Part shown: positions 1 through 48,888 of the stretch, piece after piece
Numbering within the stretch: the first letter of the stretch is position 1
Layout: the number at the start of each line of letters is the position of its first letter
NCBI GenBank assembly: GCA_021157605.1
Contig: JAGGWG010000002.1
Coordinates: 1 to 48,888 of the forward strand
DNA: 48,888 bases
Direction: 5' to 3'
Source: a bacterium
GTDB lineage: Bacteria; Patescibacteriota; UBA1384; JAGGWG01
Position numbers and translations under genes: made by a program
Notes under the pieces: generated by a model
Databases searched by the model: none
What the model saw: the letters and a program-made list of their open reading frames with translations, nothing else
Told to the model about the DNA's origin: nothing

Positions 1-313
1 TAATAGTGTCACGGTATTGCCAACTGTAATCATACCAAGAGGTTCCCAAAACCTTGCCTTTTTGAAGAGATAGAGGAATAGAGATATAGGGAAATGTATA
101 GGCAAAGAAAAGAACAAAAGAAAGAATTAATATGCCTAAGTTTAAAAAAGAAACATTGGAGAGAGAGTGATAGAGATTGTACCAAGAAAACCTTTGCTTT
201 AGAGTTTGGTGGAGATTATTAAGAAAGTGAAAGATTTGGGTTTCTTTAAAAGAAGTTTGTTCTTTATTTTGTTCTGACCAATCAAAATCTTTTGGAGTCT
301 TTAGCCGAGGCAT
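1..313 (-). CDS. Partial membrane protein, truncated by the window edge
   Basis: A reading frame starts at an ATG (311-313, minus strand) and stays open for about 104 codons to the left edge, so the C-terminus is missing. The first ~55 residues are polar and slightly basic, then comes one hydrophobic stretch at about residues 57-80 (rich in L, I, F, V), followed by polar sequence. This suggests a single-pass membrane protein with a cytoplasmic N-terminus. An extended -10 element lies 25 nt upstream and supports the start; there is no Shine-Dalgarno sequence. I do not recognise the family. It is separated from miaB by about 65 bp and runs in the same direction, but has its own promoter-like site. 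Confidence 0.6.
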   Translation of the reverse strand, partial: MPRLKTPKDFDWSEQNKEQTSFKETQIFHFLNNLHQTLKQRFSWYNLYHSLSNVSFLNLGILILSFVLFFAYTFPYISIPLSLQKGKVLGTSWYDYSWQYRDTI

Positions 314-338
314 AGGAAATAGTTCTTTACTTTAAGCC

Positions 339-347
339 ATTATAACA
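339..347 (-). promoter_or_regulatory. Extended -10 promoter for the left-edge gene
   Basis: The minus strand reads TGTTATAAT, a perfect -10 hexamer with the TG extension. It sits 25 nt before the ATG at 313, giving a predicted leader of about 18 nt. No convincing -35 is seen, which is acceptable for extended -10 promoters. Confidence 0.5.
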
Positions 348-379
348 CACCAATATTATGACAAAAAAACTTAATACTC

Positions 380-1555
380 TCAATTATTCTTACTGCCTCC
401 TTCAGCTACTTTCCAAGGGTTATCCAACCCTTGCCCTGTTTTATTGATCAAATTATCCAAAATCTCAAACCGCCTTTTTTTCTCTTTTAAAGACACATTA
501 TCATCTAAATCAGCCGCTGGAGTATTGGGACGGGGACTAAATTTGGCAATAAAAGCCTGATTAAACCTGCATTTTTTAACCAGATCAACGGTATTTTGAA
601 ATTGCTTCTCTGTTTCTTGAGGAAAACCAACAATAATATCAGTGGTTAAAATCACTTTTGGTATTTTTTGGCGAATCTTTTTTACTAACTCCAAATACCT
701 TTCTCTTGTATAGCCACGATTCATCTTTTTTAAAATCTCATTATCCCCTGACTGCACTGGCAAGTGGATCCATTTAACTACTTTATCTAATTTACCTATA
801 GCCTCAATCAGCTCCTCGCTCATATCTTTAGGATGAGAAGTAAGAAACTCAATTCTAAAATCACCCTCCAAATCATTAAAGTAGTTCAACAAAAGAACAA
901 AATCAGGTTTTTGGCCATAGTGTTTTTGCAAGAAAGTTCGAGCTTTTTTATCCAGACGATAGCTGTTCACATTCTGAGCTATAAAAACAATCCTCTTTGC
1001 CCCCTCCTTCAAGACTCTCATCACCTCTTTCTCTATTTCGCCAAAAGGCCGATATTTCTCCCTTCCCCGTGTATAAGGCACTACACAATAAGTACAAAAA
1101 TTATTACAACCTGTACCTATAGGTATATAAGCTCTATTTGATCTTCTTTGAGCCTTGATATTAAAAAAACCTTTTTTGGCTAGCTGTTTCCCTCTTTCAA
1201 AAGCAGGTTTATCAATAATCTGTTGGGAAAAAATAAAACTTAGCAGCTTTTCTGGTTTTAAAATAGGAAAAATCAGGTCAAATTTTGAAGAAAATTTAGC
1301 TTTGTCTGAACGAGTAATACAACCAGAAAGCAACAAAAGAGATTTCTTTTTTGACCAAACCCTAAGCTTCCCCCATATTCTGTCCACTGGCGCCTGCCTT
1401 ACTGAACAAAGCAAAACAATAATCAAATCAGCATCCTTATCACTCTCAACTTCTTCTAAACCTATTTTAGTTAACAAATACCGCAATCTTTCAGCATCAT
1501 TCTCATTCATCTGACAACCCAAAACAAAAAGAAAAAATTTAGCTTTTTTTGCCAT
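380..1555 (-). CDS. miaB: tRNA-2-methylthio-N6-isopentenyladenosine synthase MiaB-like, lacking TRAM domain
   Basis: Radical SAM methylthiotransferase that adds the 2-methylthio group to i6A37 of tRNAs reading UNN codons. The N-terminal domain has the three cluster cysteines C14 (in GCQMN, the MiaB signature), C50 and C79. The radical SAM motif is C150-x3-C154-x2-C157. The protein ends shortly after the radical SAM barrel (391 residues versus about 440), so the usual C-terminal TRAM RNA-binding domain is absent. The gene begins 5 nt after thrS stops, so the two form an operon with thrS first. MiaB rather than RimO or MtaB is favoured by GCQMN, but without the TRAM domain target specificity is less certain. 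Confidence 0.85.
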   Translation of the reverse strand: MAKKAKFFLFVLGCQMNENDAERLRYLLTKIGLEEVESDKDADLIIVLLCSVRQAPVDRIWGKLRVWSKKKSLLLLSGCITRSDKAKFSSKFDLIFPILKPEKLLSFIFSQQIIDKPAFERGKQLAKKGFFNIKAQRRSNRAYIPIGTGCNNFCTYCVVPYTRGREKYRPFGEIEKEVMRVLKEGAKRIVFIAQNVNSYRLDKKARTFLQKHYGQKPDFVLLLNYFNDLEGDFRIEFLTSHPKDMSEELIEAIGKLDKVVKWIHLPVQSGDNEILKKMNRGYTRERYLELVKKIRQKIPKVILTTDIIVGFPQETEKQFQNTVDLVKKCRFNQAFIAKFSPRPNTPAADLDDNVSLKEKKRRFEILDNLINKTGQGLDNPWKVAEGGSKNN

Positions 1556-1560
1556 AGCGA

Positions 1561-3300
1561 TTACAAGTTCAAGCTTTTGTTTGCAACCTTTTCTGCCAGA
1601 TAAGAACCAAAACTTTCTAGAGTCATATTTTTTATCTTTCCGCCTCTAATCCTCACTGGAAGCTTTGTTTTAAGACCTTTTTCTTTGTCGCCCAAAACCA
1701 ACACATAGGGAACCTTATCTTCTTCAGCTTTTTTAATCCTTTTGCTCACAGTTTCAGAAGAGGAATAAACTTTAACTCTAAAACCAGAAAGATGGTCAGC
1801 TACCTTTTTGGCTAAAGCAAGATGCTTTTCTGCCACTGGCACTAAAGCTATTTGTACAGGAGCCAGCCACAATGGAAAAGCTCCGGCATAATGCTCAATC
1901 AAGCCACCAATAAATCTCTCCATTGCACCTAAAACAGTGCGGTGGATCATCACCGGCCGTTCTTTTTTCCCTTTTTCGTTTATAAAGTAAAGATCAAACT
2001 TTTCCGGAAAATTAAAATCAACCTGAATTGTCGGTCCCTGCCATGCCCTCCCCAAAGAATCTAAAAGCTTTATATCAATTGAAGGGCCATAAAACTTTGC
2101 CTCTCCCTCGCCTTCATGAAAATCAACCTTCTCCTTTTTAAGAATCTCTCTCAAGGCCCTTTCTGCTTTTTGCCAAACCTCTTCTGAACCAATATAATCC
2201 TTTTTATTCTCTTTATCACGAACTGCTAACTCTATCTCAAGCTTTTTAAAACCAAAAACCTTTAACATCTTTTTGGCTAAATTGAAAACTTTGGCAATTT
2301 CCTCTTCAAGCTGATCCTGACGGCAAAAAATATGGGCGTCATCCTGAGTAAAACCCCTAACTCGCAAAAGTCCTAAAAGCACCCCCTTTTTTTCATAACG
2401 ATAAACTGTGCCTAACTCAGCATATTTAATTGGCAAATCACGATAACTTCTTTGTTCAGACTTATAAATCTGTACATGAAAAGGGCAGTTCATTGGCTTT
2501 AAAAGATAAGTTTCGTCTGGCATCTCAATAGGGCTGTACATCATTTCTCGATAGTGCTGAAAATGACCTGATTTCTTCCATAACCCCACACGGCCGATGT
2601 GGGGGGTATAAACAAGCTGATAACCCTCTTTTTTGTGTACGTCTTTCCAGAAATTTTCGACCTCTTCTCTGATAACTGCACCTTGAGGGTGCCATAAAAC
2701 TAAACCAGAACCAATTTCTTTTGGATAGATTCCAAAAAGATCCAATTTTTTACCCAAAACCTTGTGGTCCCGCTTTTTTATCTCCTTAAGTTTTTGCAAA
2801 TAAGCCTCAAGTTCTTCTTTGGAGTCAAAATAAGTACCATAAACCCTCACCAGCATCGGGTTAGTCTCCTTGCCCCGCCAATAAGCTCCAGCTAAGTTCA
2901 GCAGTTTAAAGCCTTGGGCATTCAGTTCTTGAGAAGAGTTAATGTGCGGACCTTCACAAAGATCAACAAAATCACCTGAATAATAAACAGATATCTTCTT
3001 ATTTCTTTTAGCCAAATCTTTAATTAGCTCCAGCTTAAAAGGCTCGTTTTGAAAAACTTTTTGAGCTTCTTTGGGCGATAACTCTTTACGCCTAAATTCT
3101 ACCCCGGAGAGAATAATCTTTTTAGCCTCTTTTTCAAGACGCGGCAAATCGTCTTCTTTAATTTCTACATTAGAAAAATCGTAGTAAAAACCATTATCAA
3201 TAGCTGGACCAATCCCCAACTTTGCTTGGGGAAAAAGCCTCTTTACTGCCATAGCTAAAATATGAGAGGCAGAATGACGTTTTTTCTTTAAACTCTCCAT
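1561..3300 (-). CDS. thrS: Threonyl-tRNA synthetase, without TGS domain
   Basis: Class II synthetase that charges tRNA-Thr. It begins directly with the second additional (editing) domain: HSASH near residue 9 and a later CEGPH motif, which are the metal and editing residues. The catalytic core follows with the zinc ligands Cys in MNCPFH, His in DDAHIF and His in MIHRTVLG, motif 2 (YRYE, then RVRGFTQDDAH) and motif 3 (GAMERFIGGLIEHYAG). The C-terminal ~100 residues are the anticodon-binding domain. At 579 residues it lacks the ~60-residue N-terminal TGS domain of standard ThrRS. ATG 3300 is supported by a TTGATT/TAAACT promoter ending 9 nt upstream. First gene of the thrS-miaB operon. Confidence 0.97.
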   Translation of the reverse strand: MESLKKKRHSASHILAMAVKRLFPQAKLGIGPAIDNGFYYDFSNVEIKEDDLPRLEKEAKKIILSGVEFRRKELSPKEAQKVFQNEPFKLELIKDLAKRNKKISVYYSGDFVDLCEGPHINSSQELNAQGFKLLNLAGAYWRGKETNPMLVRVYGTYFDSKEELEAYLQKLKEIKKRDHKVLGKKLDLFGIYPKEIGSGLVLWHPQGAVIREEVENFWKDVHKKEGYQLVYTPHIGRVGLWKKSGHFQHYREMMYSPIEMPDETYLLKPMNCPFHVQIYKSEQRSYRDLPIKYAELGTVYRYEKKGVLLGLLRVRGFTQDDAHIFCRQDQLEEEIAKVFNLAKKMLKVFGFKKLEIELAVRDKENKKDYIGSEEVWQKAERALREILKKEKVDFHEGEGEAKFYGPSIDIKLLDSLGRAWQGPTIQVDFNFPEKFDLYFINEKGKKERPVMIHRTVLGAMERFIGGLIEHYAGAFPLWLAPVQIALVPVAEKHLALAKKVADHLSGFRVKVYSSSETVSKRIKKAEEDKVPYVLVLGDKEKGLKTKLPVRIRGGKIKNMTLESFGSYLAEKVANKSLNL

Positions 3301-3309
3301 AACCCTTAC

Positions 3310-3338
3310 AGTTTATGCCAAAAAAACCAGATAATCAA
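3310..3338 (-). promoter_or_regulatory. thrS promoter, near-leaderless
   Basis: Minus strand TTGATT (3333-3338), 17-bp spacer, TAAACT (3310-3315), then 9 nt to the thrS ATG. Predicted transcription starts 2-3 nt before the start codon. Confidence 0.5.
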
Positions 3339-3343
3339 ATAAA

Positions 3344-3380
3344 CCCCCTGAGCAAAAGGGAATTTTCCCAACTCAGGGGG
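3344..3380 (-). terminator. Hairpin downstream of the DUF5667-like gene
   Basis: Perfect 9-bp inverted repeat CCCCCTGAG (3344-3352) / CTCAGGGGG (3372-3380) with a second small palindrome in the loop. On the minus strand it follows the gene ending at 3400 and precedes the thrS promoter. The tail is only moderately T-rich (TTTATTTG), so it could also be a regulatory hairpin. Confidence 0.5.
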
Positions 3381-3399
3381 ATGCTATACAGCTTAATTT

Positions 3400-3861
3400 T
3401 TATTTTAAAACCTGCCTTACTTCTTTTATCAAGGAGATGGTATTATCTGCTTGTTGAAGGTCTCCTCTCTTCTCCGTTAAAAAAACTAATTCTTGAGCCA
3501 AAATCTCCTGCCATTCAACCCTCTTCTCTGCAAAAACTTTATCTTTTTTAGCCCCAGAAACCACTTTTTTTACTCTTGAAAGCAGGTTTTGAGCTCGCAA
3601 AATGGAAACCAAAGCCTTATCCGAATCTTTATTTAAAACTTCGTTTATTTCACTCATCTTTTCTGAAGAGAGCTGAATTAACTTATCTACCTTTTGCACA
3701 GAAGAAAAAGTAAAAAACAAAACTATCTCCTCTTTACCGGTCTCTAAAAAATACCAAGGGGACAAAGGGGTTAACCCTGCTGGCTTAAAATCAAAAGCCA
3801 ACACCAAAGAAGGAAAGAGGAAAAAACCTGCTAAAACCAAAAGGCCTAAAATACGACGCAT
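3400..3861 (-). CDS. Secreted or membrane-anchored protein, DUF5667-like
   Basis: 153 residues from the ATG at 3861. The N-terminus is a clear signal sequence (two arginines, ~18 hydrophobic residues, then LA). The mature part begins with a GLTPLSPWYFLETGKE segment, followed by amphipathic helices with many K/E residues. This resembles the DUF5667 family, whose members start with a similar PxSPxY...K segment after a signal peptide; function unknown. A longer frame exists up to 3981 but would overlap the divergent udk promoter and start, so I use the internal start. It is probably a monocistronic gene ended by the hairpin at 3344-3380. Confidence 0.6.
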   Translation of the reverse strand: MRRILGLLVLAGFFLFPSLVLAFDFKPAGLTPLSPWYFLETGKEEIVLFFTFSSVQKVDKLIQLSSEKMSEINEVLNKDSDKALVSILRAQNLLSRVKKVVSGAKKDKVFAEKRVEWQEILAQELVFLTEKRGDLQQADNTISLIKEVRQVLK

Positions 3862-3913
3862 TAATTTTATGTTGCAGTGAAAAAGGTATTCAATCAAGTG
3901 GATAAACCCACTA

Positions 3914-3922
3914 TGATATAAT
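3914..3922 (+). promoter_or_regulatory. Extended -10 promoter of udk, leaderless
   Basis: TGATATAAT, a perfect -10 with TG extension, ends 6 nt before the udk ATG (3929). The predicted transcription start therefore falls at or next to the start codon, and there is no room for a Shine-Dalgarno sequence. Confidence 0.6.
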
Positions 3923-3928
3923 AGACCA

Positions 3929-4564
3929 ATGAAAAACAAAATCTTTACTATTGGTATTACCGGAGGAACAGCCGCAGGCAAAACCCAAACTATAGAACGG
4001 CTGAAAGAAATATTTGGACCAAAAATTACTGTTATCTCTCAAGATAACTACTATTTAGACGCCCAACATTTGGGTGAAGAAAGATGGCAAAGAGCCAATT
4101 TTGATACACCAAAAGCTATTGATACTCATCTATTCATAAAACACCTCAAAAAACTTAAAAAAGGCGAGGAAGTAGAGATACCAATTTATGACTTTAAAAC
4201 CCATTCCCGCAAAAAACAAACCCTAAAATTAAACTCCAACCCTGTAATAATTGTAGAGGGAATTTTTGTGCTAACAATAAAATCTGTACGTCAGCTTTTA
4301 GACTTAAAGATATTCTTAGATGCTGACAGAGATATAAGGTTAGCCCGCCGGCTTCTCAGGGATATATACCGACGGGGTTTAACTATTAAAGAGTTAGCGC
4401 AAAACCTACAGTGGTATCTAGAAGTAGTAAAACCCCAACAGGAAAAATGGGTTCTGCCTTCTAAAAAATACGCCAATCTTGTCCTTGACACTAATGAAGG
4501 CACCAGATTAGCAGTAAAAAGAATCTCTGAAATTATTTCCAAAAAACTTAAAGCTTTGACTTGA
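3929..4564 (+). CDS. udk: Uridine kinase (uridine/cytidine kinase family)
   Basis: Phosphorylates uridine (and often cytidine) to the monophosphate with ATP or GTP in pyrimidine salvage, in the cytosol. The P-loop is GGTAAGKT at residues 12-19; the substrate-side motif ISQDNYY follows at about residue 37; a YDFKTHSR segment lies near residue 89 (compare YDFxxHxR of the family); the EGIFVL strand and the Arg-rich lid (RLLRDIYRRG) follow. Length 211 residues, normal for Udk. The gene stands alone, divergent from the DUF5667-like gene, with an extended -10 placed 6 nt before the ATG. Stops with TGA, showing standard code use. A related P-loop kinase such as phosphoribulokinase-like is the only real alternative. 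Confidence 0.88.
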   Translation: MKNKIFTIGITGGTAAGKTQTIERLKEIFGPKITVISQDNYYLDAQHLGEERWQRANFDTPKAIDTHLFIKHLKKLKKGEEVEIPIYDFKTHSRKKQTLKLNSNPVIIVEGIFVLTIKSVRQLLDLKIFLDADRDIRLARRLLRDIYRRGLTIKELAQNLQWYLEVVKPQQEKWVLPSKKYANLVLDTNEGTRLAVKRISEIISKKLKALT

Positions 4565-4584
4565 TTTGACAAACTTGTTAAAAT
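4556..4584 (+). promoter_or_regulatory. Promoter of the zinc-ribbon gene, leaderless
   Basis: TTGACT (4556-4561), 17-bp spacer, TAAAAT (4579-4584) with a TG extension at 4576-4577, then exactly 7 nt to the ATG at 4592. The -35 overlaps the last codons of udk. Confidence 0.65.
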
Positions 4585-4591
4585 ATAGGTG

Positions 4592-4939
4592 ATGGATTCA
4601 AAACTACTCCAACAATTAATCAAAAGCATTCAGGCTAAAGTCCGCTGTCCTGTTTGCAGTATGCACTACCCAGAAGAAGCTATTAAGTTTCGAGGGAACA
4701 TCAATAACTTTTTCCTTTTTCAATTAACTTGTCCCCATTGCCAAAGTAATGTTTTTGCCTCGGTAATGGTTAATGAAAGAGGTATACCTCCAAAAGCTGA
4801 TATCTTTTTAGAAACTACTCCTTCTATAAAACCTCCATTGTTTGAACAGCGTAAAAAGCCAATTAAAGCCGATGAGGTAATAGAGTTTGCCCGTTTTATT
4901 GAAAAGCAAAATACCCCTCTTTCAGATTGGTTAAAATAA
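4592..4939 (+). CDS. Zinc-ribbon protein of unknown function
   Basis: 115 residues. Two CxxC pairs, CPVC near residue 18 and CPHC near residue 49, form a probable zinc ribbon. Between them is a short hydrophobic strand region, and the C-terminus contains a KADEVIEFARFIE helix. I do not recognise a named family. A GTG one codon upstream (4589) is possible, but the ATG at 4592 lies 7 nt after a well-formed -10, which fits the leaderless pattern of this window. It sits between udk and rplY as a single-gene unit. Metal binding is inferred from the cysteines; a nucleic acid or ribosome-related role would be a guess. Confidence 0.7.
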   Translation: MDSKLLQQLIKSIQAKVRCPVCSMHYPEEAIKFRGNINNFFLFQLTCPHCQSNVFASVMVNERGIPPKADIFLETTPSIKPPLFEQRKKPIKADEVIEFARFIEKQNTPLSDWLK

Positions 4940-4997
4940 CTCTTGATTACAAACATAAAGTGTGTTAAGTTGGCTGGTGTTGTTTTTAAGATAAATT

Positions 4998-5717
4998 ATG
5001 AATAAAACACAAGCTAAAATTTCTCTTTTAGCCCAAAAAAGAGACAAAAAAGAAAAACCAAAAAATATACGCCAAAAAGGGCTAATACCGGCTGTTATTT
5101 ATGGCCCCCAAACAAAACCTATTTCTCTTTTTGTCAAGGCTAAAGAAGCGGAAAAAGCCGTTGAGGTTGGAACCTCGCACTTAATTGATTTAGAAATAAA
5201 CGGCACAAAGAAAAAAGTACTTATTTACGATATTCAGTTTGACCCTATAACTGACAAAATTATTCACTTGGATTTTTATGCGGTGCGAATGGACCAGCCT
5301 ATTAAAACAGAAATACCTTTAGATTTTAAAGGCAAACCTCCTGCAGTTAAAAACAAAGGTGGGGTTTTGCTTACAGAAAAAGATTCTGTAGAAGTAGAAT
5401 GCTTGCCTAAAGATCTGGTCGATGAAATCAAAGTAGATTTGACTGTTTTAAAAGATCTCCACGATACTATTAAAGTAGGCGACCTAAAAACACCTAAAGG
5501 CATTGAGATAACTGAAGACAAAGAGGTAGTAATAGCTACCATTCAGCCTCCTCGATCAGAAGAAGAATTGGCTGAACTGGAAGAAGCTCCTGTTGAAGAT
5601 GTGGAAGCAGTTGAGGTTGAAAAGGGCAAAGAAGAGGAAGAGGAGGAAGAAAAAGCTGAAGAAACAAAAGAGGAAGAAGAACAAAAAGAACCTCAACCAG
5701 AAGAAAAAACCTCCTAA
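4998..5717 (+). CDS. rplY: 50S ribosomal protein bL25, Ctc type
   Basis: Binds 5S rRNA in the large subunit. The N-terminal ~95 residues are the L25 domain (RQKGLIPAVIYGP near residue 27, then SHLIDLEINGTKK and HLDFYAVRMDQPI), followed by the TL5/Ctc C-terminal beta-domain (residues ~100-185). The last ~45 residues are a highly acidic Glu-rich tail, longer than in most homologues. Total 239 residues. No Shine-Dalgarno is seen; a possible -10 (TAAGAT, 4987-4992) lies 5 nt before the ATG and another (TAAGTT, 4966-4971) lies with TTGATT at 4943-4948. A short hairpin with a T-run follows the stop. Confidence 0.92.
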   Translation: MNKTQAKISLLAQKRDKKEKPKNIRQKGLIPAVIYGPQTKPISLFVKAKEAEKAVEVGTSHLIDLEINGTKKKVLIYDIQFDPITDKIIHLDFYAVRMDQPIKTEIPLDFKGKPPAVKNKGGVLLTEKDSVEVECLPKDLVDEIKVDLTVLKDLHDTIKVGDLKTPKGIEITEDKEVVIATIQPPRSEEELAELEEAPVEDVEAVEVEKGKEEEEEEEKAEETKEEEEQKEPQPEEKTS

Positions 5718-5737
5718 ACCTTGTTTTTAGGTTTTTT
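5716..5737 (+). terminator. Weak intrinsic terminator after rplY
   Basis: AAACCT (5716-5721), 7-nt loop, AGGTTT (5729-5734) running into six T. It overlaps the rplY stop codon and lies just before the tmRNA promoter. Confidence 0.5.
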
Positions 5738-5748
5738 AGTGCTATAAT
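5721..5748 (+). promoter_or_regulatory. tmRNA promoter
   Basis: TTGTTT (5721-5726), 16-bp spacer, TATAAT (5743-5748) with TG extension at 5740-5741. The -10 ends 12 nt before the mature 5' end, leaving a short 5' leader for processing. Confidence 0.6.
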
Positions 5749-5760
5749 AGAGCAAGAAAA

Positions 5761-6104
5761 GGGGCTGAAAGGCATTGATGCTTTTGCAGTTTCCTTCAAA
5801 ATGCAGGCAAGCAGTTGCTGGACTGCTTTGAACAAAACCAGTAATTCAAGTGCCAAAGAACCGGCACTCGCTCTTGCTTAATACAAGAGCACCCCTCAGC
5901 TTGAGCCGAGAAAGCTGAAGCGGGTTCAAAAACTCGGCTTAAAAGCTTGTCTTGCTCCAGATAAGCTTGGATTCTAAAAAGGAGCTTATTTCTGCTTTTT
6001 TTGCCTAGTTTAAAGAGCAGAAAGAATTTTCAAACTAGGCTAAGCCTGTAGATTCTTGGGGAAACCAAGAGCAGACGAGGGTTCAAATCCCTCCAGCTCC
6101 ACCA
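5761..6104 (+). ncRNA. ssrA: Transfer-messenger RNA (tmRNA)
   Basis: Rescues stalled ribosomes with SmpB (encoded at 18177). The 5' end GGGGCTGAAAGGCATTGATG and the 3' end with the T-arm GGGTTCAAATCCC and encoded ACCA pair as a tRNA-like acceptor (GGGGCTG/CAGCTCC). Pseudoknot 1 can be drawn: GCAGT (5811-5815)/ACTGC (5822-5826) with loop CTGG (5818-5821) pairing CCAG (5838-5841). Ten nt later is the resume codon GCC (5852), opening a tag frame that reads A-K-E-P-A-L-A-L-A and stops with TAA at 5879-5881. The stop codon sits in the loop of a 7-bp helix (GCTCTTG/CAAGAGC), as usual for helix 5. One-piece form, 344 nt. Confidence 0.95.
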
Positions 6105-6130
6105 GAGTTTATTTGCCGCCTGACGGCGGC

Positions 6131-6220
6131 AGGCAAAGCCCGCAAAAATTGAAACATTTTTGAATGGGCGCGCGCAAAAATCTTTTTCAATTAAGGAAAC
6201 AATTTTTGCGGGCTTTGCCT
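6131..6220. repeat. Inverted-repeat unit 1 (21-bp arms, 48-nt loop)
   Basis: Perfect 21-bp arms at 6131-6151 and 6200-6220 around a 48-nt loop. The loop (6152-6199) closely matches, in reverse orientation, the loop of unit 2 at 6332-6420. It begins 26 bp after the tmRNA. Confidence 0.8.
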
Positions 6221-6331
6221 CTTTGCTGACGCAAAGACGAGCCGCTTCTCACCCCCAGTCCGCCTTCGGCGGACAGAGCAGGCGGGCTGGGGGCGGGAAA
6301 GCGTTTCCGCAATTCCTCTGGCAAGAGGAAG
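6221..6331. repeat. GC-rich nested hairpins between the two units
   Basis: Contains CTTTG/CAAAG (6221-6236), CCCCCAG (6252-6258) pairing CTGGGGG (6287-6293) around an inner GTCCGCC/GGCGGAC hairpin, GGAAA/TTTCC near 6296-6308 and CCTCT/AGAGG near 6315-6328. No convincing coding frame. Confidence 0.6.
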
Positions 6332-6420
6332 GCAAAACAGAAAAATTTTCTTTTCCTTAATTGAAAAAAATTTTGGGGGCGCGCGATTAAAAAAATGTAG
6401 AGAAAATTTTTCCGTTTTGC
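6332..6420. repeat. Inverted-repeat unit 2 (20-bp arms, 49-nt loop)
   Basis: Arms at 6332-6351 and 6401-6420 are complementary with one mismatch. The loop, read on the minus strand, shares CAATTAAGGAAA and flanking sequence with the loop of unit 1, so the two units are inverted copies of one element whose arm sequences differ but remain self-complementary. Confidence 0.75.
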
Positions 6421-6621
6421 TTGCCGCCGTAGCGAAGCGGAGGCGGGCGGAAACGCTGGGCGGGATTCAATCCGCAAAATCCTCTGGATTTTGCTCAAAA
6501 AAGGTTCGGATTTCGTCCAATAAACACCACCATATTGAATTTGAGGATTGTTCCGCCTCGCCCTCGCTTTCGCCGCCGCCGAATTTCGTGCCAGCGAAGT
6601 TGGCGCGCCGTCTAGAAAATT
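6421..6621. other. GC-rich intergenic remainder
   Basis: About 200 bp with GC-rich patches (GCCGCC, GGCGGGCGG, GCCGCCGCCG) alternating with AT-rich sequence; a weak hairpin (CCGT...ACGG, 6609-6629) overlaps the end of the next gene. I see no gene here; short open frames in this stretch have low-complexity, unprotein-like translations. Confidence 0.4.
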
Positions 6622-8253
6622 CTAAACGGTGAATGCAACCAACTTAACCACTAACCAAGAAACAATCAAAAACACAACAGAAAAAACTGGAACAAAAACA
6701 TACTTCATCTTATCTTTCGGTTGGAATGACCAAGATGAATAATTATTCAATTTAAGCTGCTCAAATAAATTTTTATCTTCCGGCTTTATTCTTTTGATGA
6801 CTAAGGAAAACACCAATACTGCGACTGAAACTAATACCAATATAAGCTGTCCTGTTGCGTTGAAATAACCCGAACCAAACAAATCTGCCAATTCTTCAAT
6901 TAAACCAGGAATAACAAAAAGAGAAATTACTAAAAATGGCACATCAGCCAGTAATAGAATAGCCGCGAGTTTTCTTTTCCAAAAATAACCCCTTTGTTTT
7001 ATTTCAGTAAGTACTGGTTCAACGCTTTCATTTTTTTCTTTTGTACTAACAAGCGCAATTGTTATCAATAATCCAAAAATTGATAAACAGTTAGATAGTC
7101 CAACAAGCCCAAGCTTAAATATGTTTTTTCTCAACGCTTTAAAGGTGATCCAACCTACTAAAATACCTGTTATCAACGAGCTTATAATCAGCAAAATTAT
7201 CGCAATAATTACAGGATGTTTAGCAATAAAAGTTGAGTAATAAGTTTTTATAGGCGAAAAACTGCTTATCCATAAATCATCAGTTAAGAACTTTGATGGT
7301 GCGTTAATTTTTATTTTAGTGTATTTGATATCTTGGTTTCGTCCGCTATAAAAATTTTTCAGGTCATCAGCAAAACTAACATAACTGTCAATATAATAAT
7401 CCACTTTTGTATAGCTTTTAATATCTTGAAATACTTTTGGCGAAACATGACCAATTACTCTAATTGTCGCCGGAACTATCTTGCTTCCATAAACACTTGT
7501 TGGAAGCATTGGGTAATAAATATCTTTTGTGGGAAATGTTACAAATACACCCCTATTTTGAGTAGATATAATTTTTTCAGGGGAGTTTATCCAAGAGACA
7601 ACGAAAGAATACTCTTTACCTATGTAGTTATCCAAAACCGGAATAGAGCCGCTTTCAATTTTTAATTCTTTACTTCTCAAATAATTATAAAGACCGGTAG
7701 TAGTTTTGGCGGTAATAATTTCCGAAGCAATGCCCTCTTTTTCTAGATGGTCATAGACAATAATATCTTGCTCAATATTTCTACTAAAACCATCCGGCGC
7801 GCCGAGGGCATTTTCAATACTTTTAGTTCCAGCTGTGTCTAATGTTCGAGAGAACAACACAAAGGGAATTGTATAAATTTGCGTCATCTGTAAAAATTCT
7901 GTCGTATCGTCTAAGTTAAACTTCGCTTTTTTTGAAATTTCTTCACCACTTAACTGGGGTAAACTTTTTACAACATCAATTGTTACTTTGTTCGGGTCAG
8001 CAGGAACTGGGAAAAGCCAAACAACACCATTGCTATTTTCGCCTTCAAATCCGACGCTAATAATCATTTTCTGCAAGCCATTATCATAATTAATAAATGC
8101 TTGTTGATTACTTTCATCTGAATAATCCCACCTATCCGAATAAGGATCGGGCTTTATCATTATACCGTCTGCAAGAACTGATTTAGGAGTAAAGGAAAAT
8201 ATCGCCAAAAGTGCGATCAGCGATAATGTTGTGAATGGGAACATTTTGCTCAT
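6622..8253 (-). CDS. DUF2330-like secreted/membrane protein
   Basis: 543 residues. An N-terminal signal peptide (residues 1-28, ending VLADG) is followed by a large extracytoplasmic domain containing QQAFINYDNG...ISVGFEG...VVWLFPVPADP, which matches the pattern of DUF2330 (Q-A-I-Y-D-G, then W-x-x-P-V-P). The C-terminal ~190 residues carry about five membrane segments (around residues 345-370, 385-405, 430-455, 465-485 and 515-540). Function unknown. It starts 15 bp after the stop of a frameshifted HTH gene on the same strand, so the pair probably formed an operon. The region is flanked by tmRNA and structured repeats on one side and tRNAs on the other, which suggests an acquired segment. Confidence 0.65.
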   Translation of the reverse strand: MSKMFPFTTLSLIALLAIFSFTPKSVLADGIMIKPDPYSDRWDYSDESNQQAFINYDNGLQKMIISVGFEGENSNGVVWLFPVPADPNKVTIDVVKSLPQLSGEEISKKAKFNLDDTTEFLQMTQIYTIPFVLFSRTLDTAGTKSIENALGAPDGFSRNIEQDIIVYDHLEKEGIASEIITAKTTTGLYNYLRSKELKIESGSIPVLDNYIGKEYSFVVSWINSPEKIISTQNRGVFVTFPTKDIYYPMLPTSVYGSKIVPATIRVIGHVSPKVFQDIKSYTKVDYYIDSYVSFADDLKNFYSGRNQDIKYTKIKINAPSKFLTDDLWISSFSPIKTYYSTFIAKHPVIIAIILLIISSLITGILVGWITFKALRKNIFKLGLVGLSNCLSIFGLLITIALVSTKEKNESVEPVLTEIKQRGYFWKRKLAAILLLADVPFLVISLFVIPGLIEELADLFGSGYFNATGQLILVLVSVAVLVFSLVIKRIKPEDKNLFEQLKLNNYSSWSFQPKDKMKYVFVPVFSVVFLIVSWLVVKLVAFTV

Positions 8254-8268
8254 AGTTTTATTTTACGA

Positions 8269-8462
8269 TTATTTAATTAACTCATCAACGTTAACCTCAA
8301 GAGCTTTCGAAATTTCCTTGAGAGTATTGAGCGTTGGGTTCTGGTTTTTGCCAGGTTTAATTTTTATAATTGTACTGTTGGCGACATCGGCCAATCTCGC
8401 TAATTTTTCTTGATAGTCCTTTGACTTCTCTTAATCTCTTAAATTTTGGTTATGTTTGACAT
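8269..8462 (-). pseudogene. XRE-family HTH regulator broken by two frameshifts
   Basis: Read with two frame changes, the minus strand from ATG 8462 gives MSNITKI, then KRLREVKGL, then QEKLARLADVANSTIIKIKPGK followed by NPTLNTLKEISKALEVNVDELIK and a stop at 8269. This is the standard small Cro/CI-type helix-turn-helix protein of about 66 residues. Single extra bases (or two-base losses) at about 8441 and 8413 break the frame, so no intact product is made unless both are sequencing errors or recoded. It lies directly upstream of the DUF2330-like gene and may once have regulated it. The family call is secure from the NPTLNTLKEISKALEV segment. Confidence 0.75.
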
Positions 8463-8555
8463 ACTAATATCGTGGAATTAAAGTATAAAGTTATATTTTT
8501 ACTGCAGCAAAAATCAAAAAATGTAAACAACAAATTACTGGCGGCGGAAAAGCGA

Positions 8556-8608
8556 GGGCGGGGCGGGAACTCCTTTCCTCCAGACCCCCTTTCCTTCCCG
8601 CCCCGCCC
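8556..8608. repeat. GC-rich 14-bp inverted repeat
   Basis: GGGCGGGGCGGGAA (8556-8569) and its exact complement (8595-8608) around a 25-nt loop. Surrounding sequence is AT-rich. No T-run follows on either strand, so it is not a plain terminator. The stretch 8463-8682 holds nothing else that I can call apart from the upstream region of the HTH gene. Confidence 0.75.
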
Positions 8609-8679
8609 GAGTGGTTTGGTTTTTTGCTCCGCCTGTGGCGAAGCAATCAAACTCGCCCAAAAAATCAGAAAGTCAATTA

Positions 8680-8755
8680 TGGTCGGGGATGCGGGACTTG
8701 AACCCGCAACCTCCGGCACCCGAAGCCGGCGCGCTACCAATTGCGCCAATCCCCG
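8680..8755 (-). tRNA. tRNA-Pro(CGG)
   Basis: Complete cloverleaf on the minus strand: acceptor CGGGGAT/ATCCCCG, D-arm GCGC...GCGC, anticodon stem CCGGC/GCCGG with loop TTCGGGT (anticodon CGG), T-arm GCGGG/CCCGC with TTCAAGT. The 3' CCA is encoded (8680-8682), unlike the other tRNAs in this window. Confidence 0.95.
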
Positions 8756-8842
8756 ATTTTTGTTTCTAAATTATATATTTTCTTCTATATTTACTGCGAG
8801 AGCGAAGGTCGAATCCGCAAACAAGGAGTTTTAGTCTTTTTA

Positions 8843-8916
8843 TGGAGCCGGTGGGATTCGAACCCGCGACCTCCGGTGTGCAAAACCGGTGCTCTAGCCA
8901 GCTGAGCTACGGCCCC
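8843..8916 (-). tRNA. tRNA-Ala(TGC)
   Basis: Acceptor GGGGCCG/CGGCTCC, D-arm GCTC/GAGC, anticodon stem CCGGT/ACCGG with loop TTTGCAC (anticodon TGC), T-loop TTCGAAT. CCA not encoded. Confidence 0.96.
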
Positions 8917-8965
8917 AAACCCCCCTAAAAATAACTTTTTTTTAAACAAAAGTCAAAGCAATAAG

Positions 8966-8994
8966 TTGCCATTAAATAATCTTTGTTTTAATAT
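8966..8994 (+). promoter_or_regulatory. Promoter of the short-chain dehydrogenase, leaderless
   Basis: TTGCCA (8966-8971), 17-bp spacer, TAATAT (8989-8994), then 7 nt to the ATG at 9002. Confidence 0.65.
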
Positions 8995-9001
8995 CTAAAA
9001 A

Positions 9002-9790
9002 ATGGCTGCCAAAAAACAATTGCTCTCCCTAAAAAACAAAACCTCTCTCATTACCGGCGCTGCTTCAGGGATAGGCAAAGCTACGGCTTTACGTTTTGCC
9101 CAAGCTAATAGCAACCTCATTTTAATAGACCGAGACAGCGAAACCTTACAAAAAACTAAAAAAGAAATCCAACAAAACTATAAAGTAGACATAAAAACCC
9201 ATATTACTGATCTTAGCCAAAAACAGGAAATCGATAAGCTTTGGCAAAAACTTAATCAAATACCAGATATTCTTGTTAACAATGCTGGCATTTATCCAGA
9301 AACAAGGTTTTCTGAACTCACTGAAAAAGAACTTAAAAAAATATTTGATATTAACTTTTCCTCTGTGCTTTGGATGTGCCAAAACTTCATCCGTTATAAA
9401 AAAAGAGACGGCATAATTATCAACATCTCTTCAATTGAAGCTATTATGCCTTTTAAAGCTGATTTAATACCTTATGCTACTAGTAAAGCCGCGGTTATTG
9501 TTCTCACTCGCTCTCTTGCCAGAGAATACGGCAAAAAAGGATTTAGGGCTAATGTGGTTATTCCCGGCGGTATTCACACCCCAGGCACTAAAAAATTAAT
9601 CCAAACCGCTTTAAGCAAATTAAGGTTTGACTTAATTGAGACCGGCATTATGTTTAAAAAACGCCTTGCTCTAAACAGATGGGGCAAAGCTGATGAAATA
9701 GCCAAAGTAATCCTGTTTTTAGCCAGCGATCTCTCCAGTTATATCCAAGGCGCAGTCTTGCCTATAGACGGAGGCTTTTTATCTGCTTAA
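9002..9790 (+). CDS. Short-chain dehydrogenase/reductase (SDR)
   Basis: 262-residue classical SDR. The Rossmann nucleotide-binding motif TGAASGIG is at about residues 18-25, an acidic residue (LIDRD) after beta-2 favours NAD(H), NNAG lies near residue 97, the catalytic Ser (ISSIEA) near 145, and YATSKAA supplies the catalytic Tyr and Lys near 158-162. The C-terminus IQGAVLPIDGGFLSA is typical of the family. Substrate cannot be told from sequence; 3-oxoacyl-ACP reductase-like and sugar dehydrogenase roles are both possible. Single-gene unit between tRNAs, with its own leaderless-type promoter. Confidence 0.9.
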   Translation: MAAKKQLLSLKNKTSLITGAASGIGKATALRFAQANSNLILIDRDSETLQKTKKEIQQNYKVDIKTHITDLSQKQEIDKLWQKLNQIPDILVNNAGIYPETRFSELTEKELKKIFDINFSSVLWMCQNFIRYKKRDGIIINISSIEAIMPFKADLIPYATSKAAVIVLTRSLAREYGKKGFRANVVIPGGIHTPGTKKLIQTALSKLRFDLIETGIMFKKRLALNRWGKADEIAKVILFLASDLSSYIQGAVLPIDGGFLSA

Positions 9791-9792
9791 AA

Positions 9793-9863
9793 CTGCCGGG
9801 GAAGGATTCGAACCTTCATTACGAGGGCCAGAACCTCGCGTCCTGCCATTAGACGACCCGGCA
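9793..9863 (-). tRNA. tRNA-Gln(CTG)
   Basis: Acceptor TGCCGGG/CCCGGCA, anticodon stem CGAGG/CCTCG with loop TTCTGGC (anticodon CTG), T-loop TTCGAAT. CCA not encoded. Lies right behind the convergent SDR gene. Confidence 0.94.
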
Positions 9864-9873
9864 ATAATTACCT

Positions 9874-9946
9874 TGACCCCACCGGGATTCGAACCCGGGT
9901 TTCCAGCTTGAGAAGCTGGCGTCCTAAACCACTAGACGATGGGGCC
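9874..9946 (-). tRNA. tRNA-Glu(CTC)
   Basis: Acceptor GGCCCCA/TGGGGTC, anticodon stem CCAGC/GCTGG with loop TTCTCAA (anticodon CTC), T-arm CCCGG/CCGGG with TTCGAAT. CCA not encoded. Confidence 0.95.
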
Positions 9947-10002
9947 TTTTTAAAACATTTTTTGAACCTGCTAGAAAAACTCGATCTTGAGCAGAAAGAA
10001 CT

Positions 10003-10085
10003 TTCAGCTTGAAAAGCTGACGCCCCGCCGTAAATTGAAAACAATTTACGGTGAGACAGGTCCTAAACCGCTAGACGATGGGACC
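10003..10085 (-). pseudogene. Degenerate tRNA-Glu(TTC) with inserted hairpin
   Basis: From 10085 the minus strand copies the first 26 nt or so of tRNA-Glu (GGTCCCATCGTCTAGCGG and on to GGAC), then has about 37 extra nt, then resumes with GTCAGC-TTTTCAA-GCTGA, the anticodon arm of tRNA-Glu(TTC). The T-arm and 3' acceptor are not recognisable. The insert contains a perfect 10-bp hairpin CCGTAAATTG/CAATTTACGG (10028-10037/10042-10051). An intact tRNA-Glu(TTC) is at 35005-35077, so this copy is dispensable and most likely dead. Confidence 0.7.
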
Positions 10086-10353
10086 AAACGCCAAAAACGT
10101 TTGGCTTTTTGCCAATTTAACAAATAAATCCTTTGTTAGCAACTAAAACCTAATCAAATCTCTATCAAAAATCTTGACAAAAACGAAAAGAAGTTAATAG
10201 CAGTACTGAAGGGAAGTGCGCCTTAACCACTCCTCTGCCCCCTAATCATTTATGCAAACCTCTACCTCTTTGCTCAAAAAATTTGCCTAAAACCAAAAAA
10301 CGTGAGCTCTCTTAATCAGAGACCTTTTTTAATAAAACCCCCTACTTTGACTT
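10086..10353. other. Intergenic region with a possible + strand transcript
   Basis: No protein gene seen. A TTGACA (10174-10179) and TAATAG (10195-10200, 15-bp spacer) could be a weak + strand promoter, and a 5-bp hairpin TCTCT/AGAGA (10308-10322) followed by TTTTTT could end a transcript of about 125 nt. On the minus strand a stretch near 10205-10245 contains GAGTGGTTAAGGC, resembling a D-arm, but no full tRNA folds. A GCCAAA/TTTGGC hairpin lies near 10089-10104. Confidence 0.25.
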
Positions 10354-11016
10354 TTAAACCACTAAAGCCGCCCACTCCCCTTTAACATTTTTTGAAGACA
10401 ACAAAGACAAAACTTCTGGGATCGTGCCCCTAAAAACCTTTTCATATTTTTTGGTAGCCTCTTTAAGCAAAACAATTTCCTTTGCCCCAGAATTCTGTAA
10501 AAACTCTAAATCTTTAAGCAAACGGTATGGCGAAAAGAAAAAAATCAAAGCCCTCTTAAATTTCAAATCAGAAGCTATTTTCTCTTTAATCTTACTGCGT
10601 CCTTTTTTAGGTAAATAGCCATAAAATACGGTTTCACTAAACCTTAAACCAGCCAAGCTTAAAACTAAGGTCAAAGCTGAAGCTCCGGGCAAAGCCACTA
10701 CTTTTAAACCTGCTCTTATAGCCTCAGCTACTACTTTTTGACCCGGATCAGCAATACCCGGCGTACCTGCTTCAGATACAAAAGCCGCTTTTTCCCCTTT
10801 TTTTACCTCTCTAATAGTATTTGCCAAATACCTCTCGTTTTTACCGGCAAAATATGGGTAAATTGGTTTTTTAATCTCATAGTAATTCAAAAGCTGCAGA
10901 GTTCGACGTGGTTTTTCTGCCAAAATAAAATCTACTTCCTTGAGTATCTCTAAGGCTCTTAAGGTAATATCTTTCAAATTTCCAATTGGCAAAGGCACAA
11001 TATAAAGTATCCCCAT
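10354..11016 (-). CDS. rsmI: 16S rRNA (cytidine-1402-2'-O)-methyltransferase RsmI
   Basis: SAM-dependent tetrapyrrole-methylase-fold enzyme that 2'-O-methylates C1402 in the ribosomal P site. PLPIGNLKDITLRALEIL opens the protein, SEAGTPGIADPG is at about residues 80-91 and LPGASAL near 109, all characteristic. The normally conserved EDTR after VDFILA is replaced here by EKPR (about residues 34-37). At 220 residues it lacks the ~55-residue C-terminal extension of E. coli RsmI. Third gene of the rsmA-NRAMP-rsmI operon, beginning 3 nt after the transporter stops. Confidence 0.92.
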   Translation of the reverse strand: MGILYIVPLPIGNLKDITLRALEILKEVDFILAEKPRRTLQLLNYYEIKKPIYPYFAGKNERYLANTIREVKKGEKAAFVSEAGTPGIADPGQKVVAEAIRAGLKVVALPGASALTLVLSLAGLRFSETVFYGYLPKKGRSKIKEKIASDLKFKRALIFFFSPYRLLKDLEFLQNSGAKEIVLLKEATKKYEKVFRGTIPEVLSLLSSKNVKGEWAALVV

Positions 11017-11019
11017 ATT

Positions 11020-12300
11020 TTAAGTAAGAAACATTGCTAAATCAGCAATAATAAAAACAATAAAGGAAAGCCAAGTAAAGAAACGGATCCAAAAAGGTGG
11101 CAGATGCTTTTTCATTATTTGAGAGTTTAAGCCGACTTTAAGCAAAAAATAAAGCAAAAAAGGCATTAAAAGCCCGTCTAAAACTTGACTGTAAACCAAA
11201 ACCCGAATCGGATTAACACCTAAAATAGCGATAATTAAACCCAAAAGAAGAGACAAAAATAATATCCAATAAAATCCTTTGGCTTGATTGATTTTTTTGT
11301 CTAAACCCTCTTGCCAGTGCAAAGCATCAGCCAAAACATAAGCTGAAGAGGCAGCCAAAACAGGGATAGATAAAACTCCGGAACCAATCAAGCCCAAAGC
11401 AAAAAACCAAAAAGCAAAATCTCCAGCTAAAGGCTTTAAAGCTAAAGCCGCATCTTTTGCTGTCTCTACCGATATGCCTTTAGCGTACAAAGTAGCGGCT
11501 CCAGCCACAATAATAAAGTAAAAGATAAGATTGGAATAAAGCATTCCCCATCTTACCCCCGAGGCTTCCTCATTTAAATCAGCCACTTTTTTGCGCTCTT
11601 CCACCTCTTCTGTGGCTTGCCAAAAAAGTAGGTAAGGAGAAAGCGTGGTGCCTAAAACAGCCACTGCCAAAACCCAAACTGAGTGGCCAGAGGTTAAAAA
11701 GGGATTTAAGCTGTGCTTGGCTACTAAACCCCAATCAGGATGAGCTAAAAAAGCAGAAACAACATAAGCTAAAAACAAAGGGGTCAAAATAAAAAAGAAA
11801 CGGGACAAAAAAGCATAATTTCCTTTAAAAAGGAGTATTCCAAAAATTAAAAATAAAACCAAAGCAAAAACCCAGACCGGGACCGGACTAACCAAAGATA
11901 AAACCTCACACATTCCAGCCAAATCAGCACCAATAGTACTTATGTTGGCAATTAAAACTAAAATAGCGACTACAATTGCTACCTTCTGCCCCATCTTATC
12001 CCTTATCACCGCTGCCAAACCTTTTTTAGTCACCACTGCCAAACGAGCAGTCACTTCCTCTACAGCAATCAAAAGTGGAACAGTTAAAAACATCAGCCAT
12101 AAAAGAGAGTAACCTGCAGAAGCCCCAGCTTGGGTATAGGTTACTATACCGGCTGGATCATTATCTGCTGCCCCAGTGATTACTCCATTTTTTGCCTTTT
12201 GGAAAAAATCCAAAAAGTGCCGCCTCCGTTTATGAACAGAAGGAAAGATATTGGCTAAAACACTACCTTTACTTTTTATTTTTTTAATTAAGTTCAGCAT
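11020..12300 (-). CDS. NRAMP-family divalent metal transporter
   Basis: 426 residues with about 11 membrane segments. The first unwound helix carries GAADNDPAGIVTYTQAGA (compare DPGN of NRAMP). The sixth-helix region reads GTTLSPYLLFWQATEEVEE; canonical Mn/Fe NRAMPs have a metal-ligating Met in an MPH motif here, which this protein lacks. That pattern is seen in a bacterial NRAMP-related branch for which Mg2+ or other hard-metal transport has been proposed, so the substrate is uncertain. The start overlaps the 3' end of rsmA by 17 nt, indicating translational coupling, and rsmI follows 3 nt after its stop. Confidence 0.85.
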   Translation of the reverse strand: MLNLIKKIKSKGSVLANIFPSVHKRRRHFLDFFQKAKNGVITGAADNDPAGIVTYTQAGASAGYSLLWLMFLTVPLLIAVEEVTARLAVVTKKGLAAVIRDKMGQKVAIVVAILVLIANISTIGADLAGMCEVLSLVSPVPVWVFALVLFLIFGILLFKGNYAFLSRFFFILTPLFLAYVVSAFLAHPDWGLVAKHSLNPFLTSGHSVWVLAVAVLGTTLSPYLLFWQATEEVEERKKVADLNEEASGVRWGMLYSNLIFYFIIVAGAATLYAKGISVETAKDAALALKPLAGDFAFWFFALGLIGSGVLSIPVLAASSAYVLADALHWQEGLDKKINQAKGFYWILFLSLLLGLIIAILGVNPIRVLVYSQVLDGLLMPFLLYFLLKVGLNSQIMKKHLPPFWIRFFTWLSFIVFIIADLAMFLT

Positions 12301-13069
12301 CTTTCAGGTTAAAAAATAATCGCAACCACTCTTCTAAACTTAAATCTTCAGCCCTAATGTTTAAATCTATTTTGGCTGATTTAAATTTTTTTTGCAAAGC
12401 GCTCTTCTCTTTTCTCAAACCAGCAACCAGATTATTAATCAATTTTTTGCGCGGCCGGCTAAAGCCGTGTTTTATTAAGCGCAAAAAATCTTTTTTTATT
12501 TTATCTCGCTTTAAGCCAAAAGGCAGGGGATAGGAAAAATTACTTAACTCAATTACTGCGCCATCTACTTTGGGCTGGGGCCAAAAAGCTTCTTTTGGCA
12601 CAAAAAACAAAACCTTTGCCTGAGCACAAAACTCTACGCTTAGAGAAAAAATTGATTTTTTTTCAGCGAACTTTTCTGCCACCTCCTTATTAATTAAAAA
12701 AACCGCTTTTTGAGGCTTGCTTTTTAAAGCTAAAATCTTTTGGATAATCGGCTTTTCCAAATAAAAAGGCAAATTGCCAAAAACCTGAAACTTCTTCCAT
12801 TTGTGCTTAACAATCTCTTTATCCAGATCCACATCCCTAATATCAGCAATCAAAACTGAAGTATTAGGGACAACACGCAAAAAATTTTTATAACGCTTAT
12901 CTTTTTCAATGACCAAAACTTTGTTTTCTTTAGCTAAAAAAGAGGTCAATTCACCCTTGCCTCCTCCAATTTCTATTACAGGAGTCTGCTTTAAAGCTAA
13001 ACCAACTATTCTTTTTAAAAAAGTTTTATCCTGCAAAAAGTTTTGTCCTAACTTTTTTATAGGTCGCAC
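12284..13069 (-). CDS. rsmA: 16S rRNA (adenine-1518/1519-N6)-dimethyltransferase
   Basis: KsgA/RsmA dimethylates A1518 and A1519 in the 3' terminal hairpin of 16S rRNA. The N-terminus KKLGQNFLQDKTFL is diagnostic, followed by the SAM motif VIEIGGGKGELTSFLA at about residues 30-45, IADIRD near 73-78 and the catalytic motif NLPF near 98-101, where most homologues have NLPY. A basic C-terminal domain carries KHGFSRPRKKLINNL. 261 residues, normal size. It begins with GTG; a TATAAT lies 16 nt upstream. First gene of a three-gene operon. Confidence 0.94.
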   Translation of the reverse strand: MRPIKKLGQNFLQDKTFLKRIVGLALKQTPVIEIGGGKGELTSFLAKENKVLVIEKDKRYKNFLRVVPNTSVLIADIRDVDLDKEIVKHKWKKFQVFGNLPFYLEKPIIQKILALKSKPQKAVFLINKEVAEKFAEKKSIFSLSVEFCAQAKVLFFVPKEAFWPQPKVDGAVIELSNFSYPLPFGLKRDKIKKDFLRLIKHGFSRPRKKLINNLVAGLRKEKSALQKKFKSAKIDLNIRAEDLSLEEWLRLFFNLKDAELN

Positions 13070-13110
13070 AGTAGTAAAAATTAATTATAAACTATCTTAA
13101 CAAAAACTTT

Positions 13111-14073
13111 TTATTCATTAATTTTCTCTATCTTAATACGCGGCAAAACCCCTTGCCAAAGCTCTCCACCCAAAGCCTCAAAAGCTGAAGTAGAAAGATC
13201 AATCACTGTTGGAAAGCCAAAAGCTCCCCAACCTGAAGCTACTACCTCAATTGAACGGCCATTGTCTAAATTAGTTACTAAAAGCTTTGTCCCTTTAGGA
13301 ACCAAATTACAGGCTCCAATCATACGCGAGGTAAAAATATACCACCTTGCTTCTCCTGTAGCTAAATAAGTAGTTTTAGGCTTAGTGCCATAAGCAATAA
13401 TTTTAGTCTTTGGCTCCTTAGTAACTTTTTCTTCAATTTTTATCCATTTAACATCCTTTCCATTTTCAGTAACTACTTTGTAAACCACTTTTTTCTCTCC
13501 ATACTCTCCTGCCTGAATCACTCTGTTTTTGCCTTTAACCATATCTGGGTCAGGCTGGCGCTTAACTGCAAAAGAGAGAGCAACTGTTTTCTCTTCTATT
13601 CTTTCTCCTACTCTAACTACTTTAATTGTCATCCCTGTTTTAATTTTGTCTGTTAAAGACGGTTCAACTCTGTCTTTAGAACCCAAAACCACCTTTTTTT
13701 CTTTAAGTAAATCAGCTACAGTATCCTGCCAACTGCGCACTATTTCTTTTTTGCCGCCAACATCTAAATAAATAGTTGGCGCTCTTTTAATTTCCACCAC
13801 TGTGCCCTGACAAAGATTAAAAGGAAGAGTCTCTGAAACCTTGTCTTCTGGATAAACCACAAGACCTATTTGAGAAAAAAATTCTTCTTTACTGAGAACA
13901 AAAGCCTCTCTTTCCTGAACTAATCCCTCATCAATTAAAACCACTTTTTGAGAACAAAGATAAGAAACAATACCTTTAACCTGCTTTTGCTTAGTAAAGG
14001 CTACTCCTAAGCCTATAAAGAGAAATACAGATATCAGGCCGCTTAAAACAGAAAAAAAACTCTCTTTTTTCAC
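13111..14073 (-). CDS. Cell-surface protein with G5 domain and RlpA-like double-psi barrel
   Basis: 320 residues. An N-terminal membrane anchor (residues ~8-26) is followed by two DUF348-like repeats (about 30-75 and 85-135), a G5 domain (about 140-220, with KVVYKVVTENGKDVKWIKIEEKVTKEP-type strands) and a C-terminal double-psi beta-barrel (about 225-315: ATGEARWY..., VPKGTKLLVTNLDNGRS, FPTVIDLSTSAFEALG). This matches RpfB/YabE-like cell-wall proteins, where the barrel can be lytic; catalytic activity here is inference. GTG start at 14073 is supported by TTGAGT/TAAGAT ending exactly 7 nt upstream. Monocistronic. Confidence 0.8.
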   Translation of the reverse strand: MKKESFFSVLSGLISVFLFIGLGVAFTKQKQVKGIVSYLCSQKVVLIDEGLVQEREAFVLSKEEFFSQIGLVVYPEDKVSETLPFNLCQGTVVEIKRAPTIYLDVGGKKEIVRSWQDTVADLLKEKKVVLGSKDRVEPSLTDKIKTGMTIKVVRVGERIEEKTVALSFAVKRQPDPDMVKGKNRVIQAGEYGEKKVVYKVVTENGKDVKWIKIEEKVTKEPKTKIIAYGTKPKTTYLATGEARWYIFTSRMIGACNLVPKGTKLLVTNLDNGRSIEVVASGWGAFGFPTVIDLSTSAFEALGGELWQGVLPRIKIEKINE

Positions 14074-14080
14074 AAATTAA

Positions 14081-14109
14081 ATCTTAAAGAAAAAAAACCT
14101 CTCACTCAA
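14081..14109 (-). promoter_or_regulatory. Promoter of the G5/double-psi-barrel gene, leaderless
   Basis: Minus strand TTGAGT (14104-14109), 17-bp spacer, TAAGAT (14081-14086), 7 nt to the GTG at 14073. It is back-to-back with the divergent promoter at 14114-14142. Confidence 0.65.
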
Positions 14110-14113
14110 GCAG

Positions 14114-14142
14114 TTGCTTTATTTTAAAAATCAAATTAAAAT
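14114..14142 (+). promoter_or_regulatory. Promoter of the 61-residue orphan gene
   Basis: TTGCTT (14114-14119), 17-bp spacer, TAAAAT (14137-14142). Transcription should start near 14149, giving a ~32-nt leader that contains a 5-bp hairpin (CTCGT 14153-14157 / ACGAG 14164-14168) and a strong Shine-Dalgarno sequence GGGAGGG (14168-14174). Confidence 0.65.
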
Positions 14143-14180
14143 TAAAATAACGCTCGTACCTTGACGAGGGAGGGAACAAC

Positions 14181-14366
14181 ATGGTGGGCCCCGAAGATTT
14201 CACTGAAGTATTACTTGGAGCACTTCCTAGAGTAGGGAGTGCTGACCCTGAGGAAATCCTCAGGGCCGCAAAAACGGGGGAATATTTCCCGTCCAGCGCC
14301 GTGGCCCAGGCGCTAGCGTTTTATCAAGAGGGAGGGATACCTATCGAATTTTCAGAAAAAAACTGA
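14181..14366 (+). CDS. Orphan 61-residue acidic protein
   Basis: Short protein (starts MVGPEDFTEVLLGALPRVG, ends IPIEFSEKN) with no family I recognise, no membrane segment and no cysteines. It looks like two or three short helices. Evidence that it is real is structural: its own promoter, a ~32-nt leader with a strong Shine-Dalgarno sequence 7 nt before the ATG, and a 10-bp-stem terminator right after the TGA. Its base composition is visibly more GC-rich than its neighbours (codons such as GCC, GTG, CAG, GCG, CTA), hinting at different origin or high expression. The leader shares ACGAGGGAGG with the gene at 46769-47077. Confidence 0.7.
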   Translation: MVGPEDFTEVLLGALPRVGSADPEEILRAAKTGEYFPSSAVAQALAFYQEGGIPIEFSEKN

Positions 14367-14374
14367 GAACCCCG

Positions 14375-14412
14375 CCTCCTCCTGTTGCCCGCGCAGGAGG
14401 AGGTATTTTTTT
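14375..14412 (+). terminator. Strong intrinsic terminator
   Basis: CCTCCTCCTG (14375-14384), 9-nt loop, CAGGAGGAGG (14394-14403), then TATTTTTTT. Ends the orphan small gene. Confidence 0.9.
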
Positions 14413-14427
14413 CCTAAGCTTCTAGTT

Positions 14428-14433
14428 TAATAT
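14428..14433 (+). promoter_or_regulatory. recG -10 element, leaderless
   Basis: TAATAT ends exactly 7 nt before the recG ATG (14441). The expected -35 position overlaps the T-run of the preceding terminator and is a poor match. Confidence 0.5.
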
Positions 14434-14440
14434 AAAGTAG

Positions 14441-16444
14441 ATGCTCTCTTTAAACGATCCCTTGTGCCAAATCAAAGGTATTGGCCCCAAAAAAGCCGCA
14501 CAGCTAAAAAAGCTAGGAATAAGAAATGTTAAAGACCTGCTTTTAATTTTTCCTAAAAAATACCTCAACCTAAAAGCGCTTAAGCCTATTGGACAAATTA
14601 AACTCTCAGAAAAAAAACAGCTCATCTCTGGCAAAATTACTAATCTTAATCTTTTCCGCACCCCAAAAAGAAGATTTTTTATTCTTGAAGGCATTATTCA
14701 GGACAAAAGCGGCTCTTTGCTTTTTCGTTTTTTTAACCAACCCTACCTTTATTCTGTTTTAAAAAACAAAGAGGTTTTCTTTTTTGGCAAAACAAAACTT
14801 GATCGCGGAAAAATAGTGTTTGAAAACCCTCTCTATGAATTCAAAACCCAAACCCAAAGTTTTAAAAAGATGTTCCCTCTTTATCCTGAGGTGGCCGGCT
14901 TCTCTTCTAAACAGATACGCCAGCTTATTAAAAATACCTTAGTTAATATAAAAAGATTCCCTGCTGTTCTGCCTCGCAATTTAAACCAAAAGTTTAATCT
15001 TTACTCTTTAGAGTATGCTTTAAAAATAATCCACCAACCCTTAAACATAGAGGCCTTAAAAAAAGCCAAAAAAACTTGGGCAGTTTTAGAGATGCTTGCT
15101 TTTATTGCCCAAACTAAAACCCTAAAAAAACAAAAGAAAAAATGGCAAAGCTTCTCCTTAAAACCTTATGACCTTAATCCTTTTACCAAAAACCTGCCTT
15201 TTAAACTCACCTCTGATCAGACAAAGGCTCTACAAGCAACCCTCAATGACACTTCCCAAAAACACCCCTCTGCCAGTTTATTAAATGGAGACGTGGGTTC
15301 AGGAAAAACTATTGTTGCCTTTTTGGCAATGATAAATACCGCTTTAAACAAAAAACAAGCGGTGCTTATGGCTCCAACTGAGATCTTGGCTTACCAACAC
15401 TTTTTAAACTTTAACAAATTTTTTAAAAGCAGATTTAAAACAGTGCTTTTGACTAATATCTGGCGTCTAAAATCCAAAAAGGCTAAAACAGAAAAACTCA
15501 AAAATTTAGCAGAAATCAAAAAAGCAAATTTGATCTTTGGCACCCATGCACTTTTAGAAGAAAAAATTAAAATTCCTAATCTGGCTTTAGCAATAATAGA
15601 CGAACAACAACGTTTTGGTGTTAAACAAAGAGCAAAACTAAGACAAAAAATAAACAAAAAGAACTTTCTGCCCCACCTTTTAATGCTTACTGCCACTCCT
15701 ATACCTAGAACTCTAACCTTAATTTTATTTGAGGACTTAAAAGTTAATTTTCTTAAAACCACACCCTTTAGACGTCAAACTTTAACCAAGGTTCTTGGGC
15801 CCAATCAAAACAAACAGGCCTATCAAAAAATACACTCTGAATTAAAAAAAGGAAATCAGGCTTTTGTGGTCTGCCCAATTATTGAGAAAAAAGAAACCTT
15901 AGATTTTGACAACCGCAAAGCCGCAGAAGAAGAGTTTAAAAAAATCAAAAAAATCTTTCCTAAATTTCAAGTCGACCTCTTGCATGGCCGAATGAAACCC
16001 AAAGAAAAAGAAAAAACCATAAGAGAGTTTAAAAAAGGAAAAACACAAATCTTGGTGGCCACCTCTGTAATTGAAGTCGGTGTAGACATTGCCAAAGCCA
16101 CAGTTCTTTTAGTGGAAACAGCAGAACACTTTGGTTTTTCTCAGCTGCACCAGTTAAGAGGAAGAATTGGGCGCAGTGGGCAAAAAAGCTATTGTTTTTT
16201 TATAGCTTCTTCGCAAAGAGGAACTAAAAAAATAAAGTTTTTAGAAAAAACTACTGATGGCTTTAAAATCGCTGAACAAGATTTAAAACATCGCGGCCCA
16301 GGTGAAATTCTGGGGGAGCAACAACACGGTTTTTTAAAATTTAGGTTTGCCAATATATTCAGCAAAAAATTAAGTGAAAAAATTAAAAAAATAACTAAAG
16401 AGCTTAAACCAGCTGACTGGCAAAAACTACTTTTGCTAAAATAA
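14441..16444 (+). CDS. recG: ATP-dependent DNA helicase RecG
   Basis: Branch-migrating helicase acting on stalled forks and Holliday junctions. The N-terminal region has a helix-hairpin-helix-like segment (IKGIGPKKAAQLKKLG, residues ~10-25) and the OB 'wedge' domain (about 60-140). Helicase motifs: Walker A GDVGSGKT near residue 285, motif II DEQQRFG near 388 (family consensus DEQHRFG), motif III TATPIPRT near 413, and motifs V/VI IEVGVDI and QLRGRIGRSG near 543 and 573. The C-terminal ~60 residues are the TRG-containing region. 667 residues, near normal. Followed after 5 nt by a comEA-like gene. Confidence 0.96.
   Translation: MLSLNDPLCQIKGIGPKKAAQLKKLGIRNVKDLLLIFPKKYLNLKALKPIGQIKLSEKKQLISGKITNLNLFRTPKRRFFILEGIIQDKSGSLLFRFFNQPYLYSVLKNKEVFFFGKTKLDRGKIVFENPLYEFKTQTQSFKKMFPLYPEVAGFSSKQIRQLIKNTLVNIKRFPAVLPRNLNQKFNLYSLEYALKIIHQPLNIEALKKAKKTWAVLEMLAFIAQTKTLKKQKKKWQSFSLKPYDLNPFTKNLPFKLTSDQTKALQATLNDTSQKHPSASLLNGDVGSGKTIVAFLAMINTALNKKQAVLMAPTEILAYQHFLNFNKFFKSRFKTVLLTNIWRLKSKKAKTEKLKNLAEIKKANLIFGTHALLEEKIKIPNLALAIIDEQQRFGVKQRAKLRQKINKKNFLPHLLMLTATPIPRTLTLILFEDLKVNFLKTTPFRRQTLTKVLGPNQNKQAYQKIHSELKKGNQAFVVCPIIEKKETLDFDNRKAAEEEFKKIKKIFPKFQVDLLHGRMKPKEKEKTIREFKKGKTQILVATSVIEVGVDIAKATVLLVETAEHFGFSQLHQLRGRIGRSGQKSYCFFIASSQRGTKKIKFLEKTTDGFKIAEQDLKHRGPGEILGEQQHGFLKFRFANIFSKKLSEKIKKITKELKPADWQKLLLLK
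16434..16442 (+). promoter_or_regulatory. Internal promoter of the comEA-like gene
   Basis: TGCTAAAAT, an extended -10 at the very end of recG, with CTGACT 18 bp upstream (16413-16418). It ends 7 nt before the GTG at 16450. Confidence 0.45.
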
Positions 16445-16449
16445 AATAG

Positions 16450-17046
16450 GTGTCGGAGATACTGAGTATTTTGGGGCACTACCGCCGCCAAATTGTCTTT
16501 TTCCTTCTTTTAATATCTTTTTTATTTCTCATCATTTACCCTTTTTGGCTAATTAATAAAAAAGGGAAAGTTAAAGGGGCAAAAACAATCGCTGTTGAAG
16601 TCAGCGGCGCTGTTAATAAACCCGGCCTCTATACTTTAGATTCTCAAAGCAGAGTAGAGGACGCTTTGCAAAAAGCCGGCGGCATCAATCAAAAAGCAGA
16701 CAAAAAATTTGTGGCTGAAGTTTTAAATCGAGCCAGATTTTTACAAGACGGAGAAAAGATATTTATACCTTTTGAAAAAGAGCTGGAGACAAAAACAACG
16801 GCAAAGAGCAACGAACAAAAAGCAGAAAACAGCCAGCCCAAAACAACCAAATCTGCTTCTATTAATATCAACAAGGCTTCTCAAAAAGAACTGGAATCAC
16901 TCCCGGGTATAGGACCGGTTTATGCCCAAAGAATTATTGAGTACCGCCAAAGCAGGGGACCCTTTAAAAGCAAAGAAGAGATAAAAGAGGTAAAAGGGAT
17001 TGGCGAAAAGACATTTTCAAAAATCAAAGACCTAATTTCTATTTGA
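16450..17046 (+). CDS. comEA: ComEA-like DNA-binding competence protein (SLBB + helix-hairpin-helix)
   Basis: 198 residues. One N-terminal membrane anchor (about residues 14-35), an SLBB domain (about 48-112, AVEVSGAVNKPGLYTLDSQSRVEDALQKAGG), a Gln/Lys/Thr-rich linker, then a tandem HhH domain (about 137-198, ININKASQKELESLPGIGPVYAQRIIEYR). This is the architecture of the outside-facing DNA receptor of natural transformation in Gram-positive-type cells. The GTG start lies 5 nt after recG and 7 nt after an extended -10. The other competence genes (comEC, comF) are not in this window, so DNA uptake is inference from the family. Confidence 0.88.
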   Translation: MSEILSILGHYRRQIVFFLLLISFLFLIIYPFWLINKKGKVKGAKTIAVEVSGAVNKPGLYTLDSQSRVEDALQKAGGINQKADKKFVAEVLNRARFLQDGEKIFIPFEKELETKTTAKSNEQKAENSQPKTTKSASININKASQKELESLPGIGPVYAQRIIEYRQSRGPFKSKEEIKEVKGIGEKTFSKIKDLISI

Positions 17047-17161
17047 TAAATTTTGTTTTTTGTTCTAATCCAAAAGCCACCAGAACTCCAAAAAGTCGTT
17101 TAGTCCGGATAAATAACAAAAAGACAACAAAGCTCCTCTTTTCTTTTTTAGATATCAGTAG

Positions 17162-17167
17162 TAAAAT
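17162..17167 (+). promoter_or_regulatory. -10 element of the AI-2E gene, leaderless
   Basis: TAAAAT ends 8 nt before the ATG at 17176; no clear -35. The 130 bp between the comEA-like gene and this start holds nothing else. Confidence 0.4.
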
Positions 17168-17175
17168 ACAAAGTA

Positions 17176-18180
17176 ATGAAACAAGAGTTAAGCATCTCGC
17201 CCAAAAGCATTGTTTGGTTTTTTGCCTCTCTACTTCTTGTCTTTTTAATTTGGTATATCAGAGATGTTATCTTTCTTTTCTTTATTGTTCTTTTATTTTT
17301 TGCTGCTTTTAATCCTTTGGTAAGTGCTTTAGAGCGCCGCCGTATCCCCCGATTTCTTTCTGCTGTCAGTATTTATATAACATTTCTATTTATTTTAGCT
17401 CTGGTCATATATGCTTTTATCCCTCCAGTGGTAAGGCAGTTGCAACTTTTATCTTTATATTTGCCTACTTACTTCTCTCAATTCAAGGAGATTCTTTTAC
17501 AAACCCAACACTTTAACTTTTTGAACCAAGGCATACAAAACTCATTAAACTCTTTAGCGCAAACCCTTTCCCAATTCAGCCAGAGCGCGTGGACAGGAGT
17601 AATTTCTATATTTGGCGGCATTGTCTCCTTTTTGGTTATTGTAGTAGCCAGTTTTTATCTTTTGCTTTACAAGGGTCATTTTCGCCAAACAATTCTCAAA
17701 CTCTTCCCTAAAAAACAGAGAAAATTAATCCGCCGCATACTTAAAAGAGTAGTGGAAAAATTAGGCGCCTGGACATTGGGAGAAGTTGTCCTCTGCTTTA
17801 TTGTAGGTCTGATTACTTTTATTGCTCTCTCAATACTAAAAGTCAAATTCGCTCTACTGCTTGCGCTTTTAGCAGGCATTTTAGAAATCATACCAGCAAT
17901 AGGACCAGTTTTAGCAGCAATCCCGGCTGTGGCCATTGCTCTTCTTGTTTCTCCTTGGCAAGCCCTGGGCGTCATTATTGCTTATGTTATTATCCAACAG
18001 ATCGAAAACCAATTCTTGGTTCCTTTAGTAATGCGCCGCGCTATTGATTTAAACCCTGTTTTAACTATTTTTGCCCTTTTAGTCGGAGCAAAACTCGGAG
18101 GAATTTTGGGAGCAATTATTGCTATCCCAATGTTGGCTGTAATTTTAGTAATTCTGGAAGAAACCGTCTCCAACCTATGA
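17176..18180 (+). CDS. AI-2E family transporter (PerM/YdiK type)
   Basis: 334-residue integral membrane protein with about eight membrane segments: two at the N-terminus (residues ~12-50), one near 60-85, one near 140-165, then a group of four between ~205 and 330. The family signature region LLAGILEIIPAIGPVLAAIPAVAIALL is at about residues 235-260, and FLVPLVMRR near 278 is also typical. Members export autoinducer-2 or act as Na+(Li+)/H+ antiporters; the substrate here is unknown. Its last codons overlap smpB by ATGA, so the AI-2E, smpB and HU genes form one translationally coupled operon. Confidence 0.88.
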   Translation: MKQELSISPKSIVWFFASLLLVFLIWYIRDVIFLFFIVLLFFAAFNPLVSALERRRIPRFLSAVSIYITFLFILALVIYAFIPPVVRQLQLLSLYLPTYFSQFKEILLQTQHFNFLNQGIQNSLNSLAQTLSQFSQSAWTGVISIFGGIVSFLVIVVASFYLLLYKGHFRQTILKLFPKKQRKLIRRILKRVVEKLGAWTLGEVVLCFIVGLITFIALSILKVKFALLLALLAGILEIIPAIGPVLAAIPAVAIALLVSPWQALGVIIAYVIIQQIENQFLVPLVMRRAIDLNPVLTIFALLVGAKLGGILGAIIAIPMLAVILVILEETVSNL

Positions 18181-18623
18181 AAATATTCTCTCTGAACAGA
18201 AAAGCCAGATATGAATTCCAGATTCTAAAACGCTATCAAGCCGGCATTGCCCTTTTAGGACAAGAAGTCAAAGCAATCCGCGAAGGGAAAATATCACTTA
18301 ATGAAGCCTTTTGCCTACTTAAAGAAAAAGGACTATACCTCATCAATGCCCACATTGGACAATACTCCAAATCAGGGGAGAAATTAGACCCTTACCGGGA
18401 AAGGCCATTGCTTTTAACCCAAAAAGAAATTGCTGAAATTAGAAAAGAACTGCAACAACGTAAAGGATTAAGTTTAATTCCTCTCAAAATTTTTGACAAA
18501 AAAGGGTGGATCAAGATAGAAATCGCCTTAGCCAAAAAGAAAAAAAAGAAAGACAAGAAAGAAGCCTTAAAACAAAAAGCAATCCAAAAAGAAATAGACC
18601 AAGAAGTTAAACAACATTTATGA
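18177..18623 (+). CDS. smpB: SsrA-binding protein SmpB
   Basis: Protein partner of tmRNA; mimics the codon-anticodon part of a tRNA in the decoding centre during ribosome rescue. 148 residues: NRKARYEFQILKRYQAGIALLGQEVKAIREG opens the OB-fold, INAHIGQYSKSGEKLDPYRERPLLL follows at about residues 57-82, LIPLKIFDKKGWIKIEIALAKKKKKKDKKE at about 100-130, and a Lys-rich C-terminal tail. Its ATGA overlaps the stop of the AI-2E gene, and its own stop overlaps the HU start the same way. The tmRNA gene is 12 kb upstream (5761-6104), so the pair is present but unlinked. Confidence 0.97.
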   Translation: MKIFSLNRKARYEFQILKRYQAGIALLGQEVKAIREGKISLNEAFCLLKEKGLYLINAHIGQYSKSGEKLDPYRERPLLLTQKEIAEIRKELQQRKGLSLIPLKIFDKKGWIKIEIALAKKKKKKDKKEALKQKAIQKEIDQEVKQHL

Positions 18624-18922
18624 AAAAAAAGGAGCTTATCAAGCAGTTAGCTAAAGAAGAAAAACTCTCTGAAAGAAAAGCGCAAACCTTAACAGAAGCT
18701 GTTTTTGATATTATTACTCTTGCTCTCACCAAAGGAGAAAAAGTTAAAATCTCCGGATTTGGCACTTTTTTAGTAAGAAAACGCAAAGGAAGAACAATCC
18801 GCAATCCTAAAACCCATAAAAAAATGAAAATCTCTGACTACTGGATACCTCACTTCAAAGCCGGCAAACCACTTAAAGAAAAAGTGAGGGAGGGAATAGA
18901 AATTAAAAAAACAAGAAAATAA
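18620..18922 (+). CDS. HU-family DNA-binding protein
   Basis: Histone-like nucleoid protein, 100 residues. N-terminal dimerisation helices (KKELIKQLAKEEKLSERKAQTLTEAVFDIITLALTKGEKVKISGFGTFLVRKRKGR) and the DNA-embracing beta-arm (RTIRNPKTHKKMKISDYWIPHFKAG) are complete. It bends and compacts DNA. Translationally coupled to smpB through an ATGA overlap. HU versus IHF cannot be decided, but a single HU is the usual case in such genomes. Confidence 0.94.
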   Translation: MKKKELIKQLAKEEKLSERKAQTLTEAVFDIITLALTKGEKVKISGFGTFLVRKRKGRTIRNPKTHKKMKISDYWIPHFKAGKPLKEKVREGIEIKKTRK

Positions 18923-18957
18923 AACAAAGATATTTTTAAATTAAAATACTGGAAGGG

Positions 18958-19746
18958 CTATTTATACTCTAAGTTTTCTAAGTCGCCAACAACTCTTATT
19001 TGTTTAAACTTTTTCTCCTTGCCAATCTCTAACAAAACAGCATTAAACTCAACTGAACCGCTTTCAGGAATTTTATGCCTAAAAGGCATACCGCTGAGAT
19101 AACTCTTGATTATTTCTCCCCCTTCTATACCCAACACCGAAGGGTAAGCTCCTACCATACCAACATCAGTTATATAAAAGGTCCCTTTGGGCAAAATTTG
19201 AGCATCTGCTGTAGGTATGTGCCGGTGGGTACCAAACACAGCCTCAACCCTGCCATCAGCATAAAGGCCAAAAGCTCTAGCTTCACTACTGGCTTCAGAG
19301 TGAAAATCAACCAAAGCAATATCAAATAAACCCTTATTTTCCTTTAAAATGGAATCCAGTTTTTTAAAAGGACAATCCAAAGACTCACGCATAAAGGCTC
19401 GGCCCAAAAGATTAATAATTAACACTTTTTTAGTTCCTGATTCAATAACTATATAGCCACGGCCAATGGCATCAGGGTAATTAGCTGGTCTAATTACAGG
19501 ATATTTATTCAGCACCACCTCTGATTCTCTCTTAGCCCAAATATGGTTGCCGCTAGTTAAAACATCTATCTGGGCTTTTAGCATCTGTTCAGCAGTACTT
19601 TCAGTTATACCTTTACCATGGGCCAAATTTTCACCATTAGCGATCACTAAATCAATCTGTTCCTCTCTAATTATTTTAGGAACCAAAAACTCTGTCGCTT
19701 TACGCCCGATCCTGCCCACAATATCACCAACAAAAAGAACTTTCAT
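18958..19746 (-). CDS. YmdB-type metallophosphoesterase (2',3'-cyclic nucleotide phosphodiesterase family)
   Basis: 262 residues of the TIGR00282/YmdB family. Dimetal ligands are visible in order: GDIVGR (Asp8), ANGEN (about residues 36-40), SGNHIW (about 66-71), VDFHSEASSE (about 145-154) and GTHRHIPTAD (about 171-180). Known members hydrolyse 2',3'-cyclic nucleotides and affect RNA turnover and biofilm genes in Bacillus, where ymdB lies next to rny. The same linkage is present here, divergently arranged. Convergent with HU. Confidence 0.93.
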   Translation of the reverse strand: MKVLFVGDIVGRIGRKATEFLVPKIIREEQIDLVIANGENLAHGKGITESTAEQMLKAQIDVLTSGNHIWAKRESEVVLNKYPVIRPANYPDAIGRGYIVIESGTKKVLIINLLGRAFMRESLDCPFKKLDSILKENKGLFDIALVDFHSEASSEARAFGLYADGRVEAVFGTHRHIPTADAQILPKGTFYITDVGMVGAYPSVLGIEGGEIIKSYLSGMPFRHKIPESGSVEFNAVLLEIGKEKKFKQIRVVGDLENLEYK

Positions 19747-19804
19747 AGTGTTTAAGGTAGCAAAACCTCTTCTTAAAGTCCATTATTACTGGAAAAAAGA
19801 AGGC

Positions 19805-19813
19805 TGTGGATAA
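19805..19813 (-). promoter_or_regulatory. Single DnaA-box-like site
   Basis: TGTGGATAA on the + strand (TTATCCACA on the minus) between ymdB and rny; the following sequence makes a short GGATAA/TTATCC hairpin. One isolated box may be chance. Confidence 0.3.
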
Positions 19814-19846
19814 AAAATTATCCTTTTATCTAGCTTGTTGTCTAAC

Positions 19847-19875
19847 TTGACTCTTAAGTCTTCTGGTTATAAAAT
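19847..19875 (+). promoter_or_regulatory. rny promoter
   Basis: TTGACT (19847-19852), 17-bp spacer, TAAAAT (19870-19875). Seven nt later is an ATG (19883) that is out of frame with rny; the rny ATG is at 19926, preceded by the Shine-Dalgarno-like GGGAG (19916-19920). Confidence 0.65.
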
Positions 19876-19925
19876 AAAGCCAATGCCTTTGGCAATTTTT
19901 AGAAAAATAAAATCAGGGAGCACCT

Positions 19926-21446
19926 ATGAATATCACTATTCTCTCTCTAATTTTTGGTGTTTTAGGCCTAGCTATAGGATATTCTTTAGAAAATTTAATC
20001 TCTCGAACCCGCCGACAAAAAGCTGAGAAAAAAGCAGAAAAAATCCTCCAAAAGGCAAAAAAAGAACGCGAAGCTCTCTTAGAAAAAGCGCAAAAAGAAG
20101 CTCAAGAAATTAAAAAATCAGCTGAAAAAAAAGCTGATGAGCAGGAAAAATACCTTAAAGAAACAGAGTCCGCCTTGCGACGCAAGGAAGGTTTTTTAGA
20201 AGAAAAAGAAAAAGAACTCCGGGAAAAGTTAAAACAACAAGAAGAGATTGAAAAAGAGATAAAACAGCAAAAAGAAGAAATTGAAGCTCTTAAAAAAGAG
20301 GAGAGGAAGATTCTACAGCAAGTAGCTGGTCTTAAAAAAGAAAAAGCCAAAGAAATGCTGTTTAAAGCTGTTGAGGAAGAGTATGAAGAAGAGTTGGCGC
20401 GTCTCATTAAGAAAAAAGAAGAAGAGGCCAAAGAAGAAGGAAACAAAAAAGCACAAAAGATATTGGCTACCACTATCAATCGTCTGGCTCAGGATTTTAC
20501 TGCTGAACATACGGTTTCTGCAGTCCAACTTCCCTCAGACGAAATGAAGGGCCGTATTATTGGTCGAGAAGGAAGAAATATTCAAACCTTTGAACGACTC
20601 ACCGGCGTAGATTTAATTATAGATGACACACCAGAGGTAGTGACTATCTCTTCTTTTGATCCAGTCAGGCGGGAAATCGCCAGAACTGCTTTGGAAAAAT
20701 TAGTCGCTGACGGCAGGATTCACCCCGCCCGTATAGAAGAAACAGTAAAAAAAGCAGAAGAAGAGATTAACCAGCAGATTAAAGAAGCTGGAGAACAGGC
20801 GATTTATGAATTGGGGCTACCGCAACTACACTCTGATTTAACCAAATTGCTAGGAAGATTAAAGTTTAGAACTAGTTATGGACAAAATGTTCTTCAGCAT
20901 TCAATTGAAGTGGCACGGCTAGCTGGCATGCTGGCCGAAGAGTTAAAAGCAGATGTCAATGTAGCTAAAACAGCTGGATTGCTTCATGATATTGGCAAAG
21001 CTGTAGATCATGAAATCCCCGGTTCTCACGCCCAAATAGGCAAAGATATCCTTAAAAAATACGGGGTAGCCAAAACAATAGTAAACGCTGTTGCTGCTCA
21101 CCACGAAGAGCAAGAACCCAAAACTACTGAAGACTGGATTGTGATGACAGCTGATATGATCTCCGGAGCCAGACCAGGAGCCAGAAGAGAAACAGCTGAA
21201 GAATATCTAAAACGTATTCAGGAATTAGAAAATATCGCCACCAGCTTCAAAGGCATACAAAAAGCCTATGCCATTCAAGCCGGCAGAGAGGTTAGAGTCT
21301 TTGTAGAACCGGAAAAAATTTCTGATTATGAGGCGAAAAAATTAGCTAAAAATATTGCTGAAAAAATCGAAAAAGAGACTAAATATCCCGGTGAAATTAA
21401 AGTTATCACCATCCGCGAAACCCGCGCTGAAGAAATCGCCAGATAG
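19926..21446 (+). CDS. rny: Ribonuclease Y
   Basis: Membrane-bound endoribonuclease that initiates mRNA decay. 506 residues: N-terminal membrane anchor (about 3-21), a long charged coiled coil (about 30-190), a KH RNA-binding domain (about 200-265, [26 protein letters not shown]), then the HD domain with [10 protein letters not shown] and the catalytic HDIGKA (about 318-420). The C-terminal region ([21 protein letters not shown]) is typical. A Shine-Dalgarno-like GGGAG is 5 nt before the ATG. An overlapping upstream reading frame starts at 19883. Divergent from ymdB; convergent with the nitroreductase gene after only 5 bp. Confidence 0.97.
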
Positions 21447-21451
21447 CTCCA

Positions 21452-21997
21452 CTACTTTTCAAAAACAACCACCTCCTGAAGAGACTTGCGTAGCTTTGGC
21501 TTTGGTTTTTCTGCTGGATAACCCAAAGGAACTAAAACTAAAGGCCTAAGAGCAGGTAAAAGACCCAAAATTTGGGCTACGTTTTCTTCATCAAAAGCAC
21601 CCACCCAGCAACCAGCCAAACCCAAACCTGTAGCCGCCAAAAGGAGATTCTCTGTGGCTGTTGCCACATTCTGATAAGCATAAACACATTCTCCTCGCCT
21701 CCCATAGTGATTAGAGATTTCTTCAATATCACTACAAACCACAACTACCACCGGAGCTTGACTAATAAAATCCTGTCCCCGCGAAGCTTCAGCCAGTTGT
21801 TGTTTTAATTTCTTGTCTCTAATCACACAAAAACGCCAATCCTGAGTGTTGCCTGCTGAAGGAGCAAAAGTAGCTGCCTTAAGAACCAACATCAGCTTCT
21901 TCTCCTCCACCGGTTTCAGAAGGAAATGTCGGCAAGAAAACCGCTGCTTAATTGCTGTAAACAACTTCATATATCTTTCATTATCTCTAATAACCAT
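21452..21997 (-). CDS. Nitroreductase-family FMN oxidoreductase
   Basis: 181 residues. FMN-binding features: RFSCRHFL near residues 18-25 (the RSxRxF/Y motif), APSAGNTQDWRF near 46-57, GLAGCWVGAFDE near 125-136 and LVLVPLGYPAEKPKP near 152-166. The family uses NAD(P)H to reduce nitro-compounds, quinones or flavins; substrate unknown. An internal ATG nine codons in (21970, MKLFTAIKQR) is an alternative start, since the first residues are weakly conserved. The upstream region has TATTAT 12 nt before the listed ATG. Convergent with rny. Confidence 0.87.
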   Translation of the reverse strand: MVIRDNERYMKLFTAIKQRFSCRHFLLKPVEEKKLMLVLKAATFAPSAGNTQDWRFCVIRDKKLKQQLAEASRGQDFISQAPVVVVVCSDIEEISNHYGRRGECVYAYQNVATATENLLLAATGLGLAGCWVGAFDEENVAQILGLLPALRPLVLVPLGYPAEKPKPKLRKSLQEVVVFEK

Positions 21998-22015
21998 CTT
22001 TAATTAAAGATAATA

Positions 22016-22044
22016 TTGAAAGTAGTCCTAAAATAATTTAAGAT
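22016..22044 (+). promoter_or_regulatory. metG promoter, near-leaderless
   Basis: TTGAAA (22016-22021), 17-bp spacer, TAAGAT (22039-22044), then 10 nt to the metG ATG; predicted leader of 3-4 nt. Confidence 0.6.
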
Positions 22045-22054
22045 TACAAAGTCA

Positions 22055-23536
22055 ATGAAGTATTTTTTTATTACCACTCCAATCTATTATCTGAATGATA
22101 AACCCCACCTGGGGCATACTTATACAACTTTAGCTGCTGATATTTTGAGCCGCTACTTTAGAACTAAACAAAAGGTTTTCTTTTTGACCGGCACAGACGA
22201 ACACGGTCTCAAAAACTATAAAACCGCTCTTAAACACAAACTCCGCCCCAAGGAATTCTGCGACCAAATGTCGCAACTCTACCAAAAAACTTGGAAAGAT
22301 CTGGAGATTAATTATGATTTCTTTATCCGCACCACAGACCCTTTTCACGAAGAGTTTGTTAAAAGAGTTCTCAGTGAACTAAAACAAAGAGGAGTATTTT
22401 ATGAAGGGGAATACGAAGGTTATTACTGCGAAGGTTGTGAAGAGTTTAAAAACAAAAAAGATTTAGTCAAAGGCAAGTGCCCTATCCACCAAACCAAAGC
22501 TATAAAACTCAAAGAAAAGAATTGGTTTTTCCGCTTAAGCCGGTTTCAAGAAGAAATAAAAAAACATATAGGAGAAGATTTAAGAATTCGCCCTTCTAAC
22601 CGAGAGAAAGAGGTTTTAAGTTTTTTAGAAAAAGAAAAACTTCAGGATATAGCTATATCCAGACCTAAAGAAAGGGTCAAATGGGGAATAGAGCTTCCTT
22701 GGGACAAAAACCAGCTAACCTATGTTTGGGTAGATGCACTTCTAAACTACCTTTCCGGACCTTTAGCCTCAAAAGGGTTTAACTTTAAAAATAAAAGCTG
22801 GGAAGAGATCCAAGAGGCGGTAGCAGATTTTTGGCCAGCAGATTGGCAGTTAATTGGTAAAGATATTTTGCGTTTCCACGCTGTTATCTGGCCTGCTTTG
22901 CTTTTGTCTTTAGAGCTTCCTTTGCCCAGAAACATCTTTGCTCACGGATTCTTCACTATTGAGGGACAAAAAATGTCTAAAACTTTAAAAAATGTTGTCA
23001 GTCCTCTAGAGCTTAAAAAACAATACGGCTTAGCTCCAGTACGTTACTACCTTTTTAAAGAATTTGCTTTTGGCAGAGATGGAGATTTTTCCCTAAAAAA
23101 TCTCAAAGAACGCTATAACAGCGATTTAGCTCATAATATTGGCAACCTTTTTTCCCGCACTTTGGCTTTAATTAAAAAATATCCAAGCTTTAAAGCAGAA
23201 ATTGAGTTCAATTCTAATCCAAAAATAGAAAACCTCTTAAAAGAGTTAAGATTTAGGAAAACATTAACAGAAATCAATAACCTAGCCCAAGAAAAAAACC
23301 AGCTTATCGATAAAACCAAGCCATGGGAACTGATAAAAGAGGCAGCTCAGGGCCAAGAGTTTTCTTTGCGCAATCAAGCCCAAGAAAAGCTGGATGAACT
23401 TTTTAAAGAGCTGTTTTTGAGCTTACAACAAATAGCTCACTATCTCAGTTTCTTTTTGCCTGATGAGGGAGAAAAATTAAAAGAAAGTTTAAAAACAAGG
23501 GAGAAACAGATAGTTTTTCCAAAAATTGAAGAGTAA
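22055..23536 (+). CDS. metG: Methionyl-tRNA synthetase
   Basis: Class I synthetase. HIGH-type motif HLGHTYTT is at residues ~19-26, the connective-peptide zinc knuckle YCEGCEEF...CPIHQ at about 123-150, WVDALLNYLS near 226, and the KMSKT loop at about 307-311. The anticodon-binding helical domain fills residues ~345-490. At 493 residues it lacks the C-terminal tRNA-binding EMAP-like domain of long MetRS forms. First gene of metG-EamA-tatD: the following genes start 5 and 6 nt after the preceding stop. Confidence 0.97.
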   Translation: MKYFFITTPIYYLNDKPHLGHTYTTLAADILSRYFRTKQKVFFLTGTDEHGLKNYKTALKHKLRPKEFCDQMSQLYQKTWKDLEINYDFFIRTTDPFHEEFVKRVLSELKQRGVFYEGEYEGYYCEGCEEFKNKKDLVKGKCPIHQTKAIKLKEKNWFFRLSRFQEEIKKHIGEDLRIRPSNREKEVLSFLEKEKLQDIAISRPKERVKWGIELPWDKNQLTYVWVDALLNYLSGPLASKGFNFKNKSWEEIQEAVADFWPADWQLIGKDILRFHAVIWPALLLSLELPLPRNIFAHGFFTIEGQKMSKTLKNVVSPLELKKQYGLAPVRYYLFKEFAFGRDGDFSLKNLKERYNSDLAHNIGNLFSRTLALIKKYPSFKAEIEFNSNPKIENLLKELRFRKTLTEINNLAQEKNQLIDKTKPWELIKEAAQGQEFSLRNQAQEKLDELFKELFLSLQQIAHYLSFFLPDEGEKLKESLKTREKQIVFPKIEE

Positions 23537-23541
23537 AAACT

Positions 23542-24396
23542 ATGTTTTACGCCTTAACTGCAACCTTAATCTCTGCGGCTACATTAGTGGCTCAAAAATT
23601 CAGTCTTTCTAAACTCAAAATCAACAACCGTATATTCAATTTAGTAGTTTTTTTCTTTTTAGCGTTGACTGCTTTCTTGTGGTCTCTTCATAACCAAACA
23701 CTGCCCACAAAAGAGTTTTTCCAAGGAACACCTTTATTTCTATTAATAATCCTTGTCCTTATCGCTTTTTCTTGGAATGCTCTTTTTTCCTATGCTTTAC
23801 AAAAAGAAGAGATGTCGGAATCAGAACTGATTATCTCTTTTAGTCCTCTTATTACTATTATTCTAGCTTTTCTATTTCTGCCTGAAGAAAGAAGCTATCT
23901 TATCTTTATCCCAGCTCTTATTGCTGGCGGCTTTCTTATCTGGGCTAATATTAATCACCATGGTTTAGATTTTTCCAGACAAGAAAAAATATTATTTATC
24001 GCTGTTTTGGGAATTGCTACAGAAGCAATTTTAATCAAAGAATTATTATACTTTCTCTCTCCTGAAGCCCTTTATACTTTACGCTGCGCCAGCACTCTGC
24101 CTCTTTTTGCTGTTTTAGTAGCAGTTAAACCTAACTTTAAACCCAACCTCAATCCTATTCAGACCGCTTTTGTTGGTTTAATCGGCTTTTTGGCTACTAT
24201 TCAAATGGTATTCTTTTATCATGCTTACCAAATCTTGGGGGTAGCCCAAACTACTCTAATAAGTCTCTTGGGACCTGTTTTAGTTTTTGTCTTTACACCC
24301 TATTTCTTAAAAGAAAAAATAAAGAAAAAACAATGGGTTGCTCTAATAGTTATTACTGCTTGTATTGTTTTATCCCAATATCTTTTAAAAACTTAA
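23542..24396 (+). CDS. EamA/DMT-family membrane transporter
   Basis: 284 residues with about ten membrane segments arranged as two EamA repeats (roughly 1-130 and 145-284). The second repeat includes LLGPVLVFVFTPYFLKEKIKKKQWVALIVITACIVLSQYLL, typical of the drug/metabolite transporter superfamily. Substrate unknown; exporters of amino acids or metabolites are common in the family. Starts 5 nt after metG with AAACT directly before the ATG, and precedes tatD by 6 nt. Confidence 0.85.
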   Translation: MFYALTATLISAATLVAQKFSLSKLKINNRIFNLVVFFFLALTAFLWSLHNQTLPTKEFFQGTPLFLLIILVLIAFSWNALFSYALQKEEMSESELIISFSPLITIILAFLFLPEERSYLIFIPALIAGGFLIWANINHHGLDFSRQEKILFIAVLGIATEAILIKELLYFLSPEALYTLRCASTLPLFAVLVAVKPNFKPNLNPIQTAFVGLIGFLATIQMVFFYHAYQILGVAQTTLISLLGPVLVFVFTPYFLKEKIKKKQWVALIVITACIVLSQYLLKT

Positions 24397-24402
24397 AAAA
24401 CT

Positions 24403-25263
24403 ATGCGCCTTATTGACACCCATGCCCATCTCAATTTCAATGATTTTAATGCTGACTTAGATTTAGTAATCAAACGGGCCAAAGAATCAGGGGTAGAAAA
24501 AATAGTTGTGCCTTCTGCTAATGAAAAAACATCTCGCAAAGCTGTTGCCTTAACCCAAAAATACCAGGAAATTTACGCGAGTATAGGCGCCCACCCCCTT
24601 TACTTAGCTGGGGGCGGAAGTCTGTTTGTTGAAAACGGAAGCCCTAAAGGATTTTATCTTAAAAACTACGGCCAACGATTAAATGTTTTTCGTCTTCAAG
24701 ATTTTAAAAAACTACTCCGCCAGAAAAAAGTTGTTGCTATTGGTGAAGTAGGATTAGACTACTTTGCTTCCAAACAGCGCCCCACCCAAATCAATCCAGA
24801 ACTCCAAATTGAAATTTTAAAACGTATATTCACCCTCGCTTTAGAAGAACAAAAACCACTCATCCTCCACATACGCCCCTCAAAGAACTCAAATGATGCT
24901 TTTTTAGATCTTATTAATTTATCACAAGAAATATCTCCCCTGCCTAAAGCAGTAGTTCATTGCTATTCAGGCAACTGGGATATTGCCGAACAGCTAATTG
25001 CTTTGGGATACTATCTTTCTTTTACCTACCTTACTTTTTATTCAAAAGAAGCACAAGAGGCTTTTCAAAAAATACCTTTAGAAAGAGTAATGATGGAAAC
25101 AGATGCTCCTTTTCTCTCGCCCAAACCAGAAGAGAAACGCAATGAACCTTGTTTTCTGCCTCTTATTGTGCAAAAACTCTCTGAACTAAGGGGAGAAGAA
25201 GCAGAAAAAATCGCTGAAATTACTACTAATAACGCTATTTCATTCTTTAATCTCAACAGATAA
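24403..25263 (+). CDS. tatD: TatD-family metal-dependent DNase
   Basis: 286 residues, TIM-barrel hydrolase. Metal ligands: DTHAHLNF (residues 4-11), GEVGLDYF (about 110-117, Glu and Asp), HIRPS (His, about 152), VHCYSG (His, about 186) and METDAPFL (Asp, about 226). Family members act as 3'-5' exonucleases or D-aminoacyl-tRNA-type deacylases in DNA repair and turnover. An insertion at about residues 66-95 (GGGSLFVENGSPKGFYLKN and following) is longer than in E. coli TatD. It is the last gene of metG-EamA-tatD, and linkage of tatD to metG is common in bacteria. Confidence 0.94.
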   Translation: MRLIDTHAHLNFNDFNADLDLVIKRAKESGVEKIVVPSANEKTSRKAVALTQKYQEIYASIGAHPLYLAGGGSLFVENGSPKGFYLKNYGQRLNVFRLQDFKKLLRQKKVVAIGEVGLDYFASKQRPTQINPELQIEILKRIFTLALEEQKPLILHIRPSKNSNDAFLDLINLSQEISPLPKAVVHCYSGNWDIAEQLIALGYYLSFTYLTFYSKEAQEAFQKIPLERVMMETDAPFLSPKPEEKRNEPCFLPLIVQKLSELRGEEAEKIAEITTNNAISFFNLNR

Positions 25264-25275
25264 ACTTGACAAGTG

Positions 25276-25284
25276 TGCTATAGT
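25276..25284 (+). promoter_or_regulatory. Extended -10 promoter of the metal/Fe-S cluster
   Basis: TGCTATAGT between tatD and the first gene of the cluster, with transcription predicted near 25291 and a leader of about 20 nt. An AGGAG at 25291-25295 is too far from the ATG (25312) to be a normal Shine-Dalgarno. Confidence 0.45.
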
Positions 25285-25311
25285 GAAGTTAGGAGAAACT
25301 AAAACAAAACT

Positions 25312-25605
25312 ATGCCTTTTGGTGATGGAACCGGTCCAATTTGGCAAAACCAAAACAACAATCAGGGAAGAGGTTTTGGTCAAAGAGGGGGTCGGGGATT
25401 AGGTATGGGTAGAGGCAGAGGCGCAGGCCCAACAGGCAACTGCGTCTGCACCCAGTGCGGCTACAAAACTCCCAAGCAACCGGGTGTTCCCTGCCAATCA
25501 ATGAAGTGCCCCAAGTGCCAAGGGGTAATGGTTAGAGACTGGGGGACAAACCCCACACCTAATTCACAGATCCAGGCAACTGATAACCAAAACACAAACC
25601 AGTAA
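25312..25605 (+). CDS. Gly/Arg-rich zinc-ribbon protein (DUF5320-like)
   Basis: 97 residues. The N-terminal third is Gly/Arg/Gln-rich (MPFGDGTGP, then RGFGQRGGRG repeats), as in DUF5320 proteins found beside NifX-like genes in archaea and anaerobic bacteria. A cysteine-rich middle (residues ~43-68: CVCTQC, then C, then CPKC) can bind zinc or an Fe-S cluster. The C-terminus is Asn/Gln/Thr-rich. Function unknown; first gene of a five-gene cluster that ends with two ferredoxin-containing ATPases. The next gene starts 13 nt after the stop and has a similar Gly/Arg-rich tail, suggesting physical pairing. Confidence 0.75.
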   Translation: MPFGDGTGPIWQNQNNNQGRGFGQRGGRGLGMGRGRGAGPTGNCVCTQCGYKTPKQPGVPCQSMKCPKCQGVMVRDWGTNPTPNSQIQATDNQNTNQ

Positions 25606-25618
25606 AATTAAAACTAAT

Positions 25619-26062
25619 ATGGCGAAAATAGTTATTGCTCTTTCCTCTTCTTCAGCGGATTCAGCTGTAGATCCAAGATTTGGCCGCTGTCCTTATTTTT
25701 TAATTCACGACACTGAAAGCAAAAAACAGGAAATAGTACCCAACCAATCAGCTCAAGCTTTTAGAGGAGCAGGTATTGCCGCTGCCCAATTTGTTGCCAG
25801 TCAAAAAGCGGAAGCAGTTATTGCTGGCAACTTTGGCCCTAACTCTCTTTTTGCTCTACAACAAGCAGGGATCAAACTTTACTCTTTTAATGGTTCAGCT
25901 AAAGAAGCTTTAGCGGCTTGGGAAAACAACAACCTTACCCCTTTTTCAACTACTGCTCAAACTCAAGGAAGTTGGGGCAGAGGTATGGGTAGAGGTGCAG
26001 GCAGAGGCGGTGGTTTTGGCCAGGGCAGAAGAGGAAGCAGAAACAACTTTCCCAATCTTTAA
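25619..26062 (+). CDS. Dinitrogenase iron-molybdenum cofactor family protein (NifX/NifB-C type)
   Basis: 147 residues. Residues ~1-110 are a PF02579-type domain: VDPRFGRCPYFLIHD near residue 18, GAGIAAAQFVASQKAEAVIAGNFGPNSLFALQQAGIKLYSFNG near 50-92. Such domains bind iron-sulfur or Fe-Mo cofactor precursors in nitrogen-fixing bacteria, but stand-alone copies are widespread in organisms without nitrogenase, where the role is unknown. The last ~35 residues are Gly/Arg-rich, matching the N-terminal part of the preceding gene. No nitrogenase genes are present in this window. The CDF-fusion gene begins 3 nt after this stop. Confidence 0.85.
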   Translation: MAKIVIALSSSSADSAVDPRFGRCPYFLIHDTESKKQEIVPNQSAQAFRGAGIAAAQFVASQKAEAVIAGNFGPNSLFALQQAGIKLYSFNGSAKEALAAWENNNLTPFSTTAQTQGSWGRGMGRGAGRGGGFGQGRRGSRNNFPNL

Positions 26063-26065
26063 ACT

Positions 26066-27325
26066 ATGGACAAAAAAAGAAAAAACCTTAAAACAGGAGA
26101 AAGAATCGCTTTCTGGGCTTCTGTTTCCACTCTCCTTTTAGCTTTGGTCAAGGGACTAGTGGGCTGGTTAAGTCATAATTTGGCTTTAACCGCTGATGCT
26201 TTTCATTCAGGCGCTGATACTGTGGCTATTTTAGCTTCCTATTTTGGCCTTAAACTTTCTCAGAAAAAACCTACTGAAAAATTCCCTTATGGATTTTACA
26301 AAACTGAAACACTAGCTGCTTTAATCGCCAGTATTTTTATTCTTTACGCCGCTGTAGAAATCGCTAAGGCTGGAATTCAAAATTTGCTTCACCCCCACTT
26401 TCAAACCACCACTCTGACTTTACCTTTAATTGTTACCTTTCTTTCTTCAGCAATAGCTGCTCTTTTAGCTTGGTACGAAATAAAAATAGGCAAAAAAATT
26501 AACTCTGCCTCTTTGGTAGCCAACGGACAAGAATCATTAACCGACATCTTCACTTCTCTTTTGGTAGTAGTTGCTATATTTGCCTCCTATTTTAAGTGGC
26601 CATACATAGAAGGGGGAGTGGCCTTAGTTTTGGCAGTTTTGGTTTTCAAAATTGCTATTGAAAACGGTTGGGACAGCCTTTTAGTTCTTTTGGATGCTGG
26701 TATCCCCAGAGAAACAGAGAAAAAAATAGAAAAAACTATTCTTAAAATCTCTGGCGTCAGAGGCATCAAACTTTTAAGACTAAGACGCTCCGGTCCTTTT
26801 ATTTTTGGAGAAACTACAATTTTGATTAACCGCGATCTTCCTTTAGACAGATCACATGAGATAACAAAGGAGATTGAAAAAGAAGTGAAGCGCAGAATAA
26901 ACAATTTAGAATCACTTTCAATCCACACTGAACCATACAAAATAGAGAAAATAAAGGTTGCTTTGCCTATTGAGAGTGACAATGGTTTAGATTCTCAAAT
27001 CTCTCCCCATTTTGGCAGAGCTAATTTTTTTATTTTAATCAAGATAGATAAAAAGAAAATTATCTCTTATGAAATCATAGAAAATAAAGCCAAAGACCTT
27101 TCTATCCATGCTGGCTTAAAAGCAGTAAAACTTTTACTTAAGCAAAAAATAGACAGCTTAATAGTTAAGAATGTGGGGGAAATAAGTTTTCATACTCTGC
27201 GAAATAACCTCGTAGAGCTCCATCAAACAAAGAAAAATTTAGCTATAGAAGCAGCCAAAGATTTTGTTAACAAAAAAACAAAAATCCTTAGCTCTCCCAC
27301 CCACACCTCAGACAAAAAAATCTAA
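26066..27325 (+). CDS. Cation diffusion facilitator fused to a NifX-type domain
   Basis: 419 residues. Residues ~1-210 are a CDF transporter with about six membrane segments. The helix-2 metal site reads ADAFHSGAD (HxxxD). The helix-5 site reads ANGQESLTD, giving ExxxD where zinc transporters have HxxxD. A cytoplasmic CDF C-terminal domain (about 215-295) ends in LSIHTEPY. A second, separate domain at about 300-405 (KVALPIESDNGLDSQISPHFGRANFF and on) is PF02579-like, as in the preceding gene. The fusion suggests metal efflux coupled to a cluster- or metal-binding sensor. The MinD-type ATPase gene follows after 2 nt. Confidence 0.88.
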   Translation: MDKKRKNLKTGERIAFWASVSTLLLALVKGLVGWLSHNLALTADAFHSGADTVAILASYFGLKLSQKKPTEKFPYGFYKTETLAALIASIFILYAAVEIAKAGIQNLLHPHFQTTTLTLPLIVTFLSSAIAALLAWYEIKIGKKINSASLVANGQESLTDIFTSLLVVVAIFASYFKWPYIEGGVALVLAVLVFKIAIENGWDSLLVLLDAGIPRETEKKIEKTILKISGVRGIKLLRLRRSGPFIFGETTILINRDLPLDRSHEITKEIEKEVKRRINNLESLSIHTEPYKIEKIKVALPIESDNGLDSQISPHFGRANFFILIKIDKKKIISYEIIENKAKDLSIHAGLKAVKLLLKQKIDSLIVKNVGEISFHTLRNNLVELHQTKKNLAIEAAKDFVNKKTKILSSPTHTSDKKI

Positions 27326-27327
27326 CT

Positions 27328-28155
27328 ATGGAGATAATCGGCATTACTGGCGGAAAAGGAGGAACAGGCAAATCTACTTTTGCCCTTCTTTTGGCTAATG
27401 AGCTCTTACACCAAGGTAAAAAAGTGATACTTGTAGATGCAGATGTAGAATGCCCTAATATTTATCTCATCAACTCTTGGCCAATAGGACAAGACAAAAA
27501 GAAGGTATATGCCTATTTTCCAGAATTAATCAAAGAAAAATGTCAGAAGTGCGGATTATGCGCCCAAAAATGCCCTTTTGGAGCTATTTTTCAGGCACCC
27601 AACCAATACCCAGTTTTTCTCCATGAAATGTGCGGTGCTTGCCATCTCTGTAAAGAAATCTGTCCCTTTGGCGCCATTAAAGAAATCAAAAAGATGAGCG
27701 GGAAAATCTTTCTCTCTGAACCAAAGAAAAACTTAACTCTTATAACCGGCAAAGCTAAACAGGGGCTAGAGGAAACCGGCCCAGTAGTAAAAGAGCTAAT
27801 TGAGTTTAGCCAAAAAATAGGCAAAACAAAAAAAGCTGATTACCTGCTTATTGACTCTGCTGCTGGCACCCACTGTCCAGTTATTCACGCTCTTTTGGGG
27901 GTAGACAAAGCTATGGCAGTCACTGAACCAACTCCTTTAGGCTCGCACGACTTAAAACTAATTATAAACTTACTGCAAAAACTCAAAAAACCGGTTGAAA
28001 TCATCATCAACCAAGTTGATTTAGGCAAAACTAAAGAAATAGAGGAAATAGCAGCTAAACACAATATCCCCATAAAACACAAAATACCTTATTCTAAAAA
28101 ATTGGTTAAACAATACGCCCAAGGTAAATTTAACTTAAAACTCTCTGACTTATGA
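27328..28155 (+). CDS. MinD-superfamily P-loop ATPase with inserted ferredoxin domain (first copy)
   Basis: 275 residues. Deviant Walker A GGKGGTGKST at residues ~8-17, switch I VDADVECPN near 39-47, then an inserted 2x[4Fe-4S] module at about 71-118 (CQKCGLCAQKCPFGAI and CGACHLCKEICPFGAI), and the Walker B-like LLIDSAAGTHCPV near 173. It belongs to the COG1149-type ATPases related to Mrp/NBP35 Fe-S scaffolds, but with its own ferredoxin insert. Likely assembles or transfers electrons or clusters, possibly to the NifX-type domains next door; that is inference. Its stop overlaps the start of the second copy (ATGA). Confidence 0.9.
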   Translation: MEIIGITGGKGGTGKSTFALLLANELLHQGKKVILVDADVECPNIYLINSWPIGQDKKKVYAYFPELIKEKCQKCGLCAQKCPFGAIFQAPNQYPVFLHEMCGACHLCKEICPFGAIKEIKKMSGKIFLSEPKKNLTLITGKAKQGLEETGPVVKELIEFSQKIGKTKKADYLLIDSAAGTHCPVIHALLGVDKAMAVTEPTPLGSHDLKLIINLLQKLKKPVEIIINQVDLGKTKEIEEIAAKHNIPIKHKIPYSKKLVKQYAQGKFNLKLSDL

Positions 28156-29021
28156 AAGAAATATTCATTGGCTCAGGAAAAGGCGGGGTAGGAAAATCAA
28201 TGCTTACTGCTTCTTTAGCCATTTTAGCCTCCCAAGAAAAAAGAGTTTTAGCTTTAGATGCTGATGCTGATGCACCTAATTTAGCCCTTTGGTTAGGAGG
28301 AATAAAAAAATGGGATAGAAAAGAAAAAATATCAACCTCCCAAAAACCAGAAATTAGCCCCAAAAAATGTACTAATTGTGGATTATGCGCCCAGAAATGC
28401 CCTTTTGGAGCCCTAAAGATGGAAAACAAAAAACTAAAATTTATACCTTTTGTTTGTGAAGGCTGCGGACTCTGTCAGGAAATCTGTCCAAAAGGAGCTA
28501 TTAAAATGAAACCAGTTAAAAACGGCTATTTGGTTTTTAAAAATAAAGCCCTAAAAAACCTTGATTTTGTCGGCTGTCAACTTTCCCCCGGAGAAACTGG
28601 ATCTGGTAAAGTTATTGACAAAATGAAGGAAGAGTCTCAAGGTTGGCGACAAAAAAACGATCTTATTTTTGTTGACTCAGCTCCAGGAACCGGCTGCCCG
28701 GTTAATGCAGCTTTAAGAGGAGCTGATTTGGCAGTTCTTATTACTGAACCCACCCCTTCGGGCGCAAAAGATTTAGAAAACTTGCTGGTTGTAGTTAAAC
28801 ACTTTAATATTCCTTGGTTTTTAGTAATAAACAAATACGGACTAAATTCAGCGATCGAGAAAAACCTTAAAAAGTTAGCTGGAAATAAGTATTTAGGTCA
28901 AATTAGTTATGATCAAAAAATATTCCAAGCCATAGCTGAACTTAAACCTATACCCTTTACCAATCTCAAAGCAAAAGAAGAAATCTCTCTAATTTGGAAA
29001 AACCTTAAAAGACACCTTTAA
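28152..29021 (+). CDS. MinD-superfamily P-loop ATPase with inserted ferredoxin domain (second copy)
   Basis: 289 residues, paralogue of the preceding gene. Walker A GSGKGGVGKSMLTASLA at residues ~6-22, LDADADAPN near 36-44, two ferredoxin motifs at about 76-120 (CTNCGLCAQKCPFGAL and CEGCGLCQEICPKGAI) and VDSAPGTGCPV near 175. The two copies probably form a heterodimer, since MinD/Mrp ATPases are dimers with ATP at the interface; such pairs always occur as tandem genes in COG1149 clusters of anaerobes. Last gene of the cluster; followed by the promoter of a candidate non-coding RNA rather than a terminator. Confidence 0.9.
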   Translation: MKEIFIGSGKGGVGKSMLTASLAILASQEKRVLALDADADAPNLALWLGGIKKWDRKEKISTSQKPEISPKKCTNCGLCAQKCPFGALKMENKKLKFIPFVCEGCGLCQEICPKGAIKMKPVKNGYLVFKNKALKNLDFVGCQLSPGETGSGKVIDKMKEESQGWRQKNDLIFVDSAPGTGCPVNAALRGADLAVLITEPTPSGAKDLENLLVVVKHFNIPWFLVINKYGLNSAIEKNLKKLAGNKYLGQISYDQKIFQAIAELKPIPFTNLKAKEEISLIWKNLKRHL

Positions 29022-29023
29022 TC

Positions 29024-29052
29024 TTGACAAAAAAGAAAAAATAGTCTAATAT
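29024..29052 (+). promoter_or_regulatory. Strong consensus promoter of candidate ncRNA
   Basis: TTGACA (29024-29029), 17-bp spacer, TAATAT (29047-29052). This is the best consensus match in the window, yet no open reading frame follows; transcription should start near 29060. Confidence 0.75.
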
Positions 29053-29059
29053 ACCCTCT

Positions 29060-29228
29060 ATAACAAAAAGCGGGCGCAGACTCTCCGGCTTATGGACTTA
29101 ATTTTCCCACCGTGGCCTACGCCCGCAGAAAGGTTAACCTTTCTTCCTCAACCTGCCTGACAGAAGCGGCAAGCCGAAGAGGAAAGGGGATTCTTAGGTA
29201 CGTCCCAATTCTGGGACATTTTTATTTT
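29060..29228 (+). ncRNA. Candidate structured non-coding RNA, class not recognised
   Basis: Bounded by a consensus promoter and an intrinsic terminator with no plausible protein frame between them. Visible helices: GCGGGCG (29070-29076)/CGCCCGC (29120-29126) closing a ~43-nt domain; GAAAGG/CCTTTC (29128-29143); TTCCTC (29144-29149)/GAGGAA (29179-29184) with an inner TGCC/GGCA; and the terminator stem. Total about 165-170 nt. It shows neither the GGAAG/AGCAG core of signal recognition particle RNA nor RNase P motifs such as GAGGAAAGUCC near the 5' end. 6S RNA is possible in size but the multi-hairpin fold does not look like it. Confidence 0.6.
29202..29228 (+). terminator. Terminator of candidate ncRNA
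   Basis: GTCCCA (29202-29207), ATTC loop, TGGGAC (29212-29217), then ATTTTTATTTT. Confidence 0.8.
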
Positions 29229-29234
29229 ACCAAA

Positions 29235-29264
29235 TATCGTTTTTCGCTGTCAAGAAAAACGATA
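29235..29264. repeat. 11-bp inverted repeat
   Basis: TATCGTTTTTC (29235-29245) and GAAAAACGATA (29254-29264) are exact complements around an 8-nt loop, in AT-rich sequence just after the ncRNA terminator. A CCCTTA/TAAGGG palindrome lies near 29281-29294. Confidence 0.6.
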
Positions 29265-29364
29265 AAAAAAGCTTGAAATACCCTTATTTAAGGGAAAAAT
29301 AAAGAATAGAAAAAGGTTTTGAACAAAAATAAATATTCTTGACTTTACGCGTTCACTTAAAAAG

Positions 29365-29392
29365 TGTGGATAAATTATCCACTTTATCCACA
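29365..29392. promoter_or_regulatory. Cluster of three DnaA-box-like sites
   Basis: TGTGGATAA (29365-29373, minus-strand box), TTATCCACT (29375-29383) and TTATCCACA (29384-29392) within 28 bp; the first two form a perfect palindrome around one base. Two match the TTATCCACA consensus exactly. The site lies in AT-rich DNA at the end of the dnaX-dnaB operon. An origin or a DnaA titration/regulatory site are possible; strand composition does not obviously switch here. Confidence 0.5.
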
Positions 29393-29401
29393 GAATATTG
29401 T

Positions 29402-30016
29402 CTATTTTCCGCGACCAAGAAAAAATATAGTTCCCAAGGCAAGAATTAGCACTGCTCCAATAATAATACCTGCTAAAATAAGCCAGGAAAGAATTGAATA
29501 AAAAAACGAAGCTAAAATAGCAATAAAATTCTGTCCAAAATGGGTATTATCCAAAACAAAAAGAATAATTAAAAAAGAAAGAAAGAATAAACCCGAGCGA
29601 TAAAAACGTTCTTTATCAGAACAGAAGTAATCAAAATTGGTTTTAATTCTCTCCAAAAGAGTAGGGGGCGAAAAATCACTTTCAGCAGTTAAATCCTTTA
29701 CTGCCTTTTTAAGGTTTTTAACCGCCTCTTTTAAATCTAAAAGAGTAACCGTTTCTCCGTACTCTTTAAATACCTTTTCATAAATACTAAGAGATGCTTT
29801 CAGTCCCTTAAGATCAGTAAATCTAACTTTAGCCTTTTTTATTTTTTCCTCTAAGGAGTGTCCAAGATACCCTTGATCTTCAAGTAAATAATTTAAAAGT
29901 TTGGCTAATTCAGCTAAAGCCATTGACCAAGAAGCAATAGTATCTTCTTTTTCATAGTTTTCAATAACTGACCAATCAATAATCTCTTCAGCTTGTTCAA
30001 ATATATCTTTAGTCAT
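29402..30016 (-). CDS. Membrane protein with coiled-coil N-terminus, unknown function
   Basis: 204 residues. The first ~135 are helical and highly charged (EKIKKAKVRF, LKEAVKNLKKAVKDLTAES), likely coiled coil or helical bundle in the cytoplasm. Two membrane segments follow (about 143-163 and 170-200), ending in a short basic tail LGRGK. No family recognised. It begins 2 nt after dnaB stops, so it is co-transcribed with dnaB. Co-location with dnaB does not by itself prove a replication role. Confidence 0.65.
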   Translation of the reverse strand: MTKDIFEQAEEIIDWSVIENYEKEDTIASWSMALAELAKLLNYLLEDQGYLGHSLEEKIKKAKVRFTDLKGLKASLSIYEKVFKEYGETVTLLDLKEAVKNLKKAVKDLTAESDFSPPTLLERIKTNFDYFCSDKERFYRSGLFFLSFLIILFVLDNTHFGQNFIAILASFFYSILSWLILAGIIIGAVLILALGTIFFLGRGK

Positions 30017-30018
30017 AA

Positions 30019-31395
30019 TTAAATCTCAATTTCATCTGCAGGGATTTCTACCTCGTGGCGTTTATCAACTTCCCTAAAAAGCAATTGATCAGCCACAAAG
30101 TAAAGCTCTACTTCGCCAGTAGGACCATGACGGTGTTTGCGTATTAAGATATCAGCAATATTTTTTCTATCTGTATCCTTATCATAGTAATCCTCGCGGT
30201 AAATAAACATAACCACATCAGCATCCTGCTCTAATGAACCAGACTCTCTTAAATCAGAAAGCTGAGGAATCTGAGGATGTCTCTGTTCTACAGCCCGGGA
30301 AAGCTGAGATAAGGCCAAAAGAGGCACATCAAGCTCCCTAGCTAAGGCTTTGAGACCACGAGATATCTCTGATATCTCCTGAACCCGGTTGGCTTCATTG
30401 TAAGAACCTCTTTCTCCCTGCATCAACTGAAGATAATCTATTACTAAAAATCCAATTTTGTGCTCTGCCTGAAGCCGCCGCGCTTTGGCCCTTATTTCCG
30501 AAACAGTCATATTAGGAGTATCCTCAATAAATATAGGGGCTTCTGATAATCTACCCATTGATTCCCCTAAACGAGAAAAATCCTCATCTGAAAGCTTTCC
30601 AGTTCTCATCTTCCAAGAATCAATCTGGGCATCCATACAAAGCAGACGTTCAATCAACTGATCTTTACTCATTTCTAAAGAAAAAATACCTACAGGAATC
30701 TCTGCCTTTAAAGCTATATTAAGAGCAATATTAAGAGCAAAAGAAGTTTTGCCCATTGCTGGCCGCGCTGCCAAAATAATTAGGTCAGAGGGCTGAAGAC
30801 CAGAAAGCATATTGTCTAATTCAGAAAACCCTGTAGGCAAACCTCTGACCCCTCCGCTTTTTTCCTCATGTAATCTCTCTAATCTTTCATAAGTTTCTGC
30901 TAAAGCATCGTGAAGGGAGACAAAATCACTGCGCCGATGTTTTTCACTAACAGAAAAAATAGACCTTTCTGCTTTATCCAAAACTCCGGCTGCGTCTTCT
31001 TCTGCCTTAAAACTATCTTCAATAATCTGAGAGGCAGCAGAAATCAAACGTCTCAAAGCCGCTTTATCAGCCACAATTTTAGCATGCTCTTCTATATGAG
31101 CACTGGAAGGAACAAAAGAAGCCAACTCACTCAAATAAGCAGCCCCTACTTTTTTAGCCTTTTTTTTGCGTCGCAACTCTTCGGTTAGGGTCACTAAATC
31201 AATAGGCGTACTTTTTTCAAACATCTTTTCCATTGTTTCATAAATAATACGATGCTTGTCGTCGTAAAAATCGCGCGCTGTTAAAATATCAGCTACCTTA
31301 ATAAAGGCATCAGCATCAATAAGTATAGACCCCAAAACCGTCTTTTCTGCTTCTATGTTTTGCGGAGGCAAACGATCTGAGTTTTTCTCTGCCAT
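30019..31395 (-). CDS. dnaB: Replicative DNA helicase DnaB
   Basis: Hexameric 5'-3' helicase of the replication fork. 458 residues: N-terminal helical domain (about 10-110, PPQNIEAEKTVLGSILID), linker, then the RecA-like domain with Walker A ARPAMGKTSFA near residue 211, Walker B FLVIDYLQLM near 316, ALSQLSRAVEQR near 362 and the Arg-finger region IRKHRHGPTGEVEL near 425. No intein. ATG 31395 lies 7 nt after TATTAT, with TTGGTA 18 bp further upstream inside the end of dnaX, so dnaB may have its own leaderless promoter besides read-through from dnaX 26 bp away. Confidence 0.97.
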   Translation of the reverse strand: MAEKNSDRLPPQNIEAEKTVLGSILIDADAFIKVADILTARDFYDDKHRIIYETMEKMFEKSTPIDLVTLTEELRRKKKAKKVGAAYLSELASFVPSSAHIEEHAKIVADKAALRRLISAASQIIEDSFKAEEDAAGVLDKAERSIFSVSEKHRRSDFVSLHDALAETYERLERLHEEKSGGVRGLPTGFSELDNMLSGLQPSDLIILAARPAMGKTSFALNIALNIALKAEIPVGIFSLEMSKDQLIERLLCMDAQIDSWKMRTGKLSDEDFSRLGESMGRLSEAPIFIEDTPNMTVSEIRAKARRLQAEHKIGFLVIDYLQLMQGERGSYNEANRVQEISEISRGLKALARELDVPLLALSQLSRAVEQRHPQIPQLSDLRESGSLEQDADVVMFIYREDYYDKDTDRKNIADILIRKHRHGPTGEVELYFVADQLLFREVDKRHEVEIPADEIEI

Positions 31396-31402
31396 TACTA
31401 AA

Positions 31403-31432
31403 ATAATAGAGCAAAAAAATACTAAATACCAA
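31403..31432 (-). promoter_or_regulatory. dnaB promoter, leaderless
   Basis: Minus strand TTGGTA (31427-31432), 18-bp spacer, TATTAT (31403-31408), 7 nt to the ATG. Confidence 0.5.
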
Positions 31433-32882
31433 ATATCTTTTTTATCTCCTGAGTTGGCCTGTTTTGCATTAAATATAACTCTACTTTAAGCTCAGAGTGG
31501 AAAACTTTGTGGATAATTTTGTGTAAATAATCAAGGTTTTTTGGTTTTTTTAAAGTTTCGTAGTATAGCTTAAACGGCACTCGCAAAAATATTTTCCCTT
31601 TATTGTACTTAGCTTCAGATTTAGCAAGAAAAGCAGAAAGAGAGTGATTGTATTTTTTCATACCTGTAACCACTTTTTCCCACTTTGCTTCAAAATCCTT
31701 AATATCTTCTGATTTTGAATTTGAATCAGAAACTTCCTTCTTTTTTATTTTTTTTAATTGTTTGCTCTTAATTTTTTCTTTTTTTTTAGACACTTTTGGT
31801 TGCACTTCAGATAAAGAAGAATCCTCTAAAAATCCCAGCAACGCCATCTCTAAAGGCAAAGTCTCTACCTCAATATCTTTACTTTGAAAACGAGCCTGAA
31901 GAAGTAGTTGATAAAGACGTGACAGGGAAAGAAGATCAAAACTCTCCGCTTGTCGAAGTATTTTTGTCTGCATCTCTTTAGTTAAAGGCGATATGGAATT
32001 CTTGGTAGTGCGAAGAAAAATTAAATCCTCCAGATAACGCAACATAGCATTAATCAGGTGTGAAGAGGAAAAACCCTGTTTAGCCTCTTTTTGTATCTCA
32101 GAAATCACCCTTCTGTCTTTCAAGGAAAGGGCATCAAAAATCCTAACCAAAGCCCCAACATCAATAATGCCTAAAGCTTTTTTTGCCCTTTTCTCAGTAA
32201 TCTCTCCGCGTAAAGAAGATACTTGATCTAAAAAAGAAAAACCGTCACGCAAACTGCCTTGAGCATAAACAGTAATAATCTTTAAAGCTTCAGGAGAAAT
32301 TTTAATTTTTTCTTTTGTTGCTACTCGGCGCAGAGTTTTATAGATATCCTGAACACTTAAAGGCTGAAAATCAAACCGCTGGCATCTGGAAATTATAGTT
32401 TGAATAACAGCAAAAGGTTCAGTTGTAGCTAAAATAAAAACTACATTTTTTGGAGGCTCCTCAAGCGTTTTTAAAAGAGCATTAAAAGCGCCTTTGGAAA
32501 GCATATGTACTTCATCAATAATATAAACCTTGTACTGCCCAGCTGAAGGAGCAAGCAAGATACGGTTTTTAAGATCCCTAATGTTATCTACTCCTGTATG
32601 GGAAGCAGCATCAATCTCAACTAAATCCATAAACCGACCCTCTTGAAAAGCTAAACAATTAGCACAGCGACCACAAGGTTCACCCGAAGAACGCGGTTTT
32701 AGGCAGTTTAAAGCCTTAGCCAATAATCTCGCCGTAGTGGTTTTGCCTGTACCTCTAGGACCAGAAAAAAGATAAGCATGAGCTACCTTTTTTTGTTTTA
32801 AAGCCTCAAGCAAAATCTCTTTTATGTGATCTTGACCAACTAATTCAGAGAAAAACTGCGGGCGATACTTTTGATACAGCAC
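31422..32882 (-). CDS. dnaX: DNA polymerase III subunit gamma/tau
   Basis: Clamp-loader ATPase. 486 residues: Walker A GPRGTGKTTTARLLA near 41-55, zinc module CLKPRSSGEPCGRCANC near 63-79, Walker B VYIIDEVHMLS near 117-127, SRC/ISRCQRFDF sensor region near 165-173. The C-terminal third has a Lys-rich low-complexity linker (about 365-390) and a short tau-like tail. GTG start; TAAAAT ends 6 nt upstream, again predicting a leaderless message. A programmed frameshift producing gamma cannot be excluded at the A-rich linker, but I see no clear signal. Confidence 0.95.
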   Translation of the reverse strand: MLYQKYRPQFFSELVGQDHIKEILLEALKQKKVAHAYLFSGPRGTGKTTTARLLAKALNCLKPRSSGEPCGRCANCLAFQEGRFMDLVEIDAASHTGVDNIRDLKNRILLAPSAGQYKVYIIDEVHMLSKGAFNALLKTLEEPPKNVVFILATTEPFAVIQTIISRCQRFDFQPLSVQDIYKTLRRVATKEKIKISPEALKIITVYAQGSLRDGFSFLDQVSSLRGEITEKRAKKALGIIDVGALVRIFDALSLKDRRVISEIQKEAKQGFSSSHLINAMLRYLEDLIFLRTTKNSISPLTKEMQTKILRQAESFDLLSLSRLYQLLLQARFQSKDIEVETLPLEMALLGFLEDSSLSEVQPKVSKKKEKIKSKQLKKIKKKEVSDSNSKSEDIKDFEAKWEKVVTGMKKYNHSLSAFLAKSEAKYNKGKIFLRVPFKLYYETLKKPKNLDYLHKIIHKVFHSELKVELYLMQNRPTQEIKKIFGI

Positions 32883-32888
32883 ATTAGA

Positions 32889-32894
32889 ATTTTA
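32889..32894 (-). promoter_or_regulatory. dnaX -10 element, leaderless
   Basis: Minus strand TAAAAT ends 6 nt before the GTG start at 32882. No good -35 at the normal spacing. Confidence 0.4.
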
Positions 32895-32955
32895 TTTAAA
32901 GCTAAAATTGATAATAACAAAAGAAAACCTTAAAGCAAACACACAAAACTAAAAA

Positions 32956-34071
32956 TTAATCTGAACCTTGTTCTAAAACTACAGAAACACTGGGAGCAAT
33001 AACCTCAATCCAGGTAGAGCCTCGGTTTAATTTGATTTCTGCTCCATTTTCATCAAAAAATCTGGTTCGGTCAGAAAAAACCCAACTACCCTCAATCACC
33101 TTACCATCTCGCAAAACCTTAACTTTACCTTGAGTGCGAGTATCAAAATGCCAAAGAGTATGACCTTCTGAAGAATATTGATAACCAGAATAATAAGCCA
33201 AAACAACATTTTTTACCTTAATCTCAGAGCCATCTTTGTCTTTATGTAAAACACCAGCCAAATAGCGCTGATAAACATTCTCTTTAGGATCATAAACATA
33301 AGCTACCTTATAAGAAGAAGTGGAAAAACTAATACTTGCTTTTTTAAAATCGCCTCTCTCTGCCAAAGAAGCCTCCTCTTTAAAAGACCAAGGAGAGTAA
33401 TCTGCTTTTTCAGACCATTTTTTGGCTCTTACAACTTTTTCCAACAAATTTTTAGAACTATATAAATTGTGCGGAGTATAACGACTGCGATCACGCCAAA
33501 AATAAGAACCAAAATAAAACTGGTTAATATCATAAAAACCAGAAAGAGAAGAAATTTTCTTTAAGGCTTCGGTGCTGCCGCCGCAATGAACAAAAAAAGC
33601 TCCCAACTCTTGCGCCCAATCAACAAAATAAGTTCTGGCTGAACGTATTGGCCCAACCTCCTCTGGCAACTCATCAAAAAAAGCTAAAAAACGTGTAATT
33701 CCTCCCTCGGTTAAACTCTCAAAAACCAAACCCGCCTTGCTTAACCCTGAAGGAGGGCGGGAAGCAGAATGATTCTCTATCACTACAGCAAAAGGTCTTA
33801 ACTCTGTTTTTTCTTTATCTTTCAGCTCACCAGTAAGCAAAGAGGGAAACTTGGGTTTGGTCTCTGGAATTTTTACTTTATTATTAAACAATTTTGAAAC
33901 CTGTTCTTCTGCTGTTGGCGGTAGATGACGTTGAGAGTAAAAATAAAAGCCACCCACAAGCGCCAAAATCACCACACCTAAAAAAACCCACAACCACTTT
34001 TTCTTCCTCTTTGTTTTTTTCTTTTTCTCCTCTTTAATACGAATTTCTTTGGAAAACTTTCTTTTTTTCAC
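32956..34071 (-). CDS. DUF3048 (YerB-like) membrane-anchored protein
   Basis: 371 residues from the GTG at 34071. Lys-rich cytoplasmic start, one membrane anchor (about 26-46), then the DUF3048 domain: LRPFAVVIENHSASRPPSGLSKAGLVFESLTEGGITRFLAFF near residues 95-135, GPIRSARTYFVDWAQELGAFFVHCGGS near 142-168, and a C-terminal subdomain with YSGYQYSSEGHTLWHFDTRTQGKVKV. Family role is unknown, extracellular. A TTG two codons earlier (34077) also opens the frame, but the GTG is 8 nt after TATAAT, fitting the local leaderless pattern. Single gene. Confidence 0.88.
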   Translation of the reverse strand: MKKRKFSKEIRIKEEKKKKTKRKKKWLWVFLGVVILALVGGFYFYSQRHLPPTAEEQVSKLFNNKVKIPETKPKFPSLLTGELKDKEKTELRPFAVVIENHSASRPPSGLSKAGLVFESLTEGGITRFLAFFDELPEEVGPIRSARTYFVDWAQELGAFFVHCGGSTEALKKISSLSGFYDINQFYFGSYFWRDRSRYTPHNLYSSKNLLEKVVRAKKWSEKADYSPWSFKEEASLAERGDFKKASISFSTSSYKVAYVYDPKENVYQRYLAGVLHKDKDGSEIKVKNVVLAYYSGYQYSSEGHTLWHFDTRTQGKVKVLRDGKVIEGSWVFSDRTRFFDENGAEIKLNRGSTWIEVIAPSVSVVLEQGSD

Positions 34072-34079
34072 AATCAATA

Positions 34080-34085
34080 ATTATA
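34080..34085 (-). promoter_or_regulatory. -10 element of the DUF3048 gene
   Basis: Minus strand TATAAT, 8 nt before the GTG start. Confidence 0.5.
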
Positions 34086-34105
34086 GCGCATTTAGGACAA
34101 AATAA

Positions 34106-34131
34106 AAAAGCCGCCCCGAAGGGCGGCTTTT
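34106..34131. terminator. Strong intrinsic terminator, usable in both directions
   Basis: AAAAGCCGCCC (34106-34116), 4-nt loop CGAA, GGGCGGCTTTT (34121-34131). On the minus strand the loop is TTCG and the stem is followed by TTTTTTATTTT, ending the gene at 34140-34343. Confidence 0.92.
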
Positions 34132-34139
34132 AACCCAAG

Positions 34140-34343
34140 CTATTTCTTTTTGCGCAAAATAGGCAAGCCAGTTCTCTGACTCTCCACAACTTCATAACCA
34201 GCCGGCATTTCATCAACTGCTCTTGAATCATCAACACTTTTAGCAAACCAGTAAATCCGTACAGTTTTGCCTCCTCTCAAGTCTACCTCCCGAGAGTGAA
34301 GATAATAGGTTTGGCCTTTAGAGTTGGTGTAAGAATAAGCCAT
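34140..34343 (-). CDS. Small conserved basic protein, unknown function
   Basis: 67 residues, starting MAYSYTNSKGQTYYLHSREV and ending RTGLPILRKKK. The pattern (NSKGxTYYLH, RGGKxxxIYWFA, AGYEVVExxRTGLPxLKKK) is one I recall from short uncharacterised bacterial proteins, especially in candidate phyla and Chloroflexi, but I know no function. It has its own promoter (TTGACC/TAAAAT), a ~38-nt leader, a strong Shine-Dalgarno AAGGAGG 4 nt before the ATG and a strong terminator, so it is probably highly expressed. Beta-rich, no membrane segment; a nucleic acid or ribosome-associated role would be a guess. Confidence 0.8.
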   Translation of the reverse strand: MAYSYTNSKGQTYYLHSREVDLRGGKTVRIYWFAKSVDDSRAVDEMPAGYEVVESQRTGLPILRKKK

Positions 34344-34388
34344 AAACCTCCTTGATTAGTTTTCCACAGGCCCTCAATACTGCTTTCT

Positions 34389-34418
34389 ATTTTACAGGGG
34401 GAAGAAAGGGTGGGTCAA
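34389..34418 (-). promoter_or_regulatory. Promoter of the 67-residue protein gene
   Basis: Minus strand TTGACC (34413-34418), 18-bp spacer, TAAAAT (34389-34394), followed by a leader with AGGAGG just before the ATG. Confidence 0.65.
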
Positions 34419-34508
34419 GGGGAAAAGTAAATTCTGCTTCCAAGCTAATAATTTATTCAATAAGAAACAAAAGAAAAACAATACTTAACCTAAAAAATAG
34501 TTATTTCC

Positions 34509-34976
34509 CTAAACCGCCAAAATGATTAAAATACAACCCAAAATAACAAAAAGCTGAACAACCATTCCCAGAAAAATATCTTTGCCCCGAGCAGTCCAGT
34601 GAAAAGACTTATGAAAACTATACAATCTATCAAACAAAGGGAGACGATGGAAAAAGCCGGACCAAAGAAAAACATTATCCAAAAAGTCAGGAAGAACAGC
34701 AAAAAGCGACCCCAAAAGAGAGGCTTCTGACCAGTGGGCACGAAACAAAAACAAAATAACTGCTGCTAAAACGAGATCAGCAAAAACAAAAAGTGCTTCA
34801 AATAAATTTTTTGGCTTTAATTCCCTTTCTTCTGGTTTACGAAAAGAAGAAACCTCAAAATGAGGCAAACCATCAAAAAGGTAGTGGCTAGCAAAAGCCA
34901 AAGGAGCAGCAACATAGGGATTGCCAGAAACAACCCCAATAGTGAAACCTATAACAGTATGGGCAGTAATAAGCAT
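34509..34976 (-). CDS. Small integral membrane protein, metal-dependent hydrolase-like (YdjM/DUF457-like)
   Basis: 155 residues with four hydrophobic stretches (about 3-30, 60-80, 84-100, 132-154). His and Asp residues near the membrane ends (AHT at 4-6, SHYLFDGLPHFE near 30-41, DFLDN near 95, FHKSFHW near 118-124) resemble the pattern of YdjM-like putative membrane-bound metal-dependent hydrolases, a loose family with unknown function. It lies alone upstream of a promoter region and downstream of two tRNAs. Alternative: an unrelated small membrane protein. Confidence 0.6.
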   Translation of the reverse strand: MLITAHTVIGFTIGVVSGNPYVAAPLAFASHYLFDGLPHFEVSSFRKPEERELKPKNLFEALFVFADLVLAAVILFLFRAHWSEASLLGSLFAVLPDFLDNVFLWSGFFHRLPLFDRLYSFHKSFHWTARGKDIFLGMVVQLFVILGCILIILAV

Positions 34977-35004
34977 TAAAAGTATTCGGTCTTAAAATAA
35001 TTAT

Positions 35005-35077
35005 TGACCCCACCGGGATTCGAACCCGGGTTTTCAGCTTGAAAAGCTGACGTCCTAAACCACTAGACGATGGGGCC
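35005..35077 (-). tRNA. tRNA-Glu(TTC)
   Basis: Acceptor GGCCCCA/TGGGGTC, D-arm and T-arm identical to tRNA-Glu(CTC) at 9874, anticodon stem TCAGC/GCTGA with loop TTTTCAA (anticodon TTC). CCA not encoded. Confidence 0.96.
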
Positions 35078-35090
35078 AAAAAACCACCAG

Positions 35091-35163
35091 AGGGTCCGGG
35101 GGGACTCGAACCCCCAACCCACTGCTTAAGAGGCAGCTGCTCTACCAGTTGAGCTACGGACCC
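35091..35163 (-). tRNA. tRNA-Lys(CTT)
   Basis: Acceptor GGGTCCG/CGGACCC, D-arm GCTC/GAGC, anticodon stem GCTGC/GCAGT with loop CTCTTAA (anticodon CTT), T-arm GGGGG/CCCCC with TTCGAGT. CCA not encoded. It precedes tRNA-Glu by 13 nt, so the two are co-transcribed. Confidence 0.94.
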
Positions 35164-35226
35164 AGCACTCAACAAAAAATCAAAATCAATAATTCCCTGC
35201 AAGAATAAAGAAAAAAAACCGAAAAA

Positions 35227-35739
35227 TCAAGATTCAGACAGAGCTTTGACTACCGTTTCAGCAAACTCTTTGGCTGCCAAAGGGCCATTAGCTGTAATCA
35301 CTCTGCCTGACCAAACTACTGGTTTTGGGGTCAGATTAGCGCCTCTCTTAACCAAAACATCCCTGACCCCATCCCAGCAAGTAGCGCTTAAACCTTTAAG
35401 CAGACCAGCATTGGCTAATACAGCACAAGCAGCACAGATACCTGCCACTACTTTCTGAGCCTGAAAAAACTTCTGCGCAAAAGAAACCAACTCTTTTTCA
35501 GCCACCAAATCTACCATACCCGGGCCGCCGACAAAAACAACTGCTTCATACTCAGAAGGGTTAACTTCAGAAACCAAGAAACGCGCCTCTGTTTTCTTCC
35601 CTCCTGCTCCTCTAATCAAACCTTTGGATAAAGAAGCTGTGTCTGTTGTAAAACCTTGCTCAGTAAAAACTCTCTGGGGAATAAAATACTCTTCATCTCT
35701 AAAATCCTCGGGAGGAATAACAAATAAAATCTTACTCAT
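35227..35739 (-). CDS. DJ-1/PfpI family protein
   Basis: 170 residues. The nucleophile elbow reads VVAGICAACAVLANAG near residues 92-107, with the reactive Cys in AGICAAC; the conserved Glu is in the LFVIPPEDFRDEEY region near 5-18. Family members act as deglycases, intracellular proteases or chaperones; function here unspecified. An extended -10 (TGATAATAT, 35749-35757) lies 9 nt before the ATG. Single gene between tRNAs and a small membrane protein. Confidence 0.88.
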   Translation of the reverse strand: MSKILFVIPPEDFRDEEYFIPQRVFTEQGFTTDTASLSKGLIRGAGGKKTEARFLVSEVNPSEYEAVVFVGGPGMVDLVAEKELVSFAQKFFQAQKVVAGICAACAVLANAGLLKGLSATCWDGVRDVLVKRGANLTPKPVVWSGRVITANGPLAAKEFAETVVKALSES

Positions 35740-35830
35740 CTTGTTTTTATATTATCACAAAACAAAAACTTTTCTTCCTTTCAGGAAAAAATAACGAAAC
35801 AAAAAACAGCGTGAAAAAATCTTTTTGTTA

Positions 35831-35956
35831 TTATTGTGGTGCAGCAGGGGTTTGGGTTTGATCCCCTCCTCCATTTTCCTTTTTGGAAGAGGACCAAAGC
35901 CACCAAACCAAAATCAACACCACGGCAATAATCACTACCCACCAATACCAAGCCAT
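35831..35956 (-). CDS. 41-residue single-pass membrane peptide
   Basis: Short frame from ATG 35956: a Trp-rich hydrophobic helix (AWYWWVVIIAVVLILVWWLW, residues 2-21) followed by SSSKKENGGG and a Gln/Thr/Pro/Ala tail. The hydrophobic segment plus polar Pro-rich tail is protein-like, and the frame fills the gap between gltX and the PfpI gene in the same direction. TAAAAT about 30 nt upstream could be its -10; no Shine-Dalgarno is seen. No family recognised. Similar tiny membrane peptides are common in Patescibacteria, but this is only an impression. Confidence 0.55.
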   Translation of the reverse strand: MAWYWWVVIIAVVLILVWWLWSSSKKENGGGDQTQTPAAPQ

Positions 35957-36021
35957 AGAATAAGGTTTAGTTTATGCCTCTATTTTAGCTAAAGAAAAAG
36001 AAGATTTTTTCCACACCAATT

Positions 36022-37491
36022 TTAAGAGGACAACTTTTCTAAAGCCTTTTTGAGACGCTTTAGGCTCTCTTTTTTGCCCAAAACCCACATTAACTCTTGA
36101 GGTGAGGGGGAGCCAGATTGGCCTGAAAGTGCCACCCGCACCGGCCAAAAAACATCGCCATTATTAAGACCGCTTTTTTCTACCACTCCAACAAGAACTT
36201 CCTTAATTTTTTCTATTTGCCAAGCACTTTGATAGTTTTTTATAGCTTTTAAAGAATTCTCCAATCCTTTTTTTGTCTTATCTAAATCTGAACGCTTAAA
36301 AATTAGTAGTTCGCGAGGATAATCAGACATTTTAAAAATATACTCAGCCTGAAGAAAATCTTCTAAAACTACACTTCTGGTCTGAAAAATAGAGATAATT
36401 TTTAAAAGCTGGCCTCTATCAATTGAAAGAAAAAGAGAATCCTCTCCCAAGTTCTTGCTGCGCCACTCTAACCACTCAAGAAAAAATTCAACAAGCCTTT
36501 GTGGTTTAAAATGACGAATCCAAAGCCCAGCTAAATAATCAAGTTTTTCCCTATCAAAAATTGAACCGCCTTTTTTAATACCTTTAAGATCAAATCTTTG
36601 CTTAAGTTCTTCTAGAGATAAAAATTCACTGTCATCTTTTGGACTCCAACCCAAAAGAGCCAAAAAATTAACCACTGCCTGAGGCAAATATCCTTTTTGG
36701 CGCAAATCAAAAACCTGACTGCCGCCACGCCGCTTACTCATCTTGCTTCTGTCCTTTTCTAAAATCAAAGGAATATGAGCAAACTGAGGAGGACTAATAC
36801 TTAAAGCTTTGTAAAGCAAAAGTTGGCTAAAAGTATTGGTTATATGATCCTCCCCTCTAATTACGTGGGTGATCTTCATCAAATAATCATCCACCACACC
36901 GGCAAAGAAAAATACAGGCATCTGATCGCTTTTGACAACAACAAAATCTCCTATCTCTTTAACATTCTTTTTTATCTCCCCCCTGATCAAATCATTAAAG
37001 ACCAAAACTTCTGGCAACCCCCCTTTTTCCACCACTTTCTCTACATCTAAACGCCAAGCAGGTTGCCTTTTTTTTCGCATTTTTTTCTTTTCATCTTCAC
37101 CAAGTCCTTTGCAACGGCCTGAGTAACGGGGCAACAAACCAGCTTTGCGCATCTCTTCTCTTTCCTTTTCCAGCTCTTTGGGAGTACAGAAACACTCATA
37201 TACTAATCCTTCTTTTTTTAATTGAGCAAAGAACTGCTGATACAAGTCTAACCTTTGTGATTGGCGATAAACCCCACTCTTTGGCTCATCCCACTCAATA
37301 CCCAACCATTTCAGTCCTTCTAAAATATCTTTTTCAAATTCAGGCCGTGAACGATCCAAATCAGTATCTTCAATGCGTAAAATAAACTTGCCTTTGTTTT
37401 TTTGGGCAAAAAGAAAATTAAAAAGAGCAGTTCTGGCAGTACCAATATGAAGTTTGCCTGTAGGCGAAGGGGCTAAGCGAGTTTTTACCAT
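36022..37491 (-). CDS. gltX: Glutamyl-tRNA synthetase
   Basis: Class I synthetase, 489 residues. APSPTGKLHIGTARTALFNFLFA (HIGH motif) at residues ~5-27, IRGEDHITNT near 214, KMSKRRGG near 253-260, and the helical anticodon-binding domain after ~320. It may be discriminating or charge tRNA-Gln as well; gatCAB genes are not in this window, and a tRNA-Gln is present at 9793. ATG 37491 follows TAAATT by 6 nt with TTGAAG 17 bp upstream, an internal promoter in the end of yraN. Third gene of rplS-yraN-gltX. Confidence 0.96.
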   Translation of the reverse strand: MVKTRLAPSPTGKLHIGTARTALFNFLFAQKNKGKFILRIEDTDLDRSRPEFEKDILEGLKWLGIEWDEPKSGVYRQSQRLDLYQQFFAQLKKEGLVYECFCTPKELEKEREEMRKAGLLPRYSGRCKGLGEDEKKKMRKKRQPAWRLDVEKVVEKGGLPEVLVFNDLIRGEIKKNVKEIGDFVVVKSDQMPVFFFAGVVDDYLMKITHVIRGEDHITNTFSQLLLYKALSISPPQFAHIPLILEKDRSKMSKRRGGSQVFDLRQKGYLPQAVVNFLALLGWSPKDDSEFLSLEELKQRFDLKGIKKGGSIFDREKLDYLAGLWIRHFKPQRLVEFFLEWLEWRSKNLGEDSLFLSIDRGQLLKIISIFQTRSVVLEDFLQAEYIFKMSDYPRELLIFKRSDLDKTKKGLENSLKAIKNYQSAWQIEKIKEVLVGVVEKSGLNNGDVFWPVRVALSGQSGSPSPQELMWVLGKKESLKRLKKALEKLSS

Positions 37492-37497
37492 AGTCTT

Positions 37498-37526
37498 AAT
37501 TTAACGCTCAAAACTTTAATCTTCAA
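37498..37526 (-). promoter_or_regulatory. gltX promoter, leaderless
   Basis: Minus strand TTGAAG (37521-37526), 17-bp spacer, TAAATT (37498-37503), 6 nt to the ATG. Confidence 0.5.
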
Positions 37527-37944
37527 CTGCAGAAACAATGTGTTTAATAATCGTCTTTCCTTCTCTAATCTTCACTATTAAGGCATCAATGCGATAAAAG
37601 CAATAATTGAGATGTTTAGTTTGTAAATAAAGCCGGCTTAATTTTTTTAACTTTTCCTGTTTGAACCTATCTATACGCTCCGCAGCCAATCCACCCCCTT
37701 TTTCGCTTTTAACCTCAATAAAAACTACTCTGGAATGAGGAAGCACTTTAGGAAAAACAATCTTTTGCCAAAATAAACCCGGCTCTAAAGCTATAATATC
37801 TATCTCTCCTAAGGAGGAACGCCAATTTTTTTCTAGAATTAAATAACCCTTCTTTTTTAGAAACCGCTCAGCAATTTTTTCTGCTTGAGAACCCTGAATT
37901 TTAAACCCAGAAAAGATTTTTTTACTCCTTTGTTTTTTTGTCAT
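37516..37944 (-). CDS. UPF0102 / YraN-like endonuclease-fold protein
   Basis: 142 residues. The nuclease-fold signature is clear: AEKIAERFLKKKGYLILEKNWRSSLGEIDIIALEPG (residues ~20-55, with Glu and Asp of GEIDI) and VVFIEVKSEKGGG (about 73-85, ExK). The biochemical role of YraN is unsettled. It overlaps the 3' end of rplS by 23 nt, indicating coupled translation; yraN commonly sits next to rplS and rnhB in bacteria. Confidence 0.88.
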   Translation of the reverse strand: MTKKQRSKKIFSGFKIQGSQAEKIAERFLKKKGYLILEKNWRSSLGEIDIIALEPGLFWQKIVFPKVLPHSRVVFIEVKSEKGGGLAAERIDRFKQEKLKKLSRLYLQTKHLNYCFYRIDALIVKIREGKTIIKHIVSAVED

Positions 37945-38374
37945 CCTTCTGACCCTTTTTCCTGCTGTTGGAGCTAGTTTTTTCCACTTCTTCTCTTTCT
38001 GCTAAAAGCGCTAAAGTTTCTTTGTCTATATCTTTACGTTTTAGTTTTAGTTTTTTACCGCTCAAGTCTCTTAAATAATAAAGCTTGGCGCGGCGCACTT
38101 TTTGTCTCCGTAAAATCTCTATTTTTTTTATTGTCGGAGAGAAGAGGGGATAGATTCTTTCCACACCTACTCCATCAACAACTCTTCTGACAGTAAAACT
38201 CTTGCTTGGACCAGCGCCAGAAGAGATTTTTAAAACCACTCCCTCAAAAATAGAAGTATGGACTTTTCCTTTTTTATCCTTGTATTCCTGATAAACCCTC
38301 ACTACATCACCTGGTTTAACAGGCCAAATTTTTTTCTTGATTTGAGATTGAATTATTTCTTGCCAAGAAGTCAT
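37922..38374 (-). CDS. rplS: 50S ribosomal protein bL19
   Basis: 150 residues. The L19 core (residues ~5-112) includes VKPGDVVRVYQEYKDKKGKVHTSIFEGVVLKISSGAGPSKSFTVRR and GVERIYPLFSPTIKKIEILRRQKVRRAKLYYLRDLSGK. It forms an intersubunit bridge. The last ~35 residues are a Lys/Glu/Ser-rich extension not found in short bL19. ATG 38374 lies 8 nt after TATTCT with TG extension and a TTGATT -35, again leaderless. First gene of rplS-yraN-gltX. Confidence 0.96.
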   Translation of the reverse strand: MTSWQEIIQSQIKKKIWPVKPGDVVRVYQEYKDKKGKVHTSIFEGVVLKISSGAGPSKSFTVRRVVDGVGVERIYPLFSPTIKKIEILRRQKVRRAKLYYLRDLSGKKLKLKRKDIDKETLALLAEREEVEKTSSNSRKKGQKDDKKTKE

Positions 38375-38382
38375 ACGGAAAG

Positions 38383-38411
38383 AGAATAACAGGAAATAAA
38401 AAGAAAATCAA
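38383..38411 (-). promoter_or_regulatory. rplS promoter, leaderless
   Basis: Minus strand TTGATT (38406-38411), 17-bp spacer, TATTCT (38383-38388) with TG extension, 8 nt to the ATG. Confidence 0.6.
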
Positions 38412-38430
38412 GACTAATGTCAGAGAATAA

Positions 38431-38459
38431 TTGCTTTTAAAAAACAGGTTCTGTAAAAT
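38431..38459 (+). promoter_or_regulatory. trpS promoter, leaderless
   Basis: TTGCTT (38431-38436), 17-bp spacer, TAAAAT (38454-38459), 7 nt to the ATG at 38467. The promoter lies inside the longer open frame, showing that the upstream codons are not translated. Confidence 0.65.
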
Positions 38460-38466
38460 TAGGTCA

Positions 38467-39444
38467 ATGAAAAACACAATCCTTTCAGGAATGAGACCTA
38501 CAGGAGCATTGCATCTAGGGCACTATTTTGGCGTTTTAAATAATTGGGTTGCTTTGCAAAACAAATACCACTGCTACTATATGGTGGCTGACTGGCATGC
38601 CTTAACCGATAAAGAAGAATTTCCTTCCCTAAAAGAGGTTGTTAAAGATATGGTAATCACCTGGATGGCTGCCGGCATTGACCCTAAAAAAACGGTTATT
38701 TTCCGTCAATCAGAAGTCAAAGAACATGCTGAATTAGAAGTTTTGCTTTCAATAGTAGCTAAAATGGGAGATTTGCAACGCATACCCACTTATAAAGACG
38801 CTAGCCAAAACTTAAAAAATAAAGTAGGGGTTTTTCTTTACCCTCTTTTACAAGCTGCTGATATCCTACTTTACAGAGCCAATGCTGTCCCTATAGGCGA
38901 AGACCAAATCCCTCATATAGAGTATGCCAGAGTTTTAGCGCAAACTTTAAATAAAATAGCCGGAAAAGAAGTAGTGCCCAAACCTAAACCAATAATTACT
39001 GAAGCTAAAAGAGTGCCCGGCACTGATGGCAAAGCCAAAATGAGTAAATCTTTAGAAAACACTATTAACCTCAAAGACACTGAATTTAAAAAACTCTGGC
39101 CTATTCTCAGTAAAGTCCCCACAGATCCGCAAAGAGTAAAAAAAGATGATCCCGGCAATCCGGCAAAATGTCCAATAATCTACCCCTACGCCCAGTTGGT
39201 TTTAAGTCCAAAAGAGTTAACAACAATGGAAAATAACTGCCGCCAAGCCAAATGGGGCTGCCTGGATTGTAAACGTCAAGTGGCTAAAAGCATCTCTGAA
39301 TTCTTTTTACCTTTCCGACAAAAATATGCCCAGCTAAGTAAAGAGGCGGATCTGGTTGAAAAAGTACTAAAAGCAGGAGCCCAAAAAGCCCAAAAAAAAG
39401 CAGAACAAACACTATCTCTGGTGCGTCCGCTATTTGGACTCTAA
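38467..39444 (+). CDS. trpS: Tryptophanyl-tRNA synthetase
   Basis: Class I synthetase, 325 residues from ATG 38467 (MKNTILSGMRPTGALHLGHYFG, the family's normal N-terminus with the HIGH-type LHLGH). The specificity region HALTD, the GEDQIPHIEYAR motif near residue 145 and KMSKS near 191 are all present. The reading frame is open 12 codons further upstream, but that part overlaps the promoter and is not conserved-looking. The 3' end overlaps the convergent phosphomannomutase gene by 15 nt. Confidence 0.96.
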   Translation: MKNTILSGMRPTGALHLGHYFGVLNNWVALQNKYHCYYMVADWHALTDKEEFPSLKEVVKDMVITWMAAGIDPKKTVIFRQSEVKEHAELEVLLSIVAKMGDLQRIPTYKDASQNLKNKVGVFLYPLLQAADILLYRANAVPIGEDQIPHIEYARVLAQTLNKIAGKEVVPKPKPIITEAKRVPGTDGKAKMSKSLENTINLKDTEFKKLWPILSKVPTDPQRVKKDDPGNPAKCPIIYPYAQLVLSPKELTTMENNCRQAKWGCLDCKRQVAKSISEFFLPFRQKYAQLSKEADLVEKVLKAGAQKAQKKAEQTLSLVRPLFGL

Positions 39445-40779
39445 AACAATTTTTTTCACCCGTTGGAATATATCTTTAAGTAAGGATTTAGAGCGCGCCT
39501 CAAGATTTAATCTTGTAACTGGCTCAGTTTGGGAAGGCCTGATATTTAAATACCAATCTTTAGTTCTTAAAGTTAAACCATCTTCAAAAAAAGCATCTGC
39601 ATCTTGAAACTCTTTTTGCAAAGCAGAGGAAAAAGCCTCAAACCCACTTTGGGGCAAATCAAAGTTCTGTTCTGGCAAAGAGTAAATATCTCTAAACTGC
39701 AACAAAGCCTCTTTCAGACTTTCTTTTTTTTCAGAAAGAAGACCAGCTAATTTTAGAATGCTCAGCATTGAGCTTTCAGAATAAAAAGTCTCAGGATAAA
39801 AATAGTGGCCAGAAACCTCACCGCCAAAAACCGCTTTTCTTCTCCTCATCTCTTTTTTAATAAACGGATAACCTGCTTTGGCACGGAAAAAAGGAACCTT
39901 AAACTCTTTAGCCACTAAATCAAAAGCCATTCGCTTGCGGCAATCAAAAACAACAGGTCCTAACTTTTGTCGCAGAATACTTTGGGCCAAAAGAGCAGCT
40001 GTTAAATCAGGCGGAACCATCTCCTTGGTTAAAGGATCAAAAACTATCATCCGATCGCTATCCCCATCTAAACCAATAATTAAATCAAACTTGCCTTTGG
40101 CTCTTCGCTTGATAAGATTACGGCTTTCAGAAGAAATAGGGTTGGGAGCATTGTTTTTTAGCTCTTTTTGGCTCAGAGAAACTATTTTAAAATCAACAGC
40201 CAAAGCTTTATTAATTAACTCTGCTATTTTAGTGGCACTTCCTCCAAAAGAAAAAAGCAAAACCTTTTTTTTGATTTTTTTATTCTTAATATTATCCAAA
40301 ACAAACTTGGCATAATCAGAATAAACGTCAAGCTTTTCAAAAAAAGGCTTTTGTCCTTCATAAACAAAACTTGCCTTCTCCACCTCTTTTTTCAATGTTT
40401 GTATCTCTCCAACATCAAGAGGGATAACCCCTTTTTTAGAAATCTTCATCCCTACCTCTTCCCAATCACAGTGGGAAGCAGTAATCTGGATACCTAAGTC
40501 AAACTTAAAAAACCCCAAAGCAAAATACAGCATTTCTGTGGGCACCTGCTCTAAAAAATAAACTTTTTTCCCTTGTGCAGAAAGACCGCTGATTAAGGGC
40601 AAAAATAGTTTGCGAGAATGCTCTCTAAAATCACAACCAAGGACTACTTTCTGACTTTGGGGGAGCATTTTCCCTAAAGCAAAACCTATTTTTGCAACTG
40701 TGTCTTCATTGAGATCAATTGGATACCTCCCCCGAATATCAAAGGTGCGAAAAACCTCTCTTTTTGTCTCTTTGTTCAT
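39430..40779 (-). CDS. Phosphomannomutase/phosphoglucomutase
   Basis: 449 residues of the alpha-D-phosphohexomutase family. The phosphoserine loop reads TASHCDWEEVG near residue 99-109 (usual TASHNP), the metal loop DGDSDRM near 238-244, the sugar loop GGEVSGHYFY near 318-327 and the phosphate-binding RPSQTEPVTRL near 416-426. It interconverts hexose-1- and -6-phosphates for sugar-nucleotide synthesis. The loop residues after the catalytic Ser differ from the usual TASHNP, so activity on glucose versus mannose cannot be told. Shine-Dalgarno AGGAG lies 7 nt before the ATG, 3 nt after VanW stops. Confidence 0.9.
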   Translation of the reverse strand: MNKETKREVFRTFDIRGRYPIDLNEDTVAKIGFALGKMLPQSQKVVLGCDFREHSRKLFLPLISGLSAQGKKVYFLEQVPTEMLYFALGFFKFDLGIQITASHCDWEEVGMKISKKGVIPLDVGEIQTLKKEVEKASFVYEGQKPFFEKLDVYSDYAKFVLDNIKNKKIKKKVLLFSFGGSATKIAELINKALAVDFKIVSLSQKELKNNAPNPISSESRNLIKRRAKGKFDLIIGLDGDSDRMIVFDPLTKEMVPPDLTAALLAQSILRQKLGPVVFDCRKRMAFDLVAKEFKVPFFRAKAGYPFIKKEMRRRKAVFGGEVSGHYFYPETFYSESSMLSILKLAGLLSEKKESLKEALLQFRDIYSLPEQNFDLPQSGFEAFSSALQKEFQDADAFFEDGLTLRTKDWYLNIRPSQTEPVTRLNLEARSKSLLKDIFQRVKKIVLESK

Positions 40780-40782
40780 AGT

Positions 40783-42582
40783 TTACTCCTTTTTAGTTCC
40801 TCTTCTGATTATAGCCGGCCAAGCCTTATAGTGACTATAGAACTTCTTTTGGTGAATCAATTTACCCCCCCGATAGACTTTGTAAGTAAAGTAAGCGTCT
40901 GCACCCCAATGAGATTTTTCTTCATAGATTAGTTTGCCTTCAGCTAAACTGTCGTCATCAATATAAATCGGCTCTGGAGGAGCAGTAAAATTATAGGCTT
41001 GAGGTTTTGAAACCACCGCTTTCCTGCCATCACTCTGGCCATAAAAGTAAAAAGTAATCTTATAGCCTTTAACTGCAGCTTGGATCAAGATGGGTCCAGA
41101 AGTGTCATTTTTAAACTTTAAATCAACCTGAGGATAATAAATAGCGGCATCCATCCCGATTGGTGGCTCATAGTAACCAACCCGATAAGCATGGTTATGT
41201 CTTTCTACTACCGGCAAACCGCTATAAATAGCTGCTCTGAACACTGTTGTCGCTACCTGACACAACCCTCCTCCATACTCAGGCACAGTTCGCCTATTTT
41301 TGATAACCAGTTCTGGTAAATAACCTGTCTTAGCACCAATCTCACCCAAGGCTTCACCTAAAGAAAAGGTCTCTCCTTTATTAATCACCAAACCATGAAG
41401 CTTGCTGGCACCATTTTTGATATTATGGATTCTGCTAGCTGAGGAACCATAAAAAGTGCTTTCTCCTTTGCCCAAAAGATCATTAAAATTAAACTCTTGG
41501 TAATTAGCAGAATGAACCGTGGGCAACTGTTGGGAAAGATTAATCTCAATAGAATCAGTGGGATTAGTAAAAAAAGATTTTAGCTTAGCATCTAAATCAT
41601 CCTTATCAAGATACAAGCCATAACGTTCTTTTTCTAAAACAATTAACTGGGAACCCTCAAACTCTAAACGGACATTTCTTCCCGGTTCATCTACCTCCTC
41701 TTTAATCTTGGCATAAATATCGTCTTTTGTTTGGGAATTAACCTGAAAAGAAACTATTTTTTGCAACCCCCTTTTTTCTACTGAAAAATCTATTAAAGAA
41801 AGAAGATCTTCTTTGCTCAATTTGGCTTTAACCTCCCCTTTATACTCCAATTCAAGCGGAGCAAAAGACAAAATATTCTCCACCTGAGGTTTAAGTCCTT
41901 CCAAATCAGAAGTGTTAATATCAGGTTTTAAAACTTGAGGTGTTAACAATAATTCATTTCTAAGCAAAGAAAAAGTATCCTCAAGAGATTTGCTCAATAC
42001 CTCCTTACTTACACCCAAACCTTCTTCTTCCTTTTTGATTTTTAACTCACCATTTTCTAAAAAATACTCTGCTGGATGAGAAAGATTGGAAAGAGCAACC
42101 TGCAATTCTTGAACCTTATCCTGGTTTTTTATCTCTATTAAAAGAGGCATTTGGTAATGAAGAACAAGCAGACGCACAATCTGAGGAAATTGCCAAATCA
42201 CCTCTTTAAAATTCTTTGGGTGTCCCAAATGAAAAAGGTCTTTTAGGGTTTCTTCAATCTTAAACTCAACCCCAAAATCAGAAATCTTTGCTTTTGTTTT
42301 CTTCTCTCCACAAACCACTAATATCTCCTGCTTTTGGTAAGCCTCAACCTTGTCCTTAATTTTGGCAAACGCTTCTTCTGGAGAAAGAGAACTAACCTCA
42401 ATACCAGCTACCTTAGTTTGGGGATAAAACTTAGTATTAAAAACTAAAGCTAAACCAAAAACCAAAACAACCAAAAACCCCAAGACAATAAACAAAAGTG
42501 AAAGAACAAAACTCAATATCTTCAGTCTCTTTTTTTTAAAACTCTGGCTCTTTGATTTCTTTTTGTTCTTTGAGGCAGACAT
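40783..42582 (-). CDS. VanW-family surface protein with peptidoglycan-binding-type domains
   Basis: 599 residues from ATG 42582. Lys-rich N-terminus, one membrane anchor (about 20-45), two repeats of a PG_binding_4-like domain (about 55-330), and the VanW domain (about 375-510: STFYGSSASRIHNIKNGASKLHGLVINKGETFSLGEALG and VPEYGGGLCQVATTVFRAAI with the conserved GGxCQ). Extracellular; function unknown. The frame is open 12 codons upstream, but a TTGAAC/TATAAT promoter ends 6 nt before ATG 42582. It follows the pyrophosphatase gene and precedes phosphomannomutase by 3 nt. Confidence 0.9.
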   Translation of the reverse strand: MSASKNKKKSKSQSFKKKRLKILSFVLSLLFIVLGFLVVLVFGLALVFNTKFYPQTKVAGIEVSSLSPEEAFAKIKDKVEAYQKQEILVVCGEKKTKAKISDFGVEFKIEETLKDLFHLGHPKNFKEVIWQFPQIVRLLVLHYQMPLLIEIKNQDKVQELQVALSNLSHPAEYFLENGELKIKKEEEGLGVSKEVLSKSLEDTFSLLRNELLLTPQVLKPDINTSDLEGLKPQVENILSFAPLELEYKGEVKAKLSKEDLLSLIDFSVEKRGLQKIVSFQVNSQTKDDIYAKIKEEVDEPGRNVRLEFEGSQLIVLEKERYGLYLDKDDLDAKLKSFFTNPTDSIEINLSQQLPTVHSANYQEFNFNDLLGKGESTFYGSSASRIHNIKNGASKLHGLVINKGETFSLGEALGEIGAKTGYLPELVIKNRRTVPEYGGGLCQVATTVFRAAIYSGLPVVERHNHAYRVGYYEPPIGMDAAIYYPQVDLKFKNDTSGPILIQAAVKGYKITFYFYGQSDGRKAVVSKPQAYNFTAPPEPIYIDDDSLAEGKLIYEEKSHWGADAYFTYKVYRGGKLIHQKKFYSHYKAWPAIIRRGTKKE

Positions 42583-42588
42583 TAACTC

Positions 42589-42618
42589 ATTATAAGGGAT
42601 AACTATCCCCGAGTTCAA
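42589..42618 (-). promoter_or_regulatory. VanW gene promoter, leaderless
   Basis: Minus strand TTGAAC (42613-42618), 18-bp spacer, TATAAT (42589-42594), 6 nt to the ATG at 42582. Confidence 0.65.
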
Positions 42619-44564
42619 CCAACAAAAATTTTAACAAAGACCAAAGCAACAATAGACATTAATTTGATTAGAATATTCATTGAAGGACCTGAGGTATCCT
42701 TAAAAGGATCTCCGACAGTATCCCCAATAACCGAAGCTTTGTGTGCCTCTGACCCTTTGCCACCAAAAGCTCCTTTTTCAATAAACTTTTTGGCATTATC
42801 CCAAGCACCACCACCATTAGCCATCATTAAAGCCAACATCACCCCTGAAGCTAAAGCACCGGCTAAAACCCCGGCAACAGATAGTTTGCTGACAAACAAA
42901 CCAAAAACAAGAGGTGTAGCTACAGCCAAAAGACCGGGGACTACCATCTGCTTAAGAGCAACAGAGGTGGCAATAGCCACACAGCGTGCATAATCAGCCT
43001 GCGCTCTGCCTTGCAACAAACCTTTTATCTCAGAAAACTGACGTCTCACCTCTTTAACAATAGCAAACCCAGCCTTGCCTACAGCCCGCATAGTTAAAGC
43101 TGCAAATAAAAACGGCACTGAGGCTCCAATCAAAACACCCATTACCACCTCTGGGTTAATAAGATCAATAACTTCAAGGCCAGCTGATTGGGCATAAGCA
43201 GAAAAAAGAGCCAAAGCTGTTAAAGCCGCAGAACCAATAGCAAAACCCTTTCCTAAAGCCGCAGTAGTATTGCCTAAAGCGTCTAACTCATCAGTGACCT
43301 TACGCCTGTCCTCTGCTCCAGTCATCTCAGCTATACCTCCAGCATTGTCAGCAATCGGGCCATAAGCATCAATAGACATTGTCATCCCAATAGTGGAAAG
43401 CATGCCCACACCAGCTAAAGCAATACCAAAAAGACCAGCAAAGTAATAAGCAAAATATGTGGTTAAGCCAATAAAAACAGCTGGAAGAAACACACTTTCC
43501 ATACCTACAGCTAAACCCTCAATAATATTAGTAGCCGGACCTGTTTGCGAAGCTTCAGCTATCTTTCTGATAGGCTTACCAGAAGTATAATACTCAATTA
43601 TGACTGAAAGCAGAATACCCAAAACTGCACCTAAAAACACTGGCCAAAAGTAAACAAATTCCATATTTTGCCAAACCACAAAACTACCCACACCCAAAAG
43701 CAAAAAAGCAACTGAAATAAAGTTAGCTGTGCGCAAAACCAAAGCTGGATTTTTGCTCTTAAATAAACGAATCAACAATAAAGACAAAAGGGAAGACAAA
43801 AGACCAATAGCAACCACATAAAGGGGGAGATACTTGGCTGAACTCCCATATACTGCTCCCAAAATAACAGCCGCTACCACTGATCCTAAATAAGATTCAA
43901 AAAGATCAGCACCCATACCAGCGGTATCACCAACATTGTCACCCACATTGTCAGCAATTACCGCTGGGTTGCGAGGATCATCCTCAGGGATACCAGCTTC
44001 AACCTTGCCCACTAAATCAGCACCAACATCTGCTCCTTTGGTATAAATACCTCCGCCAACACGGGCAAATAAAGCCACTGAAGAAGCACCCATTGAAAAA
44101 GCACTTAAAACAAAAAGATCCTTATTGGCCAAATAAAGGACAACAAAAAGCAAGCCCATAAGACCTAAAGAAGCCACTGACAATCCCATTACCGCACCAC
44201 CGCTCAAAGCTGTTTGCAAAGCTGGATTTAAACCATCTTGTGCTCTTTCCTCTGTTTTTACATTAGCCGAAGTAGCTGCCTTCATACCAAAATATCCAGC
44301 CAAAAGAGAAAGCACAGCTCCCAAAATATAAGCTGCTCCGGAAAAAATACCAAACTGCCACCAAAGAACTATAAAAATTAAACCAACAAAAACAGCAATT
44401 ACTGAGTACTCTTTTTGCAAAAAAGTATCCGCTCCTTTTTGGATATAAGAAGCAATTTTTAAAGCCTTCTGGTCTTTAACTTTGAGGCGGTAAATGTGAT
44501 AAAAGTTTAAAAGAGCGGCCAAAAGACCTAAAAACCCAACCAAAAAAAGCCAGCTGATTTGCAT
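42615..44564 (-). CDS. hppA: Membrane-bound ion-translocating pyrophosphatase, K+-dependent type
   Basis: 649 residues, about 16 membrane segments. The PPi-binding loop [47 protein letters not shown] is at about residues 178-224, a second acidic loop near 390-420 and the third ([13 protein letters not shown]...[14 protein letters not shown]) near 580-630. The segment [19 protein letters not shown] carries Ala in the position that is Lys in K+-independent enzymes, so it should need K+. H+ or Na+ as the pumped ion cannot be told. It recovers energy from biosynthetic pyrophosphate and builds a membrane gradient. The likely start ATG has TAATTT 6 nt upstream. Confidence 0.96.
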
Positions 44565-44654
44565 AAACAGAAATTAGTTTTCTAGAGTCTATATTTTTAT
44601 AAAACACTAAAACCAAAAAGGCAAGTAAAAAAATTTCTATTTTTTAGGTCAAAA

Positions 44655-45770
44655 TCAGGAAAGTATATTTTGATAAACCAAAAGTGTTCTTTTAGCAGTC
44701 TTTTCCCAGTTGTATCTTTTAACCCACTTTCGCCCTCTTAATCTCAAAATATCCCTTAATTTCTGATTTTTTAAAGCGCTGTATATTTTAACCGCCATAT
44801 CCCTAATATCATAAGGGTCAAAAAAGACAGCGCTCTCGTCTAAAACTTCACGTAAACAAGAAATAAAAGAGGCGGCAACTACACCGCCACAGGCAATTGC
44901 CTCCAGAGGAGGAAAGCCAAAACCCTCAGCCAAAGAAGGCATAACCAAAAGAGAAGAAGCTGAATAAACAGCCGGGAGCATCTCTTCTTCAACAAAGCCT
45001 AAAAATCTAACCTCTTTTTCCAAACCTAAGTCTTTCACCTTTTTTGGCACTTCTGGATAACGAGGGTCTTTAGCACCAATTAAAACCAGCTTTTCTTCTA
45101 TACGGTATTCACGTTTGAGTATAGAAAAAGCTTCAAAAAGGCGGAGCAAATTTTTATGCGGGCGCCACTGACCAGCATAAAGAATAAAAGGGTCAAAAAG
45201 ATTGTATTTCTTTCTAAACTTAGCGATTTGATCTTTGCTTTGCGGCCTGAATTTAGACTCAATACCTTCGTAAACTACTGAAATTTTCCCAGAAGGAGCT
45301 TTTAATATCCTTTCCATATCTTTAGCAGTAGCCTGCGAAATGGCAATAATATGATCTGACCTTTTGGCAATCTGGCTAAGCTGAAAGCAATAAGCCCAAC
45401 GTCTGATTGAACTGTGGTTTTTGTCAACAAATTTAGAAATAGTCAAATCATGAATAGTCACCACAAAAGGTTTGGGAGAAAAAATCGGGGCATTAAAATG
45501 AGTAAAATGGATAAGATCAGGATTCTGGGCACGTAAAATATAAGTAAAATCAAGCTGCTCTTTAAAAGAGTAATGAGGAATATCAACCCAAACAGGATTG
45601 GCTCTGACTAAATCATAAGGAATATTTTTTTTAAGCTGAGAGTTGAATATAGGCCTGATAACAATTTCTGACTGCAAAGGCAAAAGGGCTAAGAGCAACT
45701 GCTCAGCATAACGCCCCAAAGCTGAACCAGAACCGACAAATCTCGCATCAACAAGAACCTTTTTAGCCAT
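44655..45770 (-). CDS. Glycosyltransferase family 4
   Basis: 371 residues, GT-B fold. ARFVGSGSALGRYAEQLLLAL near residues 8-28 is the donor/acceptor Gly-rich start, HFTHFNAPIFSPKPFVVTIHDL near 88-110, and the C-terminal EX7E-type motif is EGFGFPPLEAIACGGVVAAS near 279-298. ILYAGQWRPHKNLLRLFEAF near 195-215 is typical of GT4 mannosyl/glucosyltransferases. Sugar unknown. It overlaps the end of the epimerase gene by 8 nt, so both probably act in the same surface-sugar pathway. Confidence 0.9.
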   Translation of the reverse strand: MAKKVLVDARFVGSGSALGRYAEQLLLALLPLQSEIVIRPIFNSQLKKNIPYDLVRANPVWVDIPHYSFKEQLDFTYILRAQNPDLIHFTHFNAPIFSPKPFVVTIHDLTISKFVDKNHSSIRRWAYCFQLSQIAKRSDHIIAISQATAKDMERILKAPSGKISVVYEGIESKFRPQSKDQIAKFRKKYNLFDPFILYAGQWRPHKNLLRLFEAFSILKREYRIEEKLVLIGAKDPRYPEVPKKVKDLGLEKEVRFLGFVEEEMLPAVYSASSLLVMPSLAEGFGFPPLEAIACGGVVAASFISCLREVLDESAVFFDPYDIRDMAVKIYSALKNQKLRDILRLRGRKWVKRYNWEKTAKRTLLVYQNILS

Positions 45771-46692
45771 AAGAAGATTTCACCCAATTTATAGTTCTTT
45801 CCAAGCCGTCTTTGAAATTAACTTTAGGTTTAAAACCAAGCTTCTTTTTGGCTAAAGAGACATCAAGATAGATCCGCCTTACCTCTCCCTCCACTTTGGG
45901 ACCAAACTTGGCTTTAACAAGAGAGTTAAGTATTTTCTTTAGGGAATTATAGATTTCAAGCACAGAAACCTCCTTGCCTGAACCAATGTTAAAAATACCG
46001 CTTTCACGATACAAAAGAGCCAAGTAATTGGCTAAAGCCACATCTTGAACAAAAATAAAATCACGCGTCTGTTTGCCGTCACCAAAAATCACCGGCGCCT
46101 CACCCTGTAAAAATTTGTCAATAAAAATTGAAATCACTCCTGCCTCACCTTTTGGATCTTGGCGCGGCCCAAAAACATTGCTATAACGCAAAACCACGTA
46201 TTTAAATCCAAACAAAGAAGCAAAACATTTTAAATAAAGCTCAGCGCTGCACTTTGAGGCTCCATAAGGGCAAAGAGGCGAAATAGGATGATCTTCCTTA
46301 ACAGGCAATTTCCGAGGCTCTCCATAAATCGCCCCTCCGGAAGAGGCATAAATAATTTTTTTAACCTTAGCTTTACCAGCGGTTTGAAAAAGGCTAATAG
46401 AGCCAGAAACATTAATACGAGCATCCTTTTTGGGGTCAGTGACACTATCGCGCACATTTATCTGCGCTGCTTCATGAATTACAATCTCCGGCTTTTCTTG
46501 GGCGAAAATTCTTTTCAGGCGAGGGGAAATTATATCAACCTGGTAAAACTTTGCTTTTTTATTAACGTTTTTCTTTGAACCCCGACTCAAATTATCAACT
46601 ATAACCACCGGATAACCTTTTTTAATCAGTAAATCAGCAATATGGGAGCCAATAAAACCTGCGCCACCAGTAATTAAAACCTTGGGTTTCAT
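45763..46692 (-). CDS. NAD-dependent epimerase/dehydratase (extended SDR)
   Basis: 309 residues from ATG 46692 (MKPKVLITGGAGFIGSHIADLL). The Rossmann motif GGAGFIG is at about 9-15, catalytic Ser/Thr in IIYASSGGAIYG near 117-128, and YGASKCSAELY (YxxxK) near 145-155, followed by RYSNVFGPRQDP. Close to UDP-glucose 4-epimerase type enzymes. The frame is open 22 codons further upstream, but that part overlaps the terminator at 46731-46756, and TATTTT with a TG extension ends 7 nt before ATG 46692. Coupled to the GT4 gene by overlap. Confidence 0.92.
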   Translation of the reverse strand: MKPKVLITGGAGFIGSHIADLLIKKGYPVVIVDNLSRGSKKNVNKKAKFYQVDIISPRLKRIFAQEKPEIVIHEAAQINVRDSVTDPKKDARINVSGSISLFQTAGKAKVKKIIYASSGGAIYGEPRKLPVKEDHPISPLCPYGASKCSAELYLKCFASLFGFKYVVLRYSNVFGPRQDPKGEAGVISIFIDKFLQGEAPVIFGDGKQTRDFIFVQDVALANYLALLYRESGIFNIGSGKEVSVLEIYNSLKKILNSLVKAKFGPKVEGEVRRIYLDVSLAKKKLGFKPKVNFKDGLERTINWVKSSYG

Positions 46693-46699
46693 TAAACTA

Positions 46700-46708
46700 A
46701 AAATAACA
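46700..46708 (-). promoter_or_regulatory. Epimerase promoter, leaderless
   Basis: Minus strand TGTTATTTT, extended -10, 7 nt before the ATG at 46692. Confidence 0.45.
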
Positions 46709-46730
46709 AAACAAAAACCAAAGCGCAAAC

Positions 46731-46756
46731 AAAAAGCCCTTGCCAAAAACAAGGGC
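46731..46756 (-). terminator. Intrinsic terminator of the 102-residue gene
   Basis: Minus strand GCCCTTG/CAAGGGC (arms 46750-46756 and 46736-46742) followed by TTTTTG. Confidence 0.85.
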
Positions 46757-46768
46757 AAAAGATAACTA

Positions 46769-47077
46769 TTAAATAGCAGACAATAAAATACTCAATCTAT
46801 CTACTAATTCGGGCGGCGGGTAATTGCCCTGATAAAGAAAATCTTCTGCCTTTCGACAAAGATCAATAGCCTCCTTAATCTTTGCCTCAATCTCCCTTTC
46901 ATCTCCATTGCAAACAACAGTAAAGGTGCCATTAACACAGAGTGTGCGCAAATGACCAGCCAAAGAATAGAATTCAACAATTCCTTGATAGCAGTCAAAT
47001 GACTCGAGCTGGGCTAAAAACTGCAAAAAATCAGTCACCATTTTTCGGTGTACGGAGATCTGCAGGTCCACAACCAT
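46769..47077 (-). CDS. Orphan 102-residue protein with strong Shine-Dalgarno
   Basis: 102 residues, mostly helical (VTDFLQFLAQLESF, IEAKIKEAIDLCRKAEDFL), with three cysteines (about positions 29, 48 and 74, plus one near 57) and no membrane segment. I do not recognise it. It is a self-contained unit: the leader contains ACGAGGGAGG (47086-47095) 8 nt before the ATG, the same 10-mer as upstream of the orphan gene at 14181, and a strong terminator follows the stop. Possible -10 elements (TATAAC) lie about 30 nt further upstream. Situated between tRNA-Arg and the epimerase gene. Confidence 0.7.
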   Translation of the reverse strand: MVVDLQISVHRKMVTDFLQFLAQLESFDCYQGIVEFYSLAGHLRTLCVNGTFTVVCNGDEREIEAKIKEAIDLCRKAEDFLYQGNYPPPELVDRLSILLSAI

Positions 47078-47136
47078 CTTCTCTACCTCCCTCGTTTTTC
47101 AAACAGCGTTATATGGTTTGTATACTCTACTATTTT

Positions 47137-47210
47137 TACCCCCGGCAGGACTCGAACCTGCAACTTCAGGCTCCGCAAGCCTGCGTTCTAGCCAATTGAA
47201 CTACGGGGGC
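47137..47210 (-). tRNA. tRNA-Arg(GCG)
   Basis: Acceptor GCCCCCG/CGGGGGT, D-arm GTTC/GAAC, anticodon stem CAGGC/GCCTG with loop TTGCGGA, so the anticodon is GCG; T-arm TGCAG? read as GCAGG/CCTGC with TTCGAGT. CCA not encoded. Most bacteria use ACG (edited to ICG) for CGU/CGC, so a G at position 34 is unusual. Confidence 0.88.
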
Positions 47211-47350
47211 AAAATTTAGATGCCAAAAGAGCAATAGCCAACATTAAGCGAATTTTAAAATCTTTCCCTTTTACCTCAGAACTAAATATTACAGAAAAAG
47301 ACCTCATTATCAAGATCAAGAAAGAAACAAACCCAATACAGAAACAATAG
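47192..47350 (+). pseudogene. Possible protein-coding remnant without start
   Basis: On the + strand a frame with protein-like content (AKRAIANIKRILKSFPF, then TSELNITEKDLIIKIKKE) ends with TAG at 47348-47350. It has no ATG, GTG or TTG; a stop lies at 47189-47191 inside the antisense of tRNA-Arg. It may be the 3' end of a gene cut by rearrangement next to the tRNA, or chance. Confidence 0.25.
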
Positions 47351-47798
47351 GCTTTTTAGGCAGATACCGAGATAAAACCTTGTCTACCTTTTCTGATTTA
47401 TTTTTTGGCAACAAAATAGTGATCTCAGGTAAAACTCTAGACACCGTCCTGATAACTAAAACTTTGTCTTTTCCCGCCTTTTCTATAGAGTAAAAAAGTA
47501 TGTCGCCAAAAGAATAAAAGTGCCTGTTGTAAACAATCCCTTTTTTGGTAACCTCCACCTTGTAAATATCAGAAACACGTAAACTAAGCCAAAGATAATA
47601 CAGAGCCATTAACCCTAAAACAACTGCTGCCAAAATATTGTGCAAACCAAAAACAAAAACCGCTGCTACTGCCAAAACTAAAAAAAACCAAAGGCTGTGA
47701 TAACTCCAGCCTCTGTCAGGTAAAGCAGCACGCCAAGAAACAAGTGGCGATAAAACCCTAGCCTTCTTTTTTCTGCTTATCTTTCTTTTTTTCGCCAT
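47316..47798 (-). CDS. Membrane protein of unknown function linked to DUF2304/GT2
   Basis: 160 residues. A strongly basic N-terminus (MAKKRKISRKKKAR), two membrane segments (about 34-52 and 55-72), then a soluble C-terminal domain of beta-strand character (IYKVEVTKKGIVYNRHFYSFGDI, KVLVIRTVSRVLPEITILLPKN), resembling a small PH-like or YcxB-like domain; this is only a fold impression. It overlaps the 3' end of the DUF2304 gene by 41 nt, so it belongs to the GT2-DUF2304 operon and may help the glycosyltransferase at the membrane. Confidence 0.65.
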   Translation of the reverse strand: MAKKRKISRKKKARVLSPLVSWRAALPDRGWSYHSLWFFLVLAVAAVFVFGLHNILAAVVLGLMALYYLWLSLRVSDIYKVEVTKKGIVYNRHFYSFGDILFYSIEKAGKDKVLVIRTVSRVLPEITILLPKNKSEKVDKVLSRYLPKKPIVSVLGLFLS

Positions 47799-48138
47799 CT
47801 CCTCCTTTATTTTCCAAACGATGATTAATTAAAGCAATATGCTTTGCCAACTCAGTTAAATCTGACTCTATAGCAGTAATTTTGACATAAAGGCGAAACA
47901 CAAGATAAAACATAAGAAGAAAAGCAACAAAAAAGGCAATATCCGTGCCCCTTCCTACCCCAACCCAACGGGCAACCTTGTCAGTGTAGTAGGGGTGGCT
48001 GACCACAACTACAACTAACAGCCAAATAAGACTCCAAACCACAAAGTTGAAAGTATCAATTCTTTTCTCGCGGTAGCTGGCAGTTAAGCGAAGTAAAATC
48101 CAGATAGCAAAGACAAGAACTAAAATTTTAAGTATCAT
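47758..48138 (-). CDS. DUF2304 membrane protein
   Basis: 126 residues, three membrane segments (about 2-20, 33-50, 66-88) and a charged helical C-terminus ending in a Lys/Glu/Gly tail. The middle RIDTFNFVVWSLIWLLVVVVVSHP is typical of DUF2304, a family nearly always beside polyprenyl-phosphate glycosyltransferases and thought to assist them or flip the product. Its ATG overlaps the stop of the GT2 gene. Confidence 0.85.
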   Translation of the reverse strand: MILKILVLVFAIWILLRLTASYREKRIDTFNFVVWSLIWLLVVVVVSHPYYTDKVARWVGVGRGTDIAFFVAFLLMFYLVFRLYVKITAIESDLTELAKHIALINHRLENKGGDGEKKKDKQKKEG

Positions 48139-48815
48139 CGCTGAAACTTAATTGCCAAAAGCCGAGCTAAAGTCTTTAAACCATTTTTTAAACTCTGCCC
48201 TTTGGAAAGAGAGTAGGAAGTGTAAACAGTAGAAATTGGTACTTCTTTAAGAGAAAGGTTTAGGCGAGCGATCTCTTTGACGATCTCTGAAGATATCTCC
48301 ATTCGACTGGAATAAAAACGCATTTTTTCTAGAGCTTCACGGCGAAAAGCTCTAAATCCTGATTGCGAATCACTAACCTTTAAACCAAAAAGTAAGTGGG
48401 TCAGCCAATTACTCAGTGCATTTGCCAAGCGACGGAAAAGAGGCATCTTGACTCGATCAATCTTTCTGGTACCTAAAACCACCTCTGCCTCTTTCTTAAG
48501 AATTGGCTTAACCAGCCGCTCTATCTCCTCTGGTTTGTGTTGCAGATCAGCATCTATTGTCACCGCTACTTCTGCTCCTTCGTTAAGAGCAGCAGCAAAT
48601 CCTGTCCGCAGGGCCCCACCTAAACCGCGATTAATAACATGAGAATAGAGTTTTACCGGAAAGTGGGTTGCAATCTCAGCCGTCTTATCTGTAGAGGCGT
48701 CATTAACCACAATAATATTTTTGTATCCTAGACTAAACAATTTCTGAAGAAGCCTACCTATTGTCTTCTCTTCATTAAAAGCAGGGATAACAATAAAAAC
48801 TTTTTCTTTACTCAT
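48135..48815 (-). CDS. Glycosyltransferase family 2, polyprenyl-phosphate type (DPM1-like)
   Basis: 226 residues from ATG 48815 (MSKEKVFIVIPAFNEEKTIGRLLQKL). Nucleotide-sugar motif VVNDASTDKT near 38-47, DXD-type TIDADLQHKPEEI near 89-101, SDSQSGFRAFRREAL near 148-162. It resembles dolichol-/undecaprenyl-phosphate mannosyl or glucosyl transferases, soluble form without C-terminal membrane helices. The reading frame extends 9 codons upstream to a TTG at 48842, less likely. TTGTCT/TAAATT upstream could be the promoter. First of a three-gene operon with DUF2304 and a membrane protein. Confidence 0.9.
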   Translation of the reverse strand: MSKEKVFIVIPAFNEEKTIGRLLQKLFSLGYKNIIVVNDASTDKTAEIATHFPVKLYSHVINRGLGGALRTGFAAALNEGAEVAVTIDADLQHKPEEIERLVKPILKKEAEVVLGTRKIDRVKMPLFRRLANALSNWLTHLLFGLKVSDSQSGFRAFRREALEKMRFYSSRMEISSEIVKEIARLNLSLKEVPISTVYTSYSLSKGQSLKNGLKTLARLLAIKFQR

Positions 48816-48888
48816 ATAAATTTCTTGAATTAAATTTAACAAATAATTATCCGAAAGACAAATAAATTATATAGACAAATATCAGAAA

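Follow-up and report, generated by a model that had tools for sequence, protein, structure and literature searches.

A conserved non-coding element beside dnaB in a candidate-phyla bacterium: a putative small RNA with a facing antisense unit

Elements of the locus next to dnaB

The putative small RNA gene considered here adjoins dnaB, which encodes the DNA helicase, in a candidate-phyla bacterium with a genome of less than 0.6 Mb. Positions refer to the window, i.e. the whole stretch of 48,888 nucleotides that was analyzed. Within the window, the operon of the Fe-S ATPase ends at 29021, and a promoter (P2) starts directly after its stop codon on the plus strand. A second promoter (P1) faces it from the side of dnaB, where a palindrome of DnaA boxes is also located. 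The region between dnaB and the RNA further harbors a gene for a 204-aa protein (29402-30016, minus strand) that has no Pfam match and is missing at this place in G001, the one known relative from the same GTDB family. The constituent features are:

29024..29052, plus strand: P2, facing promoter TTGACA-17-TAATAT, hexamers and spacing shared with G001
29059..29228, plus strand: putative transcript complementary to the main RNA, predicted from the conserved P2 and the conserved terminator of H1 and T tract
29061..29217, minus strand: main RNA, about 150-157 nt, ends predicted from promoter and terminator
29065..29126, minus strand: H3 and U5, intrinsic terminator of the minus-strand RNA, GCGGGCGUAGGC..GUCUGCGCCCGC UUUUU, lower stem 12/12 paired in both genomes
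29127..29137, minus strand: linker 2, pyrimidine-rich, partly unpaired, with an alternative pairing to the 3' arm of H2
29138..29187, minus strand: H2, CCUUUC..GAAAGG, a long hairpin whose fold has 19 pairs and a single C-A mismatch
29188..29201, minus strand: linker 1, GUACCUAAGAAUCC, mostly single-stranded (unpaired probability mostly >0.7)
29202..29217: H1, 5' hairpin of the minus-strand RNA, GUCCCA/UGGGAC; together with the T tract at 29218-29228 it doubles as terminator of the plus-strand transcript
29224..29253, minus strand: P1, from which the minus-strand RNA would start, TTGACA-18-TAAAAT, a TG preceding the -10 hexamer, score 11/12
29365..29392: DnaA-box palindrome between dnaB and P1, two perfect boxes and one with a mismatch

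A first-pass annotation of this DNA had described an orphan structured RNA on the plus strand, transcribed from the promoter at 29024-29052. The sequences it listed are all present, within 0-2 bases of the places it gave: TTGACA-17-TAATAT, GCGGGCG (29070-29076) pairing with CGCCCGC (29120-29126), TTCCTC (29144-29149) with GAGGAA (29179-29184), and a terminator sequence consisting of GTCCCA/TGGGAC (29202-29217) followed by ATTTTTATTTT. GAAAGG (29128-29133) and CCTTTC (29138-29143) exist as well; the helix proposed for them is missing from the minimum-energy fold of the plus strand. The promoter itself scores 10/12 and is outscored by P1, so that it does not hold the rank of best promoter of the window that it had been given (scores were compared within 27000-31000).

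The arrangement recurs in G001, which was the only one of 60 relatives searched to give a DNA match. The corresponding contig is STE_108 (JAQVDI010000042, L005), whose DnaB is 76% identical; a contig search with DnaB returned no close relative besides this same locus. As in the window, the element of G001 comes after dnaB and a palindrome of DnaA boxes; the gene beyond it differs. P1, positioned in the window to start an RNA near the GUCCCA/UGGGAC hairpin on the minus strand, is retained with both hexamers, the spacing and 15 of the 18 spacer bases identical. P2 is found at L005 3804 on the minus strand, with hexamers and spacing unchanged. Both are rare motifs: TTGACA-18-TAAAAT occurs twice in the genome of the window and once in G001, TTGACA-17-TAATAT three times and twice, respectively, and on the 5.6-kb G001 contig P1 and P2 are the sole sites with a perfect -35 hexamer and at least 4/6 matches in the -10 hexamer. 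Facing promoter pairs with a perfect -35 hexamer within 400 bp number one in the window genome and two in G001, one of the latter at this locus. H1 with its T tract is terminator-like on the plus strand in both genomes. As P1, P2 and the H1 terminator are all conserved, either end of the element combines a promoter for one strand with a terminator for the opposite strand.

The first-pass annotation also noted DnaA boxes nearby. These are real (29365-29392) and belong to the only cluster of at least four boxes within 300 bp in the genome (29365-29547, allowing up to one mismatch). G001 has an inverted pair of boxes, one of them perfect, at the same place behind dnaB, and in both genomes a pair lies approximately 90-110 bp upstream of P1. 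The locus is probably not the replication origin, since dnaA is located at 8622-8828 on another contig (C5), at a turn of the GC skew, and no such turn is found in the window. A 22-bp palindrome, TTTTTC..GCGAAAAA, that seemed to be repeated around P1 and the DnaA boxes has three good copies in G001; it was rejected, as the background in the window genome is equally good.

Strand, fold and comparison with G001

Folding favors the minus strand. For 29058-29225 the plus strand reaches -52.6 kcal/mol, weakly better than shuffled sequences (z = -2.0), compared to -72.9 kcal/mol and z = -6.2 for about the same stretch on the minus strand. When 652 non-coding windows of the genome were scanned coarsely, minus-strand windows of the element ranked near the top (z = -6.1), alongside RNase P RNA, rRNA and other structured stretches. 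The minus-strand RNA folds into three hairpins in a row, the last being a long GC stem with U5; on this strand the GCGGGCG..CGCCCGC stem runs directly into the U5 tract. The fold of the window copy contains seven G-U pairs on the minus and three on the plus strand, and the former argue for the minus strand because they would be A-C mismatches on the other. For the counterpart in G001 the z-scores are -8.2 (minus) and -6.0 (plus). An orphan structured element with its own promoter and terminator, as proposed by the first-pass annotation, is supported. The annotation probably chose the wrong strand: fold z-score, G-U pairs, promoter score and the long GC-rich terminator all favor the minus strand for the main RNA.

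Linker 2 can alternatively pair with the 3' arm of H2 (AGAAAGG/CCUUUCU in the window, GGGAGAAU/AUUCUUCC in G001), each of these helices amounting to -6.7 kcal/mol by itself. In both genomes the alternative is less stable than H2, and may, judging from the predicted energies, represent a folding intermediate or a switch.

Promoter and first hairpin form a block of 64 bp with 89% identity between the window and G001. It ranks 11th best of 203 non-coding stretches compared with G001, among neighbors in rank that are mostly tRNA genes. Past this block the sequence has diverged and the three hairpins are kept. H1 retains 6/6 pairs in an identical stem, with a loop of 4 nt in the window vs 3 nt in G001. 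Pairs were counted by hand, as automatic alignment displaces H1 and H3 by one base. The lower stem of H3 comprises 12 pairs, of which seven are the same, two differ on one side and three show compensatory changes; of the eight pairs compared in H2, four are the same, two are one-sided and two compensatory. In total, five compensatory and four one-sided changes and no broken pair are observed in 20 pairs of H2 and H3. The covariation called for by the first-pass annotation is therefore present in what is a single, hand-aligned comparison, only two genomes carrying the element; with two sequences and an alignment chosen by eye, it supports the structure without proving it. Pairing in H3 would be equally good if it served as a terminator alone, and an inverted repeat is preserved on either strand.

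No protein product is indicated. The claim that the stretch lacks a long reading frame holds: it contains only short frames of 22-23 aa, and those of the window and G001 are unrelated, with neither a shared peptide nor a conserved reading frame. A single ATG, near the RNA start, is placed alike in both genomes (MSQNWD.. in the window, MSHNGT.. in G001), and the frame that follows is lost owing to the 1-nt difference in the hairpin loop.

Family assignment and distribution

An Rfam search had been suggested by the first-pass annotation; the element remains unmatched at the gathering score, and under relaxed settings (E up to 10) it matches only weak, implausible kinds at a chance-like level. 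The exclusion of SRP RNA, RNase P RNA and tmRNA is upheld. The RNase P RNA of the genome (RF00010) is located on another contig (C1 355-807) and its tmRNA (RF00023) at window position 5761-6104; RF00169 and the domain IV motif of SRP RNA are unmatched, and the genome also has no recognizable SRP54 GTPase. The Rfam scan of the whole genome found neither 6S nor SRP RNA; the window contributes the tmRNA and several tRNAs, and the remainder of the genome rRNA, tRNA, RNase P RNA, an L10 leader and an AdoCbl-II riboswitch. The proposal of a 6S-like RNA fares worse. RF00013 has no match at E<=1 in the window genome or G001, and the fold of both RNAs consists of three separate hairpins with almost no pairs closing the 5' and 3' ends: between the first 30 and the last 35 nt, where a 6S closing stem would be expected, the expected number of pairs is 0.46 and 0.22. 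The element resembles 6S RNA in its size range and its predicted independent transcription, and differs from the one long hairpin with a central bubble that characterizes 6S RNA. Weak 6S-like matches elsewhere in the phylum, at L003 1501-1635 (G018) and in L004 (G058), reach about 41 bits relative to a cut-off of 46.4 and are possible divergent 6S RNAs of those genomes.

A covariance model of the element was applied to 55 genomes of the class and to a sample of 380 genomes of the phylum. It matches strongly in the window genome (232 bits) and in G001 (185 bits). Other matches, in the 53 further genomes of the class and the phylum sample, score about 18-26 bits and none is convincing; the five that were inspected align chiefly with the A/T-rich promoter part. 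The large scans used stricter filters and may have overlooked weak, distant relatives. No match was obtained in viral contigs, plasmids or phages. The orphan conserved non-coding element is real and, as far as seen, confined to one family, in line with the lineage-specific RNA that had been anticipated.

Some observations from these scans concern other loci. The SRP54 GTPase family (Ffh, FtsY) is found above the cut-off in one of 55 genomes of the class, with all 14 controls detected, and SRP RNA (RF00169) in none of 21. A signal recognition particle is apparently absent from the class, and a limited literature search found no paper reporting this absence. In a member of the Berkelbacteria (L009 5336-5515), a promoter-like site (TTGACA-17-TATCAT) likewise comes directly after dnaB; some 150 nt that contain no long frame lie behind it and are closed by a terminator-like stem, ACTGCGGT..ACCGCAGTTTTTT; a sequence likeness to the element is not shown.

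Possible roles of the facing transcription units

The conservation of P2 and of the plus-strand terminator in G001 marks the locus as a putative pair of facing, overlapping transcription units. Two conserved facing promoters with overlapping predicted transcripts, the arrangement expected of an antisense-regulated pair, are found in both genomes, and the main RNA is likely to have an antisense counterpart from the plus strand. Plus-strand signal might also be read-through, as P2 lies directly after the stop codon of the upstream operon. In our view the locus is best read as encoding a structured regulatory RNA restricted to this lineage, together with an antisense RNA of its own. RNA polymerase would start at P1, just upstream of 29217, and yield a compact RNA of about 150 nt, in which two short linkers connect a protective 5' hairpin, a long hairpin in the center and the hairpin of the terminator. 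P2 would drive a complementary RNA from the opposite end, terminating at the hairpin formed by H1, and this transcript could set the level of the main RNA, via duplex formation or polymerase collision. We consider a stable, non-coding regulatory RNA from the minus strand, its level set by the P2 transcript, to have about an even chance of being correct. The conserved facing promoters, the two terminators, the minus-strand fold with its compensatory changes and the absence of any conserved frame are read from the DNA itself, and transcription of both strands, stability of the RNA and a regulatory role for it are inferred.

An ordinary trans-acting small RNA on the minus strand, pairing with mRNAs through its pyrimidine-rich linkers and leaving P2 and the plus transcript irrelevant, is a lesser possibility that deserves consideration. 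Hfq-independent trans-acting small RNAs, e.g. those of Firmicutes, are composed of a 5' hairpin, pyrimidine-rich linkers and an intrinsic terminator. The element shares this shape, which is common to many small RNAs; its linkers are pyrimidine-rich in both genomes, and no recognizable Hfq is found in the window genome or G001. It differs in that no conserved target was found and a conserved antisense promoter faces it. Across the start regions of 329 orthologous genes, the predicted pairing with the linkers shows no conservation (rho 0.06 and 0.16, with shuffled controls reaching 0.16), no seed complements are enriched in both genomes, and the conservation of P2 would be left unexplained.

It is unlikely that function resides in the plus-strand RNA, as first proposed, and that P1 produces its antisense. 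This would account for the conservation of P2 and the H1 terminator, and the predicted plus transcript of G001, about 90 nt longer than that of the window, folds well and can form an extra 15-bp stem. Against it stand the weak plus-strand fold of the window copy, the higher score of P1, and the position of P1 in the longest conserved stretch, although the plus-strand terminator shares that stretch. An equally improbable account is that of ordinary intergenic DNA, in which terminators of the neighboring operons and chance promoters yield no functional RNA. H1 could terminate the Fe-S ATPase operon, and the palindrome of DnaA boxes could do the same for the dnaB operon. However, both promoters and their spacing are conserved, the neighboring gene beyond the element differs in G001, and H2, kept by compensatory changes, neither terminates an operon nor forms part of a promoter.

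Control of replication by analogy to plasmids appears very doubtful: DnaA would bind the palindrome, and the facing RNAs would link helicase supply, or a second DnaA site, with the cell cycle. The antisense pairs that regulate copy number in plasmids (RNAI/RNAII of ColE1, CopA/CopT of R1) are small, facing, overlapping transcripts, one of them a compact stem-loop RNA, and the predicted layout resembles them in its two facing, overlapping units, its compact stem-loop RNA and the nearby DnaA boxes. Unlike these pairs, the element sits on the chromosome next to dnaB, apart from dnaA and from the origin defined by GC skew; it has no primer or Rep gene and no sequence match in plasmids, and its plus transcript would end before the DnaA boxes. 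A type I toxin-antitoxin pair, with a small toxin coded on one strand and an antisense RNA on the other, is hardly credible: known pairs (txpA/RatA, bsrG/SR4, par of pAD1) have facing, overlapping units with closely set promoters and terminators, a layout with shared terminator sequence that the element resembles by its promoters and terminators, but it lacks a conserved small, usually hydrophobic peptide, its short frames being wholly different between the genomes and the ATG frame near P1 lost.

The known kind to which the preferred reading, a regulatory RNA with a built-in antisense RNA, would assign the element is the small RNA with an antisense partner, of which it would be an additional member not classified by Rfam. 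If this is true, regulation by small RNAs persists in a genome of less than 0.6 Mb that has no recognizable Hfq or 6S RNA. The papers searched contained very little about small RNAs in candidate-phyla bacteria, and the element provides a defined locus to seek in metatranscriptomes.

Two further loci of the same genome are recorded here. An AdoCbl-II (cobalamin) riboswitch is located at L094 183-254 (contig C9). On contig C4 (L089 8860-9700), a GC-rich stretch crowded with inverted repeats in a genome of about 38% GC lies behind a perfect TTGACA-17-TATAAT promoter and is probably a repetitive surface-protein gene.
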